From Brachybacterium avium (lineage in GTDB: Bacteria; Actinomycetota; Actinomycetes; Actinomycetales; Dermabacteraceae): a stretch of 64,000 nt of DNA. This document shows, one piece after another, positions 1 through 64,000 of the stretch (position 1 is the first letter of the stretch; each line of letters opens with the position of its first letter). The stretch spans positions 1,302,001 to 1,366,000 of the forward strand of contig NZ_CP022316.1 of the NCBI RefSeq assembly GCF_002216795.1, read 5' to 3'. Both the position numbers and the translations under genes were made by a program. The notes under the pieces were generated by a model. It had not been told where the DNA came from. It made no database searches and saw nothing but the letters and a program-made list of their open reading frames with translations.

Positions 1-291
1 ACGAGCGTGTTCGCCGGAGCGCCGTCCCCGATGACCGCCACCCGCTATCACTCGCTGACCGTGGTGCCGGAGACGATCCCCGCGCAGCTCGAGGTGACCG
101 CCCGCACGGCCGACGGCATGGTGATGGGGCTGGCGCATCGCGAGCTGCCGCTGCACGGGGTCCAGTTCCATCCGGAGTCGGTGCTCACCGAGAACGGGCA
201 CCTGATGCTGGCCCGCTTCCTGCAGCTGTGCGACGGCCGCGATGCGATCGAGCGCGCAGCCGGGCTCGAGCCCCTGATGACCGCCGGCTGA
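1..291 (+). CDS. Glutamine amidotransferase class I, C-terminal part (TrpG/PabA-like), partial
   Basis: The reading frame is open at the left edge, so only the last 96 codons are present. The visible part carries the second half of a class I glutamine amidotransferase domain: a YHS motif early on and a GVQFHPES motif that holds the catalytic His and Glu of the Cys-His-Glu triad. The nucleophile Cys lies outside the window. The family releases ammonia from glutamine for anthranilate or aminodeoxychorismate synthase. In actinobacteria a trpG/pabA-like gene commonly sits beside sortase, DUF881 and crgA, as here, which supports the call. Anthranilate and aminodeoxychorismate synthase subunits cannot be told apart from this fragment. 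It converges on the minus-strand sortase cluster, with 17 bp between stops. Confidence 0.85.
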
Positions 292-308
292 TCTCGTCTC
301 CCGCCCGG

Positions 309-497
309 TCAGGGCGCGATGTGCGCGGTCCCGCCGGACAGTGCGCCGACCATGCCGTCGTTGAAGGGCAAGGACGGCGCGATCGCCGGGAAGACCCAGG
401 CGAACAGCACCACGACGACCGCCGCCACCAGGACCGCCGCGATCAGCACCCGCAGCCATAACGGTCCGGGCAGGGCCCGGAACAGCCATCCGTACAT
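309..497 (-). CDS. Small single-span membrane protein next to sortase
   Basis: The 62-residue product is almost entirely one hydrophobic segment (about residues 17-38), with a short polar tail. I do not recognise a named family. Its start overlaps the stop of the sortase gene by one base (TGATG), so the two are probably translationally coupled, and it is the last gene of the DUF881-sortase-small protein unit. Such small membrane proteins are often seen after class E sortases in related actinobacteria, but a role in sorting is only a guess. No lipobox and no LPXTG-like motif is visible. Confidence 0.6.
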   Translation of the reverse strand: MYGWLFRALPGPLWLRVLIAAVLVAAVVVVLFAWVFPAIAPSLPFNDGMVGALSGGTAHIAP

Positions 498-1246
498 CAG
501 CTCTCCTCCGTCGTCTCGGGGCTCGTCGCATCCTCGTCCGCGAGGGCTTCCGGGATCCCGTCGGACCGCTTCGTCCAGTACGCGAACTGCGCGTGGACGA
601 TGATCCGCTCGCGGGCGGAGAACATCGGATGGCAGGCGGTCAGGGTGAGCATCCGTTCCGTCGGGTCGACGCCGGGCCGGCCGGGCGTCGGCGCGATCAC
701 CTCGACGTCCTCGGGCTGGACGATGAGCGTCTCGGTCACCTCGTACACGTAGAAGGCGTCGGCCGTCTCCACCACGATCGGATCCCTGGCCCCGAGCCGG
801 CCGATGTCCTCGAAGACGCGGCCGTAGGTGTTGCGGTGACCGGCGATCGCAACGTTCCCGACCTCTCCGGGCAGTGCGGTTCCCGGATAGTGCCCGGCCC
901 CCTTGACGTTGAGCACCTGCTCGAGGCTGACGCCCTCGGCGAGCGGGAACTGCGGGCGATCGAAGTCCGGCACGTGCATGGTGGCCCAGACCTTCGTGTC
1001 CTGGGGGGTCTCGGGCACCGGCGGCGGGCCCTCCTGCCGCGGGGCGATGGTCTGCTCATCGACCTCGCCCCACTCCTGCTCCAGGCCCGCGAGGATCCCG
1101 GACTGCTCCCGATCGGCGACCACATCGGTCCACCACAGCTGCCAGACGAGGAACAGCAGCAGCAGGGCACCGAGGGTCAGCAGCAGCTCTCCCAGGACCC
1201 CGATCAGCACGCCCCCGCGGCCATGACCGCGGTGGGACGGTCTCAC
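497..1246 (-). CDS. Class E sortase
   Basis: The 249-residue product has an N-terminal membrane anchor (about residues 13-38) and an extracellular sortase domain. The catalytic set is visible: His137 in AGHRNTYG, Cys205 in TLTACHP and Arg214 in ARERIIVHA. The membrane-anchored N-terminus and the TLTxC motif fit class E (SrtE-like) sortases of actinobacteria, which anchor surface proteins to the peptidoglycan, typically at LAXTG-type signals. No sortase substrate is encoded in this window. The ATG overlaps the DUF881 stop by 4 bp (ATGA), and the stop overlaps the start of a small membrane protein, so the three genes form one operon reading leftwards. Confidence 0.9.
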   Translation of the reverse strand: MRPSHRGHGRGGVLIGVLGELLLTLGALLLLFLVWQLWWTDVVADREQSGILAGLEQEWGEVDEQTIAPRQEGPPPVPETPQDTKVWATMHVPDFDRPQFPLAEGVSLEQVLNVKGAGHYPGTALPGEVGNVAIAGHRNTYGRVFEDIGRLGARDPIVVETADAFYVYEVTETLIVQPEDVEVIAPTPGRPGVDPTERMLTLTACHPMFSARERIIVHAQFAYWTKRSDGIPEALADEDATSPETTEES

Positions 1247-1983
1247 CCGGTCACCTCCGCATCGATCGTGAGGGAGCCGACGAAACCGGGCAGGGTGGTC
1301 TCCTCCAGGGTCTCGACCTTCTCACCGAGCCCCACATGATCGACCCATTGGCGATACACCTGGACGCCCGGCGAGGCCTCGAGCGAGGCGGTCATCTCCT
1401 CGATCGGCCCGATGACGGTGATGACGAACGGCGGGGAGTAGACCCGCCCCTCGAGCAGGAGGGTGTTGCCGGCGCACCGGAAGGCGCTGCCGTTGATGAC
1501 CCGCTGATCCTGGAGCATCATCGCCTCGGCCCCGCCCGCCCACAGCGCATTGACATAGGCCTCCAGATCCTGCTGGTGGACCACGAGATCATCGGGCTCC
1601 GCGTCGGGGATGGTGCCCAGCGCGCTGCCGGGGGCGTCGGTGAGGGTGATCCGCAGAGCGGGACCACTGACCTCGCTGAGCCCGACGGCATCGCCGACCT
1701 GCTGGGTCAGTGCGGCGGCCGGTGCGCGCTCGTCCGTGTCGCGGAGAGACTCGATCTCGGCACGCTTGGCCGCGTTCTCCTCCGTGAGGTCCTCGATCAC
1801 CCGCCCCCGCTCCTCGAGCACACCGGCGACATCGCTGCTCTCGTCGCGGATGGAGCTGCCGTCGGAGAGCCGCGCGGTGGTGGCGAACAGCACTCCGCAC
1901 AGCACCATCACCAGCGCCACGCCGATCCGCCCGCGGCGGCGTGCGCTGCGAGCCGGGCTGCGGCCGGTGCCCTCTGCGTCCAT
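1243..1983 (-). CDS. DUF881 domain membrane-anchored protein
   Basis: The 246-residue product has a basic N-terminus, one membrane span (about residues 20-38), a coiled-coil stretch (about 52-82, rich in Glu, Arg and Leu) and a C-terminal DUF881 fold. DUF881 proteins are found beside crgA, sortase and cell-division genes in actinobacteria and Firmicutes; their molecular role is not established. An AGGAG ribosome-binding site lies 6 nt before the ATG. It heads the leftward operon with the sortase and is divergent from crgA; a plausible -10 box TAGGGT on this strand sits about 39 nt upstream of the start. Confidence 0.85.
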   Translation of the reverse strand: MDAEGTGRSPARSARRRGRIGVALVMVLCGVLFATTARLSDGSSIRDESSDVAGVLEERGRVIEDLTEENAAKRAEIESLRDTDERAPAAALTQQVGDAVGLSEVSGPALRITLTDAPGSALGTIPDAEPDDLVVHQQDLEAYVNALWAGGAEAMMLQDQRVINGSAFRCAGNTLLLEGRVYSPPFVITVIGPIEEMTASLEASPGVQVYRQWVDHVGLGEKVETLEETTLPGFVGSLTIDAEVTG

Positions 1984-2020
1984 GGCAACTCCTGACTTCG
2001 CACCCTCGGTCGACGACCAT

Positions 2021-2027
2021 TACCCTA
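2021..2027. promoter_or_regulatory. Overlapping divergent -10 elements between DUF881 gene and crgA
   Basis: The 115-bp gap between the divergent DUF881 and crgA genes contains TACCCT on the plus strand (2021-2026) and TAGGGT on the minus strand (2027-2022). Both match the actinobacterial TANNNT -10 pattern. They would give short leaders of about 65 nt for crgA and about 30 nt for the DUF881 gene. No convincing -35 was seen. Confidence 0.35.
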
Positions 2028-2098
2028 GGCCACAGTCCGCACCCGCGGGCACGCGCGGCATGCCCGCGCTGACAGGCGCGTCGAGGGAGCACCGTTTC

Positions 2099-2554
2099 AT
2101 GGCCAGGAGCAGGAAGAAGTCGTCCCAGCGGCCGACATCGAGCGCGAAGGCCACGGCCGCGGCGAAGCCCGTGGAGGATGCCACCGAGGATGCCGCCGAG
2201 AAGTCCTCGAAGAACGCGGCCCCGGTCAAGCGCTCTGCGGCAGGCAAGGACCCGGTCAAGCCCAAGGGCGGCGAGGTCGCCGAGAAGGCGAAGGACTCCA
2301 CCCGGTCCACGTCGGTGAAGAAGGCCGCCGCCGCCGAGAGCTCCCGCAGCACCGGCCGCCGGGTCGCTGCCGCGACCCAGAACCCGGCCTGGCTCGCACC
2401 CACCGCCGTGGTGCTGCTGGTGGTGGGCTTGGCCTACCTGGTCACCTATTACATTTCCGCAGGTCAGCTCCCCCTGCCCATCGGCGACTGGAATCTCGCC
2501 GCAGGCTTCGGTGTGCTGATGGTCGGCGGCGGCATGCTGATGTTCTGGAAGTAG
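2099..2554 (+). CDS. crgA: Cell division protein CrgA
   Basis: The start chosen is the ATG before ARSRKK, preceded by a GAGGGAG ribosome-binding site; the longer open frame upstream runs into the promoter region. The 151-residue product has a long Lys/Ala/Ser-rich cytoplasmic N-terminus (about 95 residues, longer than in most CrgA proteins) and two membrane spans (about 100-122 and 130-149) separated by a short loop with PIGDWN, ending in FWK. This is the CrgA/UPF0233 pattern. CrgA is a small actinobacterial divisome protein that contacts FtsZ, FtsI and FtsQ. The N-terminal extension contains repeated KSS and VK-type segments and is low complexity. Confidence 0.93.
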   Translation: MARSRKKSSQRPTSSAKATAAAKPVEDATEDAAEKSSKNAAPVKRSAAGKDPVKPKGGEVAEKAKDSTRSTSVKKAAAAESSRSTGRRVAAATQNPAWLAPTAVVLLVVGLAYLVTYYISAGQLPLPIGDWNLAAGFGVLMVGGGMLMFWK

Positions 2555-2714
2555 ATGGTCGGGACCCAGATGGTCGGGGTGTAGCGGACGAGCCTTCCGC
2601 CCGATGGGGAGTTCTCCCCAAGGCGGCGGCGCTCCTGCGCCGGTAGGCTGACGGGGACACGCGCTCAGCACGGCGCTGTCCACAGATTTCAGCGCACTAC
2701 CCGACGGGAATCCC

Positions 2715-3689
2715 ATGAAAAGCACCTCGACGCGGCAGAGACTCATCGCCGTCCTCCTCCTGCCCTTCCTGATGGTGCTCGCCGGGTGCGGGAAGCTCCA
2801 CGCAGATTTCGACATCCAGGACGTCGACACGATCAATGTGTCCTACGACCTCGGGATCGACAAGGAGTTCACCGACGGCGTCTACGCCACCGCTGACGAG
2901 ATGTGCTCCGAGATGGCCGGGGAGCTGTCCGTCGGCGGGGAGCTCGCTCCCGACGTCGAACCCTATGAGGAGGACGGCCAGCTCGGCTGCCTCGTCACCG
3001 GCGTCATGACCCGCGACAACTTCGGCAGCGACATGTCCCTGACCAAGGAGGGCGGCGAATACCATCTGATCCTCCACGGCGACGAGTCCATGACGTCGGA
3101 TCTCGAGGATCCGTCGATCGCGAGCCTCGACTTCGATTTCCGGATGACCTTCACCTTCCCCGGCAAGGTCATCGAGTCCAACGGGGGTGAGGTCGACGGG
3201 AACTCCGTGACCTACACCGATCTCAACGAGGTGGCGCAGGGCATCGACATCCGGGCCGACGCCGGCGGCTTCCCCTGGGTGATCGTCATCGTGATCGTGC
3301 TCGTGCTCGGGTTCCTGCTCCTGCTGCTCATCGCGGTGGTCGCCTTCTTCCTGATCCGTGCCCGCAAGAACAAGGGCGGCGGCTCGACCCCGTCCGGCAT
3401 GCCCGGCAGCTACGGCTCGGCGGCAGCAGCGGGCGCCGCCGCCCCGGCAGCCCCGCAGGGCCAGCCGGGTCAGCCCGGTCAGCCGGGCCAGCAGTGGGGC
3501 CAGGCCTCACCCCCAGCGGCCCCGCAGGGCCAGCCGGGTCAGCCCGGTCAGCAGGGTCAGCAGTGGGGCCAGGCCTCACCCCCAGCGGCCCCGCAGGGCG
3601 AGCAGCCGTGGTCCCACCCGCCGCAGGACGGGCAGCAGTGGGGCCAGCCCGGTCAGGGCCAGCAGCCGCCGCAGAATCCGGGCTGGTGA
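2715..3689 (+). CDS. LppM-type lipoprotein with C-terminal membrane span and Pro/Gln/Gly-rich repeat tail
   Basis: The 324-residue product starts with a lipoprotein signal whose lipobox is LAGC, with Cys25 as the lipidated residue. It continues with an LppM (DUF3153-like) beta-rich extracellular domain to about residue 180, a strong membrane span (about 190-215) and a cytoplasmic tail made of repeated GQPGQPGQ and WGQASPPAAPQ units. LppM of mycobacteria has the same signal/domain/span layout and has been linked to envelope and host-interaction traits. A GGGAA site precedes the ATG. The tail is encoded by near-identical DNA repeats between about 3452 and 3660, so repeat number may vary between strains. 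The gene stands alone between crgA and a tRNA gene. Confidence 0.8.
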   Translation: MKSTSTRQRLIAVLLLPFLMVLAGCGKLHADFDIQDVDTINVSYDLGIDKEFTDGVYATADEMCSEMAGELSVGGELAPDVEPYEEDGQLGCLVTGVMTRDNFGSDMSLTKEGGEYHLILHGDESMTSDLEDPSIASLDFDFRMTFTFPGKVIESNGGEVDGNSVTYTDLNEVAQGIDIRADAGGFPWVIVIVIVLVLGFLLLLLIAVVAFFLIRARKNKGGGSTPSGMPGSYGSAAAAGAAAPAAPQGQPGQPGQPGQQWGQASPPAAPQGQPGQPGQQGQQWGQASPPAAPQGEQPWSHPPQDGQQWGQPGQGQQPPQNPGW

Positions 3690-3743
3690 CGCTGTTCAGG
3701 TGAGCCATCCGGGAGCCGTGTGAGCAGGGTCATGACTCCCGGA

Positions 3744-3773
3744 TTGGCGCCGGCCGGACGTGACCGCTAGAGT
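3744..3773 (+). promoter_or_regulatory. Candidate promoter of tRNA-Arg
   Basis: TTGGCG (3744-3749) and TAGAGT (3768-3773) are spaced 18 bp apart and would start transcription about 17 nt before the mature tRNA end. Identified by eye only. Confidence 0.4.
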
Positions 3774-3797
3774 TGATCAGGTCAGTTCAGCTGGCAA

Positions 3798-3870
3798 GCG
3801 CCCGTAGCTTAACGGATAGAGCATCTGACTACGGATCAGAAGGTTGGGGGTTCGAATCCCTCCGGGCGCA
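3798..3870 (+). tRNA. tRNA-Arg (anticodon ACG)
   Basis: A complete 73-nt cloverleaf can be drawn. The acceptor arm pairs 3798-3804 with 3863-3869, discriminator A at 3870. The anticodon arm pairs TCTGA with TCAGA around the loop CTACGGA, giving anticodon ACG (3831-3833). The T loop is the standard GGTTCGAATCC type. ACG reads CGU/CGC/CGA codons after A34-to-inosine editing. The CCA end is not encoded. A hairpin terminator follows 10 nt downstream. Confidence 0.97.
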
Positions 3871-3880
3871 CTTTTTTGCA

Positions 3881-3921
3881 GAAGCCCCTCGCAGCACCGA
3901 AACGGTGCGGCGAGGGGCTTC
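3881..3921 (+). terminator. Hairpin terminator after tRNA-Arg
   Basis: GAAGCCCCTCGC (3881-3892) pairs perfectly with GCGAGGGGCTTC (3910-3921), and an inner stem GCACCG/CGGTGC (3894-3899 with 3903-3908) closes a three-base AAA loop. The following U tract is weak (TTCTTCG spans the stem end and flank), as is common in GC-rich actinobacteria. It lies between the tRNA and the convergent arsR gene and may serve both. Confidence 0.8.
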
Positions 3922-3990
3922 TTCGTGCCCCGGGTGCGTTCGGTGGCATCCGGGGACAGCGCGGACGCAGCGGATGCCCGCGGCGGCGGC

Positions 3991-4338
3991 TCAGTAGCCG
4001 TGGGGGTCATCCCCTGCCGCTGCCCCGGTGACGTGCTCGGCGTGCGAGAGGGTTTCCGCCAGGAGCCGGTGCACATGGGAGTCCGAGGCGCGATAGAAGG
4101 CGAAGGTACCCTCCTTGCGGCTCTGCACCAAGCCCGCCATCCGCAGCTTGGACAGGTGCTGACTCACTGCGGCAGGTGTCGCCCCGATCGCCTCGGCGAG
4201 TGCATTCACGCTGGACTCCTGCTGGAAGAGCGCCCAGAGGATCTTCACCCGGGTCGGATCGGCGAGCATGCGGAAGGTGTCCGAGGCGATCCGGGCATGC
4301 TCCTCGTCGGGGACCGGATGCAGAGGTGCGGGGTGCAT
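3991..4338 (-). CDS. ArsR/SmtB-family metal-sensing repressor
   Basis: The 115-residue product is a winged-helix ArsR/SmtB regulator; the recognition helix lies in the segment AAVSQHLSKLRMAGLV. Near the C-terminus an Asp, His, His, His set occurs with spacing 0, +2, +13, +16 (DSH ... HAEH). This matches the alpha-5 metal site of CzrA/SmtB (D84, H86, H97, H100 in CzrA), so a Zn/Co-type sensor is likely. There are no Cys residues, which argues against an arsenite or cadmium sensor. It is divergent from a cation-diffusion exporter. The ATG sits 6 nt behind TAGGAT (4350-4345 on this strand), so the mRNA is probably leaderless. Confidence 0.9.
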   Translation of the reverse strand: MHPAPLHPVPDEEHARIASDTFRMLADPTRVKILWALFQQESSVNALAEAIGATPAAVSQHLSKLRMAGLVQSRKEGTFAFYRASDSHVHRLLAETLSHAEHVTGAAAGDDPHGY

Positions 4339-4344
4339 CCCGTC

Positions 4345-4394
4345 ATCCTACGCAAACCTTGCTACCTGCATGCCTACGCAGATACATTGATGCG
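4345..4394. promoter_or_regulatory. Divergent arsR/CDF promoter with repeated CCTACGCA candidate operator
   Basis: The 56-bp gap holds two leaderless promoters: TAGGAT-N6-ATG for arsR (minus strand) and TTGCTA (4359-4364), 18 bp, TACATT-N6-ATG for the CDF gene. CCTACGCA occurs twice in the same orientation (4347-4354 and 4373-4380). One copy overlaps the arsR -10 and the other lies between the -35 and -10 of the exporter. A metal-free repressor bound there would block both genes. The operator role is inferred. Confidence 0.45.
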
Positions 4395-5468
4395 ATGTCT
4401 CGAGCTCCCTCCCCCGACCACTCGCACGGCCCTCACCCCGTGCCGCAGCGCACTCCACACCCCCCGCACGATCAGCACCCCGCGCACGCAGGCGACCGGC
4501 ACGAACACGCGCACGGACACGAGCACGCCGGGCTCTGGTCCCGCGTGCGCCACGCGCTGACCCCGCACAGCCACGACCACGGCGACGCGATCCGCACCGC
4601 CGAGGAGTCCAGTGCGATCGGCATCCGGGCGGCCTGGGTGAGCCTCGCCGGGATGGGGGCGACCGCACTGCTGCAGATCGGTATCGTCGCGCTCAGCGGT
4701 TCGGTCGCCCTGCTCGCCGACACCCTCCACAACCTCGGCCATCTGGCCACCACGATCCCGTTGATCATCGCCTTCCGCCTCGGGCTGCGCGCTCCCACCC
4801 GTCGCTTCAGCTACGGCTTCCGCCGCGCCGAGGATCTGGTGGGCCTCCTGATCGGGGCCGTGATCGCGGTGTCTGCGGGTCTGATCGTGTGGGAGTCGGT
4901 GCGCGCACTCACGACGGCCCGGGACATGACTCATCTGGTCTGGGTGCTCGCCGCCGCCCTCATCGGTGCCGCTGGGAACGAGCTGGTCGCGCGGTATCGG
5001 ATCCGCGCCGGCCGGAGGATCGGCTCCGCAGCGCTGATCGCGGAGGGCCAGCATGCCCGCACCGATGCGCTCACCTCCTTGGCCGTGGTGGTCGGGGTGG
5101 TCGGTGCCTGGCTCGGCGCGACCTGGATCGACCCGCTCATCGGCCTGCTCATCGCCGTGATGGTGGTGCTGGTGCTGATCAGCTCGATGCGCACCGTGAT
5201 CCATCGCCTGATGGATGGCGTCGGACCCGACACCCTGGACACCGTCGAGACGGCCGCCGCGGTGCCCGGCGTGCTCGAGGTGCGTGAGGCCCGGGCCCGC
5301 TGGATCGGGCATCGGCTCGAGGCCGAGGTCACGGTAGTCGTGGACCCGGGCCTCAGCGTCGGCCGCTCACAGCTGCTCATGGAGGAGGTGGAGACGCAGC
5401 TGCATCGCGCCCTGCCGCACCTGGACCGTGCCGGAGTACGGATCACCGCCGGCGCTGCTCGACCGTGA
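4395..5468 (+). CDS. Cation diffusion facilitator (CDF) metal exporter
   Basis: The 357-residue product starts with a His-rich cytoplasmic tail (about residues 1-58, many HxH and HxHxH runs), followed by six membrane spans and a C-terminal cytoplasmic ferredoxin-like domain. The span-5 metal motif HxxxD is present (QHARTDA). In span 2 the usual HNxGD of this subfamily reads HNLGH, i.e. HxxxH, which could change metal preference. CDF proteins exchange Zn, Co, Fe or Mn for protons to export the metal. The ATG chosen is 6 nt after TACATT, a leaderless promoter; longer upstream frame would overlap arsR. The divergent ArsR sensor with an alpha-5 Zn/Co site suggests zinc or cobalt export. Confidence 0.9.
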   Translation: MSRAPSPDHSHGPHPVPQRTPHPPHDQHPAHAGDRHEHAHGHEHAGLWSRVRHALTPHSHDHGDAIRTAEESSAIGIRAAWVSLAGMGATALLQIGIVALSGSVALLADTLHNLGHLATTIPLIIAFRLGLRAPTRRFSYGFRRAEDLVGLLIGAVIAVSAGLIVWESVRALTTARDMTHLVWVLAAALIGAAGNELVARYRIRAGRRIGSAALIAEGQHARTDALTSLAVVVGVVGAWLGATWIDPLIGLLIAVMVVLVLISSMRTVIHRLMDGVGPDTLDTVETAAAVPGVLEVREARARWIGHRLEAEVTVVVDPGLSVGRSQLLMEEVETQLHRALPHLDRAGVRITAGAARP

Positions 5469-5469
5469 A

Positions 5470-6684
5470 TCAGCCGGCGGTGAGCACCTCGCGCACCGAG
5501 GTCCAGGACTGCAGCAGCTCTCGCGCCGCAGGGTCGGCCTCGGCGGCGATCGCCTCGCGGCGGGCATGGTCGAGCAGCTCGTCGATCTCGACCCGCGCCC
5601 CGCGCTCCACGGACGCCACCGCCGCCTCGACCATCGCGAAGCTCAGCAGGTTCTCGTGCACCTCGCACATCGGGGTGCGGCCCTCGCGCAGAGCGCTGAC
5701 GCACTCCACCAGGGAGGCGGCGATCTGGTCCCGCTCCGGCACCGTCTCCTCCGCTACCTCGGCCTGCAGCCGAGCGGTGGACTCCTCGTCCTCGGTCCCG
5801 AGCACCGGCGCGCCGGTGCCGTCCCAGGTGGCCGAGCCGTGCTGGGCGGCGATCCGCCACTCCCCGTTCCACCAGGTCGGCAGGCCGCGCGCGTTCCAGG
5901 TGCCGTGATAGGCGAACAGCGAGTCGTCGTCCATCTCGAAGGTCGCCGTCACGGTGGCGTCGTGCGCGTACACGCTCCAGTCCGGCCGCGCACCGCGCGC
6001 GGTCACCGCGACCGGGTCCGCACCGGTGATGTACCGGGCGGCGTCGAAGGCGTGGATCCCCATGTCCCGCAGCAGCGGATGATCCTGGCTGCGCCGGAAC
6101 CCGTCGTGCTCGACGAAAAGGGAGAAGAAGGCGCTGGTCAGCACCGTCGGCCCGTGGGCGGCGACGAAGCCGCGCAGCTGCCGCACCTGGCGGAAGAACC
6201 GCCTCGACTGGGAGACCATGAACGGCACCCCGGTCAGTTCGGCGTGCGCCACCAGGCTCAGCGCCTCGGGCAGGGTCTCGGTGACCGGCTTCTCGCCGAG
6301 CACCGGGATCCCGGCATGCAGCGCCTTCACCGTCACCGGATGGTGCGCGACCGGCACGGTCGGGTCGACCAGCAGGTCAGCGCCGGTCGCGAGGGCGAGG
6401 TCCACCCCGTCGGCCCCGATCGCCACGGCCGACGGGTCCGACGCCCCCGACTGCTCGATGACCCGCTGGGGCGCACCTTCGACCAGGTCGGCGACGCCCA
6501 CCAGCTCGGCGACATCGCTGGCCACGATCTCCCGGGCCCACCAGCTGCCCATCCCGCCCGCGCCGACGACCACCACCCGGGCCGGACGGTCGGCCGGCAG
6601 GCGCGGGAAGCCCGTGCGTGCGGGCACCGGGGCCGGGGCGGCGGCGAGGCCGGCCGGCGCTGCAGTCAGCCGCTCAGATGACAC
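5470..6684 (-). CDS. Gfo/Idh/MocA-family NAD(P)-dependent oxidoreductase
   Basis: The 404-residue product has an N-terminal Rossmann fold (VVVVGAGGMG at about 35-45), the family EKPxT motif (GEKPVTET) that binds the nicotinamide and sugar, and the C-terminal beta-sheet domain with a conserved DMGIHAFD helix. Members oxidise or reduce sugars, inositols and related alcohols; the substrate cannot be told. The start used is GTG at 6684, with AGGAG 7 nt upstream and an 11-bp overlap with the ThuA-like gene; an ATG further upstream (6723) would lie inside that gene. Pairing of this family with ThuA is common in actinobacterial sugar loci, but no transporter or kinase is nearby. Confidence 0.85.
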   Translation of the reverse strand: MSSERLTAAPAGLAAAPAPVPARTGFPRLPADRPARVVVVGAGGMGSWWAREIVASDVAELVGVADLVEGAPQRVIEQSGASDPSAVAIGADGVDLALATGADLLVDPTVPVAHHPVTVKALHAGIPVLGEKPVTETLPEALSLVAHAELTGVPFMVSQSRRFFRQVRQLRGFVAAHGPTVLTSAFFSLFVEHDGFRRSQDHPLLRDMGIHAFDAARYITGADPVAVTARGARPDWSVYAHDATVTATFEMDDDSLFAYHGTWNARGLPTWWNGEWRIAAQHGSATWDGTGAPVLGTEDEESTARLQAEVAEETVPERDQIAASLVECVSALREGRTPMCEVHENLLSFAMVEAAVASVERGARVEIDELLDHARREAIAAEADPAARELLQSWTSVREVLTAG

Positions 6685-7438
6685 GCGTGATCTCCTCGCC
6701 GCGGAACCAGTCGCGCGGCGCATTGGCGATCTTCACCGGAGCGGTCTCGCGCTCCTCGGGCCGGGCCCAGACCACGGCGTTGGCCAGCACCCGCTGGATC
6801 TCGGCCTGGCGGTAGACGGGGTACTCCTGGTCGCCGGGGCTGAAGTAGAAGACCTTGCCCTTGCCGCGCCGGAACACGGCACCGGAGCGGAACACCTCTC
6901 CCCCGGCGAAGGAGGAGAGGAACACCAGCTCATCAGGGGCCGGGATGTCGAACATCTCGCCGTACATCTCCTGCTGCGGGATGAGGATCGGATGCGGGAC
7001 GCCGCGGGCGATCGGATGGGAGCCGCTGACGGTCCACACCCGTTCCTCCTCGCCGTCATTGCGCCACAGCAGGTTGCAGGTGGTGCCCATCAGCGCCCTG
7101 AACGGCTTGGAGTAGTGGGCCGAGTGCAGTGGGATCAGGCCCATGCCCTCGTGCACGCGACGCACCACGCGCTCGGCGATCTCGTCGGGCACGTCCTGAT
7201 GCGCCATGTGCCCCCACCAGGTCAGCACGTCGGTCTCGGCGAGCGCCTCCTCGGAGAGGGACTCCTCGATGTCATCGAGCAGCGCGATGCGCACCTCGGC
7301 GTCCACACCGTCGGCCGCGAGCAGCCTGCGCAGGGCCTCCGCGATGACGGTGTGCATCCCCTCGGGGTAGATCTCCTGCACTGTCGGATCGACCTTCTCA
7401 TGCCGGTTCTCTCCGAAGACGGCGATGCGCAGAGTCAT
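6674..7438 (-). CDS. ThuA-like domain protein (trehalose utilisation type)
   Basis: The 254-residue product has a glutamine-amidotransferase-like ThuA fold: a short N-terminal strand (MTLRIAVFGEN), the WWGHMAHQ segment, a conserved GLIPLHSAHYSKPF motif and GKVFYFSPGDQEYP near the end. ThuA homologues act in trehalose or related disaccharide oxidation through 3-keto sugars, usually with Gfo/Idh/MocA enzymes such as the one overlapping downstream. The chosen ATG matches the usual family N-terminus; an in-frame ATG four codons upstream (7450) is possible because AGGA lies just before it. The exact substrate is unknown. Confidence 0.82.
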   Translation of the reverse strand: MTLRIAVFGENRHEKVDPTVQEIYPEGMHTVIAEALRRLLAADGVDAEVRIALLDDIEESLSEEALAETDVLTWWGHMAHQDVPDEIAERVVRRVHEGMGLIPLHSAHYSKPFRALMGTTCNLLWRNDGEEERVWTVSGSHPIARGVPHPILIPQQEMYGEMFDIPAPDELVFLSSFAGGEVFRSGAVFRRGKGKVFYFSPGDQEYPVYRQAEIQRVLANAVVWARPEERETAPVKIANAPRDWFRGEEITRVI

Positions 7439-7603
7439 GGTGTCGTTCATCCTGTCGGTGGTGGGTCCCGGGCCGTCCGGAGGGACGGCCAGTCCATCGT
7501 AGGGCGCGCCTCGGCCAGAACCGTGACCGGGATGTGATCTGCTTCTCACCGCTTCGGGGCTATGGTCATGGGCAGGCTCCTTCAATGGCGAGGGAGCCTC
7601 TTC

Positions 7604-7639
7604 TTCGTCCGGGCCCGGGATTTCGTCCGGGCCCGGGAT
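7604..7639. repeat. Perfect tandem repeat, 18 bp x 2
   Basis: TTCGTCCGGGCCCGGGAT occurs twice in direct succession (7604-7621 and 7622-7639) and ends exactly on the first base of the stop codon of the neighbouring minus-strand gene. The unit contains the palindrome CCCGGGCCCGG-like core, so a hairpin is also possible. A further small inverted repeat, AGGCTCC/GGAGCCT, lies about 5-30 bp to the left. Confidence 0.8.
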
Positions 7640-8070
7640 CAGAGCGGTCGCGCGTGCACCGAGTGCCCAGCCGCCCCGAGATACCGCTCGAGCGCGAGGG
7701 ACGTCTCCCGATGCCTCCGTGCCGCCCGAGCCCTGCCGATCGAGCCTCCCAGGGCCCGCCCGGCTCCAGCCCCCCATCGATAGCGCACCTCGACCGTCTC
7801 CGGGGCGTCCGCTCCGCGAGGCGGCTGCAGCGGCTCGAGCAGCTCGATCAGTGCGGTGAGGCGGAAGCGTGAGCCGGCGAAGGCGCCCAGCAGCACCGTG
7901 CGCCGCAGGCTGCCGGTCTCGACGATGAACCGCCCCGACCCCCGCTCATGCGCGCTCCAGCCGCGCTCGGCGAAGAACCGGGCGACCAGAGGATCGATGG
8001 TGCGCCGCCCGCCGACGACGGTGAGCGCCGTCCCCTCGGGGACCGGGTCCACGGAGCGGGTGCCGTTCAC
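7639..8070 (-). CDS. Hypothetical protein (143 aa or slightly longer)
   Basis: I do not recognise this protein. It is basic and Arg-rich, with no membrane span or signal. Visible segments are GGRRTIDPLVARFFAERGW and a later GRALGGSIGRARAARRH stretch. The GTG at 8070 is the first usable start in this frame and has no clear ribosome-binding site. An ATG at 8099 overlaps the stop of the upstream phosphatase gene (ATGA), as is usual in this operon, and would read ten codons to a TGA; one extra base in the GGGG run at 8071-8074 would join it in frame to this gene. The true start may therefore be 8099. It is the last gene of the AGPS-acyltransferase-SDR operon. Confidence 0.55.
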   Translation of the reverse strand: MNGTRSVDPVPEGTALTVVGGRRTIDPLVARFFAERGWSAHERGSGRFIVETGSLRRTVLLGAFAGSRFRLTALIELLEPLQPPRGADAPETVEVRYRWGAGAGRALGGSIGRARAARRHRETSLALERYLGAAGHSVHARPL

Positions 8071-8095
8071 GGGGCGATGTTCACGGGTGTGACGT

Positions 8096-8698
8096 TCATG
8101 GATCGAGGTCCCCGTCGGCAGCTCCTCGGCCCTCGCCGATCCGGCGCAGTTCTGCGTTGCCCAGGTGCGACACCTCGCGGTGGTCGTGGGGGTCCCTCCC
8201 GGCCGTGACGGCGAGCGCGATCTGCAGCACGTCGCCGTGGGCGACCAGCACCACCGGTGCCTCCCTCGCGAGCGCATCGGCCTCGTGGAGCACGGCGGTC
8301 ACGCGAGCGGCGACGGCAGCGACCTGCTCCACCCCGCCCTCGTGGGTGCCGCGCTCGCGATCGACCTGCCAGATCTGCTCATAGGCGCTCGCGGGGCCCT
8401 CGTCGTACCGCCCGAAGCTGCGCTCCCGCAGCCGCACCTCCACGCGCGGCGGCGCGGCGCCGAGCCCGGCGGCGAACTCCTGGGCGGTCTGCAGGGCACG
8501 CGCGAAATCGCTCGAGACGATCACGGTCTGCGGCCCCAGACCCTGGGCGAGGCCCTCGGCGGCCGCCGCCCGGGCCTGCTCGCGACCGCGCGCGGTGAGC
8601 CCCACCTCGGTGAGCGCCCGCGGCCCGGGGGCCGAGACGATCAGCCCCTGGACGTTCGCAGTGGATTCGCCGTGGCGCAGCACCCAGAGCGGGTTCAT
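8096..8698 (-). CDS. Histidine phosphatase family protein
   Basis: The 200-residue product begins with the family signature LRHGEST (Arg8-His9-Gly10, His9 being the phosphorylated residue). It has the second-half RERSFGRYDEG segment with the acidic proton donor, and VLVAHGD with the second catalytic His. Members remove phosphate from sugars, phospholipid precursors, cofactors or proteins. It lies 8 bp after the alkyl-DHAP-synthase-like gene in the same direction, so a phospholipid or glycerophosphate substrate is possible, but this is only context. The ATG is the obvious start at the beginning of the first beta strand. Confidence 0.88.
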   Translation of the reverse strand: MNPLWVLRHGESTANVQGLIVSAPGPRALTEVGLTARGREQARAAAAEGLAQGLGPQTVIVSSDFARALQTAQEFAAGLGAAPPRVEVRLRERSFGRYDEGPASAYEQIWQVDRERGTHEGGVEQVAAVAARVTAVLHEADALAREAPVVLVAHGDVLQIALAVTAGRDPHDHREVSHLGNAELRRIGEGRGAADGDLDP

Positions 8699-8706
8699 CG
8701 CGGCGC

Positions 8707-10413
8707 TCAGGGGGTGGTGACCTTGCCGGGGTTCAGGTTCCGGCCCGGGTCGTTGTCCGCGAACAGCCCCTTGACCATGCGCACCCCGACCTCGCCGATG
8801 TCCTCGGTGATCCACGGCTGGTGCTCGGTGCCCACCGCATGGTGGTGGCTGACCGTGGACCCCAGGTCCACGAACGTCTGCTGCACCGCGGACTTGGCCG
8901 CGTAGTACTGCTCCAGCGCCTGCTCCTTCGAGGAGTAGGGGAAGGCGAAGGTGAAGTACAGGCAGGCCCCGGCGTGGTAGCTGTGCGACATGTGGCAGAA
9001 CATGAAGCCGGGCAGGCCCTGCTCCTCCTGCACCGCATAGAAGGCCTCGTAGGCCTTGGTGTGGAGCTCGTTGAGCATCGACCAGGTCGCGCCGGTGTCG
9101 CAGACATCGCCGAACACCTGGTAGTCCATCAGGAAGTCGCGCAGGTAGGGGGTGTCGAACTTCTTCTGGTCGTAGATCGCGCCCGGCCCCGCCCCGAGGG
9201 TGATGCCCCCGTTGCGCTTGACGATCTTCTTCACCAGCGCCTTCTGCTGCTCGACCGCCGCCTTGGAACCCTCGAAGCACACGTAGGAGATCGACATCTC
9301 CTCGGTGGTGTCCCAGCCCTGTGAGCGCAGATAGGCGAACAGGCCGTCCTGCACCTTCGCGGCGATCCGGCCCTTGGTGGAGCTGGGCTCCTTGACCATC
9401 GACAGGCTGAACTCGGTCTCCGGACCGTCGGAGAGACGGGTGAAGGTCGGGGTGACATCGGTGGAGCGGGCGATCGCGTGCATCCCGCGGATGCCGTGCT
9501 CCCAGTCCGGGTACATATAGGCGATGACCTGGCGGACCGGGGCGAGGCGATGCACCTGCACGGTGGCCTCGGTGATCACGCCCAGCCGGCCCTCGCTGCC
9601 CAGGATCATCTCGTGCACGCTGGGGCCGGAGTCGCGGCCCGGGATCGGCTTGGTGACCGCGACGCCGTCAGGGTGGATCAGGCGCAGCCCGCGCACGATG
9701 TCCTCGATGTCGCCGTACTTGTCCGACTGCATGCCGGAGGACCGGGTCGCGGCCCAGCCGCCGAGGGTCGAGTAGGTGAAGGAGTCCGGGAAGTGGCCGA
9801 CGGTCCAGCCCTCGGCGTTGAGCTGCTCCTCGAGATCGGGGCCGTACGCACCGGCCTCCACCCGGGCCAGGCCCGCGGTGTCGTCGATCTCCAGGACGTC
9901 GCGCATCCGGCCGAGGTTCAACGAGATCACGGGGCGCTGCTCGGAGAGGTCGGGCGTGACGGAGCCGGAGATGCTGGAGCCGCCGCCGTAGGGGATCAGC
10001 ACCAGGTCGTGCTCGAGCACGAGCCTCAGCACCGCGGCGACCTCCTCCTCGGAGGCGGGATACACGATCGCGTCGACCAGTCGCGCGAAGTCACCGGAGC
10101 GGACCCGGAACAGGTCCGGCAGCGAGCGGCCGAAGGAATGGACGACGCGGTATTCGTCATCCGCCAGCACGTTCTCCTCGCCGACCACGGCGGCCAGCTC
10201 GCCCTTCAGCTCCTGCGGCAGGCGGCTGGGCGGGACCTCGAACTCCGAGAGCTCGGGCTCGACCGGCTGCTGGGAATCCAGATCCACGCCGACCTTGTTC
10301 TTCGCCAATGGGGGGAAGGCCGGCTTGTTGTCGTAGCGGAAGGTGACGGAGTCCAGTCCCCAGCCCCACCACTTGTGCCGCTTGACCTCCCGTGCGCTCA
10401 GCCGTTCGCTCAT
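8707..10413 (-). CDS. FAD-linked alkyldihydroxyacetonephosphate synthase-like enzyme (AGPS family)
   Basis: The 568-residue product has an N-terminal PCMH-type FAD-binding domain with the pyrophosphate loop PYGGGSSISG, and a C-terminal FAD-oxidase domain. Features diagnostic of AGPS are present: the N-terminal KWWGWG segment, YHAGACLYF near 485-495 (corresponding to the region of the catalytic Tyr in animal AGPS) and the triple-His motif SHHHAVG at His523-525. AGPS swaps the acyl chain of acyl-DHAP for a fatty alcohol and makes the ether bond. A GGAGGGAT site precedes the ATG, and the start overlaps the acyltransferase stop by 4 bp. Co-location with an acyltransferase, an SDR and a fatty-acyl reductase supports ether-lipid synthesis. 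Some bacterial relatives are D-lactate or 2-hydroxyglutarate type oxidases, but the HHH motif argues against that. Confidence 0.85.
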   Translation of the reverse strand: MSERLSAREVKRHKWWGWGLDSVTFRYDNKPAFPPLAKNKVGVDLDSQQPVEPELSEFEVPPSRLPQELKGELAAVVGEENVLADDEYRVVHSFGRSLPDLFRVRSGDFARLVDAIVYPASEEEVAAVLRLVLEHDLVLIPYGGGSSISGSVTPDLSEQRPVISLNLGRMRDVLEIDDTAGLARVEAGAYGPDLEEQLNAEGWTVGHFPDSFTYSTLGGWAATRSSGMQSDKYGDIEDIVRGLRLIHPDGVAVTKPIPGRDSGPSVHEMILGSEGRLGVITEATVQVHRLAPVRQVIAYMYPDWEHGIRGMHAIARSTDVTPTFTRLSDGPETEFSLSMVKEPSSTKGRIAAKVQDGLFAYLRSQGWDTTEEMSISYVCFEGSKAAVEQQKALVKKIVKRNGGITLGAGPGAIYDQKKFDTPYLRDFLMDYQVFGDVCDTGATWSMLNELHTKAYEAFYAVQEEQGLPGFMFCHMSHSYHAGACLYFTFAFPYSSKEQALEQYYAAKSAVQQTFVDLGSTVSHHHAVGTEHQPWITEDIGEVGVRMVKGLFADNDPGRNLNPGKVTTP

Positions 10414-11402
10414 GCGGATCCCTCCTCGTCCTCGGCGGCGCCGCCCAGGACCTCGTCGTGATGCTCGTCGTACAAGTCTTTCACCCGGGCCCGGATCCGC
10501 GTCGAGAACTCGACGGCGGATTCGTCCACATGGGAGATCATCGGTTCGCCGAAGACGACGCGGACCGGAGGACGGCCCTTCGGCCAGCTTCGACCCTTGG
10601 GCATCGCCTCGTAGCCTCCGACGATCGCCGCGGGGATGACGGGCACGCCGACGCTGATCGCGAGAGCCGCCCCGCCGGGCTTGAAGCTGGACATCTGGCC
10701 GCTGCTCTGGCGTCCGCCCTCCGGGAAGACCAGGATCGGCACGCCGACGCGGAGCAGCTTGCGGGACGTGCCGGAGTGCTTGCGGCCGCCGCCCCGGTCG
10801 ATCGGGAAAGCGTTGAGCATGGTGCGCACGAAGAATCGACGGGGCCATCCGTGCTCGAACCAGTAGTCGGTCGCCACCCCGGTGGACAGCAGGCGGCCCT
10901 GGGCCCACGGCAGGCTGAGCGCCAGCAGGGGCCCGTCGACATGACTGGTGTGGTTCGCGACCAGCACGAACGGCCCCCTGACGCTCTTGACGCGGCGGTG
11001 CATCACGACCTGCGGGTTCACCGCGGACCTCACGACCATCCGGAAGATCACCCGCTGCAACACGAAACGGAGGCCCGAGCGCCATCGCGAGCGGTACTTC
11101 GCGAGCTCTCCCTCGGGCTTCTCCCAGCCCTCGCCGCGCGAGCGGGCCGAGAGGGACTGCATCAGGCGTCGGCCGGCGCTGGGATGCTTCGACTCGCCGG
11201 CCGGGCCCACAGGGGCGTCGCTGTCGGCATCGTCGCCGGGCTCCCCGTCGGCGTCGGCGAGGTCGTCGGCCACAGCGTCGGCATCCTCGCCAGAGCCGGC
11301 CGGGTGCAGGTGACCCGCAGCGTCGCCAGCTCGCGTCGGGAAGGCGGCACCGGCAGGATCGACGGTGTCCTCAGGGTCCTGCGCGGAGTACTGCGGGGTC
11401 AT
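10410..11402 (-). CDS. 1-acyl-glycerophosphate acyltransferase-like protein (PlsC/LPLAT family)
   Basis: The 330-residue product has an acidic, low-complexity N-terminal extension of about 75 residues, then the acyltransferase domain. The catalytic HX4D motif is NHTSHVD, and the acceptor-binding motif is FPEGGR. There is hydrophobic character around the catalytic core, as expected for a membrane-associated enzyme. The family moves acyl chains from acyl-CoA or acyl-ACP to glycerophosphate acceptors. Its stop overlaps the start of the AGPS-like gene (ATGA) and it begins 4 bp after the SDR stop, so the three enzymes are co-translated. In an ether-lipid pathway it would acylate DHAP or 1-alkyl-glycerol-3-phosphate; which one is not visible. 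Confidence 0.88.
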   Translation of the reverse strand: MTPQYSAQDPEDTVDPAGAAFPTRAGDAAGHLHPAGSGEDADAVADDLADADGEPGDDADSDAPVGPAGESKHPSAGRRLMQSLSARSRGEGWEKPEGELAKYRSRWRSGLRFVLQRVIFRMVVRSAVNPQVVMHRRVKSVRGPFVLVANHTSHVDGPLLALSLPWAQGRLLSTGVATDYWFEHGWPRRFFVRTMLNAFPIDRGGGRKHSGTSRKLLRVGVPILVFPEGGRQSSGQMSSFKPGGAALAISVGVPVIPAAIVGGYEAMPKGRSWPKGRPPVRVVFGEPMISHVDESAVEFSTRIRARVKDLYDEHHDEVLGGAAEDEEGSA

Positions 11403-11406
11403 GCGA

Positions 11407-12183
11407 TCACTTCTCCCGGCTGCGGCGGTGGCTGAGCAGTGCGCTCAGTCGTGCCACGATCCCACGAGGCGTCGTGCGCAGCACACCGGCGATCCCCTTC
11501 CAGCGCAGCGAGGGGATCGAGACCGGCTTGCCGCGGGCCACATCCCGAAGGCACTCCTCGACGAGACGGTCGGCGTCGAGCCACAGCACACCGGGGATCG
11601 AGGAGCCCTTGATCCCTGCGCGATCGTGGAACTCGGTGCGCACCCAGCCCGGCATGAGCGCAGTGACCTGCACGCCGGTGCCCGCCAGCTGCACCCCGAG
11701 CGACTCGGAGTAGTTGCCCACCCAGGCCTTGATCGCGGAGTAGTTGTTCTGGGTCACCAGGGCGCTCACGGAGCCCACGTTGATGATCCAGCCGCGACCG
11801 CGCTCGCGCATCCCCCGACCGGCCGCACCACCGAGCTTCAGCACGGCGCGGATCATCACCTCGAAGCCGAGGTCATGAGCGGAGATGTCCTCCTCGAGCA
11901 GGCTCGCCCTCACGGAGAAGCCGGCGTTGTTGACAAGCACGTCGACCGGTTCCGTCGCGGCTTCGAGGCGGTCGGCGACGCGCTGCTGCGCCGCGCGGTC
12001 GGCGAGATCGGCGATGAGGGTCTCGACCTCGACGCCGTACTCCCGGCGGAGCTGTGCGGCAGTCTCGTCCAGGCGGGAGGCGTCTCGCGCGACCAGCACC
12101 AGGGACGCCCCACGAGCAGCGAAAGCTCTCGCGAAAGCGGCCCCGATGCCCGCGGTGCCACCGGTGATCAGGGCCCTATGCAT
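11407..12183 (-). CDS. Short-chain dehydrogenase/reductase
   Basis: The 258-residue product is a classical SDR: TGGTAGIG cofactor loop at the N-terminus, NNAG, the catalytic Ser in VGSVSA and the YxxxK pair in NYSAIKAW. A C-terminal extension after about residue 215 is basic and hydrophobic, resembling SDRs that reduce membrane lipid ketones, such as acyl/alkyl-DHAP reductases. That assignment is inferred from the neighbours, since the fold itself is generic. The ATG lies 7 nt after TATCGT (12196-12191 on this strand), so the transcript is probably leaderless. It heads the SDR-acyltransferase-AGPS-phosphatase operon and is divergent from the fatty-acyl reductase gene. Confidence 0.88.
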   Translation of the reverse strand: MHRALITGGTAGIGAAFARAFAARGASLVLVARDASRLDETAAQLRREYGVEVETLIADLADRAAQQRVADRLEAATEPVDVLVNNAGFSVRASLLEEDISAHDLGFEVMIRAVLKLGGAAGRGMRERGRGWIINVGSVSALVTQNNYSAIKAWVGNYSESLGVQLAGTGVQVTALMPGWVRTEFHDRAGIKGSSIPGVLWLDADRLVEECLRDVARGKPVSIPSLRWKGIAGVLRTTPRGIVARLSALLSHRRSREK

Positions 12184-12328
12184 GGCGGCTACGATACACT
12201 AGCGCCGCCCTGATCAGCGCGGGAAGCACCCCTGGTGAGGCGGTCCCGAGACGCGTCGAACGCGAGGGGATCGCGACACGGGCCCCACATCCTCCACGTC
12301 CTTCCGTACCCGTCCATAGAGGGAATCC

Positions 12329-14632
12329 ATGTCGAACAGCACACCGTCCGCCGACCAGTCCGCCAGCAGCGGCGGGCACCGCGACGGGGATCGTCGGATC
12401 CTGCTGACCGGCGTCACCGGGTTCCTGGGCCAGGCGGTCCTGCGGTCCCTCCTGGAGACCACCGAGAACACCCGGATCACGGCCGTCGTGCGCCCCAAGG
12501 GCTCCCTCAGCGGGCTCAAGCGTCTCGAGCAGCTGCTGCGCAAGCCGGTCTTCTCCTCCTGGGCCGACGCGATCAGCGAGAACGCACAGGACAGCCAGGA
12601 CGGACTGGACGGGAAGGCGGTCGTGAAGGCCGCGTTCGACGCCCGTGTCTCCGTGATCGAGGGCGACCTCACGGACATGCCCGCGATCGAGGACCCCTTC
12701 GACGTGGTCATCCACTCCGCGTCGTCGGTCTCCTTCGACCCGCCGATCGACGTCGCCTTCCGCACCAACGTCGGCGGGGCGCAGAACCTCTACGAGGCAC
12801 TGCTCGCCTCCGGCCAGGACCCGCACGTCATCCACGTCTCGACCGCCTATGTCGGCGGCATCGCCAAGGGCCTCCGCCAGGAGGGGTCGCTCCGGACCGA
12901 CGTCGACTGGCGCGCCGAGTACCAGGCCGCGCTCGACGCTCGCACCCGCGTCGATGCCGAGTCCCGTCGGCCCGAGACGCTGCGCTCCCAGATCCGCGGT
13001 GCGACGCTGCGCACCGGCCGCATGGGCCCCAAGGCCGTCGCCTCCGCGTCCGAGGAGGCCCGCCGCAACTGGGTCGACGAGCGCCTGGTCGACTTCGGCC
13101 GCACCCGCGCCCAGTCCGTGGGCTGGACCGACATCTACACCTTCACCAAGGCGATGGCGGAGCAGGTCGCCGAGGAGCTGTGGGCGGCGGGCGGCCACCG
13201 CGTCTCCTTCGTGCGGCCGTCGATCATCGAATCCGCCGTGCAGAACCCGTACCCGGGCTGGATCGACGGCTACAAGGTCGCCGACCCGCTGATCATGGCC
13301 TACGGCCGCGGCGCGCTGCCCGAGTTCCCGGGCCTCGCGGACTCGATCCTCGACGTCATCCCCGTGGATTTCGTGGTGAACGTGATCGTGGCCCTGGCCA
13401 CCCAGGACGTCTCCCGTCGCGGCGATGACGCCTACTACCAGGTGGTCTCCGGCGCCTCGAACCCGCTGCCCTTCCACGAGATGTTCACCGCCGTGCGCGA
13501 GTACTTCGTGGAGCACCCGCTCGAGGACGACGAGGGCAAGGCCATCGAGGTCCCCGCCTGGACCTTCCCGGCCGTGGAGATGGTCGAGCAGCGCTTCCGC
13601 GCCAAGGAGCTCGCCGCGAAGGCCGGGGCCACCGCCGTCGCCTACCTCCCCGCCACCAAGCGCACCCGGGCGTGGACGTCGGACCTGCACAAGGCGACGT
13701 CGGGCCTGACCACCCTGCGCATGTACATCGAGCTGTACCGCCAGTACACGAAGACGGAGATGGTCTTCGACGACGCCAACACGCGCGCCCTGCGCGACGA
13801 ATTGTCGGCCGATTTCCTCGCGAACCACGACTTCGACGTCACCGGCATCGACTGGAGCGAGTACTTCACGAAACAGCACCTCCCAGCCGTCACCGACCTC
13901 ACCAAGGCGTACTCGCGGGCGAAGTCCGCCCAGCGCAAGCGCTCCGCGCGCCCCGCGCCGGAGCTCAAGCAGAACGAGAACGCTCTGGCCGTCTTCGACC
14001 TCGACGGCACCGTGCTCGCCACGAACATCGTCCAGCAGTACTTCGCGGTGGTCCGCGCGACGCGTCCGCGCCGGTCCTGGCCCGGTGAGATCGGTGGCCT
14101 GCTCGCCGCCGTCCCCGGGTATCTGCGGGCGGAGAAGCGGGACCGCTCCGAGCTGATCCGCACGGTCAACCGCCGTTACAAGGGCTACCGCGGCGACGAG
14201 CTGCGCTCCCTCATGCAGGGTGAGGCCGGGCGCCGCATCCGCGCGTCGGTCCGCCCCGAGGCCCTCGAGACGATCGAGCGCCACCGCGCCGCCGGGCACC
14301 GGACCGTGCTCGTCAGCGGCGCGCTCGACGTGCTCGTGGAGCCGCTCGCGGACCTGTTCGACGAGGTCGTCGCCACCCACATGGACGAGGACTCCTCCGG
14401 GGTCATGACCGGCTACCTGGCCACTCCCCCGCTGGTCGACGAGGCCCGCGCGAACTGGCTGAGCAAGTACGCCGATCTGCACAGCGCGGACCTCGCCGCC
14501 TCCTACGGCTACGGCGACTCCCACGCCGACGCCTCCTGGCTCGAGCTGGTCGGCACCCCCGCTGCCGTGTCCCCGGACCTGGGCCTGTACGGCGTGGCGA
14601 AGAAGAAGCGCTGGCAGATCCTGGAGTGGTGA
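12329..14632 (+). CDS. Fatty acyl-CoA reductase-like (male-sterility type) protein fused to a HAD-IB phosphatase
   Basis: The 767-residue product has two enzymes in one chain. Residues about 20-400 form an extended-SDR/male-sterility domain with the NADP loop TGVTGFLG and the catalytic Tyr270-x3-Lys274 pair (YTFTK). Residues about 550-767 form a HAD-IB phosphatase (nucleophile Asp557 in FDLDGTV, VLVSGA motif, YGDSHAD with the Mg-binding Asp). The first domain type reduces fatty acyl-CoA to aldehyde or alcohol; the HAD-IB type often removes phosphate from glycerolipid or serine phosphates. GAGGGAA precedes the ATG. It is divergent from the SDR-acyltransferase-AGPS operon and would supply the fatty alcohol for an ether bond. 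Full length and uninterrupted. Confidence 0.85.
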   Translation: MSNSTPSADQSASSGGHRDGDRRILLTGVTGFLGQAVLRSLLETTENTRITAVVRPKGSLSGLKRLEQLLRKPVFSSWADAISENAQDSQDGLDGKAVVKAAFDARVSVIEGDLTDMPAIEDPFDVVIHSASSVSFDPPIDVAFRTNVGGAQNLYEALLASGQDPHVIHVSTAYVGGIAKGLRQEGSLRTDVDWRAEYQAALDARTRVDAESRRPETLRSQIRGATLRTGRMGPKAVASASEEARRNWVDERLVDFGRTRAQSVGWTDIYTFTKAMAEQVAEELWAAGGHRVSFVRPSIIESAVQNPYPGWIDGYKVADPLIMAYGRGALPEFPGLADSILDVIPVDFVVNVIVALATQDVSRRGDDAYYQVVSGASNPLPFHEMFTAVREYFVEHPLEDDEGKAIEVPAWTFPAVEMVEQRFRAKELAAKAGATAVAYLPATKRTRAWTSDLHKATSGLTTLRMYIELYRQYTKTEMVFDDANTRALRDELSADFLANHDFDVTGIDWSEYFTKQHLPAVTDLTKAYSRAKSAQRKRSARPAPELKQNENALAVFDLDGTVLATNIVQQYFAVVRATRPRRSWPGEIGGLLAAVPGYLRAEKRDRSELIRTVNRRYKGYRGDELRSLMQGEAGRRIRASVRPEALETIERHRAAGHRTVLVSGALDVLVEPLADLFDEVVATHMDEDSSGVMTGYLATPPLVDEARANWLSKYADLHSADLAASYGYGDSHADASWLELVGTPAAVSPDLGLYGVAKKKRWQILEW

Positions 14633-14676
14633 CGCTGCGCAGCCGCTGAAGCCCGGGTGGCCGGGCCGGATAGTCG

Positions 14677-14712
14677 CCTGGCCCGGGGTGGTGACCTGGC
14701 CCGGGGTGGTGG
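14677..14712. repeat. Tandem repeat, 18 bp x 2, upstream of palindrome A1
   Basis: CCTGGCCCGGGGTGGTG followed by A or G occurs twice back to back (14677-14694 and 14695-14712). A partial third unit is visible just to the left. It ends directly at the first base of the 77-nt palindrome at 14713. Confidence 0.75.
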
Positions 14713-14789
14713 CCACCAGAACTTTGACGTATACGGGCGTTGAACGGCGTATATGCGTTCAACACTGATATACGTCAGTCTCCTGGTGG
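14713..14789. repeat. 77-nt palindromic element, family A copy 1
   Basis: An intergenic element that folds into one long three-tier hairpin: CCACCAG (14713-14719) pairs with CTGGTGG (14783-14789); TGACGTATA (14725-14733) pairs with TATACGTCA (14769-14777); GTTGAACG (14739-14746) pairs with CGTTCAAC (14756-14763), leaving a 9-nt loop. The same outer arms, the same TGAACG/CGTTCA inner arms and the same total length and spacing recur at 15859-15935 and 61421-61497. This copy and copy 2 bracket the DUF559-like gene at 14874. Confidence 0.85.
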
Positions 14790-14873
14790 TCGACCGTTCC
14801 TCCCCACCCCTGGGCTGTCCACATCAGCAACGCTCTCCTCCCGCCGCGTTCCGTCCGCGCCGAGACTCGGAGC

Positions 14874-15827
14874 ATGTACGGCCCCAGTCACGTGATCCTG
14901 CCGGCGAGCGCGGACCGCCCTTACCGCCCGTCCAGTCAACCGACCCGCCGACCGCCCGGCGCCCTCCATCTCACCCCTGAGCAGCTCGGCGTCGCCCGGC
15001 GCCACGAGATCTCCGCCCTCGGCTTGACGCAGTGGACCATGCGCGGCGCCCTGGAGCGCGGCGAGCTGCGGCGCATCGCCCGCGGCTGGACCGCACTGCC
15101 CACCGCCGACGCTGCCGTGGTTCGGGCCCTGACCGCCGGGTATCGGCTCACCTGCGTGGACGCGGCGCGGCTGCATGGTCTTTGGATCCCGGAGGACACC
15201 TCCCCCGAGCGTCACCATCTGCACGTCTATCGCGGCGGCAGCGGAGGCTCCCTTCCGCCGCGGATGAAACAGCACTCCCCGCGCGGCAGATCCTGGCCGG
15301 AGACGGACGCAGTCGCCTCGCTTCCGCTCGCGCTCGCCCACTCCCTCCGGTGCTGCAGCGGCGAGACCTCCGCGATCCTGCTCGAGTCCGCGATGCAACG
15401 CGGGCTCCTCTCCCCTGCCGAGGTGCAGCAGATCCTGGAGGCTGCCCCCGCCGCGGTCCGCTCCCGGATCGGCACGGTCTCCTCCGCGAGCGACTCCGGC
15501 TCGGAGACGAGGGTGGTCCGGTGGCTGCGACGCCGGAAGTTCCATGTCGAGCAGCAGGTGCATGTGGAGGGCGTGGGGTTCCTCGACGCCTACGTCGGCG
15601 GGCTCTTCCTGGAGATCGACGGCAAGGAGTTCCATTCCGGCGAGAGCGCCTTCGGCCGGGACCGTCGCAGGGATCTGCACGCCATCCGGCACGGGCTGCA
15701 GGTGCTCCGCATCAGCTATGACCAGGTCTGGCACCACTGGCCCGCCACCCAGCAGAACATCCTCCGCACCATCGCGGAGGTCGGCGGATTCGGCCGGCGG
15801 AAAGTGGCACAGCTGGCCGCCGCCTGA
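14874..15827 (+). CDS. DUF559/Vsr-like nuclease-domain protein with N-terminal AbiEi-type winged helix (paralogue 1)
   Basis: The 317-residue product has an N-terminal winged-helix-like part (about 35-85, RRHEISALGLTQWTMRGALERG resembles AbiEi-type antitoxin domains; motif quoted only in part here), a middle helical part and a C-terminal PD-(D/E)XK-like nuclease fold. Likely active-site residues are Glu211, Asp238, Glu247 and Lys251 (FLDAYV, then LEIDGK), followed by a basic GRDRRRD helix. Proteins of this kind are abundant in actinobacteria, and databases name them DUF559 or AbiEi-domain proteins; no function is established. It stands alone, 85 bp after palindrome A1 and 32 bp before A2. TGTCCACA lies 51 bp upstream of the start. 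No toxin partner gene is adjacent. Confidence 0.75.
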   Translation: MYGPSHVILPASADRPYRPSSQPTRRPPGALHLTPEQLGVARRHEISALGLTQWTMRGALERGELRRIARGWTALPTADAAVVRALTAGYRLTCVDAARLHGLWIPEDTSPERHHLHVYRGGSGGSLPPRMKQHSPRGRSWPETDAVASLPLALAHSLRCCSGETSAILLESAMQRGLLSPAEVQQILEAAPAAVRSRIGTVSSASDSGSETRVVRWLRRRKFHVEQQVHVEGVGFLDAYVGGLFLEIDGKEFHSGESAFGRDRRRDLHAIRHGLQVLRISYDQVWHHWPATQQNILRTIAEVGGFGRRKVAQLAAA

Positions 15828-15858
15828 GCAGCCCCGAGGGCACCTCACGGTTTCGACG

Positions 15859-15935
15859 CCACCAGAACTTTGAAGCAGGTGAGGTCTGAACGCTCCACAG
15901 CCGTTCAAACGTCGTAGACGGCAGGAATCTGGTGG
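15859..15935. repeat. 77-nt palindromic element, family A copy 2
   Basis: Same length and geometry as copy 1: outer arms CCACCAGA (15859-15866) and TCTGGTGG (15928-15935), inner arms TGAACG (15887-15892) and CGTTCA (15902-15907) with a 9-nt loop. The middle arm of copy 1 is not kept. It lies 32 bp after the stop of the DUF559-like gene, in the convergent gap before the amino-acid ABC transporter. Confidence 0.85.
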
Positions 15936-16029
15936 GCAAGCGCGAGCATGCGGGGTCAGGGCAGGGCAGGGCAGGAGCGCTTTGGGGTCGAGCACGCTGC
16001 GGCCGGGCGGGTGCACTGCCACCCCGGGA

Positions 16030-16857
16030 TCACAGCACTGAGGCGAGGAAGCCTTGCAGCCGCTCGGACTCGGGGTGGTCGATGACCTGCTCGGGGGTGC
16101 CGCGTTCGAGGATGCGGCCCTCGTCCATGAACACCACCTGGTCGGCGACCTCGCGGGCGAAGCCCATCTCATGGGTGACCACGACCATGGTCATGCCGTC
16201 GGCCGCGAGGTCCTTGAGCACGGCGAGCACCTCGGAGACCAGCTCCGGGTCCAGGGCGCTGGTCGGCTCATCGAAGAGCATCAGCTCGGGGTCCATCGCC
16301 AGCGCCCGCGCGATCGCGACCCGCTGCTGCTGCCCGCCGGAGAGCTCCGAGGGGTAGTGGTCTGCGCGTTCGGCCAGGCCCACCCGTTCCAGCAGGGTGC
16401 GTGCCTTCTGCTCAGCGGCGGCCTTGGGCAGCCCGCGCACCTGCACAGGCGCCTCCATCACGTTGCCGAGCGCCGTGAGGTGCGGGAACAGGTGGAAGCG
16501 CTGGAAGACCATGCCGATGCGGGAGCGCTGGGCGGCGATCTGGGCGGAGGGAAGCTTCTGCCAGCGACCGTCGGGCAGCGGATCGCTCTGGTAGCCCTGC
16601 ACCTCGCCGTCGATGAGGACGCGCCCGGCAGTGGGCTCCTCGAGCTGATTGATGCAGCGCAGCAGGGTGGACTTGCCGGAGCCGGAGGGACCCACCAGCA
16701 CGGCCACCTCGCCGGCGCGCACGGTGAGGTCGCAGGCCTTCAGCACGTGCAGGTCACCGAAGGACTTGTGGACCGCCTCGACCTCGATGACGGGACGGGG
16801 CGGGGTGGCGGGAGTCCAGTCGGTGCCGGGCACGGGGTTCTCAGGGGTCTGGGTCAT
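16030..16857 (-). CDS. Polar amino-acid ABC transporter ATPase (GlnQ type)
   Basis: The 275-residue product has Walker [10 protein letters not shown], the LSGGQQQR signature, Walker [13 protein letters not shown] and the VTHEMGFA switch-His region typical of polar amino-acid importers. It powers uptake with the permease and binding protein encoded immediately upstream. The ATG overlaps the permease stop by one base (TGATG). It is the last gene of a binding protein-permease-ATPase operon. Substrate specificity is not visible from the ATPase. Confidence 0.95.
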
Positions 16858-17843
16858 CACAGCTCCACCTCGGGGAGCGGGTCGTTCGGGGTGGTGCCGG
16901 CGCGGTTCACGGCGGCCTGGCGGGAGCGTCCGCCACGGCCGGTGGTCGGGGTGCGGGCGTCGAAGCCGCGCCCGAAGTACTTCTCGAGGTAGTACTGGCC
17001 CACCATCAGCACGCTGGTGATCGCGAGGTACCACAGCGCCGCGACGATCAGCAGCGGGATGGGGGTGAACAGCTTGTTGGCGATGCCGTTGGTGGCGAAG
17101 GTGAGGTCGAGGGTGAAGGGCACCGCGAGCACCAGCGAGGTGGTCTTCAGCATGCCGATGGTCTCGTTGCCCAGCGGCGGCACGATCACCCGCATGGCCT
17201 GCGGGACGATGATGCGGCGCAGGATCGTCCCGTTGCTCATGCCCAGTGCCTTCGACGCCTCGGACTGGCCCCGGTCCACGGAGTTCAGCCCGGAACGGAT
17301 GATCTCGGCGAGGTAGGCGCCCTCGTTCAGGCCCAGGCCGATCACTGCGGCCCAGAACGCGGTGAGCAGGTCACGGGTGGAGAAGCTCAGCAGCTCGGGC
17401 CCAAAGGGCACGCCGATCACGATCTTGGGGACGATCACGGTGAACAGCCCCCAGAACACCAGCTGGGTGTACACCGGGATGCCGCGGAACACGAAGATGT
17501 ACGCCCAGCTCACGCCGCGCAGCACCGGGTTGTCGCTGCGGCGCATGATCGCGGCGGTCAGCGCCACGGCGGTGCCCAGCACCATCGACAGCACCGTCAG
17601 CAGCAGCGTCCAGCCGACACCCTGGATCACCTTGACGTCCAGCAGGTAGGTGGCCACGGTGCCCCACTCCAGCACCGGGTTGGTCACCAGGAACCAGACC
17701 AGGCCGAGGGCCAGCACGGCCACGACGACGGCGGAGATCCAGGTGCCCGGGCGGGAGGCGGCCCGGGCGCGGATGGGGGTGAATCCGTCCGCGGGAGGCG
17801 GCGGTCCCGTCGGCGCGGGGGCGGGGGTCTGGGTGGTGCTCAC
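16857..17843 (-). CDS. Polar amino-acid ABC transporter permease (HisM/GlnP type)
   Basis: The 328-residue product has a Pro-rich cytoplasmic N-terminus, several membrane spans from about residue 35, and the ATPase-coupling EAA-like loop ([18 protein letters not shown]). Conserved features include [13 protein letters not shown] and [11 protein letters not shown], typical of the His/Glu/Gln/Arg/opine permease family. Both ends overlap neighbours (ATGA with the binding-protein gene, TGATG with the ATPase gene). Only one permease gene is present, so it would work as a homodimer. Confidence 0.93.
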
Positions 17844-18772
17844 GGCTGGGGGTTCACTTCCGAGGTCGGGATCATGCCGGCGTCATTGCCCCATGCAGCG
17901 AGGATGCGCTCCATGTGGCCGGAGTCGATGAGGTGCTGGAGGGCGGCGCGCAGCGCCTCGGCCAGCTCGGGCTGGTCCTTGGCGACGACGATGCCGTTCA
18001 GGGCGGATTCCTCGATCTCGCCGATCGCCTCGAGGGTGCCGCGGGAGCGGGCGATGGCGTAGGCGGTGACCGGGGAGTCGGCCATCAGGATGTCGCCCTT
18101 GCCGCCGGCGACGTTGGTGGCGGCGTCGGAGTTCGAGGTGTAGGCGAGCAGGTCGTAGGCGGACTGGTCGATCTCGCGGCACTCCGCCGAGCGCTCGATC
18201 GACAGCTCCTCCTGGTACGTGCCCACCTGCAGGGCGACCCGCTTGCCGCAGAGGTCCCCGGGATCGATGTCATAGGGATTGCCCGTCTTGACGGCGTAGG
18301 AGATCCCGGCCTGGAAGTAGGAGACCATGCTGACGGCCTCGAGCCGCTCCTCGTTGACGGTGAAGCTCGAGATGCCGAGGTCATAGGTGGAGCCGACGGC
18401 GGGGATGATCTGCGCGAACACCGCCGCCTCGGTGCGGGTGGCCAGCCCCAGCACCGCACCGATCGCGGCGAGGATGTCGATGTCGTAACCGACTGCCTCG
18501 CCGCTGGAGCCGACGAACTCGCCCGGCGCGTAGTTCAGAGCGGCACCGTTGATCAGCTCTCCGCGCTCGCGGATCGCTGCGGGGACCAGGGCAGCGATCT
18601 CCGGGACCTCGGCGATATCCGACAGGTCCACCTCGGGCACGGTGTTCGACTCGGCATCCAGGCGCTCGGAGGCGCGGGTGCACGAAGCGAGCGACGGGGC
18701 GAGCAGCCCCGTGGCCAGGGCCAGAGGTGCGGCCCGCAGCAGGGTGCGGCGGCGAGGGCGATACGACATCAC
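17840..18772 (-). CDS. Amino-acid ABC transporter substrate-binding lipoprotein
   Basis: The 310-residue product has an N-terminal signal with an Arg-rich start (RPRRRTLLR), a hydrophobic core and a lipobox LASC, then a family-3 periplasmic-binding fold (GYDIDILAAIGAVLG, YDLGISSFTVNEER, GKRVALQVGTYQEE). It would be lipid-anchored and deliver an amino acid to the permease downstream. The GTG at 18772 is preferred to the adjacent ATG because it lies exactly 6 nt after TAGTAT, giving a leaderless transcript. A perfect inverted repeat covers that -10 box, so expression is probably regulated. Confidence 0.9.
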   Translation of the reverse strand: MMSYRPRRRTLLRAAPLALATGLLAPSLASCTRASERLDAESNTVPEVDLSDIAEVPEIAALVPAAIRERGELINGAALNYAPGEFVGSSGEAVGYDIDILAAIGAVLGLATRTEAAVFAQIIPAVGSTYDLGISSFTVNEERLEAVSMVSYFQAGISYAVKTGNPYDIDPGDLCGKRVALQVGTYQEELSIERSAECREIDQSAYDLLAYTSNSDAATNVAGGKGDILMADSPVTAYAIARSRGTLEAIGEIEESALNGIVVAKDQPELAEALRAALQHLIDSGHMERILAAWGNDAGMIPTSEVNPQP

Positions 18773-18775
18773 CGA

Positions 18776-18788
18776 TGAATACTATTCA
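18776..18788. promoter_or_regulatory. Perfect inverted repeat over the -10 box of the amino-acid importer operon
   Basis: TGAATA-C-TATTCA is a perfect 6-1-6 palindrome in otherwise GC-rich DNA. On the minus strand it contains TAGTAT, the -10 box 6 nt before the GTG of the binding-protein gene. TTGTTT lies 17 bp upstream as a possible -35. The position is ideal for a repressor; no regulator gene is adjacent. Confidence 0.55.
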
Positions 18789-18850
18789 CGGCCTTGCATG
18801 GAAACAAGTTGCTGTCGTGTGCTTCACCGACGGCCCCGTCGCGCCCGGCC

Positions 18851-20946
18851 TCAGCCGTCCAGCGCGATCCCGCCGGTCGTCGTCGCCGCCTCTTCCTCAG
18901 CGTCGATGTCCACCGCCGCGCCCTCGAACTGCGAGCGGTACAGCCGGGCATAGGCCCCGCCGAGCGCGAGCAGCTCGTCGTGATCGCCCTGCTCGACGAT
19001 GTCCCCGTCCTCCATCACCAGGATCAGATCCGCATCGCGGATGGTGGACAGGCGGTGGGCGATGACGAAGCTGGTGCGGCCCGCACGCAGGCGGTTCATC
19101 GCGTTCTGGACCAGCACCTCGGTACGGGTGTCCACGCTCGAGGTGGCCTCGTCGAGGATCAGCAGGTTGGGCTGGGCGAGGAAGGCGCGAGCGATGGTCA
19201 TCAGCTGCTTCTCACCGGCGGACAGCGAGGACTCGTCGTCGTCCACGATCGTGTCGTAACCATCAGGCAGCTGGCGGGCGAAGTCGTCGACGTGGGTGGC
19301 GCGGGCCGCCTCGATGACCTCCTCGTCGGTCGCATCCAGGCGGCCGTAGCGGATGTTCTCCATGAGGCTGCCCTTGAACAGCCAGGTGTCCTGGAGGACC
19401 ATCCCGGTGCGCTCGCGCAGCTGGGCGCGGGTCAGGTCGCGGATGTCGATCCCGTCGATCGTGATCCGGCCGCCGTCGACCTCGTAGAACCGCATCACCA
19501 GGTTCACCAGAGTGGTCTTGCCGGCCCCGTCGGCCCCACGATCGCGACGGTGTGGCCGGGGTCCGCGACCAGCGAGAGATCGCGGATCAGCTCGCGCTCG
19601 GGAGTGTAGGAGAAGCGCACGTGCTCGAACTCGACGCGGCCCTCGCGGATGCCCGCCGCGGCGGTGTCGACGGTGGTCTCGGGCTCCTGCTCCTCGGCGT
19701 CCAGCAGCTCGAAGACCCGCTCGGCGCTGGCCACGCCGGACTGCAGCATGGTCGCCATCGAGGCGACCTGGGACAGCGGCTGGGTGAACTGGCGGGAGTA
19801 CTGGATGAAGGCCTGCACGTCGCCGAGGGTGAGCTGGCCGGAGACGATCCGCAGCCCGCCCACGATCGCGACGGCGACGTAGGACAGGTTCCCCACGAAC
19901 ATCATCAGCGGCATGATCAGGGAGGAGACGAACTGGGCACCGAAGGTGGCGCGGAACAGGGTCTCGTTGCGCTCCTCGAAGCGGGCGGCGACCTCGTCGC
20001 GGCGGCCGAAGACGGTCACCAGGGCGTGGCCGGTGTACGCCTCCTCCACCTCGGAGTTCACCACGCCGGTGGCGTCCCACTGCTGGGCGAACAGCTTCTG
20101 CGCGCGCTTGCCGACGAAGCCCGTGACCACCAGCGCCACCGGGATCACGGCGAGCGCGATCAGGGACAGCTGCCAGGAGATCGTCAGCATCATGACCAGC
20201 ACGCCGAACACCATCAGGATCGAGTTCACCAGGCCCGTGACGGTGTTCATCAGCGTGTTCTGGATGTTGTCGATGTCGTTGGTGACACGGGAGAGGATCT
20301 CCCCGCGCTTCATCCGGTCGAAGTAGGCCAGCGGCAGCCGGTGCAGCTTCTCCTCCACCTCGCGGCGCAGGCGCGAGACCATGCGGTAGATGATGCGGTT
20401 CAGTGCGACGCCCTGGATCCACATCAGCAGCGCGGAGACGGCGAAGAGGCCGACGGCCAGGGCCAGGGTCTGGTGCAGCGCGGTGAAGTCGATGCCCTGG
20501 CCGGGGGTGAGGACCATCCCCGAGAGCATGTCCGCGAACTGGTCCTTGCCCTCTGCCCGCAGCTGCGCGATGACTGCGTCCGGGGAGGCGTCCGCCGGCA
20601 GGCTCTTCGAGATCAGACCGGTGAAGATGATGTCGGTGGCACGGCCGAGGATGCGCGGGCCCACCACGCTGAACGCCACCGAGACGACGCCGACCAGGAT
20701 CGCGGCCAGCAGGTAGAAGCGCTCGGGACCGATCTCGCGCACCAGGCGCTTGGTGGAGGGCCAGAAATTGCGCGCGCTCTGGCCAGGGCGCAGCCCGCGG
20801 GCGGCGTCCTTCTCGGCGGCGATCTCCGAGGCGGTCGAGGCCTCGTCCCCGGCGGGGGTCGCGGGGGTCTGGGAGCCGATCGGCGGCGCCTGCTCCTCCG
20901 GGCCCTGGACGTCGGGGCCGGGGGCGTCGTTCTTCGCAGCATTCAT
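18851..20946 (-). pseudogene. ABC multidrug/lipid exporter half-transporter B, interrupted by a 1-base deletion in the Walker A
   Basis: Read with one added base, this is a full-length 698-residue type IV ABC exporter: cytoplasmic N-terminus of about 65 residues, six spans, then the nucleotide-binding domain with signature LSAGE and a canonical Walker [13 protein letters not shown]. As given, the frame ends in the middle of Walker A: GPTG continues as PARPLW and stop, while AGKTTLVN continues in another frame. One extra G in the GGGG run (CCCC at 19525-19528 on the plus strand) restores GPTGAGKTT exactly. Everything else is intact, so a sequencing error is likely. It overlaps the partner gene upstream (TGATG) and would provide the catalytically complete ATP site of a heterodimer. 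Confidence 0.85.
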
Positions 20947-22682
20947 CACGCCACCTCCTCCTCGACGCCCTGCGAGCGGACGATCTCCTGATACGTCTCC
21001 GAGCTCTCGAGCAGCTCGGCATGGGTGCCCTGGGCGACGACGCGACCGTTGTCCAGCACCAGGATCAGGTCCGCCCCGGTGATGGTCGAGACCCGCTGGG
21101 CGACGATCAGCATCAGCGCTTCGCGGGTCTCCGGGACCAGCGCCGCGCGCAGCCGCGCATCGGTGGTGAGGTCCAGTGCGCTGAAGGAGTCGTCGAACAG
21201 GTACAGCGAGGGCTTCGCGGCCAGGGCCCGGGCGATGCACAGCCGCTGCCGCTGACCGCCGGAGACGTTGGTGCCGCCCTGGGCGATCGGGGACTCCAGC
21301 TCGGTGGGCATCGCGGCGACGAAGTCACGGCCCTGGGCGACGGTCAGCGCATGCCACAGCTCCTGCTCGTCGGCCGAGGGGTTGCCGAACCGCAGGTTCG
21401 AGGCGATGGTGCCGGAGAACAGGTAGGGCCGCTGCGGGACCAGGCCCACCCGGTCCCAGAGCACCCGGGCGTCGAGGTCGCGCACATCGTGCCCGTTCAG
21501 CAGCACCCTCCCCTCGCTCGCGTCCATCAGACGCGGCACCAGGTTGATCAGGGTGGTCTTGCCGGCGCCGGTGCCGCCGATGATCGCGACACTCTGCCCG
21601 GCGCGGGCGGAGAAGGAGATGTTCTCCAGCACCGGGCGCTCGGCGCCCGGATAGGTGAAGGACACGTCCTCGAAGGTGAGCTCGATCGGTCCCTCGAGGT
21701 CGCGGACGCCGTCGGTGCGCTGGTGGACGCTGGTCTCGGTGTCGAGCACCTCCCAGATGCGCTCGGCGGAGACCATCGCGCGGGGGATCATCATCGTCAT
21801 GAAGGTCGCCATCATCACCGCGATGAGGATCTGCATCAGGTAGGCGATGAAGGCGGTGATCGAGCCGATCTCCATCTGGCCCGCATCGATGCGGGGCGCG
21901 GCCACCAGCAGCACCATCACGCTGGAGACGTTCAGGATGAACATGATGATCGGGTTGATGAGGATCATCAGCAGGCCGATGCGGCGGTTGAGATCCGTGA
22001 GCTGGCCGTTGACCACCGCGTACCGCTCGCGCTCGCGGTCCTCGCGCACGAAGGCGCGCAGCACGCGGATGCCGGTGATCTGCTCGCGCAGCACGGAGTT
22101 GATGTCGTCGATCTTCCCCTGCATCTGCTTGAACAGCGGTGCCGCCCGAACGATCAGGATGCCGACGGCCACCAGCATCACCGGCACCATCACGGCGATC
22201 AGCCAAGCCATCCCCGGCTCCACCCGCAGCGCCAGGATCACCCCGCCGATCCCGGTCACCGGAGCCTGGACCAGCATGTTCAGCGAGAAGAAGACCAGCA
22301 TCTGCACCTGCTGGACGTCATTCGTGGAGCGGGTGATCAGCGAGGGGGTGCCGAACTCGGCGAGCTCGCGCGGGGAGAAGGAGGCGACCTGGGAGAACAC
22401 GGTGGAGCGCAGGTCCTTGCCGACCCGCATCGCGGAACGGGCTGCGAAGAAGTTCGCCGCGACCAGCGCGATGATGTTGCCGAAGGAGATGACCAGCATC
22501 AGCCGGCCCAACTGCCAGATCACCGGGATGTCGGCCTTGGCGACGCCGTCGTCGATGATGTCGGCGTTCAGGGTGGGCAGGTAGAGAGCGGCCAGCACGC
22601 CGACGATCTGGAAGAGCACCACCAGGAGCACCCAGATCCAGTACGGCTTGAGGGCTCTGAGCACCAGGCGCAGCAGGGTCAC
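20946..22682 (-). CDS. ABC exporter half-transporter A (degenerate ATP-site subunit)
   Basis: The 578-residue product has six membrane spans and one nucleotide-binding domain: Walker [10 protein letters not shown], signature NVSGGQRQR, Walker [13 protein letters not shown]. The catalytic Glu after Walker B is replaced by Asp, and the H-loop His position reads IVAQRVST (Gln). This is the usual degenerate partner of heterodimeric exporters such as Rv1272c/Rv1273c or BmrCD. The GTG start at 22682 follows GGAAGGAAG; longer frame upstream is not supported. The downstream gene overlaps by one base and supplies the other half. Substrate is unknown (drug, lipid or peptide). Confidence 0.9.
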
Positions 22683-22891
22683 GAGCTTCCTTCCGAGAGG
22701 CCGCCGACCGGGACTCGGCCGAGCGACCCGGGAAGCATAGACTTCCGGACCCCTGTTCGGCATCCGACTTCGGTCTGATCCGCGCACGGCAGAACCCGTC
22801 GGCGGCGCGTGGCGGCAGTGCTCGGCGGCAGCGCGTGGCGGTGACCACGTCCGCCGGGGCTCCCCAGAGCTCGTCGTCTACCGTGGGCCGG

Positions 22892-23605
22892 GTGAACCGT
22901 CCCGTCCAACGCCTCGTCGTCATCGCGCTCGCGCTCCTGCTGGTGGTCCCCCTCGGGGTGATGGGGATCGGTCAGCTGCTGGGCCCGCGCGGCGGGGACC
23001 AGGCCACGGAGAGCTCGGCGGTCGAGAACCCGGAGAACCGGCCGACGGCGGACCCCGCCGAGCAGCCGCCCCGCCCCGAGCTGCCCCGGCCGGAGGAACC
23101 GGCAGGTCTCACCACGCAGAGCGCCGAGGGCGCCCAGGCGACGCTCACGTATCTGCTGGACTCCTACGACTTCATGATGAGCAGCGGCGACACCTCCGTG
23201 TGGGAGGACTCCGTGGACCCCAACTGCCAGGTGTGCATGCGCTTCCTGGACAACGCCCAGGTGCTCGGTGAGCAGGGCGGCTATCTGGTCGGCGGGGCCT
23301 TCGAGGTGCATTCGACGACGTTCTCCGGCAACGGTGAGCCGCCGGCGACCGGCACCGTGGTCGCCCAGTTCACGCAGGAGGAGTCCATCCTGGTGGATGA
23401 CCCGCACCTGCAGGCGAACCAGCTGGCCTCCGTCACCGGCCAACTGATCGCCACTGTCGCCTGGGACGGCGAGCGCTGGCGCGTCACCGACATGACCATC
23501 GCCCCGCCGGAGGGCGCGGCTCCCTCCGACGGCGGCGGCGCAGGCGACGCAGGTGGCGCGGGCGACGGGGGCAGCGCGGGCGACGGGGGCAGCGCGACGG
23601 GCTGA
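22892..23605 (+). CDS. Membrane-anchored extracellular protein, DUF6318-like
   Basis: The 237-residue product has an N-terminal membrane anchor (about residues 9-32), an acidic Pro-rich linker, a globular domain and a Gly/Ala/Asp repeat tail (GGAGDGGSAGDGG type). The globular part (AEGAQATLTYLLDSYDFMM, SGDTSVW, DPNCQVC) resembles DUF6318 of actinobacteria, including the paired Cys; this is recognition by eye. The function of that family is unknown. The GTG is placed 6 nt after TACCGT, giving a leaderless transcript. It is divergent from the ABC exporter genes and followed by two palindromic repeats. Confidence 0.6.
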   Translation: MNRPVQRLVVIALALLLVVPLGVMGIGQLLGPRGGDQATESSAVENPENRPTADPAEQPPRPELPRPEEPAGLTTQSAEGAQATLTYLLDSYDFMMSSGDTSVWEDSVDPNCQVCMRFLDNAQVLGEQGGYLVGGAFEVHSTTFSGNGEPPATGTVVAQFTQEESILVDDPHLQANQLASVTGQLIATVAWDGERWRVTDMTIAPPEGAAPSDGGGAGDAGGAGDGGSAGDGGSATG

Positions 23606-23626
23606 GGAAGCCCCGCTCCTCCCACC

Positions 23627-23673
23627 CTGTCTCAGCTGTCGCCACGCCCTGCTGATCGCGACAGTTGAAGCAG
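23627..23673. repeat. Palindromic element, family B copy 1
   Basis: A 16-base arm (23627-23642, containing CAGCTGTCGC) pairs with 23658-23673 (GCGACAGTTG...) with one mismatch and two G-U pairs, loop of 15 nt. It is followed 27 bp later by a second copy in the same orientation. Both sit in the 319-bp gap between the DUF6318-like gene and the second DUF559-like gene. Confidence 0.8.
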
Positions 23674-23699
23674 TCTCGATCTGCGCGGCCCAGCTCATC

Positions 23700-23746
23700 C
23701 TGTCTCAGCTGTCGCCACGCCGGTCGCGCCACGACAGCTGAAGCAG
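23700..23746. repeat. Palindromic element, family B copy 2
   Basis: CAGCTGTCG (23706-23714) pairs perfectly with CGACAGCTG (23732-23740), with outer arms as in copy 1. Copies 1 and 2 share most of their sequence, including CTGTCTCAGCTGTCGCCACGC at the left arm and GAAGCAGTCTCG at the right, with a period of 73 bp. It lies about 180 bp before the DUF559-like start. Confidence 0.82.
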
Positions 23747-23924
23747 TCTCGCTCCGCCCCTCCCGCCGACGCGACGCTCGGGATCGCTCGTCCATACCTC
23801 CAGCGAGTTCAGCATCCGCAGCCGGCCTCGCTCAGCCCGGGCATGGATCCGCGACTGCTCCTCCCCAATCAGCTGTTGTGGATGGCGACGGTGCGATGGT
23901 CGGGGGCGGCAGCATCCTGAGCAC

Positions 23925-24962
23925 ATGCCCTCTCCACCAGCCCCGCTCCCGGACACCGTGCCGTGGCGTGTCTTCACTCGGGCCGAGGCGCTTCGGGCGG
24001 GAGTGTCTGCCGAGCGTCTGCGCCGCAGTGATCTCAGGAGACTCCGCCCCGGGCTGCTCGCGCGCACGGGATGGGGGTTCACCGAGAGCGACATCGCCGC
24101 AGCGATCTGCCGGACTGATCCGGGCGCTGTCGTGGTCGGCGCCTCCGCAGCCAGGATGCAGCGCATCCCTCTTCCCCAGGACGAGGATTCCTGGACCCCG
24201 GAGGTCCCAGTGCAGATCGCGATCCCGGGCGGGCGCCGGGGCTCCGATGACGTGGTGCGGTGGCGCGGCCCGGTCCTGCATGACGGTGAGGTCCGCTCCA
24301 CCCGGTACCGGCTCCCTGTCACCCCCGACGGTGCAGCGCTTCCCCTCGCTCCCATGCGGCTGACCACCCGTGCCCGGACCTGGCGCGATCTGGCACCGTC
24401 GCTCTCACACAGCTGGCTGGTCGTGGTCGCGGATCATCTGGTGCGCCGGCCGCGCCCGCAGCTCGAGCACGGCCGGGACGCGCCCTGGTGCACTCTCGAG
24501 GAGCTCGACCGCGCATGCACCGGACGTCGCGCGGGAGCACTGCGCCGCGCCCTCGAGCAGGTGCGCATCGGTGCCGACTCCCCGCAGGAGACCCTGCTGC
24601 GCCTGGCCCTCGTCAAGGCAGGACTGCCCGAGCCCGCCCTCAACGTGCCGCTGATCGGGGCGGACGGTCTCCCCCGCCACGAGCCGGACTTCCTCTGGCC
24701 CCAGTACCGGGTGTGCGCCGAATACGAGGGCAAGCACCATAACGAGCCCGCCCAGATCGAGCGAGACATCGCGCGGGCCCGCCGGGTGGCAAGTGCCGGT
24801 TGGACGGAGGTGCGGCTGTCGGCACGGGACACCCGTCACGACTGCGCCGACGCCGTCCGCGTCGTCCGCGAAGCTCTGAGCGCACGAGGCTGGGGCTCCT
24901 CGGCCGACGCCCCGCCGCACCTGCGCCCGCTCGGGACCGATGACGCGCCCCGGCGCCCGTGA
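23925..24962 (+). CDS. DUF559/Vsr-like nuclease-domain protein (paralogue 2)
   Basis: The 345-residue product is built like the gene at 14874: an N-terminal winged-helix-like part (about 15-50, TRAEALRAGVSAERLRRS), a middle region with helical and basic character and a C-terminal PD-(D/E)XK-like domain. Candidate active-site residues are Glu222 (SPQET), Asp255 (HEPDFLW), Glu266/Glu268 and Lys270 (AEYEGKHH), followed by a basic helix (QIERDIARARR). Sequence identity to paralogue 1 is low, so they are distant family members. It stands alone, flanked by palindromes B1 and B2 upstream and B3 51 bp after the stop. TGTGGAT lies 42 bp upstream of the start. Function unknown. Confidence 0.72.
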   Translation: MPSPPAPLPDTVPWRVFTRAEALRAGVSAERLRRSDLRRLRPGLLARTGWGFTESDIAAAICRTDPGAVVVGASAARMQRIPLPQDEDSWTPEVPVQIAIPGGRRGSDDVVRWRGPVLHDGEVRSTRYRLPVTPDGAALPLAPMRLTTRARTWRDLAPSLSHSWLVVVADHLVRRPRPQLEHGRDAPWCTLEELDRACTGRRAGALRRALEQVRIGADSPQETLLRLALVKAGLPEPALNVPLIGADGLPRHEPDFLWPQYRVCAEYEGKHHNEPAQIERDIARARRVASAGWTEVRLSARDTRHDCADAVRVVREALSARGWGSSADAPPHLRPLGTDDAPRRP

Positions 24963-25012
24963 CACCGCGCCTCCGCTCGAGACGCAGCAGGATGCATCGA
25001 GAGCCTTCGAGA

Positions 25013-25059
25013 CGGTCTGAGCTGTCGCCATGAGCCGGGCATGCCGACAGCTCAGACCG
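25013..25059. repeat. Palindromic element, family B copy 3
   Basis: CGGTCTGAGCTGTCG (25013-25027) pairs perfectly over 15 bp with CGACAGCTCAGACCG (25045-25059); after one mismatch CATG/CATG extends the stem, leaving a 7-nt loop. The core GAGCTGTCG and the flanking CGAGAC are shared with copies 1 and 2. It lies just after the DUF559-like gene and before the end of the methyltransferase gene. Confidence 0.85.
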
Positions 25060-25082
25060 CCTGCCCAGCCCACGGCCAGCAA

Positions 25083-26021
25083 TCAGCAGCCTCGCAACCC
25101 GACCAGGCTCTGGCGCGCGGCGCGGTACAGGAACAGGTCCGTGCGGTACGGGACCCCGACGAGGTCGCCGGGCGCATGGCCGAGGTGCTCATGGAGGTAC
25201 CAGTCGAGGTTCGCGAGCACCTTCGCGCGGCGCTCCTCGGGCGCGGTGATGACATAGCTGCGGGTGCGGGCGAGGTCGATGAGGTCGCCGGTGGGCATCG
25301 GGTCCTCCCACTGGTGCACGCTGCGTGCGGTGAGCTCGAGCTCGGGGCCGACGGTGGGGGTGAAGTCCTCACGGTGGATGTCCCCGGCGTGCATGATCCG
25401 GGAGAGGCGGTGCACCCACGGGATCGTCACGTCCAGCATGTTCCACACCAGCGCGAGCACCCCGCCCGGCGCCAGCAGCCGCGCCGCTTCGGCCGAGGCC
25501 GTGGCCGCGTCGAACCAGTGCCAGGCCTGAGCGACGGTGACCAGCTCGGCGGAGCCGGCGGGCAGCCCGGTCGCCTCGGCCGGCGCGAGGTGGGTGGCGA
25601 GCGCTGCGGCCGGCGAGGTGGCGAGCGCGGCGGCCGGCGAGGCGGTGCCCGATGGGGTGGGGAGCGACGCCCCACCCCGCCGCGCGGTCTCGAGCATCGC
25701 GGCGCTGGTGTCCACCGCGGTGACGGACAAGCCCCGCTCGGCGAGCGCCCAGGACAGCTTCCCCGTCCCCGCCCCGAGGTCGATCGCCCGACCCTCGCCA
25801 CCGGCCGCCCTCGCCGGCATCTGCGCGAGCATCGCCTCGAGCACGGCGCCCGGATACCCCGGCCGCAGCCGGTCGTAGTCCTCGCCCTGCTCCTGGAAGG
25901 CGGCGGCGAGGGCGTTCTTGCGCTCACGGTCGCGGAACCGCGGCTCATCGCGCGAGGAGATCGGAGGGACCGGTGGGTGCAGGGGGTCGGCGGCCCCGCT
26001 CGCCCCGTCCGTGCCGTTCAC
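25083..26021 (-). CDS. Class I SAM-dependent methyltransferase (UbiE/type-11 like)
   Basis: The 312-residue product has motif I AIDLGAGTGKLS, an acidic post-motif AVDTSAAML, and the VAQAWHWFD and GGVLALVWNM segments typical of type-11 methyltransferases. A stretch at about 100-125 is Ala/Pro-rich with a duplicated unit (SPAAALAT twice), coded by a short DNA repeat. The substrate is unknown. The GTG start overlaps the upstream ABC gene stop by 4 bp (GTGA), so it is the last gene of a DUF456-ABC-ABC-methyltransferase operon. It might modify the exported compound, which is speculation. Confidence 0.85.
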   Translation of the reverse strand: MNGTDGASGAADPLHPPVPPISSRDEPRFRDRERKNALAAAFQEQGEDYDRLRPGYPGAVLEAMLAQMPARAAGGEGRAIDLGAGTGKLSWALAERGLSVTAVDTSAAMLETARRGGASLPTPSGTASPAAALATSPAAALATHLAPAEATGLPAGSAELVTVAQAWHWFDAATASAEAARLLAPGGVLALVWNMLDVTIPWVHRLSRIMHAGDIHREDFTPTVGPELELTARSVHQWEDPMPTGDLIDLARTRSYVITAPEERRAKVLANLDWYLHEHLGHAPGDLVGVPYRTDLFLYRAARQSLVGLRGC

Positions 26022-27910
26022 CGTGCGCTGCGGTGGGCGACCCAGGAGCGGTGCAGCCCGGCGTAGATGCCGCCGGCGAGGTCGACCAGCTCGTCGTGGG
26101 TGCCGTGCTCGACCAGGTCGCCGCCGTCCAGCACCATGATCCGGTCGGCCCGTTCGGCGGTGGAGAGCCGGTGGGCGATGGTGATCGTGGTGCGCCCGCG
26201 GGCGAGGCCGTCGATCGCCTGCTGCAGGCGCACATCTGCGGCGGGGTCCACGGCGCTGGTGGCCTCGTCGAGCACGATGATGTCCGGGTCGGCGAGGTAG
26301 GCGCGGGCCAGCGCCACCAGCTGCCGCTCCCCCGCGCTGAGGGATTCGCCGCGCTGGCCGACGGGGGTGTCCAGGCCCTCGGGCAGCTCCTGGACCCAGG
26401 TGCCCAGGCCCAGCTCGTCGAGGGCCCGGCTCATCTCCGCCTCGCTCGCGCCGGGCTCTCCGTAGTCCAGGTTCCCGCCGATGGTGGTGTCGAAGAGGAA
26501 GCCCTCCTGCGGCACCATGATCACCCGCGAGCGCAGGGACTCGTAGGGGATCAGGTGCAGCGGGATCCCGCCGATGAGGATCTCGCCGGAGGCGGGATCC
26601 ATCATGCGGGTCAGCAGCTTGGCGAAGGTGGTCTTGCCGCTGCCGGTCTCGCCCACGATCGCGATGCGGGAGCGGGCGGGCAGGTCCACGCTGAGGCCGT
26701 GCAGCACCTCGGGGCCGGTCGGGTAGGAGTAGCGCAGCTCGCGGATCTCGATGTCCAGCAGACCCTCGGGCAGGTCCCTCGCGCCGGGGACCGGATCGTC
26801 CCGTCGGCCGGTGTGGGGGTCGATGGCGCCGGCGGGGTCGGCGACGTCGGCCGGGGTGTCGAGCACGCCGAGCACGCGCCGCCAGCCGGCCACTGCGTTC
26901 TGGGCCTGCATCAGCATCTCGATGCCCATCCGCACCGGCTGGCTGAACAGGGAGACGAGGAAGACGAAGGCGATCACGCCGCCGGCGGTGAGGTCGCTGC
27001 CGGGCAGGGAGATGCCCAGTGCTCCGGTGCCCAGCACGATGCCGACCACGACCACGATGGCGGTGGCGAGCCCGTCGGCCGTCTCCGAGAGGAAGAAGGA
27101 GGCGGATTGCGGCTTCAGCACGGAGAACTGGGCGTCGCGCACGTCGCGGACGCGGGCGGTCTGGGTGCCGCGGGTGCGGGCCTCGATGCCGTAGGCGCGC
27201 ACGGTCGCGGAGCCGACGAGGGCCTCGGAGACGGAGCCGAGCATACGGCCCACCTCGGTGCGCACCAGCTGGAACCGGGCCCGGATCCGGCGCTGCAGCG
27301 TGCCCATGACCAGGAGGATCGGGATGTAGCAGAGCCACACCACGATCGCCAGCGGCCAGGAGTAGAAGAGCATCACGGCGGTGGCGAGGACGAGCTGCAT
27401 GCTCATCACCACCAGCATGATGCCGCCGAAGCTCATGAACTGGCTGACGGTGTCGACATCGCTGGTCACGCGCGAGACGAGCGCGCCGCGCTGCTCGGTG
27501 CCCTGGGTGAGCAGGGACAGGTCGTGGATGTGGCGGAAGGCGCGCTTGCGCAGGGTAGCCAGGGACGTCTCGGCCAGGCGGAACAGGCGCCGGTTCATGA
27601 CGATGTTGCACACCGCGGTGCTCAGCAGCACCAGCGCGGCGAGCCCTGCGGCCGCGGCGACGAAGGCGATGTCGGGGGTCTCGGGCTCGATGATGCCGCG
27701 GTCGAGGATGGCCTGGACCGAGATCGGGACCACCACCTTGCCGGCGGTGGCGATGACCGCGAGCAGGATCGTGATCCACAGGCCCTGCAGGGCGTTCGGG
27801 GTGAGCGCGAGGCCGCGCCGCACGGTGTGCAGCGCGGATTCCTCGGTGGTGGCCTCGGCGCCGAGGGCCGAGGACTCGGTCTTCGCGGGGGCGGCGGGGG
27901 CGGCGGTCAT
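26018..27910 (-). CDS. ABC exporter half-transporter (canonical ATP-site subunit) of second heterodimer
   Basis: The 630-residue product has six spans and a nucleotide-binding domain with Walker A GETGSGKTT, signature LSAGERQ, Walker B IIVLDEATSAVD and H-loop IAHRLST, all canonical. It overlaps its partner upstream by 4 bp (ATGA) and a methyltransferase downstream by 4 bp. Together with the partner it forms a heterodimeric type IV exporter. Substrate unknown; multidrug and lipid/peptide exporters cannot be distinguished. Confidence 0.92.
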   Translation of the reverse strand: MTAAPAAPAKTESSALGAEATTEESALHTVRRGLALTPNALQGLWITILLAVIATAGKVVVPISVQAILDRGIIEPETPDIAFVAAAAGLAALVLLSTAVCNIVMNRRLFRLAETSLATLRKRAFRHIHDLSLLTQGTEQRGALVSRVTSDVDTVSQFMSFGGIMLVVMSMQLVLATAVMLFYSWPLAIVVWLCYIPILLVMGTLQRRIRARFQLVRTEVGRMLGSVSEALVGSATVRAYGIEARTRGTQTARVRDVRDAQFSVLKPQSASFFLSETADGLATAIVVVVGIVLGTGALGISLPGSDLTAGGVIAFVFLVSLFSQPVRMGIEMLMQAQNAVAGWRRVLGVLDTPADVADPAGAIDPHTGRRDDPVPGARDLPEGLLDIEIRELRYSYPTGPEVLHGLSVDLPARSRIAIVGETGSGKTTFAKLLTRMMDPASGEILIGGIPLHLIPYESLRSRVIMVPQEGFLFDTTIGGNLDYGEPGASEAEMSRALDELGLGTWVQELPEGLDTPVGQRGESLSAGERQLVALARAYLADPDIIVLDEATSAVDPAADVRLQQAIDGLARGRTTITIAHRLSTAERADRIMVLDGGDLVEHGTHDELVDLAGGIYAGLHRSWVAHRSAR

Positions 27911-30009
27911 CGGTCCTCCTCCTGGTCGTCCTGCGGGCTGTCGTCCTGGCAGTGGTCGACCATGCCGTTGTCGTCCTCGTAGCGGAAGCGGCTGGAGCTG
28001 TGGTGCTCGCGCGCATCGGCGACGGTGCGGGCGCGCGCGGCGGGCACGGCGACCGACGGGTCGGGGCCGTCGCTGGGCTGCGGCCCGGAGGACTCCAGCA
28101 GGTTGTGGCTGATCGCGGCCTCGTCGTAGGCGTCGACCAGCGAGCGGTAGCCCTCGCTGCGCCCGCGCAGCTCCTCATGCGTGCCGGCGGCTTCGACGCG
28201 GCCGTGGTCGAGGAAGACGACCTGGTCGGCGAGCGAGATGGTGGATTTGCGGTAGGCGATCAGCAGCAGCGTGGAGGCGGTCATCTCGCGGCGGATCCCG
28301 TCGAGGATCGCCAGCTCCACGCTGGGGTCGCAGGCGCTGGTGGCGTCGTCCAGGATCAGCAGCCGTGGCCGACGGGCGAGCGCCCGGGCGAGCGCGATGC
28401 GCTGGCGCTGGCCGCCGGAGAGCGAGCCGCCCCGCTCCCCCAGCTCGGTGTCCAGGCCGTCCGGCAGGGCGTCGACGAAGTCCTCGGCCTGGGCGACGCG
28501 CAGCGCCCAGCGGACGGTGGCCTCGTCGATGTCGTCCCCGAGGGTGACGTTCCAGCGCACCGTCTCGTCGAACACGAAGGCCTGCTGCAGCACCAGGGCG
28601 ACGTCGTCGGTGAGGGCGTCGGCCGTGAGGGAGCGCAGGTCCGCGCCGTCCAGGCGCACCGCGCCGGAGGTGGGGTGGACGAGACCCGCGGCGACCAGGG
28701 CGAGGGTGGACTTGCCGGAGCCGGTGGCGCCGACGACGGCGAGCACCCGGGTGCCGGTGCGCGGGTCGGCCCGCAGGCTGACGCCGTGCAGGGCGTGCCC
28801 TTCGCGCACCTGCAGGTCGGTGCTGCGGGTCTCGCGGCCGAGGATCACCTGGGCGGGGTCGTCGAGGTAGACGAAGGTGACCTCGTCCAGGGTGAGCACC
28901 CCGGGGCCCTCGGGCAGCGGGTCGGGGCCGTAGGTGCGCTCCTCGGTGACGTCGAGGATCTGCTGGACGCGGCCGCCGCCGACGACGGTCCGGGAGAGGT
29001 CGCCGAGCACCCAGCCGAAGGAGCGGATCGGCAGGGACATCAGCGTGAACAGGTAGGCGACCTCGACCAGCTGGCCGGTGGTGAGGTGGCCGTCGCCGAT
29101 GCGCCAGGCGCCGAGCACGGCGACGGCGAGGATGCCGAGGTTGGGCAGGGCGTCGATCAGCGGGTCGAACCAGCCGCGCACATAGCCGAAGCGGATGCCC
29201 GCCTCGCGCAGATCATCTGCCGCGCGGTTGAAGCGCTCCTCCTCGATGTCCTCGCGGCCCAGGGACTTCACCACGTTGGCGCCGTCGAAGGACTCGTGGG
29301 CGATCTCGGCGACCTCGGCGCGCAGCTGCTGGGAGCGCATGGCGATCGGGGTCGCGAAGCGCTGCAGCAGCACGTTGAGGATGATCAGCAGCACGATCAG
29401 CGCGAGCATGACCAGCAGGATCACCGGGTCGATGCGGGCCACGACCACGGTCGCGTAGACCAGCATCACGATGGTGGACAGCGCGAAGGGGAAGGGCGCC
29501 ATCGCGAAGAATGTCGCCTCGACGTCGGCGTAGACGGAGCTGAGCAGGGTGCCGGTGGCCTGGCGGCGGTGCCACAGCAGCGGCACCTTCGCGTAGACCG
29601 CGGCGATCCGTTCGCGATACAGGCCGAACAGCTCGAACTGGGTGGCGGCGGCGAACACGCGGCGGGCCATCACGGTGACGGCGCGGGCCACGGCGATGCC
29701 GAGGATCGCCAGGCCGCCGCCGATCAGCAGTGCCGGGGTCGCCTCGCCACGCTGGAAGGACGGCACGATCACCTGTTCGGTGACCCGGCCGATCACGGCG
29801 GAGGTCGCGATCTGCAGCAGCGCGAAAGCGGTCGCCCCGAGCACCGCGAGGGCGAACCATCGCCGCTGCTCCCAGGAGCCCTTCAGCAGGCGCTTCAGGC
29901 CCGGCACCAGCACGGCGGGGTGCTGGCGCGCGGACAGTGCCGGAGCGGCGGGGGCGGCGGCCGGTGCGGTGGAGCGGCGGGGACGGGAGGGGGCGGCGGT
30001 GCGGGTCAT
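27907..30009 (-). CDS. ABC exporter half-transporter (degenerate subunit) of second heterodimer
   Basis: The 700-residue product has six spans (about 45-330), a nucleotide-binding domain (about 370-620) and a 70-residue acidic, His-containing C-terminal tail not usual in the family. Walker A is GATGSGKST and the signature LSGGQRQR. Walker B reads [12 protein letters not shown], so the catalytic Glu is Asp, and the H-loop reads IAYRKST, with Tyr in place of His. These two changes make its ATP site almost certainly non-hydrolysing, as in heterodimeric exporters. The start overlaps the DUF456 gene stop by 4 bp. Confidence 0.92.
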
Positions 30010-30515
30010 GCGGTCACGAAGTGGACGAGGACGGCGACCGCGAAGGTGATCGTGGAGAGCATAGCGAGGGAGAACTCGATGAGGATGCCCGTGCCGAGGG
30101 CCTTCATCGCGATCCAGGCGGAGGTGAAGCCCTTCCTCCAGTCCTGCTGCCGCAGCGCTTCACAGATGTACAGGCCCAGCAGGAACCCGAGCGGCAGGCC
30201 CACGAACGGGATCACGAAGATGCCGACGATGCCGGAGGCGATCGCGACATAGATCGGCCACATCGGCACCTCGGCCGCATGCAGCCGACGGCCGGTGAGG
30301 ACATAGCTGGTGGTCATGCCGATCGCGCCGAGGAGCAGCACGATCGAGAACATCACCCAGCCGGTCCAGCCGCCGATCACGATCGCCCACACCAGAGAGG
30401 CGATGACGATGGTGATGGTGCCGGGCAGCACCGGGACCACGATCCCGCTCAGGCCCACCGCATAGGCGAGGCCGACCAGGACGGTCACGATGATCTGGAC
30501 GGTGAGTGAGTCCAC
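30006..30515 (-). CDS. DUF456 family membrane protein
   Basis: The 169-residue product is a multi-span membrane protein of the DUF456 type (conserved VPVLPGTITIV near the start, then VGLPLGFLLGLY and a paired-Gly pattern). Function is unknown. The GTG at 30515 follows GGAGG at 5 nt; the long in-frame extension upstream is rich in Pro and Arg and not membrane-like, so it is rejected. It is the first gene of the ABC exporter/methyltransferase operon. Confidence 0.8.
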   Translation of the reverse strand: MDSLTVQIIVTVLVGLAYAVGLSGIVVPVLPGTITIVIASLVWAIVIGGWTGWVMFSIVLLLGAIGMTTSYVLTGRRLHAAEVPMWPIYVAIASGIVGIFVIPFVGLPLGFLLGLYICEALRQQDWRKGFTSAWIAMKALGTGILIEFSLAMLSTITFAVAVLVHFVTA

Positions 30516-30665
30516 GGGTCCTCCGGGAGGCGCGGGGTGGGCGGTGGCCGGCGCGCCTCGGCAGGCGGCGTGAGCGTTCACGACGAGGATGCAGGGCGGC
30601 GGCAGTGCAGGGCGACGACCCCGGATCGGGGCCGGGTCCATCCTATCGGGCGGGTGGCGGGGAGG

Positions 30666-30992
30666 TCAGAGCAGGTTGACCAGCACCACGAAGGTGGCGG
30701 TGCCCAGGCCCACGCTGAGCACGGTGCGCCGCCCGCCCAGCAGGTGCACCACGGCCGTCACCACGGTGGCGATGGCGGCGGGGACCAGTCGGTCGGGGCC
30801 CGCCTCGAGCGAGGTGCGCAGGGTGGAGACGGTGAGGATCGCGAGGATCCCCACGGGCATCCACAGCGCCATGGTCGCCACGGCGCGGGAGTCCCGCAGC
30901 GGCTGCAGGATGACGAAGGGCGCCGCCCGCAGCGCGAAGGTGATGGCGAAGCCGATGCCCATGACGGCCAGGAGGTACCCGGTCTCAGGCAT
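30666..30992 (-). CDS. azlD: AzlD-type branched-chain amino-acid exporter small subunit
   Basis: The 108-residue hydrophobic product has the AzlD pattern: four short spans, an early LRAAPFVILQPLRDS motif and ALWMPVGILAIL. AzlD works with AzlC to export branched-chain amino acids or their analogues, as known for BrnFE and B. subtilis AzlCD. It overlaps the end of azlC by 8 bp. An Lrp-type regulator is divergent from the pair. Confidence 0.88.
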   Translation of the reverse strand: MPETGYLLAVMGIGFAITFALRAAPFVILQPLRDSRAVATMALWMPVGILAILTVSTLRTSLEAGPDRLVPAAIATVVTAVVHLLGGRRTVLSVGLGTATFVVLVNLL

Positions 30993-31788
30993 GACGGCGC
31001 TCCCGGTGGCGCTGGAGCTGGTAGCGGCCCAGCAGCAGCGCCACGAAGACCAGCAGGCCCAGGAACAGCGCCGAGCCCGGGGCCACCACGGCGGCGGAGG
31101 CGTACGCGAGCCCGGCCAGCAGCAGCGAGGGGATCTGCCGGCGGGAGCGGCAGGCGTCCAGGGTGAGGGTGATGAACAGTGCGCACAGCGCGTACTCGAG
31201 GCCCTCGATCCGGCCGGGCAGGAAGGAGGCGATCGCGACGCCGACGATCCCGCCGCCCACCCAGTAGCTGTGGAACGAGGCCTGCAGCGCCAGCAGGCGG
31301 AAGCGGTTCCAGGTGCCCGGGCTCGCGGCCGTGACCGCGTAGGCCTCGTCGATCAGGGCGTAGAGGGAGTAGAAGCGGGCCAGCGGATGGCGCACCACCC
31401 GCAGCGGGAAGGAGAAGGCGTAGAAGACGTGGCGGAAGTTCACCAGCAGGATCGTCAGCGCGATCGTGGCCAGCGGCGTCCCCACCACCATCAGCCCCAC
31501 CAGCAGCAGCTCGACGGAGCCGGCGAACAGGGCGATCGACAGCCCCGGCGCGACCCACCACGGCAGGCCCGTCTGCATGACCAGCACACCGAAGGCGACG
31601 CCGAGCGGGAACATGCCCAGACCCGCCGCGAAGGACAGGCGCACGCCGGTGGCGATCTCGGTGCGGGGCGTCGAGTCGGCGGGAAGGGCGGGATGGGCGG
31701 GAAGGTCTCCGACCGGCGGGGCCGGCACGGGCATCGCGGCGGCATCCGTCGCAGCAGCACTCCTCAGATCAGTCACGACCGCAATCAT
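30985..31788 (-). CDS. azlC: AzlC-type branched-chain amino-acid exporter large subunit
   Basis: The 267-residue product has the AzlC/BrnF family pattern: FAAGLGMFPLGVAFGVL, FAGSVELLLVGL, VNFRHVFYAFSFP and ALIDEAYAV. It has about seven spans and an extended polar N-terminus. The ATG at 31788 is chosen because the upstream frame overlaps the divergent promoter region; a GTG at VTDLRS five codons in is also possible. It would export Leu, Ile, Val or Met with AzlD. Divergent transcription from an Lrp/AsnC gene parallels azlB-azlCD of B. subtilis. Confidence 0.9.
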   Translation of the reverse strand: MIAVVTDLRSAAATDAAAMPVPAPPVGDLPAHPALPADSTPRTEIATGVRLSFAAGLGMFPLGVAFGVLVMQTGLPWWVAPGLSIALFAGSVELLLVGLMVVGTPLATIALTILLVNFRHVFYAFSFPLRVVRHPLARFYSLYALIDEAYAVTAASPGTWNRFRLLALQASFHSYWVGGGIVGVAIASFLPGRIEGLEYALCALFITLTLDACRSRRQIPSLLLAGLAYASAAVVAPGSALFLGLLVFVALLLGRYQLQRHRERRHA

Positions 31789-31794
31789 TCCAGG

Positions 31795-31843
31795 TTGCGC
31801 TCCATTCGCGATTGCGCAGCTCCCCGCCGTGAACACCTATGAT
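31795..31843. promoter_or_regulatory. azlC/lrp divergent control region
   Basis: TATGAT (31838-31843) lies 7 nt before the ATG of the Lrp gene, giving a leaderless transcript. TTGCGC occurs at 31795-31800 and 31812-31817, and CGCAAT at 31780-31785, all between the two starts. Repeated half-sites spaced about 17 bp suit an Lrp-type multimer. The operator role is inferred. Confidence 0.4.
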
Positions 31844-31850
31844 GCAACAT

Positions 31851-32324
31851 ATGGACCTTGACGACATCGATCGCGCAATAATCGACCACCTCCGCACAGA
31901 CGGACGGCTCTCGAACGTCGCCCTCGCCGAGAAGGTGCACCTCACGCCCGGTCCCTGCCTGCGCCGCGTCCAGCGCCTCGAGGCCGAGGGAGTGATCCTG
32001 GGATACACCGCGCAGGTGGATCCCGCAGCCCTCGACCAGGGCTTCGCGGTGTTCCTCGATGTGGAGCTGACCGCCTACGACCGGGGCACCGTGGAGGGGT
32101 TCGAGTCCTCGATGCGGGCCTTCACCGAGGTGGTCGAGCTGTATCGGCTGTTCGGTGCGCCGGACTACTTCGTGCGCGTCGCCGTCGCGGATCTCGAGGC
32201 GTACGAGCACTTCCTCACCGAGCAGGTGATCACCCTGCCCGGGGTCTCGCGCGTCGCCTCGCGCTTCGCGATGAAGGTGCTTAAGAGCCAGGGCCCGGCG
32301 CCGGTCACTGCGCGGAGGCGCTGA
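31851..32324 (+). CDS. Lrp/AsnC-family transcriptional regulator
   Basis: The 157-residue product has an N-terminal helix-turn-helix of the Lrp type (LDDIDRAIIDHLRTDGRLSN, then VHLTPGPCLRRVQRLEAEGVI) and a C-terminal RAM effector domain (FVRVAVADLEAYEHFL). Such regulators sense amino acids. It is divergent from azlCD and most likely controls that exporter. The ATG used is 7 nt after TATGAT; an ATG four codons upstream would lie inside the -10 box. Confidence 0.92.
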   Translation: MDLDDIDRAIIDHLRTDGRLSNVALAEKVHLTPGPCLRRVQRLEAEGVILGYTAQVDPAALDQGFAVFLDVELTAYDRGTVEGFESSMRAFTEVVELYRLFGAPDYFVRVAVADLEAYEHFLTEQVITLPGVSRVASRFAMKVLKSQGPAPVTARRR

Positions 32325-32387
32325 ACCGCCGGAGACACTGCGAGGCACTGCGCCAGCGGGGCACTGGTCGCATCCAGCCCGGAACCG

Positions 32388-32399
32388 TACGGTACCGGT
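32388..32399 (+). promoter_or_regulatory. Leaderless promoter of the VanZ-like gene
   Basis: TACGGT (32388-32393) is followed by 6 nt and then the GTG start, the classic actinobacterial leaderless arrangement. It supports the GTG rather than a later start. Confidence 0.5.
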
Positions 32400-33071
32400 G
32401 TGAATGAGCTGCTGCGGCTGGCCCTGGTGGGCATCGCGGGCGGCCTCGGCCTGTTCGCGGTGATCCTGCTGCCCGCGATGTGGCTGCAGCGTCGCCGCTT
32501 CGGCCGGGCGCGCCCGTCGCGGCTGGCGGGCGTAGCGGCGATCTGCGTGTATACGATGTCGCTGGCGGGGCTCACCATCGCCCCGGCCTACGACGTGGCG
32601 GTGACCTGCCGCAGCCGCTCGGGCGGGGCGCTGCGGCTGGACCCCTTCCATACGGCGGCCGAGGTGCTGGGCATGCAGCGCGGCGGAGCCGGTCTGCTGG
32701 AGCTGGCCACGAGCTTCCCGGTGCTGCAGCTCCTGCTGAACATGGCGCTGTTCCTGCCGCTGGGGCTGATCCTGCGCGGGGTGTTCCGACTGGACGCCAC
32801 GACCTCGCTGGCGCTGGCGGTGCTGCTGTCGGCGCTGATCGAGATCACGCAGTTCACCGGCGCGTTCGGGCTCTATCCGTGCGGGGTGCGGATCGCAGAT
32901 ATCGAGGACCTGCTGGCCAATTCGCTCGGCGCCTGGATCGGGGCGCTGCTCGCCCCGCTGCTGGCCCGCTGGGGTGTGCCGCTGTTCGCCCGGGAGGACC
33001 ATCACCGCGGACCCGGGGGCGGGCCCGAGAGCCGCAGCGGGGTCGAGGACCTGTTCCGTCGGTGGTTCTGA
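32400..33071 (+). CDS. VanZ-family membrane protein
   Basis: The 223-residue product has four or more spans and the VanZ-like conserved positions: NMALFLPLG, then ALIEITQ and RIADIEDLLANSLGAWIG (quoted in part). VanZ was named for low-level teicoplanin resistance, but most family members have no proven role. There is no van gene cluster nearby, so resistance should not be assumed. It stands alone, with a leaderless GTG start. Confidence 0.82.
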   Translation: MNELLRLALVGIAGGLGLFAVILLPAMWLQRRRFGRARPSRLAGVAAICVYTMSLAGLTIAPAYDVAVTCRSRSGGALRLDPFHTAAEVLGMQRGGAGLLELATSFPVLQLLLNMALFLPLGLILRGVFRLDATTSLALAVLLSALIEITQFTGAFGLYPCGVRIADIEDLLANSLGAWIGALLAPLLARWGVPLFAREDHHRGPGGGPESRSGVEDLFRRWF

Positions 33072-33364
33072 GGCGGAGCAGTCACCCTCGGCGCGGCCGC
33101 GATATTCCCGCGAAGAATCCCTCGACAGAATCGCGTCACACAAAAGCAAAAATGCGACATTCCATCGCATTGACCCACGCAACCGATAAATAGTGACGAT
33201 CGCGCCATAACGCACATATTTTCTGCATCAACCGCCATCGAGAACTGGGCGTCGGCACCCCAGCCTGCAATTCCGACCTCGCCCCGACTCTCCGAAGTAA
33301 GTCTTGATTACTTCTTTCGATGCCTGATCTTCTGACGGGGTTCACCCCTAAGGAGAATCTGTCA
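33072..33364. other. AT-richer intergenic region with two 7-7-7 inverted repeats, upstream of the chondroitin lyase gene
   Basis: This 293-bp gap is visibly poorer in G+C than the rest of the window. It holds AATGCGA-N7-TCGCATT (33151-33171) and GAAGTAA-N7-TTACTTC (33295-33315). Both are perfect inverted repeats of 7-bp arms around 7-nt spacers. The second lies 49 bp before the lyase start. No ORF longer than a few dozen codons fits. An AAGGAG site precedes the ATG at 33365. Confidence 0.6.
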
Positions 33365-36300
33365 ATGAAGACACCATCCATCGGCCGTCGCGGTTTCCTC
33401 GCCGGCGGAACCCTCGCCGCCGCAGCCGGCACCCTGCCCTTCACCCTGCCCGGAGCGACGCCCGCAGCCATGGCGGCGCCGCAGGACGGCCTCGAGGAGG
33501 AGCTCGCCTCCCTCGATGCGCCCATCTACCTGCTCGAGACCTTCGTGCCGGACTCCTTCAGCACCGATGCGGGCAGCAGCCTGGAGATCTCGGCCACCCA
33601 TGGCAAGGTCGGCTCCCACTCGCTGCAGTGGGACCACGAGCCCGGGGCGCGGATGCGCATCAACGGGGACATCGGGTACACCCCGCGCAGCAGCGGCAAT
33701 ATGGACCACTTCTCGGCGTGGGTATACAACGAGACCCCGACCGATGACGTCCTGCGGTTCGAGTTCGGCCGCGGCGCGGAGGTCGATGCCTATCTCGACT
33801 TCCATCTGGACTTCACCGGATGGCGCACCTTCTGGCTCCGGTACGACAAGGACGTGCAGGGCGAGGCGCAGGCCGGCCTGGATCGGATCTCGCTCCGCGC
33901 CCCGTCGACGGCCGGGACGCTCTGGATCGATCAGGTGGTCACGAACATGACCATGCGCGGCGACCTCGGCCACTCGGATATGCAGGTCCCGGACACCTAC
34001 CCCGAGCTCGAGTCCAACAGCAACTTCCACTGGATGGGGGTGCTGGAGTTCTGGCACCAGCGCACGGATCCGGGCTTCGACAGCAGCGACGTCACCCCGG
34101 CCGAGATCGAGGACGCCAAGCTGGTGTACGACCGGCTGCTGGAGCGTCAGCGCGAGAACCGCGACTACGACTCGGCCGCCCTGGACGTCTTTGAGGCGAA
34201 CCTGGACGGGTATGACATCCCCGAGCTCGCCGACCCCGACGCCATGGGCGCCGCTCTGCGGCCGGCCCGCCCCGGCGCGTTCATCCTGGACAAGCAGACG
34301 GAGATCATCCCCAGCTCCTACCGGGCCGCGGTCGAGGAGTTCGCCGACACCATCCAGCTGCGGAAGGTGTGGGACGAGACCGGCCAGCCGCTCGCCCAGG
34401 CCTACGACTGCGCGCGACGCGCCGGCGATGAGGACGCGGCCGAGCGCGCCGGCGGGCTGCTCCTGCGCATCCTGGCGCACCTGGATGACCAGGGCTGGGC
34501 CGCCGGGTCCGGGCAGGGATCGCTGCACCACGTCGGCTACCAGTTCCGTTCATGGGTGAAGTCGCTGCTGATGATGGAGCCTCTGCTGCGAGAGCGCGAG
34601 CTCTGGGGCCAGGTCGGCTCGACGCTGGAATGGATCGCCGGCACCGGTCGACTGCTGAACGACTTCACGCGGAAGCGCGACCGGTCCGGCATGGCGGACG
34701 TCATGAACACGTACACGGAGGGCCTGCTCTCGACGTGCTTCGCCCCCGGGTCGTGGGAGGAGCGGGTGGGCCGCCTGCGGGCGTTCAAGAGCTGGAACGA
34801 CCACGTCTTCAGCTACTCCCACGGCACCAACGGCGGCTTCAAGCCCGACGGGTCGCTGTACCACCACGTCGGCCCCTATCCGCTGTACGGCCGGGACGGC
34901 CTGGTCGGCACCACCCCGGTCGCCACGGACGTCGCGGGCACCGCCTTCGCGCTGGACCCCTCCGCCCAGGAGGTGCTCAAGCAGGGGCTGCACCACCAGC
35001 TGATCCTGGCGAACGTGCTGGACTACCCGCTGAGCCAGACCGGGCGCCAGCAGACCGGCACCAACGGCATCGCCGCCCTGATCGAACCCTTCGCACGCAC
35101 CGGGCTGACCCGGCTCGACGGCGCTCCCGGGTACGACGAGGAGCAGGCGGCGCTGTTCCTGTACCTGCTGCCGCCGGACCCCGCGGACTGGTCGGCCTTC
35201 CAGACCGAGACGCGTCAGCTGTTCCTGGAGGCGGGGATCGAGGAGGCCTCACCCCCGAACGGGTACTGGGCGCTGCCCTACGCCTCCACCGGCCTGCGGC
35301 GCGAGGGCAGCTGGTCGGTCACCATGCGCACCCACAACCGGTACATCTGGGCGACGGAGATCTACACGAACAACAACTCCTACGGCCGGTACCAGACCTA
35401 CGGCCAGCTCACCGTCTTCGCGGACACCGATGACGAGGACTACGTCACGATGCTCGAGAACGGGGTGACCCAGCCGGGCTACGACTGGCGCTTCATCCCC
35501 GGCGCCACCACCAAGACCATCCCCTTCGAGCAGCTGAAGCAGCCGCTGTCGGGCAGGACCACGAGCCTGGCGCTGACCGACTCGCGCTTCGGCGGCTCCG
35601 GTGTGCTGCAGGACAAGGCGGTCGTGGTCGGGATGGAGCTGCGCGAGCACCCGTACTACGACTACTCGCACACCGCACGGATCTCGGCGCTGATGGTCGG
35701 TGACCGGGTGATCGCGCTCGGCTCGGGGATCAACAACGACGATGCCGACTTCCCCACCCGGACCACGCTGTACCAGGCCTCCCCGGAGCTGATGAGCGCT
35801 CCTCAGGAGGTGCGGTCAGGGAAGAACTGGGTCACCGATCCGACGGGCAACGGGTACGTCGTGCTCGAGGGGCCGGGCATCACGCACACCCTGGCCGAGC
35901 AGACCACTCCGGACCAGACCAGCAAGAAGGAGGGAACTTTGCTGATGGCCCTGGGGTACCTGGACCACGGCACCTCTCCGGATGATGCGGGGTACGCCTA
36001 CACCCTGCTGGTCCAGGGTGGTGCGGAGGCGACCGAGGCGCTGGCGCAGTCGATGAGCGGCGAGGACGCCCCGGTCTCGATCCTGCAGCGGGACCGCACC
36101 GCGCATGTGGTGACCGATGCCGCCTCGCAGATCACCGCGCATGTGGTGTTCGAGCCGGAGACCGCGCTGGCCGACGGCTCGGTGGTGCGTTCCATCGACC
36201 GCCAGGCGATGGTGCTGACCCACCCCTCCGGTGACGGCCGGGCCACCGAGTTCTCCGTGACCGACCCCGACCTGCACCTGTACGAGGGGCGGGACGAGTC

Positions 36301-36565
36301 GGCGTACGACGAGGACGGCACCTTCCTGGGCAACCAGAACCCCTACGAGGCTGAGTGGAGGTATCAGGAGAGCCTGAAGACCGAGACCACTCTCGTGCTC
36401 GAGGGCCGCTGGCGAGTCCGCCACGCCCGTGTAGCACGGGAGCTGGGCCTGTCGCTCACGATGCTCTCCTCCGGCGATACCGCGGTCACTCTCAGCACCC
36501 AGCACGGCAAGAGCGTGGAGTTCTCGCTCATCCAGACGGCGAACCCGCCGGGCAACGACAAGTGA
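33365..36565 (+). CDS. Secreted chondroitinase-ABC-type polysaccharide lyase (PL8)
   Basis: The 1066-residue product starts with a twin-arginine signal (RRGFLAGG, about residues 1-38). It continues with a jelly-roll N-domain (LDFTGWRTFWL), the alpha/alpha catalytic domain and C-terminal beta domains. The four catalytic residues of Proteus chondroitinase ABC have counterparts at matching places: His501 and Tyr508 (LYHHVGPYPLY), Arg561 (TGRQQ) and Glu665 (WATEIYTNNN, then YGRYQ). PL8 lyases cleave chondroitin/dermatan sulfate or hyaluronate by beta-elimination. The full length and N-domain favour the chondroitinase ABC type over shorter hyaluronate lyases. AAGGAG precedes the ATG; the longer upstream frame lacks one. 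No sulfatase or unsaturated uronyl hydrolase is adjacent. Confidence 0.87.
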   Translation: MKTPSIGRRGFLAGGTLAAAAGTLPFTLPGATPAAMAAPQDGLEEELASLDAPIYLLETFVPDSFSTDAGSSLEISATHGKVGSHSLQWDHEPGARMRINGDIGYTPRSSGNMDHFSAWVYNETPTDDVLRFEFGRGAEVDAYLDFHLDFTGWRTFWLRYDKDVQGEAQAGLDRISLRAPSTAGTLWIDQVVTNMTMRGDLGHSDMQVPDTYPELESNSNFHWMGVLEFWHQRTDPGFDSSDVTPAEIEDAKLVYDRLLERQRENRDYDSAALDVFEANLDGYDIPELADPDAMGAALRPARPGAFILDKQTEIIPSSYRAAVEEFADTIQLRKVWDETGQPLAQAYDCARRAGDEDAAERAGGLLLRILAHLDDQGWAAGSGQGSLHHVGYQFRSWVKSLLMMEPLLRERELWGQVGSTLEWIAGTGRLLNDFTRKRDRSGMADVMNTYTEGLLSTCFAPGSWEERVGRLRAFKSWNDHVFSYSHGTNGGFKPDGSLYHHVGPYPLYGRDGLVGTTPVATDVAGTAFALDPSAQEVLKQGLHHQLILANVLDYPLSQTGRQQTGTNGIAALIEPFARTGLTRLDGAPGYDEEQAALFLYLLPPDPADWSAFQTETRQLFLEAGIEEASPPNGYWALPYASTGLRREGSWSVTMRTHNRYIWATEIYTNNNSYGRYQTYGQLTVFADTDDEDYVTMLENGVTQPGYDWRFIPGATTKTIPFEQLKQPLSGRTTSLALTDSRFGGSGVLQDKAVVVGMELREHPYYDYSHTARISALMVGDRVIALGSGINNDDADFPTRTTLYQASPELMSAPQEVRSGKNWVTDPTGNGYVVLEGPGITHTLAEQTTPDQTSKKEGTLLMALGYLDHGTSPDDAGYAYTLLVQGGAEATEALAQSMSGEDAPVSILQRDRTAHVVTDAASQITAHVVFEPETALADGSVVRSIDRQAMVLTHPSGDGRATEFSVTDPDLHLYEGRDESAYDEDGTFLGNQNPYEAEWRYQESLKTETTLVLEGRWRVRHARVARELGLSLTMLSSGDTAVTLSTQHGKSVEFSLIQTANPPGNDK

Positions 36566-36625
36566 GAAGCATCGGCTCCAGCGGCTGAGGCTGGTGCAGT
36601 CGCCGAGCGAGGATGAAGGGCCGGT

Positions 36626-37549
36626 TCAGGGCAGGCGCACCACCTGACCGGCCCAGGCGAAGCCGCCTCCGAAGCCGATCAGCAGCGCTGTCGCCCCCGC
36701 GGGGATGCGCCCGGCCTCGCGCAGCCGCGAGATGGCCAGCGGGATGGTCGCCGCCGAGGTATTGCCCGAGGTGATGATGTCGTCCGCGACGACCGCGTCC
36801 CCGCGCAGACCGAGCGCGGCGGCGAGCGGCTCGATCATCCGCAGGTTCGCCTGGTGCGGGACGAAGACGTCGATGTCCTCGATGTCCAGGCCCGCCGCCT
36901 CGACGATCCGTCGGCTGATCCTCGGCGCCTCGCGCAGTGCCCAGCCGAGCACCTGACGGCCCTGCTGGGAGAAGCAGGGGCCCTCGCCGTTGATGGTGAC
37001 CGCGTCGGCGAGCTCGGGCTCGGTGCCCCACTGCACGGGGGCGATGCCGGGCTCCTCGCTCGCGCGCAGGACCATGGCGCCCGCCCCGTCGGCCGTGAGG
37101 ATGCAGGTGGTGCGGTCGCTGTAGTCGGTGAAGGCGGAGAGCTTCTCGGCGCCGATCACGAGGGAGACGGTCGACGCGCCGGTGCGGATCGACATGTCCG
37201 CGACGGCGAGGGCGTGCTCGAAGCCGGAGCAGGCCGCGCCCACGTCGAAGGCGGCGGGGGCGGGGATGGCGAGCATCTCGGCGACCCTGCCGGCAGCGCT
37301 CGGGGAGCGCTCCTCGTTCGAGCAGGTCGCGACGATGATCTGGGTGACCTCCGAGGGGTCGACGCCCGCGTCGGCGAGCGCGGCGCGGGCGGCCGCGGTC
37401 GCCATCTCGGGCACGCCCTCGCCGTCGGCGGCGATGCGTCGGGACTCGATGCCGGTGCGCTGGCGGATCCACTCATCGCTGGTCTCGACCAGCTGCTCGA
37501 GATCCTGGTTCGTCATCACACGCGCGGGCCGGTAGTGGCCGGTGCCCAC
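36626..37549 (-). CDS. Beta-ketoacyl-ACP synthase III-like protein (FabH family), start uncertain
   Basis: The product has the thiolase fold of KAS III with the catalytic triad: Cys in GAACSGFEHA, His in VPHQANLRM and Asn in SGNTSAA. FabH condenses a primer acyl-CoA with malonyl-ACP; close relatives make other ketides or alkenes. From GTG 37549 the protein begins at GTGHYRP, inside the first beta strand, with no ribosome-binding site. No ATG or GTG lies upstream in frame. An AGGAG is placed 5 nt before an in-frame ATC at 37618, which would give a natural-looking 330-residue protein. The gene is convergent with the lyase gene and is not in a fatty-acid cluster. Confidence 0.85.
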   Translation of the reverse strand: MGTGHYRPARVMTNQDLEQLVETSDEWIRQRTGIESRRIAADGEGVPEMATAAARAALADAGVDPSEVTQIIVATCSNEERSPSAAGRVAEMLAIPAPAAFDVGAACSGFEHALAVADMSIRTGASTVSLVIGAEKLSAFTDYSDRTTCILTADGAGAMVLRASEEPGIAPVQWGTEPELADAVTINGEGPCFSQQGRQVLGWALREAPRISRRIVEAAGLDIEDIDVFVPHQANLRMIEPLAAALGLRGDAVVADDIITSGNTSAATIPLAISRLREAGRIPAGATALLIGFGGGFAWAGQVVRLP

Positions 37550-37703
37550 GATCCGGGAGCCGGGGCTCGTGGGTGCCGTACGGAAGGCGGGACTCGGGGG
37601 CTTCGAGGTGTCGAAGATGTCGGCTCCTGCGGGATCGTGGCGGACCGGTGCGGACCGCGCCAGGCGTAGACCCTACGGGGCTTCGCTGGACGGGCAGACG
37701 TGT

Positions 37704-40700
37704 TCACGCGGTGACGGTCAGGGTGGAGCGGGCGTCGGCGCCGCGGCGCACGTGGATCTGCTCGGCGATCTGCGCTTTCATGTCGCCGACGTGGCTGACG
37801 ATCCCGATCACGCGGCCGCTCTCGGCGAGCCGTCCGATCTCGCGGACCACGGTCTCGAGCGTCTCGGGGTCCAGCGAGCCGAAGCCCTCGTCGATGAAGA
37901 GGGTCTCCATCTGCACTCCCCCGGCCTCGCCCATGACGATGTCGGCGAGGCCGAGGGCGAGCGCGAGGGAGACGAAGAAGGTCTCGCCGCCGGAGAGGGT
38001 CTCGGGCACGCGCACCTGGTCGGTGCGGCGGTCCAGCACCAGCAGGTCCAGGCCGGTCTTCCTCGCGCCGCGGGCACCGGTGTCGCGCAGCAGCTCGAGG
38101 TCGGAGCCGGAGAACAGGGCCAGGCGCACGTTCGCCGCCTCGATGACGGCGTCGAGCCGCCACATCAGCACGTAGGTGGACAGCTGCACCCGCTCCCCGT
38201 CGCTCGAGCGGCCGGTGGCGAGGTCGGCGACGCGCACGGTGATGCCCGCGTCCTCGCTGACGCTGCGCACCTGGGCCGATGCGGTCCGCAGTGCGGTCCG
38301 GGCGGCGGCGGCGCGTTCAGCGATGCCCCGCAGCCGGGCGGCGATACCGGCGGCCTCCTGCACCGCGGCACGGGCGGCTTTGAGCTTCTCGGCGGTCGCG
38401 ACCACTACGGCCTCCGCCTGCTCCCGGGCCTCCGGCGTCGCGACGACCTCGGCGATGCCCTCCTCGGCCAGGCCGTCGGCGAGCCGGGACTCGTCGACCG
38501 CGCGGGTCTGGACGAGCTTCTGCAGCCGCCCGCGCTCCTCGGCGGCGAGGACGGCGGCACGGACCGCCTCGACGGTGGCGAGCCCGCTGGCAGCCAGGGA
38601 CGTCTCCGCCTCCTCGACGAGCTCCGCCACCCGCTGCTCGGCCTCGGTCCGGCTGCGCAGCGCCTCCCGCAGGGCGGTCGCGGCCCGGGCGCGGGCGAGG
38701 TGGGCGCGGCGGCGGTCGGCGATGGAGTCGTCCTCCCCGCGAGCCTCGGCGATCCTGCTGCGGTCGGTCTCCAGTGCCTCGGCCGCGGCGGCGATCGCGG
38801 TGCGTTCGCGCTCGACGCCGAGAGCATCGGCCTCCCTGCGCCGGGTGAGGCGCTCGGTCTCCTCGTCGAAGGCGGTCAGCGCGGTCTCGAGCTCTGCGGC
38901 CTCCTTCTCGGCCGTGCGGGCGGCAGTGACCTGCGTCTTCACCGCCTCGACGGCGGTCGTCGCGGTCTCGGGGGTGAGGTCTCCGGCGGCCTCGTGGAGC
39001 CGGGCGAGCTCCTGGCCCGCCAGGGCGTGCTGCTGCTCAGCGCGGGAGTGCGCGGCCTCGGCGGCCCGGCGCTCCTCCTCCGCGGCCTCGACCTGCTCGG
39101 GGCCGACGGCGTCCTCGGCGGTGCTCGCCGGGTGCGGATGCTCGAGCGCGCCGCAGACGGGGCAGGCGTCCCCGGCCTCGAGGTCGACGGCGAGCTCGGC
39201 GGCGATCCCGGCGAAGCGGCGGCGGCGCAGCTGGTTCTCCGTCGCCGCCCGTTCCTGCGCGGTGCGCAGGCTGGCTGCGGCCTGTTCGCGGGCGGTCTCG
39301 ACCTGTTTCTGCTGGGCCGCGGCAGCGGTGGTGGCCTGTTGGCGCTCCTCGGCGGTGCGCAGCGCGAGCCGGGCGTCACCGAGAGCGGCGGCATCCTTGC
39401 GCGCGGCATCCCGGGCGGTGACCTGCTCGGTGCGTCGGGTCGGCCGTGCCTCGAGCTGCTCGGTGAGCGCGGCGAGGGCGGTCGTCGACGCGGTGAGCTG
39501 CTCGCGTCGCCCGGCGAGCTGCTGCTCCCGCGCGGGCAGCCCGGCCTCGAGCTCGACGAGGTCCTTCAGCGTGCCGGCGGCGGTCGTGGCCTCGTCGGCC
39601 GTTGCGGCCAGCTGGGCAGCAGCGTCCTCCTCCTCCAGCAGGTCCACCACCGACTTCTGCCGCTCCGCGGTGGTGCTCGCGAGCTGTGCGAGGGCCTCGA
39701 CCACGGTGGCGGCCTTCGTGGTGGCGCCGTCGCGGCGACGCAGCACCTCGACGACGGGGCGAGCGGTCTCGTCGCGCTGCAGGGCGGTCTGCGCGCTCTC
39801 GAGGGCGGTCTTCTCCTTCTCGAGCCGATCGGCGAGCTCGTCGAGCTCCCGCCGGCGGTCGATGCGCGTGCGGGCGGTGGTCGCGGCCTCGGCCGCGGTG
39901 CGGGCGGCCTGTTCGGCGGTCCCGGCCTGCTCCGCCGCGCCACCGGCCTCGTCGGCCCGGGCGGTCACCGCCGCGAGGTGCTCCTCGGCGAGCCCGGCCA
40001 GCGGCTCCAGGCGCAGTGCAGCGGCGTGCTCCTCGAGCACGCCGACCGGTTCCTCCTCCAGAGCGGCGGCTTCGGTGAAGCGGGCCAGCGCGGTGCCGAG
40101 GGTCTGCTGGGCGGCGTCGACCTCGCGCCTGGCCTGCTTGCGCATCTCCTCGAGCTGCTTCTCGACGGCGGCGTAGGTCTCGGTGCCGAACACGCGCTGC
40201 AGCACCGTCTGGCGTTCCCCGGTGCCGGCGCGCAGGAAGCGGGCGAACTCGTTCTGCGGCAGCAGGACGGTCTGCGTGAACTGCTCGCGGGTCAGTCCCA
40301 CGGCGCGCTGGATCTCGCGGCCCACTTCGTCGATCCGGGCGGCGATCGCTTCGACGCCGCTGCCCCCGCCTGCGGTGTCGGCGATGACGTCCTCGATCAG
40401 CTGCGGGGAGCCGATCCGCCAGAGCACGGCCTTGGCCTGCTCCTTCGTGGTGCCGGTGCCACGCAGTTTGGGGCGGTGGAACTCGGGTTGGCGGCGCACC
40501 CGGAAGATGCCGGAGGCGGTCTCGAACACCAGGTCCACCACGCTCGCCTCGGTGGGCGGCGCGAACTGCGAACGGATCCGGTCGCCGCTGCTGACGCTGC
40601 CGGCGACCTGCCCGTACAGGGCGTAGACGATGGCATCGAGGATCGTGGACTTGCCGGAGCCGGTGGGGCCCTCGAGCAGGAACATGCCGCTCGCGCCGAG

Positions 40701-40772
40701 AGCGGCGAGGTCGATCTGCACGGTGCCGGCGAAGGGGCCGATCCCGGTCAGGCGCAGGTGGTGAAGCTTCAC
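37704..40772 (-). CDS. sbcC: Exonuclease subunit SbcC (Rad50-like SMC ATPase)
   Basis: The 1022-residue product has an N-terminal Walker A GPTGSGKST near residue 35, long Ala/Glu/Arg-rich coiled coils on both sides of a zinc hook CPVC (about 530), and a C-terminal half-ATPase with LSGGE signature and Walker B FIDEGFGSLD. With SbcD it forms the SbcCD/Mre11-Rad50 nuclease that opens hairpins and blocked ends. It overlaps sbcD by 4 bp (ATGA). SbcCD cleaves long palindromes, which is of note because this window holds several palindromic elements. Confidence 0.95.
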   Translation of the reverse strand: MKLHHLRLTGIGPFAGTVQIDLAALGASGMFLLEGPTGSGKSTILDAIVYALYGQVAGSVSSGDRIRSQFAPPTEASVVDLVFETASGIFRVRRQPEFHRPKLRGTGTTKEQAKAVLWRIGSPQLIEDVIADTAGGGSGVEAIAARIDEVGREIQRAVGLTREQFTQTVLLPQNEFARFLRAGTGERQTVLQRVFGTETYAAVEKQLEEMRKQARREVDAAQQTLGTALARFTEAAALEEEPVGVLEEHAAALRLEPLAGLAEEHLAAVTARADEAGGAAEQAGTAEQAARTAAEAATTARTRIDRRRELDELADRLEKEKTALESAQTALQRDETARPVVEVLRRRDGATTKAATVVEALAQLASTTAERQKSVVDLLEEEDAAAQLAATADEATTAAGTLKDLVELEAGLPAREQQLAGRREQLTASTTALAALTEQLEARPTRRTEQVTARDAARKDAAALGDARLALRTAEERQQATTAAAAQQKQVETAREQAAASLRTAQERAATENQLRRRRFAGIAAELAVDLEAGDACPVCGALEHPHPASTAEDAVGPEQVEAAEEERRAAEAAHSRAEQQHALAGQELARLHEAAGDLTPETATTAVEAVKTQVTAARTAEKEAAELETALTAFDEETERLTRRREADALGVERERTAIAAAAEALETDRSRIAEARGEDDSIADRRRAHLARARAATALREALRSRTEAEQRVAELVEEAETSLAASGLATVEAVRAAVLAAEERGRLQKLVQTRAVDESRLADGLAEEGIAEVVATPEAREQAEAVVVATAEKLKAARAAVQEAAGIAARLRGIAERAAAARTALRTASAQVRSVSEDAGITVRVADLATGRSSDGERVQLSTYVLMWRLDAVIEAANVRLALFSGSDLELLRDTGARGARKTGLDLLVLDRRTDQVRVPETLSGGETFFVSLALALGLADIVMGEAGGVQMETLFIDEGFGSLDPETLETVVREIGRLAESGRVIGIVSHVGDMKAQIAEQIHVRRGADARSTLTVTA

Positions 40773-41932
40773 GAGGCCTCCTGCTGGCGGCGCACCGCGG
40801 TATAGGCGCGGTCCAGGACCTCGTGCTCGGCGGCGGTGGGAGCCGCGCCGGTGACGTGGGCGAGGAAGTCGTCCATCACGTCCAACGGATTCTGCTCCCG
40901 CCGCACCACCGGGGTGCCCGCTCTCGCCTCCCGCCCCTCGGGCGCGTATTCGGTCAGCAGCAGTTGCGGGAAGGCCTCGCGCAGCTGTTCCTGCAGGTGG
41001 GCGGGGCGGGCCGGGTCGGTGACGACGGCCTTGATCCAGTCGCCGCCGTGCTCGGGGGCGCGGGCGAGGATCTCCTCGAGGGAGCCGCGCAGCTCGGTGA
41101 GCGGGCGCGGCACCGGGGTGTGGATCCGTCGGACCTCTGCCGCGGTCCCGGGGGCGCCGAGCTCGACCAGCAGCACCGACTTGCGGTGGTTCTTCTCGGA
41201 GAAGGAGAAGGCCAGCGGCGAGCCGGAGTACCAGGCGGGGGCGCCGACGAGGCGGGTGAGGTCCTGGCAGCCGTGCAGGTGGCCCAGCGCCAGGTAGTCG
41301 AGGCCTCCCAGCACACCGGCGGGCACCGAGTCGACGCCGCCGACGGAGAGGTCCCGCTCGGAGTCGCTGGCATCGCCGCCGGTGACGAAGGTGTGGGCGA
41401 GGACGACGGTGCGCGCTCCCGGATGCGCGGCGGCGCGCTCATGCACACGCTCCAGCGCGGCGCGGGTGACGGCCTCGTGGCTGCGAGCCAGCGGCGGCTC
41501 CCCCTCCGCGACCAGCTCGGTGCGGGCCCGGTCGGGTTCGAGGTAGGGCAGGCCGAAGAAGAGCACCTCGCCGTGCTCATCGGCCACGGAGACGGGGTGT
41601 TCGATGCCGGGAACGTCGGTGAGCAGGTGGATGCCGGCGCGCATCAGGGAACGGCCGAAGCCGAGCCGCTCCGGGGAGTCATGGTTCCCGGAGGTCAGCA
41701 CCACGGTGGCGCCGGTGTCGGCCAGGCGCGCCAGGGCGCTGTCCAGCAGGGTCACGCTGGACACGGCGGGCACGGCGCGGTCGTAGACGTCGCCGGGGAT
41801 GACGACCACGTCGACCCGCTCGGTCTCGACCAGCGCGACCAGCCAGTCGAGGAAGGCGGCCTGGTGGGCATGCAGGTCGACCTTGTGCAGGGTGCGGCCC
41901 AGGTGCCAGTCCGAGGTGTGCAGGATCTTCAT
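40769..41932 (-). CDS. sbcD: Exonuclease subunit SbcD (Mre11-like phosphodiesterase)
   Basis: The 387-residue product shows the calcineurin-like metallophosphoesterase motifs in order: DWHLG, GDVYDR, GNHDSPERL, LAHTFVTG and GHLHGCQ. A C-terminal capping domain follows. It is the nuclease partner of SbcC, encoded directly downstream with a 4-bp overlap. The ATG is at the first strand (KILHTSDWH), matching the family. Confidence 0.95.
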   Translation of the reverse strand: MKILHTSDWHLGRTLHKVDLHAHQAAFLDWLVALVETERVDVVVIPGDVYDRAVPAVSSVTLLDSALARLADTGATVVLTSGNHDSPERLGFGRSLMRAGIHLLTDVPGIEHPVSVADEHGEVLFFGLPYLEPDRARTELVAEGEPPLARSHEAVTRAALERVHERAAAHPGARTVVLAHTFVTGGDASDSERDLSVGGVDSVPAGVLGGLDYLALGHLHGCQDLTRLVGAPAWYSGSPLAFSFSEKNHRKSVLLVELGAPGTAAEVRRIHTPVPRPLTELRGSLEEILARAPEHGGDWIKAVVTDPARPAHLQEQLREAFPQLLLTEYAPEGREARAGTPVVRREQNPLDVMDDFLAHVTGAAPTAAEHEVLDRAYTAVRRQQEAS

Positions 41933-42013
41933 GCCCTGAGCCTACGAGCGGGGGCCGACAGCCGGTGACGTCTCACCGTCGTGGACGGCGGGCCCCGCTG
42001 CGAGCTCGTGCTC

Positions 42014-42019
42014 TAGGGT
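42014..42019 (+). promoter_or_regulatory. -10 element of the thiamine operon
   Basis: TAGGGT fits TANNNT and would start transcription near 42026, right at the 5' end of the TPP riboswitch stem P1. No good -35 is visible. Confidence 0.45.
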
Positions 42020-42024
42020 GGTCG

Positions 42025-42104
42025 GCGGACACGGGGTGCGTGAGACGCGCTGAGATGACACCCGTGGAACCTGATCTAGTTCGTACTAGCGAAGGGATGT
42101 CCGC
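42025..42104 (+). promoter_or_regulatory. TPP riboswitch (THI element) with the ribosome-binding site inside the aptamer
   Basis: All conserved THI-box segments are present in order: CGGGGTGC, GCTGAGA, ACCC, GAACCTGATCTAGTTC and GCGAAGGGA. P1 forms between GCGGACA (42025-42031) and TGTCCGC (42098-42104), whose last base touches the ATG at 42105. The only ribosome-binding site is AAGGGA (42092-42097) in the conserved aptamer core. TPP binding would therefore hide it directly, without a separate expression platform. It controls a thiamine salvage operon, which confirms the ligand. Confidence 0.96.
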
Positions 42105-43787
42105 ATGAGTTCGGATCCTTGCACCCAGTCCCCCTCTGCCCTCCTCCCCGTCCGGCCGACGGTGCCGCGCGTGGTCTCGATCGCGGGGACGGACCCCACC
42201 GGCGGCGCCGGCACCGCCGCGGATCTCAAGTCGATCACCGCCGCGGGCGGGTTCGGCATGGCCGTCGTCACCGCGGTGGTCGCCCAGAACACCCACGGCG
42301 TGCGCGACATCCATGTGCCGCCGGCCGAGTTCCTCGCCGCCCAACTGGCCGCGGTCAGCGATGACGTCACCCTCGAGGCCGTCAAGACCGGCATGCTCGG
42401 CACCGTCGAGGTCATCGAGACGGTCGCGGCCTGGCTCGACGCGCACCCACCGCGGGTGCTCGTGGTGGACCCGGTGATGGTCGCCACCAGCGGGCATCGC
42501 CTCCTGGAACCCGCGGCCGAGCAGGCGATGATCCGCTTCTGCCGTCGCGCGAGCGTGGTCACCCCCAACATCGACGAGCTCGCGGTGCTCACCGGTGCGC
42601 CGCGCGCGAGGAGCGAAGGGGAGGCGCTCGCGCAGGCCGGCCGCTGGGCGGCGGAGACCGGGGTCGCCGTCGTCGTCAAGACGGGTCACCTCGAGGACCG
42701 CGAGGTGAGCAACACCTGGGTGGAGGCCGACGGCGCGCAGCACCGGGCGAGCTCGGCCCGGGTGGAGACCACGAGCACGCACGGCACCGGCTGCTCCCTC
42801 GCCTCCGCCCTCGCCACCCGCCTCGGGGCCGGTCACAGCCCCGCCGCGGCCCTGGCCTGGGCGACCCAGTGGCTGCATGAGGCGATCGTGCACGGCGGGG
42901 CGCTGCACGTCGGGACGGGGCACGGCCCCGTTGACCACGCCCACCAGGGCCGACGGCTGGCAGCGGCCGGTTCCGCCGCGCCCTGGCTGCGGGTGGGCGA
43001 GGTCCCCGCCCGGCTCGAGACGCCCGAGGACCTGATCGATGCCTGCGCGGGAGCTGCCGGGACGGAGGCCGGGACCGCCCCGGTGCTCCCGGTCGTCGCC
43101 CCCGCCGGCCCGTGGACCGCCGCGCTCTGGGCCGCCGGCTCCTCCCTGGCTGCGCAGGTGGCGGGCTCCGGATTCGTCCGGGCGCTGGTGGAGGGGAGCC
43201 TGACCGGCCCGGCCTTCGAGTTCTATCTCGCCCAGGATGCGCTCTACCTCGCCCGCTACTCCCGCGCCCTGGCCGCCCTCGCGGAGGCGTCCACCACCGC
43301 CTCGGGCCGCACGTTCTGGGCGGAGTCCCCCCGGACCTGTCTGACGGTCGAGGCGGAGCTGCATCGTTCGTGGCTCTCCGCGGAACCGGCCGAGGATGGC
43401 ACCGCCATCAGCCCGGTGACCAGCGCGTACACCGACTTCCTGCTCGCCCATGCGCTCGGCTCCGCCGCCCCGGTGACGGCCGCCGCGGTGCTGCCGTGCT
43501 TCTGGCTCTACGCGCAGGTGGGCGGTGATCTGGCCGAGATCGCGCCGGGCCATCCGTACGCCGCCTGGTTGGAGACCTATCGCGATCCCGGGTTCGTCGA
43601 GGGCGTGCAGGGGGCGCTGGGCGAGGTCGAGCGGGAGGTCGCTGCGGCCACCCCCGCCCAGCGGGCCGCGGCGACGCGAGCGTTCCTCCTGGCGTGCCGC
43701 CACGAGCTGGAGTTCTTCGAGCAGGCCCGTCGGCTCGAGCCGCACGCCGCCCAGGCGGAGGCCGTTCTCAGCGGGGCGACCCGATGA
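42105..43787 (+). CDS. thiD: Bifunctional HMP-P kinase / thiaminase II-like fusion (ThiD-TenA)
   Basis: The 560-residue product has an N-terminal ThiD ribokinase fold (about 20-285) with SIAGTDPTGGAG, VVDPVMVATSG and the anion-hole/catalytic HGTGCSLAS. The C-terminal TenA domain (about 335-555) has the active-site Cys in VLPCFW and the late Glu in ACRHELEFFEQA. ThiD phosphorylates HMP and HMP-P; TenA hydrolyses thiamine breakdown products to HMP. The fusion links salvage to phosphorylation and is common in actinobacteria. It is the first gene after the TPP riboswitch, and its stop overlaps the MFS gene start (ATGA). Confidence 0.93.
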   Translation: MSSDPCTQSPSALLPVRPTVPRVVSIAGTDPTGGAGTAADLKSITAAGGFGMAVVTAVVAQNTHGVRDIHVPPAEFLAAQLAAVSDDVTLEAVKTGMLGTVEVIETVAAWLDAHPPRVLVVDPVMVATSGHRLLEPAAEQAMIRFCRRASVVTPNIDELAVLTGAPRARSEGEALAQAGRWAAETGVAVVVKTGHLEDREVSNTWVEADGAQHRASSARVETTSTHGTGCSLASALATRLGAGHSPAAALAWATQWLHEAIVHGGALHVGTGHGPVDHAHQGRRLAAAGSAAPWLRVGEVPARLETPEDLIDACAGAAGTEAGTAPVLPVVAPAGPWTAALWAAGSSLAAQVAGSGFVRALVEGSLTGPAFEFYLAQDALYLARYSRALAALAEASTTASGRTFWAESPRTCLTVEAELHRSWLSAEPAEDGTAISPVTSAYTDFLLAHALGSAAPVTAAAVLPCFWLYAQVGGDLAEIAPGHPYAAWLETYRDPGFVEGVQGALGEVEREVAAATPAQRAAATRAFLLACRHELEFFEQARRLEPHAAQAEAVLSGATR

Positions 43788-45162
43788 CCGCTGCCGCCTC
43801 GACGCTCACCGAACCCCAGCAGCTGCCCCCGGCGGGGCGAGCCGCCCTGCGGGCCGGGGTGGTCGGCAACTTCATCGACAACATCCATGTGTTCCTGCCC
43901 GTGACGGCCCTCGCCCCCGCGATGCTGGTGCTCGCAGGGCCCGGTGCGACCGCCTCCACCGGGGCGCTGATCATCATCGCGATGCTCATGGGCCGTCCCG
44001 TCGGCGGGGTCGTGTTCGGCCGGATCTCGGACCGCCTCGGCCGCACCCGCACCACGCGGATCGCGATCGGCGGCACGGCCGCATGTGCGCTGGCGATCGC
44101 CCTGGTCCCCACCCATCAGCTGCTGGGCATCGGGACGGTGACGCTGATCCTGCTGCTGCGCTTCCTCGGCGGCATCTTCGTGGCCGGGAGTACTCGGCCG
44201 CGATCCCGCTGGCGATGGAATGGTCGGCGCCGCGTCGGCGCGGGCTGATGAGCGGGCTGATCCTGTCGATGGCCCCTTGGGCGCAGGCGGCGGTGGCCTT
44301 CGCCGTCGCCATGCTTCTGACGCTGCTCGGGCCGCAGCAGTACGCGGCCTGGGGGTGGCGGGTGCTGTTCGCGGCCGGGGCTCTGCTCTCCGTGGGCATG
44401 CTGCTGTACTACCGCCGGCAGGTGAGCGATGCCCCGCTGTTCACGCAGCAGCAGGAGGCACTTCCCGCGACCGGCCCGGGCACCGCGCCTGCGCCCGTGC
44501 CCGCGCCCGCACCGGCCCCGACCCTGCGCAGCCTGCTCACCGGTTCCTGGTCGCGCGCGTTCTGGCAGGTGTTCGCGATGATGACGGGGCTGTGGCTGCT
44601 GACCTACACCACCGTGCTGCTGCTCACCGAGCGGCTGTCCACCGATGCTCCGCTGGAGCCGATCGCGGTGCCCATCGTCATGGGGCTGGCCTCGGTGGCG
44701 CAGGCGGTGGCGATGGCGCTGGCCGGGCACCTGTCCACCCTGGTGGGGCGGCGCCGGCTGCTGATGATCTGGGGAGCGGCCGCGACGGTGACGGGACCGC
44801 TGCTGTGGTGGCTCGCGGTCACCTCCCCCACGCTGGCGATGGCCGCCGCCTGCGCCGCGCTGCTGCAGATCGCCACCGTCGCCGCCTACGGGCCGATCGC
44901 CGCCTATCTCTCCGAGCGCTTCCCCACCTCGATCCGCTCGACCGGGTACGGCGCCGGGTACAGCCTGTCGTTGGTGCTGCCGGCGCTCTACCCCTTCTAT
45001 GTGCCCGCGCTGGAGCCGGTGCTGGGCCGTCACGGCACCGTCCTGGCCCTGATCGTGCTCGGCGGTCTGCTGCTGGTGATCGGTGCCGCGCGCGGACCGC
45101 GCCTGCGACCGCGTGAGCTGGACGCGGACCTCGACACCGTGGCCACCGGGAGCCTCCAATGA
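43784..45162 (+). pseudogene. MFS transporter of the thiamine operon, interrupted by a 1-base deletion
   Basis: Read with one added base this is a 459-residue major facilitator protein of the metabolite:H+ symporter type (GRPVGGVVFGRISDRLGR in the loop 2-3 region, quoted in part; twelve spans). As given, the frame runs FVAG then STRPRS and stops at 44248, while EYSAAIPLAMEW continues in the next frame. An extra G in the GGG run at 44186-44188 restores FVAGEYSAAIP. The rest is intact, so a sequencing error is more likely than decay. Position between thiD-tenA and thiM suggests uptake of thiamine, HMP or thiazole. Confidence 0.85.
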
Positions 45163-45956
45163 CCGCCCGGCCCGGCACCGACCCGGATCTGGGCCCGGTC
45201 GCCCCGGTCCTGGCCGCGGTGCGCGAGCGGGCGCCGCTGGTGCACTGCCTCACTGCGACCGTCTCGATGTCGCTGGTCGCCGATGGCCTGCTGGCCGCCG
45301 GGGCCCGGCCGATGATGACCGAGACCGCAGCCGAGGCCCCGGTGGTGACCACCCTCGCCGAGGCCCTGTCGATCAACCTCGGCACGCTCAGCACCGACGC
45401 CATGGACGGGATCCCGGCCACGGTCGAGGTGGCGGTGCGGGAGGGACGCCCCTGGGTGCTCGACCCCACCGCGATCGGGATCGCCCCCGTCCGCACTCCG
45501 CTCGCCCGGCAGCTGCTGGACTCCCGGCCCGCCGTGGTGCGCGGCAACGCCTCCGAGATCCTTGCCCTGACCGGGGTGGGACGGGGCGGGCGTGGCCCGG
45601 ACGCTTCCCCCGCGAGCGGTCGCGCCGGCGATGCTGTCGAGGACGCCGCCCGGCAGGTGGCGGCGCGGACCGGCGGAGCGGTCTCGGTCTCCGGGGAGGT
45701 GGACCTCGTGCTGGATTCCGCGCGCAGCCTGCGGGTGGCGCGCGGCACCGCGCTGCTGACACGGGTCACGGGCACCGGCTGCCTGCTGGGGGCGCTGACG
45801 GCGGCCTGCACCGCCGTGCATCCCGATCCGTTCGAGGCCGCGGTGGCCGCGACCGTCTGGCTCGACCTGGCCGGGGAGCTCGCCGCCGAGCGGGCCACCG
45901 GCCCGGGCAGCTTCCGCATGCATCTATTGGACGCACTCGATGAGGTAGGACGATGA
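45159..45956 (+). CDS. thiM: Hydroxyethylthiazole kinase
   Basis: The 265-residue product has the ThiM ribokinase-like fold: PLVHCLTATVSMSLVAD at the N-terminus (usual LVHxITNxV is modified), LDPTAIG, VVRGNASEI and the catalytic VTGTGCLLGA. It phosphorylates the thiazole alcohol of thiamine for reuse. A 20-residue Gly/Ala/Ser insert lies near 140-160. Overlaps both neighbours by 4 bp. Confidence 0.93.
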   Translation: MTARPGTDPDLGPVAPVLAAVRERAPLVHCLTATVSMSLVADGLLAAGARPMMTETAAEAPVVTTLAEALSINLGTLSTDAMDGIPATVEVAVREGRPWVLDPTAIGIAPVRTPLARQLLDSRPAVVRGNASEILALTGVGRGGRGPDASPASGRAGDAVEDAARQVAARTGGAVSVSGEVDLVLDSARSLRVARGTALLTRVTGTGCLLGALTAACTAVHPDPFEAAVAATVWLDLAGELAAERATGPGSFRMHLLDALDEVGR

Positions 45957-46663
45957 ATACACAGCCCACGCACATCACGCAGCCCGTGCAGCCCATCGGC
46001 ACTCAGGGCGGTCCTCTCCCGGGCCTCGATCTGCGCTGCTATCTCGTCACCTCGGGGACCGGGCGGCGGACCGTCGAGGTCGCGGCCGCGGCGGCGTCCG
46101 CCGGGGCCGGGGTGGTGCAGGTGCGGGCGAAGGAGGCCACGGCGGCGGAGCTGCTGAAGCTGGTCCTCGCCGTGGCCGGGGCGGTCCACACCGCGAATCC
46201 GGGGACGCGGGTGCTGGTCGATGACCGGGCCGACGTCGCGGCCGTCGCCCGGCAGCGCGGGGCGGCGGTGCACGGCGTGCATCTGGGTCAGGACGATCTG
46301 CCGGTGGCCGATGCGCGAGGGCTGCTGGGGCCGGAGGCGATCATCGGGCTGACCACGGGGACGCTCGAGCTGGTCCGCGCGGCCGAGGTAGTGCGCGACC
46401 AGGTCGACTACCTGGGTGCCGGCCCGTTCCGGCGCACGCCCACGAAGGAGTCCGGCCGTCCTCCGCTGGGGGTCGAGGGGTATGCACCGCTGGTCGCGGC
46501 CTCGTCGCTGCCGATCGTGGCGATCGGTGACGTCACGCCCGCTGATGCCGCTCCGCTCGCGTGCACCGGGGTGGCGGGGGTGGCGGTGGTCCGGGCGGTC
46601 ATGGGCGCCGCGGATCCGGCTGCGGCGGTGCGCGAGGTGCTCGCCGGCCTCGCCGCGGGCTGA
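45953..46663 (+). CDS. thiE: Thiamine-phosphate synthase
   Basis: The 236-residue product has the ThiE TIM-barrel pattern: LRCYLVTSG, VVQVRAKEA, VLVDDRADVA, GVHLGQDDLPV, DYLGAGPFRRTPTK and VAIGDVTP. It couples HMP-PP with thiazole phosphate to give thiamine phosphate, closing the salvage route fed by ThiD-TenA and ThiM. A 25-residue N-terminal tail is rich in Pro, Thr and Gln. The start overlaps the thiM stop by 4 bp. It is convergent with the broken HNH gene. Confidence 0.94.
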   Translation: MNTQPTHITQPVQPIGTQGGPLPGLDLRCYLVTSGTGRRTVEVAAAAASAGAGVVQVRAKEATAAELLKLVLAVAGAVHTANPGTRVLVDDRADVAAVARQRGAAVHGVHLGQDDLPVADARGLLGPEAIIGLTTGTLELVRAAEVVRDQVDYLGAGPFRRTPTKESGRPPLGVEGYAPLVAASSLPIVAIGDVTPADAAPLACTGVAGVAVVRAVMGAADPAAAVREVLAGLAAG

Positions 46664-46718
46664 GGCCCTGGAGCACACGACGGTGCGCCGGGTCCGGCGA
46701 GGAGCAAGGACGGTCCAG

Positions 46719-48456
46719 TCAGAAGGGTGGCGGGCCCAGATCTTTCCAGGGTTCCGGGGATTCTCCGGCTCCTTCGGTGGGCGAGGGCATCCCCGTCGCA
46801 GCAAGGGTGGTTCCCAGCAGAAGTACTCGGGCAGCGGCTTCCCTGTGAGCTCCGTCGGTTCTTCGGGAGTGGGCACCTGACCTGGGTCGCTGGGGCCAGG
46901 GGGTTCGGGTCCGGCTGCTTCGAGGTCTGCTGATTCGCGCTCTGCCGGCACCGGTTCTGTGACTGGCTCGGTGACCGGATCCCCGGCGTGGGTGCCGCGC
47001 AGGTAGCAGGTCCAGGCGTGTTCGAGGTCCTCGACGATCTGGAGGCTCGCGGTGTCGAGATCGTCGATCACGGTGACGATGTCGCCGTCACGGCCGACGG
47101 CCCAGCGGGTGCGGCCGGGCTCGGTGACGGCAGTCGGGAGCCGGGTGGGATCCAGCAGGCCGGCTGTCTTGTCCAGATGATGCTGCCAGCACAGCAGGTG
47201 GAGGTTCTCGATCTCGGTGAGGGCTCCCGCATCGGCGCTGCCGCGCCGGCATTCCTCGATGTGATCGCACTCAGAGGCCCAAGAGGTGAGCCGGGTGCAT
47301 CCCGGCACCGCGCACATGCTGTTGCGCAGCCGGAGATGTTCGAGCATCGCCGCGGAGGGCTGGTACTTCTGGGCAGGCAGCGGCAGGAAAGCACCGCTGG
47401 TGGGATCGGTGAGCACGCGGTACCAGGCCTCGCTGCTGCCGGCGAGGGAGCGGGCTATCGACGGCGGCAGCGGGATGGTGCCCTCGAGGTTGCCCGGTTC
47501 ATCCGAGGCACCGAGGAGGGTGAGGGCGGGGACCGTGATGTTCAGCCGGAACCTTCCGGTAGGGACGGAGACCCCATCGAGGTCCAGCGCCGCCGAGCTC
47601 ATCAGCGCGAAGCGCAGCTCGGTCAGGGGCGTGGCCTTCCCCGAGGCCAGGACGAGTCCGTCCGGGTCGTGCGGAATCGGGGTGCCCTCGCGCAGTGCGG
47701 TGCGCTGGGCGGTCTGGACCGCCCGGGCGGACTCGTCCACCTGCTTCCACTGCGCGAGGATGACGGGGATCGGACCGCTGATCTGCATGGTCCCCATCCC
47801 GGGCTCGATACTCGGCAACAGCTCGACGCTGCGGGTGAGACTGTCGAGGGGATCCGGGCGATCCTCTCGCTGCTGGAGCAGGGCGAGGAGCTTCTTCAAC
47901 AGGGTGAAGAAACGTTCCGGACTGATATCCGGGGACCAGGCGGCAACGGCGATATCCAGATCCTTGCGAGAATCATCCGTCAACGATCGCGAGGATTTCA
48001 GCATCTTCTGGAACCAGGTGGACGGCAGGGCCCCGGACTCCAGCGCAGCGAGGCAGCGAGGGAACAGGTGCACGGCCTGATAGGCATCACGGAGATGCCA
48101 GCGGGCGGCACCGGTGGTTACCCGCAGGGCGAGACCGGCACGGGTGGCATCGACGGCTTCGACCTCGGCGGCCTCCTCGTACTCCCCGTCATGGTCGTAG
48201 AGCTCGGCCAGGGCGCGATGCTTCTCGGCCAGGCAGCGGGCCTCCTGCTTCTCCACATCCCACACACGCTGGGTCGCGGCGCTGAGCTGGGGATTGTCCA
48301 TGCTGTGGCCGCGCAGGGAAGGCTGCTGCGGGTGAGTTCCCGGCGCGCGGTGACGTCCCGCAGATGCGGGGGCAGGGAGGCGAGGAACGCCGCCTCGGCA
48401 GCCTCGTCGCGATCGCCCGCGTCGAACGGCGGCGGCTGCTCCTCGATCGCGCTCAC
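46719..48456 (-). pseudogene. DUF222/13E12-type HNH endonuclease gene, interrupted by two 1-base deletions
   Basis: Read with two added bases this is one 579-residue protein. It starts at GTG 48456 (GGGAGG 9 nt upstream) with SAIEEQPPPFDAGDR, continues with a DUF222-like helical domain and the HNH motif (VPGCTRLTSW, SECDHIEECRRG, then NLHLLCWQHHLDK) and ends in EPWKDLGPPPF before TGA at 46719. As given, the frame breaks at a CCC run (GGG, 48316-48318) and at a GGGG run (CCCC, 46791-46794). The middle frame stays open for another 1.8 kb antisense to thiE and thiM. Family members are repeated in actinobacterial genomes; their role is unknown. A shorter start at 48301 (MDNPQLSAATQ) is also possible. 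Confidence 0.8.
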
Positions 48457-48790
48457 GCCCCGCCACCTCCCGACAACCACTCGCGGGCCCACCGTCCGAA
48501 CGGACCATGGACGACGGGCTCCTTCGCCCGTCCGATACCTCGATTTTAGCGAGATACCCCGACAGTCGAAAGAGATGGCGCCGATTGTGGATAACAGGGA
48601 CTGCGTCATGCACAAAGGCTCTCGACAAGGCCTCAGAGACGTTCTTTCCTCCACACAGAATGGTTATCCACAATGCACAGGTCGCGGCGGAAAGATAGGG
48701 GTGCGAGGCACGGCGAACCACACGGCGAGGAGACAAGAGTGCGAGGCGCGGCGAACCGCACGGCGATCTGCGTGGTGATCCGCGAGGCGG
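48457..48790. other. Intergenic region upstream of the HNH gene with an inverted pair of DnaA-box-like sites
   Basis: This 334-bp gap contains TGTGGATAA (48586-48594) and its exact inverse TTATCCACA (48664-48672), both perfect matches to the DnaA-box consensus, 69 bp apart, in AT-richer DNA. Two sites are too few for a replication origin. On the right a 28-bp unit is repeated (see separate entry). No other gene is visible. Confidence 0.55.
48701..48766. repeat. Imperfect direct repeat, 28 bp x 2, period 38
   Basis: Units at 48701-48728 and 48739-48766 start with GTGCGAGG and contain CGGCGAACC and CACGGCGA; they differ at about three positions. Confidence 0.7.
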
Positions 48791-49543
48791 CTACAGGTAC
48801 TGATCCGCCCAGGCGCTGATGATCCGGGCGGCGCGGTCGGCCTGCCCGTCGGCGGTGAGGAGGTGATCGGAGCCTTCGAGGGCGATGAAGCTGCGGGGGT
48901 GCACGGCGGCACGGAAGATCTCGCTCGCATTGTCGATGCTCACCGTCGCGTCGGTCGGGGAGTGCATGACCAGCAGCGGCCGCTCCAGCGTGTGCACCCG
49001 GGCGATCAGCTCGGCTCCGCGCACATCCTGGACGAAGTCCCGCTTCAGCGTCATCTCGCGCCCGCCGACCAGCCAGGGCGCGGTCCCCTCGTCCATCACG
49101 CGGTGGACCACGGAGTCGTAGTGGCGCTCGACCTCGGCCGGGTCCGCAGGGGCACCGATCGTCACCACGGCCTTGACGCTCGGGATCCGCTGAGCGGCGA
49201 CGATGGCCGCGGCCCCGCCCCAGGAATGACCGATGAGGAGGGTCGGAGGGGTGCCGCGCTGGGCAAGGAACTGCGCTGCGCGCACCGTGTCGTCCACTTT
49301 CACGGTGAAGGATCCGTCGCCCCACTCCCCCTCGGACTCACCGAGCCCGAGACAGTCGAAGCGGAGCATGCCGATGCCGTGCGCCGCCAGGCTGCGGGCG
49401 ATCCGGAACGCTGCCGGGGAGTCCTTGCCCAGGGTGAACCCGTGCACCAGCACTCCCCACCCGCGGGCGCTCTCCTCGGGTGCATCCAGCACGCCCGCGA
49501 GGTCGGGGCCCACGGAGCTCGGGAAGCGGACATCATCGGCCAT
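48791..49543 (-). CDS. Alpha/beta hydrolase (serine hydrolase) family protein
   Basis: The 250-residue product has the alpha/beta-hydrolase nucleophile elbow GHSWGG, an oxyanion region LVHGFTLGKDS, the acid residue in HSPTDATV and the final His in GSDHLL. It resembles YhfK/OsmC-adjacent acyl esterases, but the substrate is not visible. It reads in the same direction as the aromatic cluster and ends 86 bp downstream of hpaI, so it may be a separate unit. Confidence 0.85.
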   Translation of the reverse strand: MADDVRFPSSVGPDLAGVLDAPEESARGWGVLVHGFTLGKDSPAAFRIARSLAAHGIGMLRFDCLGLGESEGEWGDGSFTVKVDDTVRAAQFLAQRGTPPTLLIGHSWGGAAAIVAAQRIPSVKAVVTIGAPADPAEVERHYDSVVHRVMDEGTAPWLVGGREMTLKRDFVQDVRGAELIARVHTLERPLLVMHSPTDATVSIDNASEIFRAAVHPRSFIALEGSDHLLTADGQADRAARIISAWADQYL

Positions 49544-49629
49544 CGCTCAGCACCTCTTCTCCTGCAGTCGATCCGCGCTGCCGTCGCAGCGCCGGGAGCG
49601 CCGGGAGGGCCCGGCACCTCAGCGGCACC

Positions 49630-50469
49630 TCAGTATGACGCCCGACCGGACTCGTCCTGCTCCGTCGGCACCCACTGGGCCGCGAGCGCCTCCGAGCCGC
49701 GGGCGAGCAGCGAGACGTCGGCCCCGACCAGCAGGAAGTCGACGCCGTCCTCGGCGTAGCCGCGGGCGACGTCGGGGTCGAAGGCGTTGACCCCTGCGGG
49801 GATGCCTGCGGCTCCGGCCGCCGCGACGCAGTGGCGCACGGCGGCGACCACGTCGGGGTGGGACTGCTGGCCGAGCAGCCCCATCGAGGCGGAGAGGTCG
49901 GAGGGGCCCACGAAGATGCCGTCGATCCCGTCGACCGCGAGGATCTCCTCGATGTTCTCCACCGCCTCGGCCGACTCGATCTGCACGAACAGCGACACGT
50001 GCTGGGCGGCATCGCCCAGATAGCCCTCGACCCGGTTCCAGCGCGCCGAGCGGGACAGCGCCGAGCCCACCCCGCGACGCCCGCGCGGCGGGTAGTGCAC
50101 GGCCTCGACCATCGACCGGGCGTGCTCGGCGGTGGAGACCATCGGCACCAGCAGGTTCTGGGCGCCGAGGTCGAGCACCTGCTTGATGATGACGGTGTCC
50201 CCGACGGGGATCCGCACCATCGGGGTGATCGGGTAGGCGGCGATCGCCTGCAGCTGGGCGAGCAGCGAGCTCAGGGTGACCGGGGAGTGCTCCATGTCCA
50301 GCAGCAGCCAGTCCAGGCCCGAGCCGGCGGCGATCTCGGCGGCCACCGGGCTGCCGCTGCACAGCCACATCCCGGCCAGCGGTCGGGCCTGCGCGGCCCC
50401 GCGCTGCTCTTCCGGCCCGCGCTGCTGTGCGAGGTCCTCGCGGAAGGTCTGCTTCAGATGAAGCGGCAT
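49630..50469 (-). CDS. hpaI: 4-hydroxy-2-oxoheptanedioate (HHED) aldolase, HpaI type
   Basis: The 279-residue product is a class II pyruvate aldolase of the HpcH/HpaI family: LAGMWLCSGSPVAAEI, LLLDMEHSPV, MVRIPVGD, FVQIESAEAVEN and GIFVGPSDLSASMG, with metal-binding Glu and Asp in the last two. It splits the ring-cleavage product into pyruvate and succinic semialdehyde, the last step before succinate-semialdehyde oxidation. A short insert (QQRGPEEQRGAAQ) near the N-terminus is unusual. The start overlaps the hpaH end by 16 bp. It is the distal gene of the minus-strand hpa operon. Confidence 0.93.
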   Translation of the reverse strand: MPLHLKQTFREDLAQQRGPEEQRGAAQARPLAGMWLCSGSPVAAEIAAGSGLDWLLLDMEHSPVTLSSLLAQLQAIAAYPITPMVRIPVGDTVIIKQVLDLGAQNLLVPMVSTAEHARSMVEAVHYPPRGRRGVGSALSRSARWNRVEGYLGDAAQHVSLFVQIESAEAVENIEEILAVDGIDGIFVGPSDLSASMGLLGQQSHPDVVAAVRHCVAAAGAAGIPAGVNAFDPDVARGYAEDGVDFLLVGADVSLLARGSEALAAQWVPTEQDESGRASY

Positions 50470-51242
50470 GAGATGCTCCCCAGTTCTCCGTAGTCGGCCA
50501 GGACGGTGTCCCCCCGCTCGATCCATACCGGGCGGGTGAAGGAGCCGGAGAGGATGATCTCCCCGGCCTCGAGCCGCTCGCCGTGCTGGGCGAGCTTGTT
50601 CGCGAGCCAGGCGACGCCGCGGCCCGGGTGGCCGAGCACCCCGGCGGCGACGCCGGTCTCCTCGATGGTCTCATTGCGGTGCAGCAGCGCCGAGGCCCAG
50701 CGCAGGTCCGTATCGTGCGGTCGCACCGGGTTCCCGCCGAGCACCATCGCCCCGTAGGCGGCGTTGTCGGCGATGGTGTCCACGATGGTGCGGCCCTCGA
50801 GCTCGACGTGCGCGTCGAGCACCTCGAGGGCGGGGGTGACGTACTCCGTCGCCCGCAGCACGTCGAAGAGCGTGCAGCCCGGGCCCTCCAGCGGCGCCGA
50901 GAGCACGAAGGCGAGCTCGACCTCGATGCGCACATTGGTGAAGCGGTCGAACTCGAGCACCGCGCCGGTGTCGACCACGGTGTCGTCGAACATGACCCCG
51001 TAGTCCGGTTCGGTGATGCCGGTCGCGGCCTGCATCGCCTTCGAGGTGAGGCCGATCTTGCGGCCCACGAGGCGGCGCCCGCGGGCGAGCTCGCGGTCCC
51101 GCCAGCGGCCCTGGATCGCGTAGGAGTCCTCGATCGTGGCCTCGGGGTGGCGCGCCGTGATCCGCGGGATCAGGGTGCGGGTGCGTCCGGCCTCGGCGAG
51201 CTCGTCCGCCAGGGCGTCCAGGGTGGTCTCCGGGAGCGTCAT
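50454..51242 (-). CDS. hpaH: 2-oxohept-4-ene-1,7-dioate hydratase, HpaH type
   Basis: The 262-residue product matches the HpaH/MhpD hydratase family: YAIQGRWRDRELARGRRLVGRKIGLTS in outline, EPDYGVMFDD, IEVELAFVL, TPALEVLDAHVE and TIADNAAYGAMVLG. The Glu-x-Glu and Glu ligands for Mg are visible in the middle motifs. It adds water to 2-oxohept-4-enedioate to give the HpaI substrate. It starts 13 bp after the HpaD gene and overlaps hpaI. Confidence 0.93.
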   Translation of the reverse strand: MTLPETTLDALADELAEAGRTRTLIPRITARHPEATIEDSYAIQGRWRDRELARGRRLVGRKIGLTSKAMQAATGITEPDYGVMFDDTVVDTGAVLEFDRFTNVRIEVELAFVLSAPLEGPGCTLFDVLRATEYVTPALEVLDAHVELEGRTIVDTIADNAAYGAMVLGGNPVRPHDTDLRWASALLHRNETIEETGVAAGVLGHPGRGVAWLANKLAQHGERLEAGEIILSGSFTRPVWIERGDTVLADYGELGSISCRFI

Positions 51243-51254
51243 GTCCTCAGCCTC

Positions 51255-52376
51255 TCAGAGCTGGTGGCCCAGCTTGTACTCGCCCTGCTTCCATTCGGGC
51301 AGCTCCGCCGCCGGATCACCCTCGCGGGTGTAGGAGAAGCCGTCGGCCCCGATGGTCTGGGCCATCTCCGAGGCGTCGGTGCGCGCGATGACGGGCTGGG
51401 GGTTGCCGTCGAGGTCCAGGACCAGCGAGGCGTCGGTGTACCAGGAGGGGACCACCGGGGTGCCCCACCAGTCGCGGCGCTGGTTGTCGTGGACGTCCCA
51501 GGTGACGACGGGGTTGTCGGGGTCGCCGGTGTAGTAGTCCTGGGTGTAGATCTCGACCCGGTGGCCGTCGGGGTCGCGCAGGTAGAGGTAGAAGGCGTTG
51601 GAGACGCCGTGACGGCCGGGGCCGCGCTCGATGTGGTCGCTGCGGCGCAGTGCGCCGAGCTTGTCGCAGATGGCGAGGATGTTGTGCTTCTCGTGGGTGG
51701 CGAAGGCGACGTGGTGCATCCGCGGGCCGTCGCCGCCGGTCATGGCGGTGTCGTGCACGGTGGGCTTGCGCCGCATCCAGGCGGCGTAGGTGGTGCCGGC
51801 CTGGTCCTGGATGTCCTCGGTGACCCGGAAGCCGAGGTCCTCCATGTACGCGACCGCCTTGGGCACGTCGGGGGTGACCTGGTTGAAGTGGTCCAGGCGC
51901 ACCAGCGCCCCGGGGCCCTGCAGGTCATAGCGCCAGGCGAGGCGCTCCACGTGCCGGACGTCGAAGAAGAACTCGTAGGGGAAGCCCAGCGGGTCCTGGA
52001 CCCGCACCGAGTCGCCGATGCCCTTGGTGAAGCCCTCCGCACGGCGCTCGACGCGGCAGCCCAGCTCCTCGTAGAAGGCGACGGCGACGTCCAGCTCCTG
52101 CGGGGAGCGGACCCGGTAGGAGAAGGCGGCGACCGCAGCCACGTCCCCCTGGCGCAGCACCAGGTTGTGGTGGATGAACTCCTCGAAGCTGCGCAGGTAG
52201 ACGGTGGAATCGTCCTCCTCGGTGACGACCAGGCCCAGCACGTCCACGTAGAAGTCACGGGAGACGGCCAGGTCGGTGACCACGAGCTCCATGTAGGCGC
52301 AGCGCAGGATGTCCGGCGGCGGGGACTTCGGGGTGGGGATCCGGTCGGTGGCGGTGGGGGTCGACGGGGTGGTCAT
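51255..52376 (-). CDS. hpaD: Homoprotocatechuate (3,4-dihydroxyphenylacetate) 2,3-dioxygenase, HpaD type
   Basis: The 373-residue product is a type I extradiol dioxygenase with two vicinal-oxygen-chelate domains. The metal ligands His163, His222 and Glu275 (LDHFNQV, MHHVAFA, HRVEIYTQD) keep the spacing of H155, H214 and E267 in Brevibacterium fuscum HPCD, the well-studied Fe(II) enzyme. It opens the ring of homoprotocatechuate next to the hydroxyls to give 5-carboxymethyl-2-hydroxymuconate semialdehyde. It lies between hpaE and hpaH. The length matches HPCD. Confidence 0.95.
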   Translation of the reverse strand: MTTPSTPTATDRIPTPKSPPPDILRCAYMELVVTDLAVSRDFYVDVLGLVVTEEDDSTVYLRSFEEFIHHNLVLRQGDVAAVAAFSYRVRSPQELDVAVAFYEELGCRVERRAEGFTKGIGDSVRVQDPLGFPYEFFFDVRHVERLAWRYDLQGPGALVRLDHFNQVTPDVPKAVAYMEDLGFRVTEDIQDQAGTTYAAWMRRKPTVHDTAMTGGDGPRMHHVAFATHEKHNILAICDKLGALRRSDHIERGPGRHGVSNAFYLYLRDPDGHRVEIYTQDYYTGDPDNPVVTWDVHDNQRRDWWGTPVVPSWYTDASLVLDLDGNPQPVIARTDASEMAQTIGADGFSYTREGDPAAELPEWKQGEYKLGHQL

Positions 52377-52419
52377 GATGGCGTCCTTGCCTCTCAGGAG
52401 TGGGTGGGGCGGTGCGAGG

Positions 52420-53931
52420 TCAGTCGGCCTGGCCGAAGACGGGGTTGTGGACCTCGCCGAGGTTGATGTGCACGGCCTGCTGGTCGGTGTAGAAGTCGAT
52501 CGAGCGGTAGCCGCCCTCGTGACCCAGCCCGGAGGCCTTCACGCCGCCGAAGGGGGTGCGCAGGTCGCGCACGTTGTTCGAGTTCAGCCAGACCATCCCG
52601 GCCTCGACGCCCTGCGAGAAGTTGTGGGCGCGCTTGAGGTCGTTGGTCCAGATGTAGGCGGCGAGCCCGTACTTGGTGTCATTGGCGAGCTCGAGCGCCT
52701 CCTCGTCGGAGTCGAAGGGGGTGATCGCCACGACCGGGCCGAAGATCTCCTCCTGGAAGATCCGCGCGTCCGGCGCGACGTCGGCGAAGACGGTGGGCCG
52801 CACGAAGTTGCCCTCGGGGAACTCCTCGGGGCGGCCGCCGCCGGCGGTCAGGCGCGCCTCCTGCTTCCCGATCTCCACGTAGCTCATGACCTTCTCGTAG
52901 TGCTCGGGATGCACGATCGCGCCGACCTCGGTGGCCGGGTCCTCGGGCAGGCCCACCTTCACGCGGTCGGCCTGGGCGGAGTAGCGCTCGACGAACTCGT
53001 CGTAGATGCTGCGCTCGACGAGGATCCGCGAGCCGGCGGTGCAGCGCTCACCGTTCAGGGAGAAGACCCCGAAGACGGTCGCATCGATCGCGGTGTCCAG
53101 ATCCGCATCGGCGAAGACCACGGCCGGGGACTTCCCGCCCAGCTCCATCGAGAGGCCCTTCAGCCAGGGTGCGGCGTTGGCGAAGATCAGCTTCCCGGTG
53201 CCGGATTCGCCGGTGAAGGAGATCAGCGGGACATCGGGATGCTTGACCAGCGAGTCGCCGGCATACCCCTCCTCGCCGAAGCCGTGGACGATGTTGACCA
53301 CGCCCGCCGGGACCCCGGCCTCCTCGAAGATGCCGGGCCACAGCGAGGCCGACAGCGGCGTGAACTCCGCGGGCTTGAGCACCAGGGTGTTGCCGGTGGC
53401 GAGCGCGGGCGCCAGCTTCCAGGACTCGAGCATGAACGGGGTGTTCCACGGCGTGATCAGGCCCGCGACGCCGATCGGCTTGCGGTTGACGTAGTTGGCC
53501 TGCCGGCCGGGGACCTTGAAGGCATCGTCGTGCTGGGCCACGATCAGGTCCGCGAAGAAGCGGAAGTTCTCGGCGGCGCGGCGTGCCTGGCCGAGCGCCT
53601 GGGTGATCGGCAGCCCGGTGTCGAAGCACTCCATCGCGGCGAGCTCCTCGCCGCGGGACTCGACGACGTCGGCGATCCGGTTCAGGATCCGCGAGCGCTC
53701 CCGCGGCAGCAGGTGCGGCCAGGGACCGGTCTCGAAGGCATCCTTCGCGGCCGTGACGGCAGCGTCGATATCGGCGACCTTGCCGGAAGCCGCTTTCAGA
53801 TAGGGCTGATTGGAGACGGGGTCGAGCACGTCGAAGGTGTCGCCGTCGAGGGAGTCGACGTGCGCGCCGCCGATGAAGTGCTGGATCTTCGCGGGCAGGT
53901 TCGCGGGCTTGGTGGCGGTGGGGATGGCCAT
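52420..53931 (-). CDS. hpaE: 5-carboxymethyl-2-hydroxymuconate semialdehyde dehydrogenase, HpaE type
   Basis: The 503-residue product is a typical aldehyde dehydrogenase: PWNTPFMLESWK, FTGESGTGK, the general base in MELGGKSP and the nucleophile Cys in NGERCTAGSR. Close position to hpaD and the sequence type point to the semialdehyde made by HpaD as substrate. AAGGAG lies 4 nt before the ATG at 53931. First enzyme gene after the GntR gene in the minus-strand operon. Confidence 0.93.
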   Translation of the reverse strand: MAIPTATKPANLPAKIQHFIGGAHVDSLDGDTFDVLDPVSNQPYLKAASGKVADIDAAVTAAKDAFETGPWPHLLPRERSRILNRIADVVESRGEELAAMECFDTGLPITQALGQARRAAENFRFFADLIVAQHDDAFKVPGRQANYVNRKPIGVAGLITPWNTPFMLESWKLAPALATGNTLVLKPAEFTPLSASLWPGIFEEAGVPAGVVNIVHGFGEEGYAGDSLVKHPDVPLISFTGESGTGKLIFANAAPWLKGLSMELGGKSPAVVFADADLDTAIDATVFGVFSLNGERCTAGSRILVERSIYDEFVERYSAQADRVKVGLPEDPATEVGAIVHPEHYEKVMSYVEIGKQEARLTAGGGRPEEFPEGNFVRPTVFADVAPDARIFQEEIFGPVVAITPFDSDEEALELANDTKYGLAAYIWTNDLKRAHNFSQGVEAGMVWLNSNNVRDLRTPFGGVKASGLGHEGGYRSIDFYTDQQAVHINLGEVHNPVFGQAD

Positions 53932-53975
53932 GATGCTCCTTGCGCGGTGGGTGGGATATTCGGGTGCCGACGGGG

Positions 53976-54683
53976 TCACGGGGCCGACGGGGAGGTCGGG
54001 GCGCCGGGCTCCCCCAGGTCGAGGTAGGCGGACAGGGTGCGGCCCCGGTGCATGCGGCAGGCGTGCTCGACGCCGTCCGGCGTCGCCCCGGCCTCGATGA
54101 GGTCGAGGATGTGCTCGTGCTCGCGGACGGACTCCGGGGCCCGGCCGGGGATGAAGGTGAAGGTGGAGTCGCGCAGGTGGCCGAGCCGTGACCATTCGGC
54201 CTCGGTGAGGTCGACCAGGTGCTGGTTGGGGCAGGCGCGGTAGAGCAGGGCGTGGAACTGCTGGTTCAGCGCCGTGAACATGTGCGCGTCGAAGTGCTCG
54301 AGGCTGCCCCGCATCACCTCGTTCAGCTCGCGGGCGCGGCGCAGGGTCTCGGCGTCGAGGTGGGCGGCGGCCCGGCTGATCGCGGCGGATTCGAGGACCG
54401 CCAGGGCGTCCATCGCCTCCTCGTAGCCGGTGCGGTCGATCATGCCGACCCGGGCACCGATGTTGCGCTCGAACACCACCAGCCCCTCGGCCTCGAGCCG
54501 GCGCACCGCCTCGCGGACCGGGACCACGCTCATGCCGAGCTCCTTCCCGATCGCAGACAGCACCAGGCGGTAGCCCGGGGTGAACTCCTGGCGCAGGATC
54601 CGCTCCCGCACCCAGTCGTAGGCCTGCTGCGACTTGCTCACCGCCGAGGCGGCGGGCCGCTCGCTCAGCGCTCGCGTCGCCAT
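53976..54683 (-). CDS. GntR-family regulator (FCD subfamily) of the hpa cluster
   Basis: The 235-residue product has an N-terminal winged helix (QQAYDWVRERILRQEFTPG, VVPVREAVRRLEAEGLV) and an all-helical FCD effector domain with metal-ligand-type Asp and His residues (HFDAHMFTALNQQFHALLY; HACRMHRG). It lies inside the minus-strand hpa operon, overlapping the FAH-RraA gene end by 19 bp. The palindrome CGTATACG in both hpa-cluster promoter regions is its likely operator; FCD regulators of this sort usually bind GTATAC-type sites and release them on binding a pathway acid. Confidence 0.9.
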   Translation of the reverse strand: MATRALSERPAASAVSKSQQAYDWVRERILRQEFTPGYRLVLSAIGKELGMSVVPVREAVRRLEAEGLVVFERNIGARVGMIDRTGYEEAMDALAVLESAAISRAAAHLDAETLRRARELNEVMRGSLEHFDAHMFTALNQQFHALLYRACPNQHLVDLTEAEWSRLGHLRDSTFTFIPGRAPESVREHEHILDLIEAGATPDGVEHACRMHRGRTLSAYLDLGEPGAPTSPSAP

Positions 54684-56196
54684 GCCGCGTACCGCGCCTT
54701 CCATGCCTCGTTCATCGGGAACAGCCCCTCGATGGCCTCGCCCTCGGCGATGCGCGCGGCGATCCACTCATCGCGCTCCTCGTTCTCGAGGGTCGCCTCG
54801 ACGATCTCGTCGAGCACGGCCGAGGGGATGACGACCAGTCCGTCGGAGTCGCCGACGATCACATCGCCCGGCAGCACGGTCGCGCCGCCGCAGGCGACGG
54901 CGACGTCGCTGTCCCAGGGGACGTGCTTGCGGCCCAGCACCGAGGGGTGGGCCCCGGCGGAGAAGGCGGTCAGGCCGATCTCGGCGACCGCCTCGTAGTC
55001 GCGGATGGCGCCGTCGGTGACGACCCCGGCGGCGCCGCGCTGCCTGGCGCGCAGCGCGAGGATGTCGCCGAGGGTGCCGGCGCCGGCGTCGCCCCGGGCC
55101 TCGATGACGATGACCTCGCCCTCGCCGACGCTGTCGAAGACCTGCTTCTGCATGTTGAACCCGCCGCCGTGGGAGGCGAACAGGTCCTCGCGGGTGGGGA
55201 CGAAGCGGAGGGTCTTCGCGGTGCCGACGAGCTTGCGCTCGGGATGCATCGGCCGGAGCCCGTCCAGGAGGCAGTGGTGCAGGCCGCGATTGCGCAGGGC
55301 GGCGCTGAGCCCGGCGACCGGGGCCGCCTCGAGCTTCTCCCGCTGAGCGGGGCTGAGCACGAAGCGCTCGGGGCTGCCGGCAGCGGTGGCATCGGCGGCG
55401 CCCTCCCCGCGACCGGCGGCAGACCCGCCGCCTCGCGGGATCCCCAGGCCTCCTCCCGCTGGGTGTCGTCGACCGCGGGCAGCGAACCGAGCGCCGGGTC
55501 GAAGGGCACATGGCTCTGCGCGATCGTGGTGCGCAGCCGGCCCGAGGTGGGGGCGCCGGGGGCGGTGGGGGCGTCGACCTCGACCTCCACCACAGCGCCG
55601 GGGCCGACGACGGAGGAGCCGGCCGGGGTGCCGGTGAGGATCACGTCGCCCCGCTCGAGGGTGAGGTGCTGGGAGAGGTCGGCGACGAACTGGGCCAGCG
55701 GGAACAGCAGGGTGTCCGTCGTGTCGTCCTGCGCGAGCTCGCCGTCGACCCAGGTGCGCACGCGCAGGGCGGCGGGGTCGATCGTGCGGGCATCGAGCAG
55801 CTCCGGCCCGAGCGGGGTGAAGCCGTCCACCCCCTTGTTGCGCAGGTTCGAGCCCTTGTCGTTCTTGCGCAGGTCGTAGACCCCGAAGTCGTTGGCGGCG
55901 GTCACCCAGCCCACGTGGTCCCAGGCCTCCTCGAGGCTCACGTGGCGGGCGGGGGTGCCGATCACCAGCGCGATCTCGCCCTCGAAGGCGAGCAGCTCAG
56001 TGCCGGCGGGGCGCTCGAGAGTGCCTCCGGTGCCCGCCACGGAGCTGCCGGGCTTGAGGAAGTAGGAGGGGGCGGCGGGGCGGCGGCCGCGCTGATCGGC
56101 GCGCGAAGCGTAGGCCAGGTGCACCGCGATGATCTTCCCGGGGCTCTCCGGCAGGGCGGCGAACCGACGGTCGGCGGGGTCGAGAGGGTGGGTCAT
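54665..56196 (-). pseudogene. FAH-domain isomerase/decarboxylase fused to an RraA-like domain (HpaG role), interrupted by a 1-base deletion
   Basis: Read with one added base this is a single 510-residue protein. Residues 1-265 are a fumarylacetoacetate-hydrolase domain (FEGEIALVIGTPA, TAANDFGVYDLR, VILTGTPAGSS). Residues about 285-510 are an RraA-like domain (GGFNMQKQVFD, VVTDGAIRDYEA, VIVGDSDGLVVIPS). As given the first frame goes off at a GGGG run (CCCC at 55405-55408); an extra G joins VAG to EGAADATAAG and leads straight into the RraA frame. The RraA part has no ribosome-binding site of its own at GTG 55360, which supports a fusion. The usual HpaG has two FAH domains and does decarboxylation plus isomerisation; here RraA may take one of these. 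GAGGAG precedes the ATG. Confidence 0.8.
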
Positions 56197-56240
56197 CATG
56201 CTCCTCGCTGGCGACATTGCTCTTGCGGAATATTTGAAAG

Positions 56241-56248
56241 CGTATACG
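56241..56248. promoter_or_regulatory. CGTATACG palindrome, candidate GntR operator (divergent hpa/MHS promoter)
   Basis: The perfect 8-bp palindrome lies in the 165-bp gap between the FAH-RraA gene (minus) and the MHS transporter gene (plus). The same sequence is found in the gap before the flavin monooxygenase gene. The neighbouring FCD-type GntR protein is the likely binder. Confidence 0.6.
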
Positions 56249-56361
56249 ATGTTCCACATTGCGGCAAGGGCCCGGGGATCAGCACAGGCCCCTCCCCACC
56301 GGAGCTCCCGCCGAGCCGCACCGCACAAGACATCGTCGTCTGAGGTTCCTGGAGAACAGCA

Positions 56362-57786
56362 ATGCAGAGCACCAACTCCCGCCCACCCGGCACCCCCTCC
56401 GCCGGCCTCGGCAGTGCGTCCCCGACCGAGCACGCCACCACCGCCGCCGAGCGCCGCCGCGTCACCATGGCGACCGTCATCGGCACCACGGTCGAGTGGT
56501 ACGACTACTTCATCTACGCCTCCGCCGTGGGCATCGTCTTCGGAGAGCTCTTCTTCTCCGGGCTCGGCGAGAACTCGGTGATCCTCGGCTTCGCCACCGT
56601 GGGCGTGAGCTTCCTGTTCCGCCCGCTGGGCGCCTTCCTCGCCGGCCACTACGGCGACAGGATCGGGCGCAAGGCGATCCTGATGATCACGCTGATCATG
56701 ATGGGCGCGGGCACGGCCCTGATCGGCCTGCTGCCCACCTACGACACGATCGGCATGGCGGCGCCGATCATCCTGGTGATCCTGCGCTGCATCCAGGGCA
56801 TCTCCGCCGGTGGCGAATGGGGCGGGGCCGCCCTGCTCTCCGTCGAGCACGCCCCCACGAACAAGCGCGGGATCATGGGCTCCGCACCGCAGATCGGGGT
56901 GCCGCTGGGGCTGCTGGCCGCCTCCGGCGTGATGGCCCTGATGACCCAGATCGCGCCGGGAGAGGCCTTCCTGGCCTGGGGCTGGCGGGTGCCCTTCCTG
57001 CTCTCGGTGGTGCTGATCGGGGTGGGCTACTACGTGCGCCGCAACGTCGAGGAGAGCCCGGTCTTCGCCGAGATCGCCGAGCGCAAGCAGGAGACGAAGA
57101 CCCCGATCGTCGTGCTGTTCCAGAAGTACGGCCTGGTGGTGCTCGTCGCCGCACTGGTGTTCGCCGGCAACAACGCCGTGGGCTACATGACCACCGGCGG
57201 GTTCATCCAGCGCTACACCACCGACCCCGACGGACCGATCGCCATGGAGGCCGGTCCGGTGCTGTGGATCGTCACCGCCTCGGCCGTGTTCTGGCTGTTC
57301 TCGACCCTCGCCGCCGGAGCGATCTGCGACCGGCTGGGCCGCCGCACCACGTACATCCTGGGCTGGGCGCTGCTCGGCATCGGCGTGCTGGCCCTGTTCC
57401 CGCTGGTCAACCAGGCCTCCCTGGGCACCCTCTTCGTGGCGCTGGCCTTCCTCAGCATCGGGCTGGGCTTCACCTACGGCCCGCAGGCGGCGCTGTACAC
57501 CGAGCTGTTCCCGGCCTCGGTGCGCTTCTCCGGGGTCTCGATCTCCTACGCCCTGGGCTCGATCGTCGGCGGCGCCTTCGCCCCCACCATCGCGGCCGCA
57601 CTGGTCTCCGCGACCGGCTCGACCGAATCCGTGACCATCTACCTGCTGGGCATGGTGCTCATCGGCCTGGTCGCCACCCTGGTCCTGCGGGATCGCAGCG
57701 GGATCCCGCTGGGCCCCGAGCACGAGGCCGAGCAGCGGGTCAATCCGCTGCGCGGCACCTCCACCGCGGTCCCCGTGCTCGAGTGA
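56362..57786 (+). CDS. MHS-family (metabolite:H+ symporter) transporter, probably aromatic acid uptake
   Basis: The 474-residue product has twelve spans and the MHS signature: TVEWYDYFIYASAVGIVF at the start, HYGDRIGRKAIL in loop 2-3, GISAGGEWGGAALL and ELFPASVRFSGVSISY. Relatives carry shikimate, alpha-ketoglutarate, proline/betaine and aromatic acids. Position beside the hpa enzymes suggests hydroxyphenylacetate or a similar acid. GGAG lies 7 nt before the ATG. It is divergent from the FAH-RraA operon. Confidence 0.92.
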   Translation: MQSTNSRPPGTPSAGLGSASPTEHATTAAERRRVTMATVIGTTVEWYDYFIYASAVGIVFGELFFSGLGENSVILGFATVGVSFLFRPLGAFLAGHYGDRIGRKAILMITLIMMGAGTALIGLLPTYDTIGMAAPIILVILRCIQGISAGGEWGGAALLSVEHAPTNKRGIMGSAPQIGVPLGLLAASGVMALMTQIAPGEAFLAWGWRVPFLLSVVLIGVGYYVRRNVEESPVFAEIAERKQETKTPIVVLFQKYGLVVLVAALVFAGNNAVGYMTTGGFIQRYTTDPDGPIAMEAGPVLWIVTASAVFWLFSTLAAGAICDRLGRRTTYILGWALLGIGVLALFPLVNQASLGTLFVALAFLSIGLGFTYGPQAALYTELFPASVRFSGVSISYALGSIVGGAFAPTIAAALVSATGSTESVTIYLLGMVLIGLVATLVLRDRSGIPLGPEHEAEQRVNPLRGTSTAVPVLE

Positions 57787-57854
57787 CCCGCCCCCGAAGC
57801 GGCGCCGACGGGACCCTCACCACCGCCCGTCGGCACCGCTTCGGTAATCCGATG

Positions 57855-57864
57855 TCGTATACGA
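57855..57864. promoter_or_regulatory. TCGTATACGA palindrome, candidate GntR operator before the monooxygenase gene
   Basis: A perfect 10-bp palindrome in the 153-bp gap after the MHS gene, 76 bp before the monooxygenase start. It contains the CGTATACG found at 56241. Confidence 0.6.
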
Positions 57865-57939
57865 CCCATGCAGGGTGTGTCGGCACCGCCGCCCCACTCC
57901 CCCTCCACGTCACTCTCCAGCTCCAGGAAAGGCAGAACG

Positions 57940-59874
57940 ATGCAGTTCCACCACCACGGGTACCTCTCGACCGAGCCGCGGGTCGCCGCGGCCGCCGGCA
58001 CCGGGACGGAGCGGCCCGCTGAGCTCCCCGACACCATGGACGTGCTGATCGTCGGCTCCGGACCGGCCGGCGTGATCGCCGCCGCGCAGCTCTCCCAGTA
58101 CCCGGACGTCCACACCCGCATCATCGAGCGCCGGCCGGGCCGGCTCGAGCTCGGCCAGGCCGACGGCATCCAGGCCCGCTCGGTGGAGACCTTCCAGGCC
58201 TTCGGCTTCGCCGAGCGGATCACCGCCGAGGCCTACCGGATCACCGAGATGAACTTCTGGGCCCCGGATCCGCAGAATCCGCAGAACATCATCCGCACCT
58301 CCCGCACCGATGACGACGTCCGCGGGGTCAGCGAGTTCCCGCATCTGATCGTCAACCAGGCACGGGTGCTGGACTACTACCTCGAGGCCGCGCAGCGCGG
58401 CCCGGCCCGCATCGAACCCGACTACGGCTGGGAGTTCACCGGCGAGCTCACCGTCACCGAGGGCGCGGAGCACCCGGTCGCGGTGACCCTGCGCCGCACC
58501 GCGGGTCCGGACGAGGGCGCCGAGCGGACCGTGCGTGCGAAGTACGTCTACGGCTGCGACGGCGCCCACTCGCGGGTGCGCAAGGCGCTGGGCTGCACGA
58601 TGAAGGGTGACAAGGCGCTGCACGCCTGGGGCGTCATGGACGTCCTGTACGACACGGACTTCCCCGACATCCGCACCAAGTGCGCGATCCAGTCCCACGA
58701 CGGCGGCAGCATCCTGCTGATCCCCCGCGAGGGCGGCTACCTGATCCGGCTGTACGTGGATCTCGGCACGGTCGCGGAGGACGACGGCGGTCAGGTGCGT
58801 CAGACCCCGATGGAGACCGTGGTCGCGAAGGCCAACGAGATCCTCCACCCGTACACGATCGAGGTGCGGGACGTGGCCTGGAGCAGCATCTACGAGGTGG
58901 GCCACCGGCTCACCGACCGCTTCGACGACGTGCTGCCCGAGGACCGCGGCACCCGCACCCCGCGGGTGTTCATCGCGGGCGACGCCTGCCACACCCACTC
59001 CGCCAAGGCGGGCCAAGGCATGAACGTGTCCATGCAGGACGGCTTCAACCTGGCCTGGAAGCTGGGCCAGGTGCTCACCGGGCGCAGCCCCGCCTCGCTG
59101 CTGGACACCTACTCCGCCGAGCGCCAGGTGGTCGCGAAGGACCTCATCGACTTCGACCGCGAGTGGTCCTCGCTGATGGCCAAGAAGCCCGAGGAACTCG
59201 GCTCCCCGGACGAGGTCGCCGAGTACTACGTGCGCACCAGCGAGTTCCCGGCCGGCTTCATGACCGAGTACGCCGACTCGATGATCACCCGCGAAGGGGT
59301 CGGCCAGGAGCTCGCCACCGGCTACCCGATCGGCAAGCGGTTCAAGTCCGAGCGGGTGGTGCGGGTCAGCGACGCCAACCCCCTCCACCTCGGGCACCAT
59401 GCGCGGGCCGACGGCCGCTGGCGCATCTACGCCTTCGCCGACTCTGCCGCGCCATCGGCGGCCGACTCCCCGCTGCGCCGCTGGGCGCAGTGGATGCTGG
59501 AGGCGCTCGACTCCCCCGTCGCGGTGCACACCCCGACGGGCGCCGACCTCGATGCACTGTTCGACATCAAGGTGATCTATCAGCAGGGACACCACGAGTT
59601 CGAGGTCACCGACGCCCCGGAGATCTTCCGCTCGCGCAGCGGGCCGTTCCAGCTCACCGACTACGAGCGGGTCTTCGCCACCGACCGTCGTGACCCCGAG
59701 CTCTTCGATCCGGTGGACATCTTCGCCACCCGCGGCATCTCGCGGGACGGCGCCGTGGTGGTGGTGCGTCCCGACCAGTACGTCGCCGGGATCTTCCCCT
59801 TGACCGACACCGCAGGACTGGCAGAGTTCTTCCGTGGGCACCTGCTGCCGGCCGACGGGGCGACCGCGCCATGA
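57940..59874 (+). CDS. FAD-dependent aromatic monooxygenase (PheA/MobA type)
   Basis: The 644-residue product has an N-terminal FAD-binding fold (VLIVGSGPAGVIAA), the second FAD motif RVFIAGDACHTHSAKAGQGMN (quoted in outline; GDACHTH) and a thioredoxin-like C-terminal domain (about 490-640) of the phenol hydroxylase/3-hydroxybenzoate 4-hydroxylase group. The length fits MobA (about 640 residues). It would hydroxylate a monohydroxy aromatic acid ortho to the existing hydroxyl. Because the following steps use homoprotocatechuate, a hydroxyphenylacetate is the likely substrate; no HpaBC-type two-component hydroxylase is present. GGAAAGG precedes the ATG. Co-transcribed with the dehydrogenase gene 45 bp downstream. 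Confidence 0.88.
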   Translation: MQFHHHGYLSTEPRVAAAAGTGTERPAELPDTMDVLIVGSGPAGVIAAAQLSQYPDVHTRIIERRPGRLELGQADGIQARSVETFQAFGFAERITAEAYRITEMNFWAPDPQNPQNIIRTSRTDDDVRGVSEFPHLIVNQARVLDYYLEAAQRGPARIEPDYGWEFTGELTVTEGAEHPVAVTLRRTAGPDEGAERTVRAKYVYGCDGAHSRVRKALGCTMKGDKALHAWGVMDVLYDTDFPDIRTKCAIQSHDGGSILLIPREGGYLIRLYVDLGTVAEDDGGQVRQTPMETVVAKANEILHPYTIEVRDVAWSSIYEVGHRLTDRFDDVLPEDRGTRTPRVFIAGDACHTHSAKAGQGMNVSMQDGFNLAWKLGQVLTGRSPASLLDTYSAERQVVAKDLIDFDREWSSLMAKKPEELGSPDEVAEYYVRTSEFPAGFMTEYADSMITREGVGQELATGYPIGKRFKSERVVRVSDANPLHLGHHARADGRWRIYAFADSAAPSAADSPLRRWAQWMLEALDSPVAVHTPTGADLDALFDIKVIYQQGHHEFEVTDAPEIFRSRSGPFQLTDYERVFATDRRDPELFDPVDIFATRGISRDGAVVVVRPDQYVAGIFPLTDTAGLAEFFRGHLLPADGATAP

Positions 59875-59919
59875 GCACCATCTCGACCACCACCCGAGCA
59901 CGACACCGCGAGGAGAGCC

Positions 59920-61404
59920 ATGACTGACAAGCGCGAGACCGATCAGCGCGAGCAGGAGCTGCTGGCCGCAGTCCCCCAGGAGCTGTTCATCGACGGGAGC
60001 TGGCGCGCCGCCGAGGGCGGGGAGACCCTGGAGGTCCGCGACCCCGCCACCGGCGAGGTGATCCGCACCATCGCCTCCGCCTCGAGCGCCGATGCGCAGG
60101 CCGCGATGGACGCGGCGGCGGAGGCCTTCCCCGCCTGGGCCCGGACCCCGGCCCGGGAGCGGGGCGAGCTGCTGCGGCGGGCCTTCGACCTGCTCACCGA
60201 GCGCGCCGAGGAGTTCGCGCTGCTGATGACGCTGGAGATGGGCAAGCCCCTGGCCGAGTCCCGCGGCGAGGTGAAGTACGGCGGCGAGTTCCTGCGCTGG
60301 TTCAGCGAGGAGGCGGTGCGGGTCCAGGGCCGCTACGGCGCGGTTCCCGAGGGCACCGGGCGGGCGATCGTCACCCAGCACCCGGTGGGGCCCTGCTTCC
60401 TCATCACCCCGTGGAACTTCCCGCTGGCGATGGCGACCCGCAAGATCGCCCCGGCCCTCGCGGCCGGCTGCACGGTGGTCATCAAGCCGGCGCAGCTGAC
60501 CCCGCTGACCACCCTCGCGTTCGTGAAGCTGCTGGAGGAGGCGGGGCTGCCCGCGGGCGTGGTCAACGTGGTCACCTCCCGCTCCTCCCGCGCCGTCTCC
60601 GAGCCGATCCTCGCCGATCCGCGGCTGCGCAAGCTCTCCTTCACCGGCTCCACCGAGGTGGGGCAGAAGCTGCTGTCCCAGGCGGCGCCGGGCGTGCTGC
60701 GCACCTCGATGGAGCTGGGCGGCAATGCCCCCTTCGTGATCTTCGAGGACGCGGACCTGGATGCCGCGGTCGAGGGCGCGATGCTCGCGAAGTTCCGCAA
60801 CATCGGCCAGGCCTGCACCGCCGCGAACCGCTTCATCGTCCACCGCTCCCTGGCTGACGAGTTCGCCCGCCGGGTCACCGAGCGGGTCGAGGACTTCGGC
60901 ATGGGCCGCGGCACCGAGGAGGGTGTGACCATCGGCCCGCTGATCGACGAGGACGCGGTCCAGAAGGCCGGCACGCTGGTCTCCGACGCCGTCGAGCGCG
61001 GCGCGACGCTCGTCACGGGCGGGAAGAAGGTCGACGGTCGCGGCACCTTCTTCGAGGCGACGGTGCTCACGGACGTCCCCGAGGGCAGCGCCCTGCTGCG
61101 CGAGGAGATCTTCGGGCCGGTGCTCGCGATCGTCCCCTTCGACACCGAGGAGGAGGCGGTGCGCCTGGCGAACGGCACCGAGTTCGGGCTGGTCTCCTAC
61201 GTCTATACGCAGGACCTCGCCCGGGGCCAGCGGATGATCGAGCTGCTGGAGGCCGGGATGCTGGGCCTGAACATGGGCGTGGTCTCCAACGCCGCGGCAC
61301 CGTTCGGCGGCTGGAAGATGTCGGGCCTGGGCCGTGAGGGCGGCGCGGAGGGCATCCACGAGTACCTGCAGTCGAAGTACACGCTGACCCCGAACCCCTT
61401 CTGA
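59920..61404 (+). CDS. gabD: Succinate-semialdehyde dehydrogenase (GabD type)
   Basis: The 494-residue product has the aldehyde dehydrogenase motifs PWNFPLAMATRK, FTGSTEVGQKL, MELGGNAPFVIF (general base Glu) and the nucleophile Cys in GQACTAANRF, in the version typical of NADP-type succinate-semialdehyde dehydrogenases. It would oxidise the succinic semialdehyde released by HpaI to succinate and so connect the pathway to the TCA cycle. AGGAGAG precedes the ATG. A family A palindrome starts 17 bp after its stop. Confidence 0.9.
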   Translation: MTDKRETDQREQELLAAVPQELFIDGSWRAAEGGETLEVRDPATGEVIRTIASASSADAQAAMDAAAEAFPAWARTPARERGELLRRAFDLLTERAEEFALLMTLEMGKPLAESRGEVKYGGEFLRWFSEEAVRVQGRYGAVPEGTGRAIVTQHPVGPCFLITPWNFPLAMATRKIAPALAAGCTVVIKPAQLTPLTTLAFVKLLEEAGLPAGVVNVVTSRSSRAVSEPILADPRLRKLSFTGSTEVGQKLLSQAAPGVLRTSMELGGNAPFVIFEDADLDAAVEGAMLAKFRNIGQACTAANRFIVHRSLADEFARRVTERVEDFGMGRGTEEGVTIGPLIDEDAVQKAGTLVSDAVERGATLVTGGKKVDGRGTFFEATVLTDVPEGSALLREEIFGPVLAIVPFDTEEEAVRLANGTEFGLVSYVYTQDLARGQRMIELLEAGMLGLNMGVVSNAAAPFGGWKMSGLGREGGAEGIHEYLQSKYTLTPNPF

Positions 61405-61420
61405 GCAGGCCCCGGCGCCG

Positions 61421-61497
61421 CCACCGGAAACCTGCCGTATATGGGCTTTGAACGCCTCTGCAGCGTTCAGCGCTCACTGACAACAGATTTCTGGTGG
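61421..61497. repeat. 77-nt palindromic element, family A copy 3 (solo)
   Basis: Same 77-nt geometry as copies 1 and 2. CCACCGGAAA (61421-61430) pairs with TTTCTGGTGG (61488-61497) over 10 bp with one G-U; TGAACG (61449-61454) pairs with CGTTCA (61464-61469) around a 9-nt loop. It lies between gabD and the next gene, with no DUF559-like gene beside it. Its right end is 3 bp before the -10 box TAGCGT of the gene at 61512. Confidence 0.83.
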
Positions 61498-61499
61498 CG

Positions 61500-61511
61500 T
61501 AGCGTGCGGAT
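61500..61511 (+). promoter_or_regulatory. Leaderless promoter of the FAD oxidoreductase gene
   Basis: TAGCGT (61500-61505) is followed by 6 nt and then the ATG. The -35 region would lie inside the right arm of palindrome A3. Confidence 0.5.
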
Positions 61512-63095
61512 ATGGCCACCGACGCTCCGTCCAAGTCCGCCTCCTCCCCCGCTCCTCAGCCCGCTGACCTCACCGTCGACGTCGTCGTGCTCGGCGGCGG
61601 CCCGGTCGGTGAGAACGTCGCCCAGTACGCGATCGAGGGCACCGACCTCACCGCGGTGATCGTCGAGTCCGAGCTGCTGGGCGGCGAATGCTCCTACTAC
61701 GCGTGCATACCGTCCAAGGCGCTGCTGCGCCCCCTCGCCATCGCGGACACCGCCGCCCACCTGCCGGGGATCACCGCCCCGGAAGTCGACCGCGAGGCCC
61801 TGCTCGCCAGCCGCGACAGCTGGGTCTCCCACTACGACGATGCCGGGCAGGTGAAGTGGGCCGAGGGCGCGGGCATGCAGGTGGTGCGCGGGCACGGCCG
61901 GATCGTCGGCGAGCGGGAGGTGCTGGTGGAGCCGGCCGCCGCACCGGATGGTCCCACTCCCGCCGACCTGGCCGACGGCACCACCCGGGCGCCCGCGGCC
62001 TCGTCCACGCCGAGCGCCCCCGCCGTCCCCACCCGGATCCATGCCCGTCGGGCGGTGGTGGTGGCAACTGGGTCCGAGGCCGTGGTGCCTGGGCCGCTGA
62101 GGGAGCTGGCGCCGTGGACCTCCCGGGATGTGACCGGGGTGCGCGAGGTGCCGGAGGAGCTGGTGATCGTCGGCGGCGGGGTGGTTGCGGTCGAGGCCGC
62201 GACATGGATGGCGGGGCTCGGCTCCCGGGTGCGCCTGCTGGTGCGCGGCACCTCCCTGCTGACCGGCTTCGAGCCCTTCGCCGGCACGCACGTGCGCGAT
62301 GCCCTGCGCGCTCTCCGGGTGGACGTCCAGTTCGGAGCCTCGGTCCTCAGCGGCGAGCGCGAGCACGCCCGGAGCACCGGGCTCGGCCGGCTCCACGGCG
62401 GGCGGGTCACGCTGCAGGTCGAGGACGCCGGCGGGCGCCGCGAGGTCAGCGCCGACGAGGTGCTCGCCGCGACCGGTCGTCGGCCCCGGCTGGCGGAGGT
62501 GGGGCTGGAGGCTGTCGGCCTCACTCCCCAGGACGTCACCGGCGCGGAAACCACCGTCTCCGATGATGCGACCGGTGCCCCGTTGCCGAAGTGGCTGCAG
62601 GTGGTGGGCGACGCCAGCGGGGACGTGCCGCTGACCCACTGGGGCAAGTACCGGGCCCGAGTGATCGGGCAGGCGATCCGTGCCGGCGCGACCGGTGAGG
62701 CGCTCGAACCGGTGCCCGAGCGAGTGCCGGTCCCCCAGGTGGTGTTCACCGATCCCCAGGTCACCGCGGTCGGGCTCACCGAGGCGGAGGCCCGCGAGGC
62801 GGGCCATGACGTGGTCACGGCGCAGGTGCCCTTCGGCGGGGCGGCCGGCTCCGCGCTGCTGCGCGACGACGTCACCGGCACCGCCCAGCTGGTGGTCGAC
62901 CGGGCGGCACGGACCCTGGTCGGCGCCACGTTCGTGGGTCCCGAGGCCTCCGAGATGATCCATGCCGCGACCATCGCGATCGTCGGCCAGGTGCCGGTGC
63001 ACGTGCTGCGCCATGCGGTGCCGAGCTTCCCCGCCGTCTCCGAGCTGTGGCTGCGGCTGCTCGAGGAGCTGCCGCGGGAGCTGCGGAGCACCTGA
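61512..63095 (+). CDS. Pyridine nucleotide-disulfide oxidoreductase (dihydrolipoamide dehydrogenase-like)
   Basis: The 527-residue product has two dinucleotide-binding folds (VVVLGGGPVGENVA and ELVIVGGGVVAVEAA), a redox-active disulfide motif CSYYAC in GGECSYYACIPSK (CxxxxC kept, middle residues unlike the usual CLNVGC) and a C-terminal dimerisation domain. The C-terminal catalytic motif is VPSFPAVSE preceded by His rather than HPTLSE. This divergent version is seen in actinobacterial proteins of unknown substrate, often named mercuric reductase-like or NAD(P)/FAD oxidoreductase. An Ala/Pro-rich insert lies near 145-175. It is not next to 2-oxoacid dehydrogenase genes, so lipoamide as substrate is doubtful. 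Confidence 0.85.
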   Translation: MATDAPSKSASSPAPQPADLTVDVVVLGGGPVGENVAQYAIEGTDLTAVIVESELLGGECSYYACIPSKALLRPLAIADTAAHLPGITAPEVDREALLASRDSWVSHYDDAGQVKWAEGAGMQVVRGHGRIVGEREVLVEPAAAPDGPTPADLADGTTRAPAASSTPSAPAVPTRIHARRAVVVATGSEAVVPGPLRELAPWTSRDVTGVREVPEELVIVGGGVVAVEAATWMAGLGSRVRLLVRGTSLLTGFEPFAGTHVRDALRALRVDVQFGASVLSGEREHARSTGLGRLHGGRVTLQVEDAGGRREVSADEVLAATGRRPRLAEVGLEAVGLTPQDVTGAETTVSDDATGAPLPKWLQVVGDASGDVPLTHWGKYRARVIGQAIRAGATGEALEPVPERVPVPQVVFTDPQVTAVGLTEAEAREAGHDVVTAQVPFGGAAGSALLRDDVTGTAQLVVDRAARTLVGATFVGPEASEMIHAATIAIVGQVPVHVLRHAVPSFPAVSELWLRLLEELPRELRST

Positions 63096-63143
63096 GCGGC
63101 GTGAGCGGGTCCCGCGGTGCGGGCCTTGCGGTGTGTGGACCGG

Positions 63144-63200
63144 TGGCGCTCAGCCAGCACGCACCCGTCCATAGGGGCGCCGTGTGCTGGCTGAGCGCCA
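63144..63200. repeat. Palindrome with 17-bp perfect arms (family C)
   Basis: TGGCGCTCAGCCAGCAC (63144-63160) is the exact reverse complement of 63184-63200, with a 23-nt spacer; the stem can be extended inward by a G-U and a C-G pair. It lies 49 bp after the oxidoreductase stop. No U tract follows on either strand, so a simple terminator is not the obvious reading. The sequence is unrelated to families A and B. Confidence 0.85.
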
Positions 63201-63350
63201 GTGGGTGCAGCTGCCCACTCACCGGGCGAAGGCGCGGCCTCCTCCCTTGGGAGGAGATGACAGATGGCACTGGTCGCGGCGGCGGAGGATCGGCTGGAAT
63301 GGGGGTGTGCCGCGATCGCGCGGGCCCGCCTCGTCCCCTCCAGGAGATCC

Positions 63351-64000
63351 ATGTTCACGCAGCTGCAGCACTCCCGTCTGCTCCGCCGCGCCAAGCCCGG
63401 TGACGGCAGCGCACTGCAGGATCTGCGCTGGTGGCAGCTGCTCACCCGCACCCAGTTCTTCCTCGACCCCGACGAGCACACCGGCCGCACCGCCCCGTTC
63501 ACCGTCGACGTCCGCTTCCTCGCCGCCGAGCTCGAGGGCGGGAAGATCGCCGCGGGGGCCCACCACGCGCCGGTCGCGCTCTATCGCGATGGCCGGCAGC
63601 TGCAGATCGCGAATCCTCCCGTCGCCTTCGCGGTGCCGGGCGGGGCGATCGAGGTCGCGACCAGCATGTACGGCCTGACCCGGATGCATCATGTGCCCGA
63701 CAGTGGCCAGCCGCGGGCGCTGCGCCCTCACCCGCGCTCCCTGGAGGGCCGACGGGCCCGCTTCAGCAAAGACCACCCCCGCACGAGCAGGGCGATCGGC
63801 GCGGCCGCGATCCTCGTGCTGCTGGCGGGCCTGGTGGTGATGCTCCCGCAGCTCGCCGAGATGATCACCACCGTGGAGGTCGTCGCGGCACGGGTCGGGA
63901 CATTCACTTCCCCGATCCAGCTGCCCACCTGGGCCAACACCGCACTGCTGATCGCCGGGGCGCTGGCGGCGACCGAGCGGGCGCTGACCCTGCGCAACCA
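63351..64000 (+). CDS. Membrane protein of unknown function, N-terminal part (runs off the window)
   Basis: The frame starts at ATG 63351 with AGGAG 5 nt upstream and is open to the end of the window (216 codons). The first 140 residues are soluble: MFTQLQHSRLLRRAKPGD, LRWWQLLTRTQFFLDPDEHTG in outline, VDVRFLAAELEGGK. Two membrane spans follow near residues 147-165 and 195-210. I do not recognise the family. A Trp-Trp pair, the LDPDEHTG segment and a histidine cluster (RMHHVPD) are the most distinctive features. Confidence 0.7.
   Translation, partial: MFTQLQHSRLLRRAKPGDGSALQDLRWWQLLTRTQFFLDPDEHTGRTAPFTVDVRFLAAELEGGKIAAGAHHAPVALYRDGRQLQIANPPVAFAVPGGAIEVATSMYGLTRMHHVPDSGQPRALRPHPRSLEGRRARFSKDHPRTSRAIGAAAILVLLAGLVVMLPQLAEMITTVEVVAARVGTFTSPIQLPTWANTALLIAGALAATERALTLRN

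Follow-up and report, generated by a model that had tools for sequence, protein, structure and literature searches.

We identified a lone nuclease gene in Brachybacterium avium that is enclosed by two copies of a 77-nt palindrome, and related genes in other species that are enclosed by palindromes of other sequences. We propose, with a probability of about 0.55, that these belong to a two-part system, wherein each AbiEi/Vsr-like nuclease has its own cognate family of fixed-length palindromes, spread and homogenised via the enzyme. Our data demonstrate that palindromes bracket these genes, that palindrome sequence is paired with nuclease subfamily, that the element keeps a fixed geometry and is dispersed in the genome, and that the protein is under purifying selection. 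Matching palindromes that change together with the protein suggest an undescribed enzyme-repeat partnership; no description of such a nuclease-palindrome system was found among open-licence PMC papers searched by title and abstract opening.

The first-pass annotation of this DNA had reported a palindromic unit tied to the Vsr/DUF559-type nuclease that it flanks, comparable to REP elements and their RAYT transposases. This view is supported in part, its core strongly so by the comparison of species and paralogs. The flanked protein may recognise the palindrome, or the palindrome may depend on it.

Architecture of the element and of the enclosed nuclease

The window, the whole 64-kb stretch that was analysed (71% GC, from a genome of 3.57 Mb in 3 contigs), contains three copies of the element, each 77 nt long and without assigned strand. 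Copy A1 (14713..14789; 74.9 bits with R1, a covariance model built from 11 copies) lies 80 nt past the stop of a 767-aa gene and 84 nt ahead of the nuclease ORF. Copy A2 (15859..15935; 63.6 bits) lies 31 nt past the nuclease gene stop in the spacer between convergent genes, and copy A3 (61421..61497; 73.6 bits) lies in the spacer of two tandem genes, with no DUF559 gene nearby. The coordinates, exact length and CCACCAG/CTGGTGG outer arms first described for A1 and A2 were all reproduced, as were the TGAACG/CGTTCA inner arms of both copies at offsets 29-34 and 44-49, with their 9-nt loop. CCACCAGAACTTTGA is present in the window as two exact matches; allowing up to 3 mismatches brings the number to 3, against a shuffle mean of 0.35 (2/100 shuffles reach 3).

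The claim that structure rather than sequence is conserved did not stand, as each half-site holds two strongly conserved sequence blocks. In R1 these are an outer block (CCACCAGA..CTG) and an inner block (TGAACG), arranged around a centre of ~9 nt, and the stretches between the blocks are only partly complementary. At these variable arm positions, self-complementarity within a copy was 0.56 versus 0.44 in shuffled arms for R1 (0/2000 shuffles; 77-nt copies alone, 30 distinct, leaving out cross-hits from G007, G025 and G030:C61) and 0.60 versus 0.44 for R3, a model built from five genomes (0/2000). For R2, built from genomes G007 and G014, the difference was not significant (0.49 versus 0.46; 394/2000). 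As single-stranded DNA, A1 (z -5.2) and A3 (z -3.7) fold far better than their shuffles, and A2 weakly so (z -1.8). Element length is fixed within a family and ranges from 73 to 78 nt over the families studied, and in the alignments of R1-R3 the symmetry extends to both ends, whose sequences are specific to the family.

No target-site duplication was recognised by eye at the copies inspected, an Rfam scan of window positions 14000-16500 gave no match, and neither did a BLAST search of one palindrome copy against distant plasmids. Short tandem repeats, with units of ~18-25 nt by eye, lie directly beside elements at window positions 14668-14703 and at loci L060 (6750-6900) and L059 (3046-3130). 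At the latter two, the units include the motif from the palindrome's outer end (TCTGGTGG / CGGTGG), as though one end of the element had been amplified.

The gene between A1 and A2 (14874..15827, plus strand) encodes a protein of 317 aa related to the Pfam family MTES_1575. Residues 33-124 (14970..15245, plus strand) match AbiEi in PADLOC (E 2.2e-4), and residues 203-299 (15480..15770, plus strand) are assigned to a Vsr/EDxHD-like nuclease by profile, alignment and fold. An AlphaFold model (mean pLDDT 79) matched two structures in Foldseek searches, the AbiEi antitoxin 6y8q (E 8e-4) and the catalytic domain of the homing endonuclease I-Bth0305I, 3r3p (E 4e-3, TMt 0.75), the latter also found by sequence profile (E 0.0017, profile positions 185-255). 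Because the profile matches fall at 33-124 and 185-255, we assign 6y8q to the N-terminal part and 3r3p to the C-terminal part. In the model, an AbiEi-like winged helix is linked to a nuclease fold of the Vsr/I-Bth0305I (homing) type, and the C-terminal domain, going by the 3r3p match, is presumably of the EDxHD type.

Profile, fold and conserved catalytic residues place the protein in the Vsr/MTES_1575 superfamily, with the window protein itself scoring below the Pfam cut-offs (27.1 bits against 38.2 for MTES_1575; a weaker 14.2 against 20.6 for DUF559). Among 23 relatives scanned at E<=0.1, all 23 matched MTES_1575, 22 matched DUF559 and 8 matched AbiEi_4. The residues E211, D238, E247xD249, H254 and D263-R-x-R-D267 are invariant across 15 aligned relatives, and matching acidic and histidine residues are likewise invariant in the second set of 23. 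The nuclease is under purifying selection: dN/dS was 0.16-0.27 in 7 of 8 pairs, which include the palindrome-free pair G016/G005 (0.25), and 0.55 in the remaining one.

The gene has as neighbours in the window an NAD-binding/HAD fusion and a protein that from its sequence looks like an ABC ATPase. Nine of the 11 named relatives are from Brachybacterium, and the tblastn matches were 1 phage record (29%) and 4 plasmid records (30-33%). NCBIfam gave weak, sub-threshold matches, and three proteins searched against PHROGs matched 0, 1 (E 0.06) and 0 families. A PF18741 search over the class returned mostly open frames of >1000 codons and was of no use for small proteins.

Palindrome pairs at DUF559 genes across species

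Similar palindromes on both sides were found at 25 of 50 DUF559 loci (48 from the genus, 2 from outside) but at 1 of 289 control genes, the latter being the genes of 20 arbitrary 20-kb stretches from 13 genus genomes. A second test required a palindrome close to the gene plus another like it in the flanks (score >=30). Within the genus, 34/48 DUF559 loci passed, against 3/273 controls, and 22 previously unused loci gave 13/22, or 47/70 in total; these counts are inflated, as close relatives in the locus set are not independent. Copies are in excess at DUF559 genes. The remaining loci, 14/48 (score <28) and 9/22 (score <30), had no clear second copy. The 70 loci come from 72 genus hits, omitting G032:C168 at a contig end and one piece of a G017 pseudogene. 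Outside the genus, 10/30 loci passed, against 0/220 controls, and the stricter two-sided test gave 4/28, which indicates that bracketing is weaker or more decayed there.

The single control that passed the two-sided test is a gene of G008 for an MgtE-like magnesium transporter, as read from sequence. Its matched pair (L166, 894-957 and 2633-2696) has yet another sequence. Palindromes of other sequences were likewise seen at many loci in a scan of DUF559 genes, among them those of distant paralogs (33-41% identical) and of Desertihabitans aurantiacus; at some others, one palindrome or none was present. Further DUF559 loci in several genomes (L365, L372, L376-L379, L381 and L382) apparently form a second subfamily, whose palindromes are mostly distantly like R3.

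The sequence of the palindromes follows that of the protein. Over 32 bracketed loci (30 with a matched pair, plus G000 and G037 placed by hand), protein identity correlated with palindrome similarity (Mantel rho 0.35; 0/2000 permutations). Partial Mantel tests by protein half showed that both carry some weight (0.16 and 0.20) and did not decide which half holds specificity. In 7/7 pairs of bracketed paralogs from the same genome the palindromes were unrelated (similarity 8-11; background 9.3). R3 brackets the DUF559 gene in G037, G023, G020, G030, G013 and G009, and G007 carries an ortholog of the window protein (57% identical) that is bracketed too, by a different palindrome (ACGAACTTCTTG..., 73 nt). 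The enzyme/palindrome pairs are called cognate here in a putative sense, on the strength of this pairing, and the co-variation could partly reflect plain co-inheritance of the gene and its flanks.

Comparison of immediate neighbour genes (>=55% identity) bears on two patterns that the first-pass annotation had weighed against its own idea, namely scattering without a link to DUF559 genes and conservation at orthologous positions. Within one palindrome family, both were half borne out. In the source genome, G000, 12 of the 14 copies adjoin neither of its two DUF559 hits, and 11 of the 14 have a neighbour gene in common with a copy of the same family in G037. Across a family switch, from the 14 copies of G000 to 23 of the 24 in G007, neighbours match at the DUF559 locus alone. 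Positions are therefore inherited as long as the family stays the same, and when it switches, the nuclease is the constant. Within a family, most positions are common to several species, and so there was no sign of recent hopping.

Dispersal, locus history and alternative explanations

A genome search with R1 found the element at 14 places in the source genome, without counting one further partial match (E 0.18); with the third copy in the window, this marks the element as a dispersed repeat. R1 matches at E<=0.001 were present in 7/38 genus genomes, strong in G000, G030, G037, G027 and G031 and weak in G007 and G025. R2 gave 48 two-strand matches (24 places) in G007, and 23/23 that were re-examined span exactly 73 nt. 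Two-strand R3 matches numbered 58 in G009, 53 in G013, 43 in G020, 41 in G025 and 34 in G023, corresponding to up to ~29 places. Pairs with a gap <5 kb were in excess in G007 (8 versus 0.76 expected; maximum 5 in 5000 simulations), and in G000 and G037 there were 3 each, versus 0.27 and 0.17, a number that the simulated maximum also reached.

Besides the nuclease, copies enclose ordinary genes and operons. R1 palindromes lie on both sides of a 214-aa reductase-like gene (L059, L064) and of an ABC-transporter operon (L060, L066), both read from sequence and each in two species. In G020, two near-identical R3 copies (L357, 1738-1811 and 1900-1973) lie 162 bp apart within a tandem duplication.

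The frequent bracketing of operons raises the question of whether the protein is mainly an AbiEi-like regulator, with the palindromes as its binding sites for autoregulation and for a small regulon or transcription boundaries, and with a nuclease domain that serves another purpose. We consider this unlikely, while noting that antitoxins of the AbiEi type bind inverted repeats within the promoters of their own genes, as described in the available part of PMC7319586, and that the fixed geometry of the element, with a pair of conserved blocks in each half-site, resembles a protein footprint. Operators should favour promoter-bearing spacers, but the 36 spacer copies from G000 and G007 (36/38 places, leaving out L353:1928, which is inside a called ORF, and G007 2742035) were 21 tandem, 11 convergent and 4 divergent, against 95, 23 and 46 control spacers. 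That divergent spacers are avoided speaks against simple operators, as do the second copy downstream of the gene and the invariance of the nuclease residues among aligned relatives.

The main locus, downstream of the 767-aa gene, was compared at 30 loci. A full-length or nearly full DUF559 relative lies within 1.5 kb at 9 of them, and G033 has a partial one. Empty sites, which the first-pass annotation had proposed to look for in sister strains, exist in G031 and G024, where ~33 and 18 bp separate the flanking genes and nuclease and palindromes are absent together. In G034, a strong palindrome follows the stop of the 767-aa homolog (L229, nt 110-177), although the site yielded no DUF559 gene. 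Between G013 and the genomes G030, G037 and G009 (L118/L279 versus L182, L197 and L291), the nuclease gene with its two palindromes is inverted as one segment with respect to the genes around it. Compared with B. paraconglomeratum (L129, 5963-7799), Brachybacterium sp. EE-P12 (L105, 2435-2443) is missing ~1.8 kb with a transporter-like gene and the larger part of a TetR-like one (both read from sequence), a difference that starts within ~10 bp of the downstream palindrome and that we take as a deletion in the latter. Both inversion and loss fit breakage or recombination at palindromes and do not indicate the responsible enzyme.

A homing-type selfish gene could also leave such traces, if the nuclease cut palindromes and the break then received a copy of the nuclease gene together with a palindrome from its flank. 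The inverted segment, the homing endonuclease as closest solved nuclease fold and the position of the nearest relatives (47-50% identical) away from the main locus in G004, G011 and G017 would suit this explanation. We nevertheless regard it as distinctly improbable: one bracketed gene accompanies each palindrome family examined, the dispersed copies inspected adjoin other genes, and both flanking palindromes are complete rather than halves of one split target. A census of the genus, with <=5 DUF559 hits in any genome, showed no multicopy spread of one gene.

The pairing also fails in places. No palindromes were detected at the orthologs of G016 and G005 (55% identical), and a repeat search of these loci (L099/L124) without the palindrome requirement gave nothing clear; its long low-identity alignments are uninformative because scoring runs on in high-GC DNA. 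Among 14 genomes with >=10 R3 hits, the DUF559 gene is R3-bracketed in the 6 named above and has R3 on just one side in G003. The DUF559 loci examined in G011, G012, G015, G017, G025 and G027 yielded no strong R3 copy; the G011 locus has its own pair of related palindromes (41-43 bits). G026 (88% complete, 750 contigs) has R3 copies and yielded no DUF559 hit, and G009 keeps ~29 R3 copies though its DUF559 gene has an internal stop. As the R3 model also matched weaker copies (28-54 bits) at another DUF559 gene, one with palindromes of a similar kind, in G001, G003, G009, G010, G011, G020 and G034, part of the R3 hits in these seven genomes may belong to that relative. The G027 ortholog is split over two frames, and a long GCCGGT-type hexamer tract lies shortly past it (L063, ~4950-5040).

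Genomes that hold a family with no bracketed nuclease seen, and the many copies away from DUF559 genes, would be expected of a MITE- or REP-type repeat that is moved or maintained by some other enzyme, with DUF559 loci as favoured neighbourhoods. We think this very unlikely, since many unrelated palindrome families have a DUF559 neighbour in common and paralogs within one genome carry different palindromes.

Ordinary bidirectional terminators conserved at gene ends deserve hardly any credence: the copies are mostly intergenic, enriched in convergent spacers and at orthologous positions among close species, and several fold as strong hairpins, but the sequence blocks and the exact element length hold throughout the genome, the family sequence changes when the nuclease subfamily does, matched copies are found on the upstream side and not just downstream, and DUF559 genes have an excess of copies. 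The readings "terminator only" and "no link to DUF559", first suggested by the 12/14 copies elsewhere and the positions shared with sister species, were abandoned once the same gene turned out to have different palindromes, first in G007 and then at many other DUF559 loci.

A proposed enzyme-repeat partnership and known systems

Dispersed bacterial palindromes are a long-standing puzzle, and their best-described enzyme partner is the HUH-type RAYT. In the two-part system that we propose, one nuclease gene would serve each palindrome family, with two element copies enclosing the gene and ~10-30 more dispersed, nearly all in intergenic spacers. Two protomers may bind, one per half-site (an outer block of ~12 nt and an inner block of 6-8 nt), and the nuclease may nick or cut at the palindrome. 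Repair or recombination would then copy the element into new spacers and keep the copies alike. As copying and homogenisation would run through the nuclease, element and enzyme would evolve together, and an unrelated enzyme would play the role thought to be that of RAYT transposases on REPs. If true, a second unrelated nuclease is tied to its own palindrome families, so that such partnerships evolve repeatedly, and many small actinobacterial DUF559 proteins of unknown function gain a role. Dozens of natural enzyme/target pairs with different sequence specificities would then be open to direct testing.

The N-terminal winged-helix fold is shared with the AbiEi antitoxin of the type IV toxin-antitoxin system AbiE, which binds inverted repeats according to the accessible text of PMC7319586. 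Here, by contrast, a nuclease replaces the C-terminal antitoxicity domain, the gene stands alone and the sites are many and dispersed. No DUF1814 (AbiEii) toxin gene was found among the window neighbours, and the locus is not an AbiE toxin-antitoxin pair. The C-terminal nuclease fold, with its invariant acidic and histidine residues, is that of I-Bth0305I (3r3p, Vsr-like/EDxHD), but no intron or intein was seen here and the gene is linked to dispersed palindromes. The founder of MTES_1575, with a Vsr-type REase domain, is a fusion of >2000 residues in the portion of PMC3710099 available, whereas the window protein is small and has two domains. As in IS200/IS605 elements, described in part of PMC8266576, a coding sequence is bordered by palindromes; the enzyme is unrelated, the window's gene keeps to a single locus across about a dozen species, and multiple gene copies per family were not seen. 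MITEs are short non-autonomous elements with terminal inverted repeats and a target-site duplication; here the termini are symmetric, inspection by eye showed no such duplication, and no empty site of a solo copy was obtained.

The closest likeness in organisation is to the REPtron, in which, according to excerpts from PMC8266576, a usually single-copy, housekeeping-like RAYT/TnpAREP gene is bordered by palindromes, cognate palindromes are dispersed in intergenic spacers, and enzyme groups co-evolve with palindromes. The nuclease gene is flanked by putatively cognate palindromes as well, in the genus proportions given above, and 36 of the 37 G000 and G007 copies inspected lie outside called genes, the exception being G007 L353:1928-2000. 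Differences lie in the protein, which is of AbiEi and Vsr type: in Pfam (E<=0.1), two sets of relatives, 15 and 23 proteins, matched MTES_1575, DUF559, AbiEi and a few weak others, and no HUH/Y1 domain. The elements differ too, with 73-78 nt and ~10-30 copies compared with 20-50 nt and hundreds of copies for REPs in the same excerpts, which also give most REPs a GTAG tag; aligned families R1-R3 have no GTAG-type terminal tag. Taken together, the system resembles a REPtron, but without two of its defining features, the HUH domain and the terminal tag, it is not a RAYT system. We give an even chance to its being an independently evolved counterpart of the REPtron, formed by widespread and unnoticed actinobacterial AbiEi-Vsr nucleases that propagate their own palindromes with mutually exclusive specificities.
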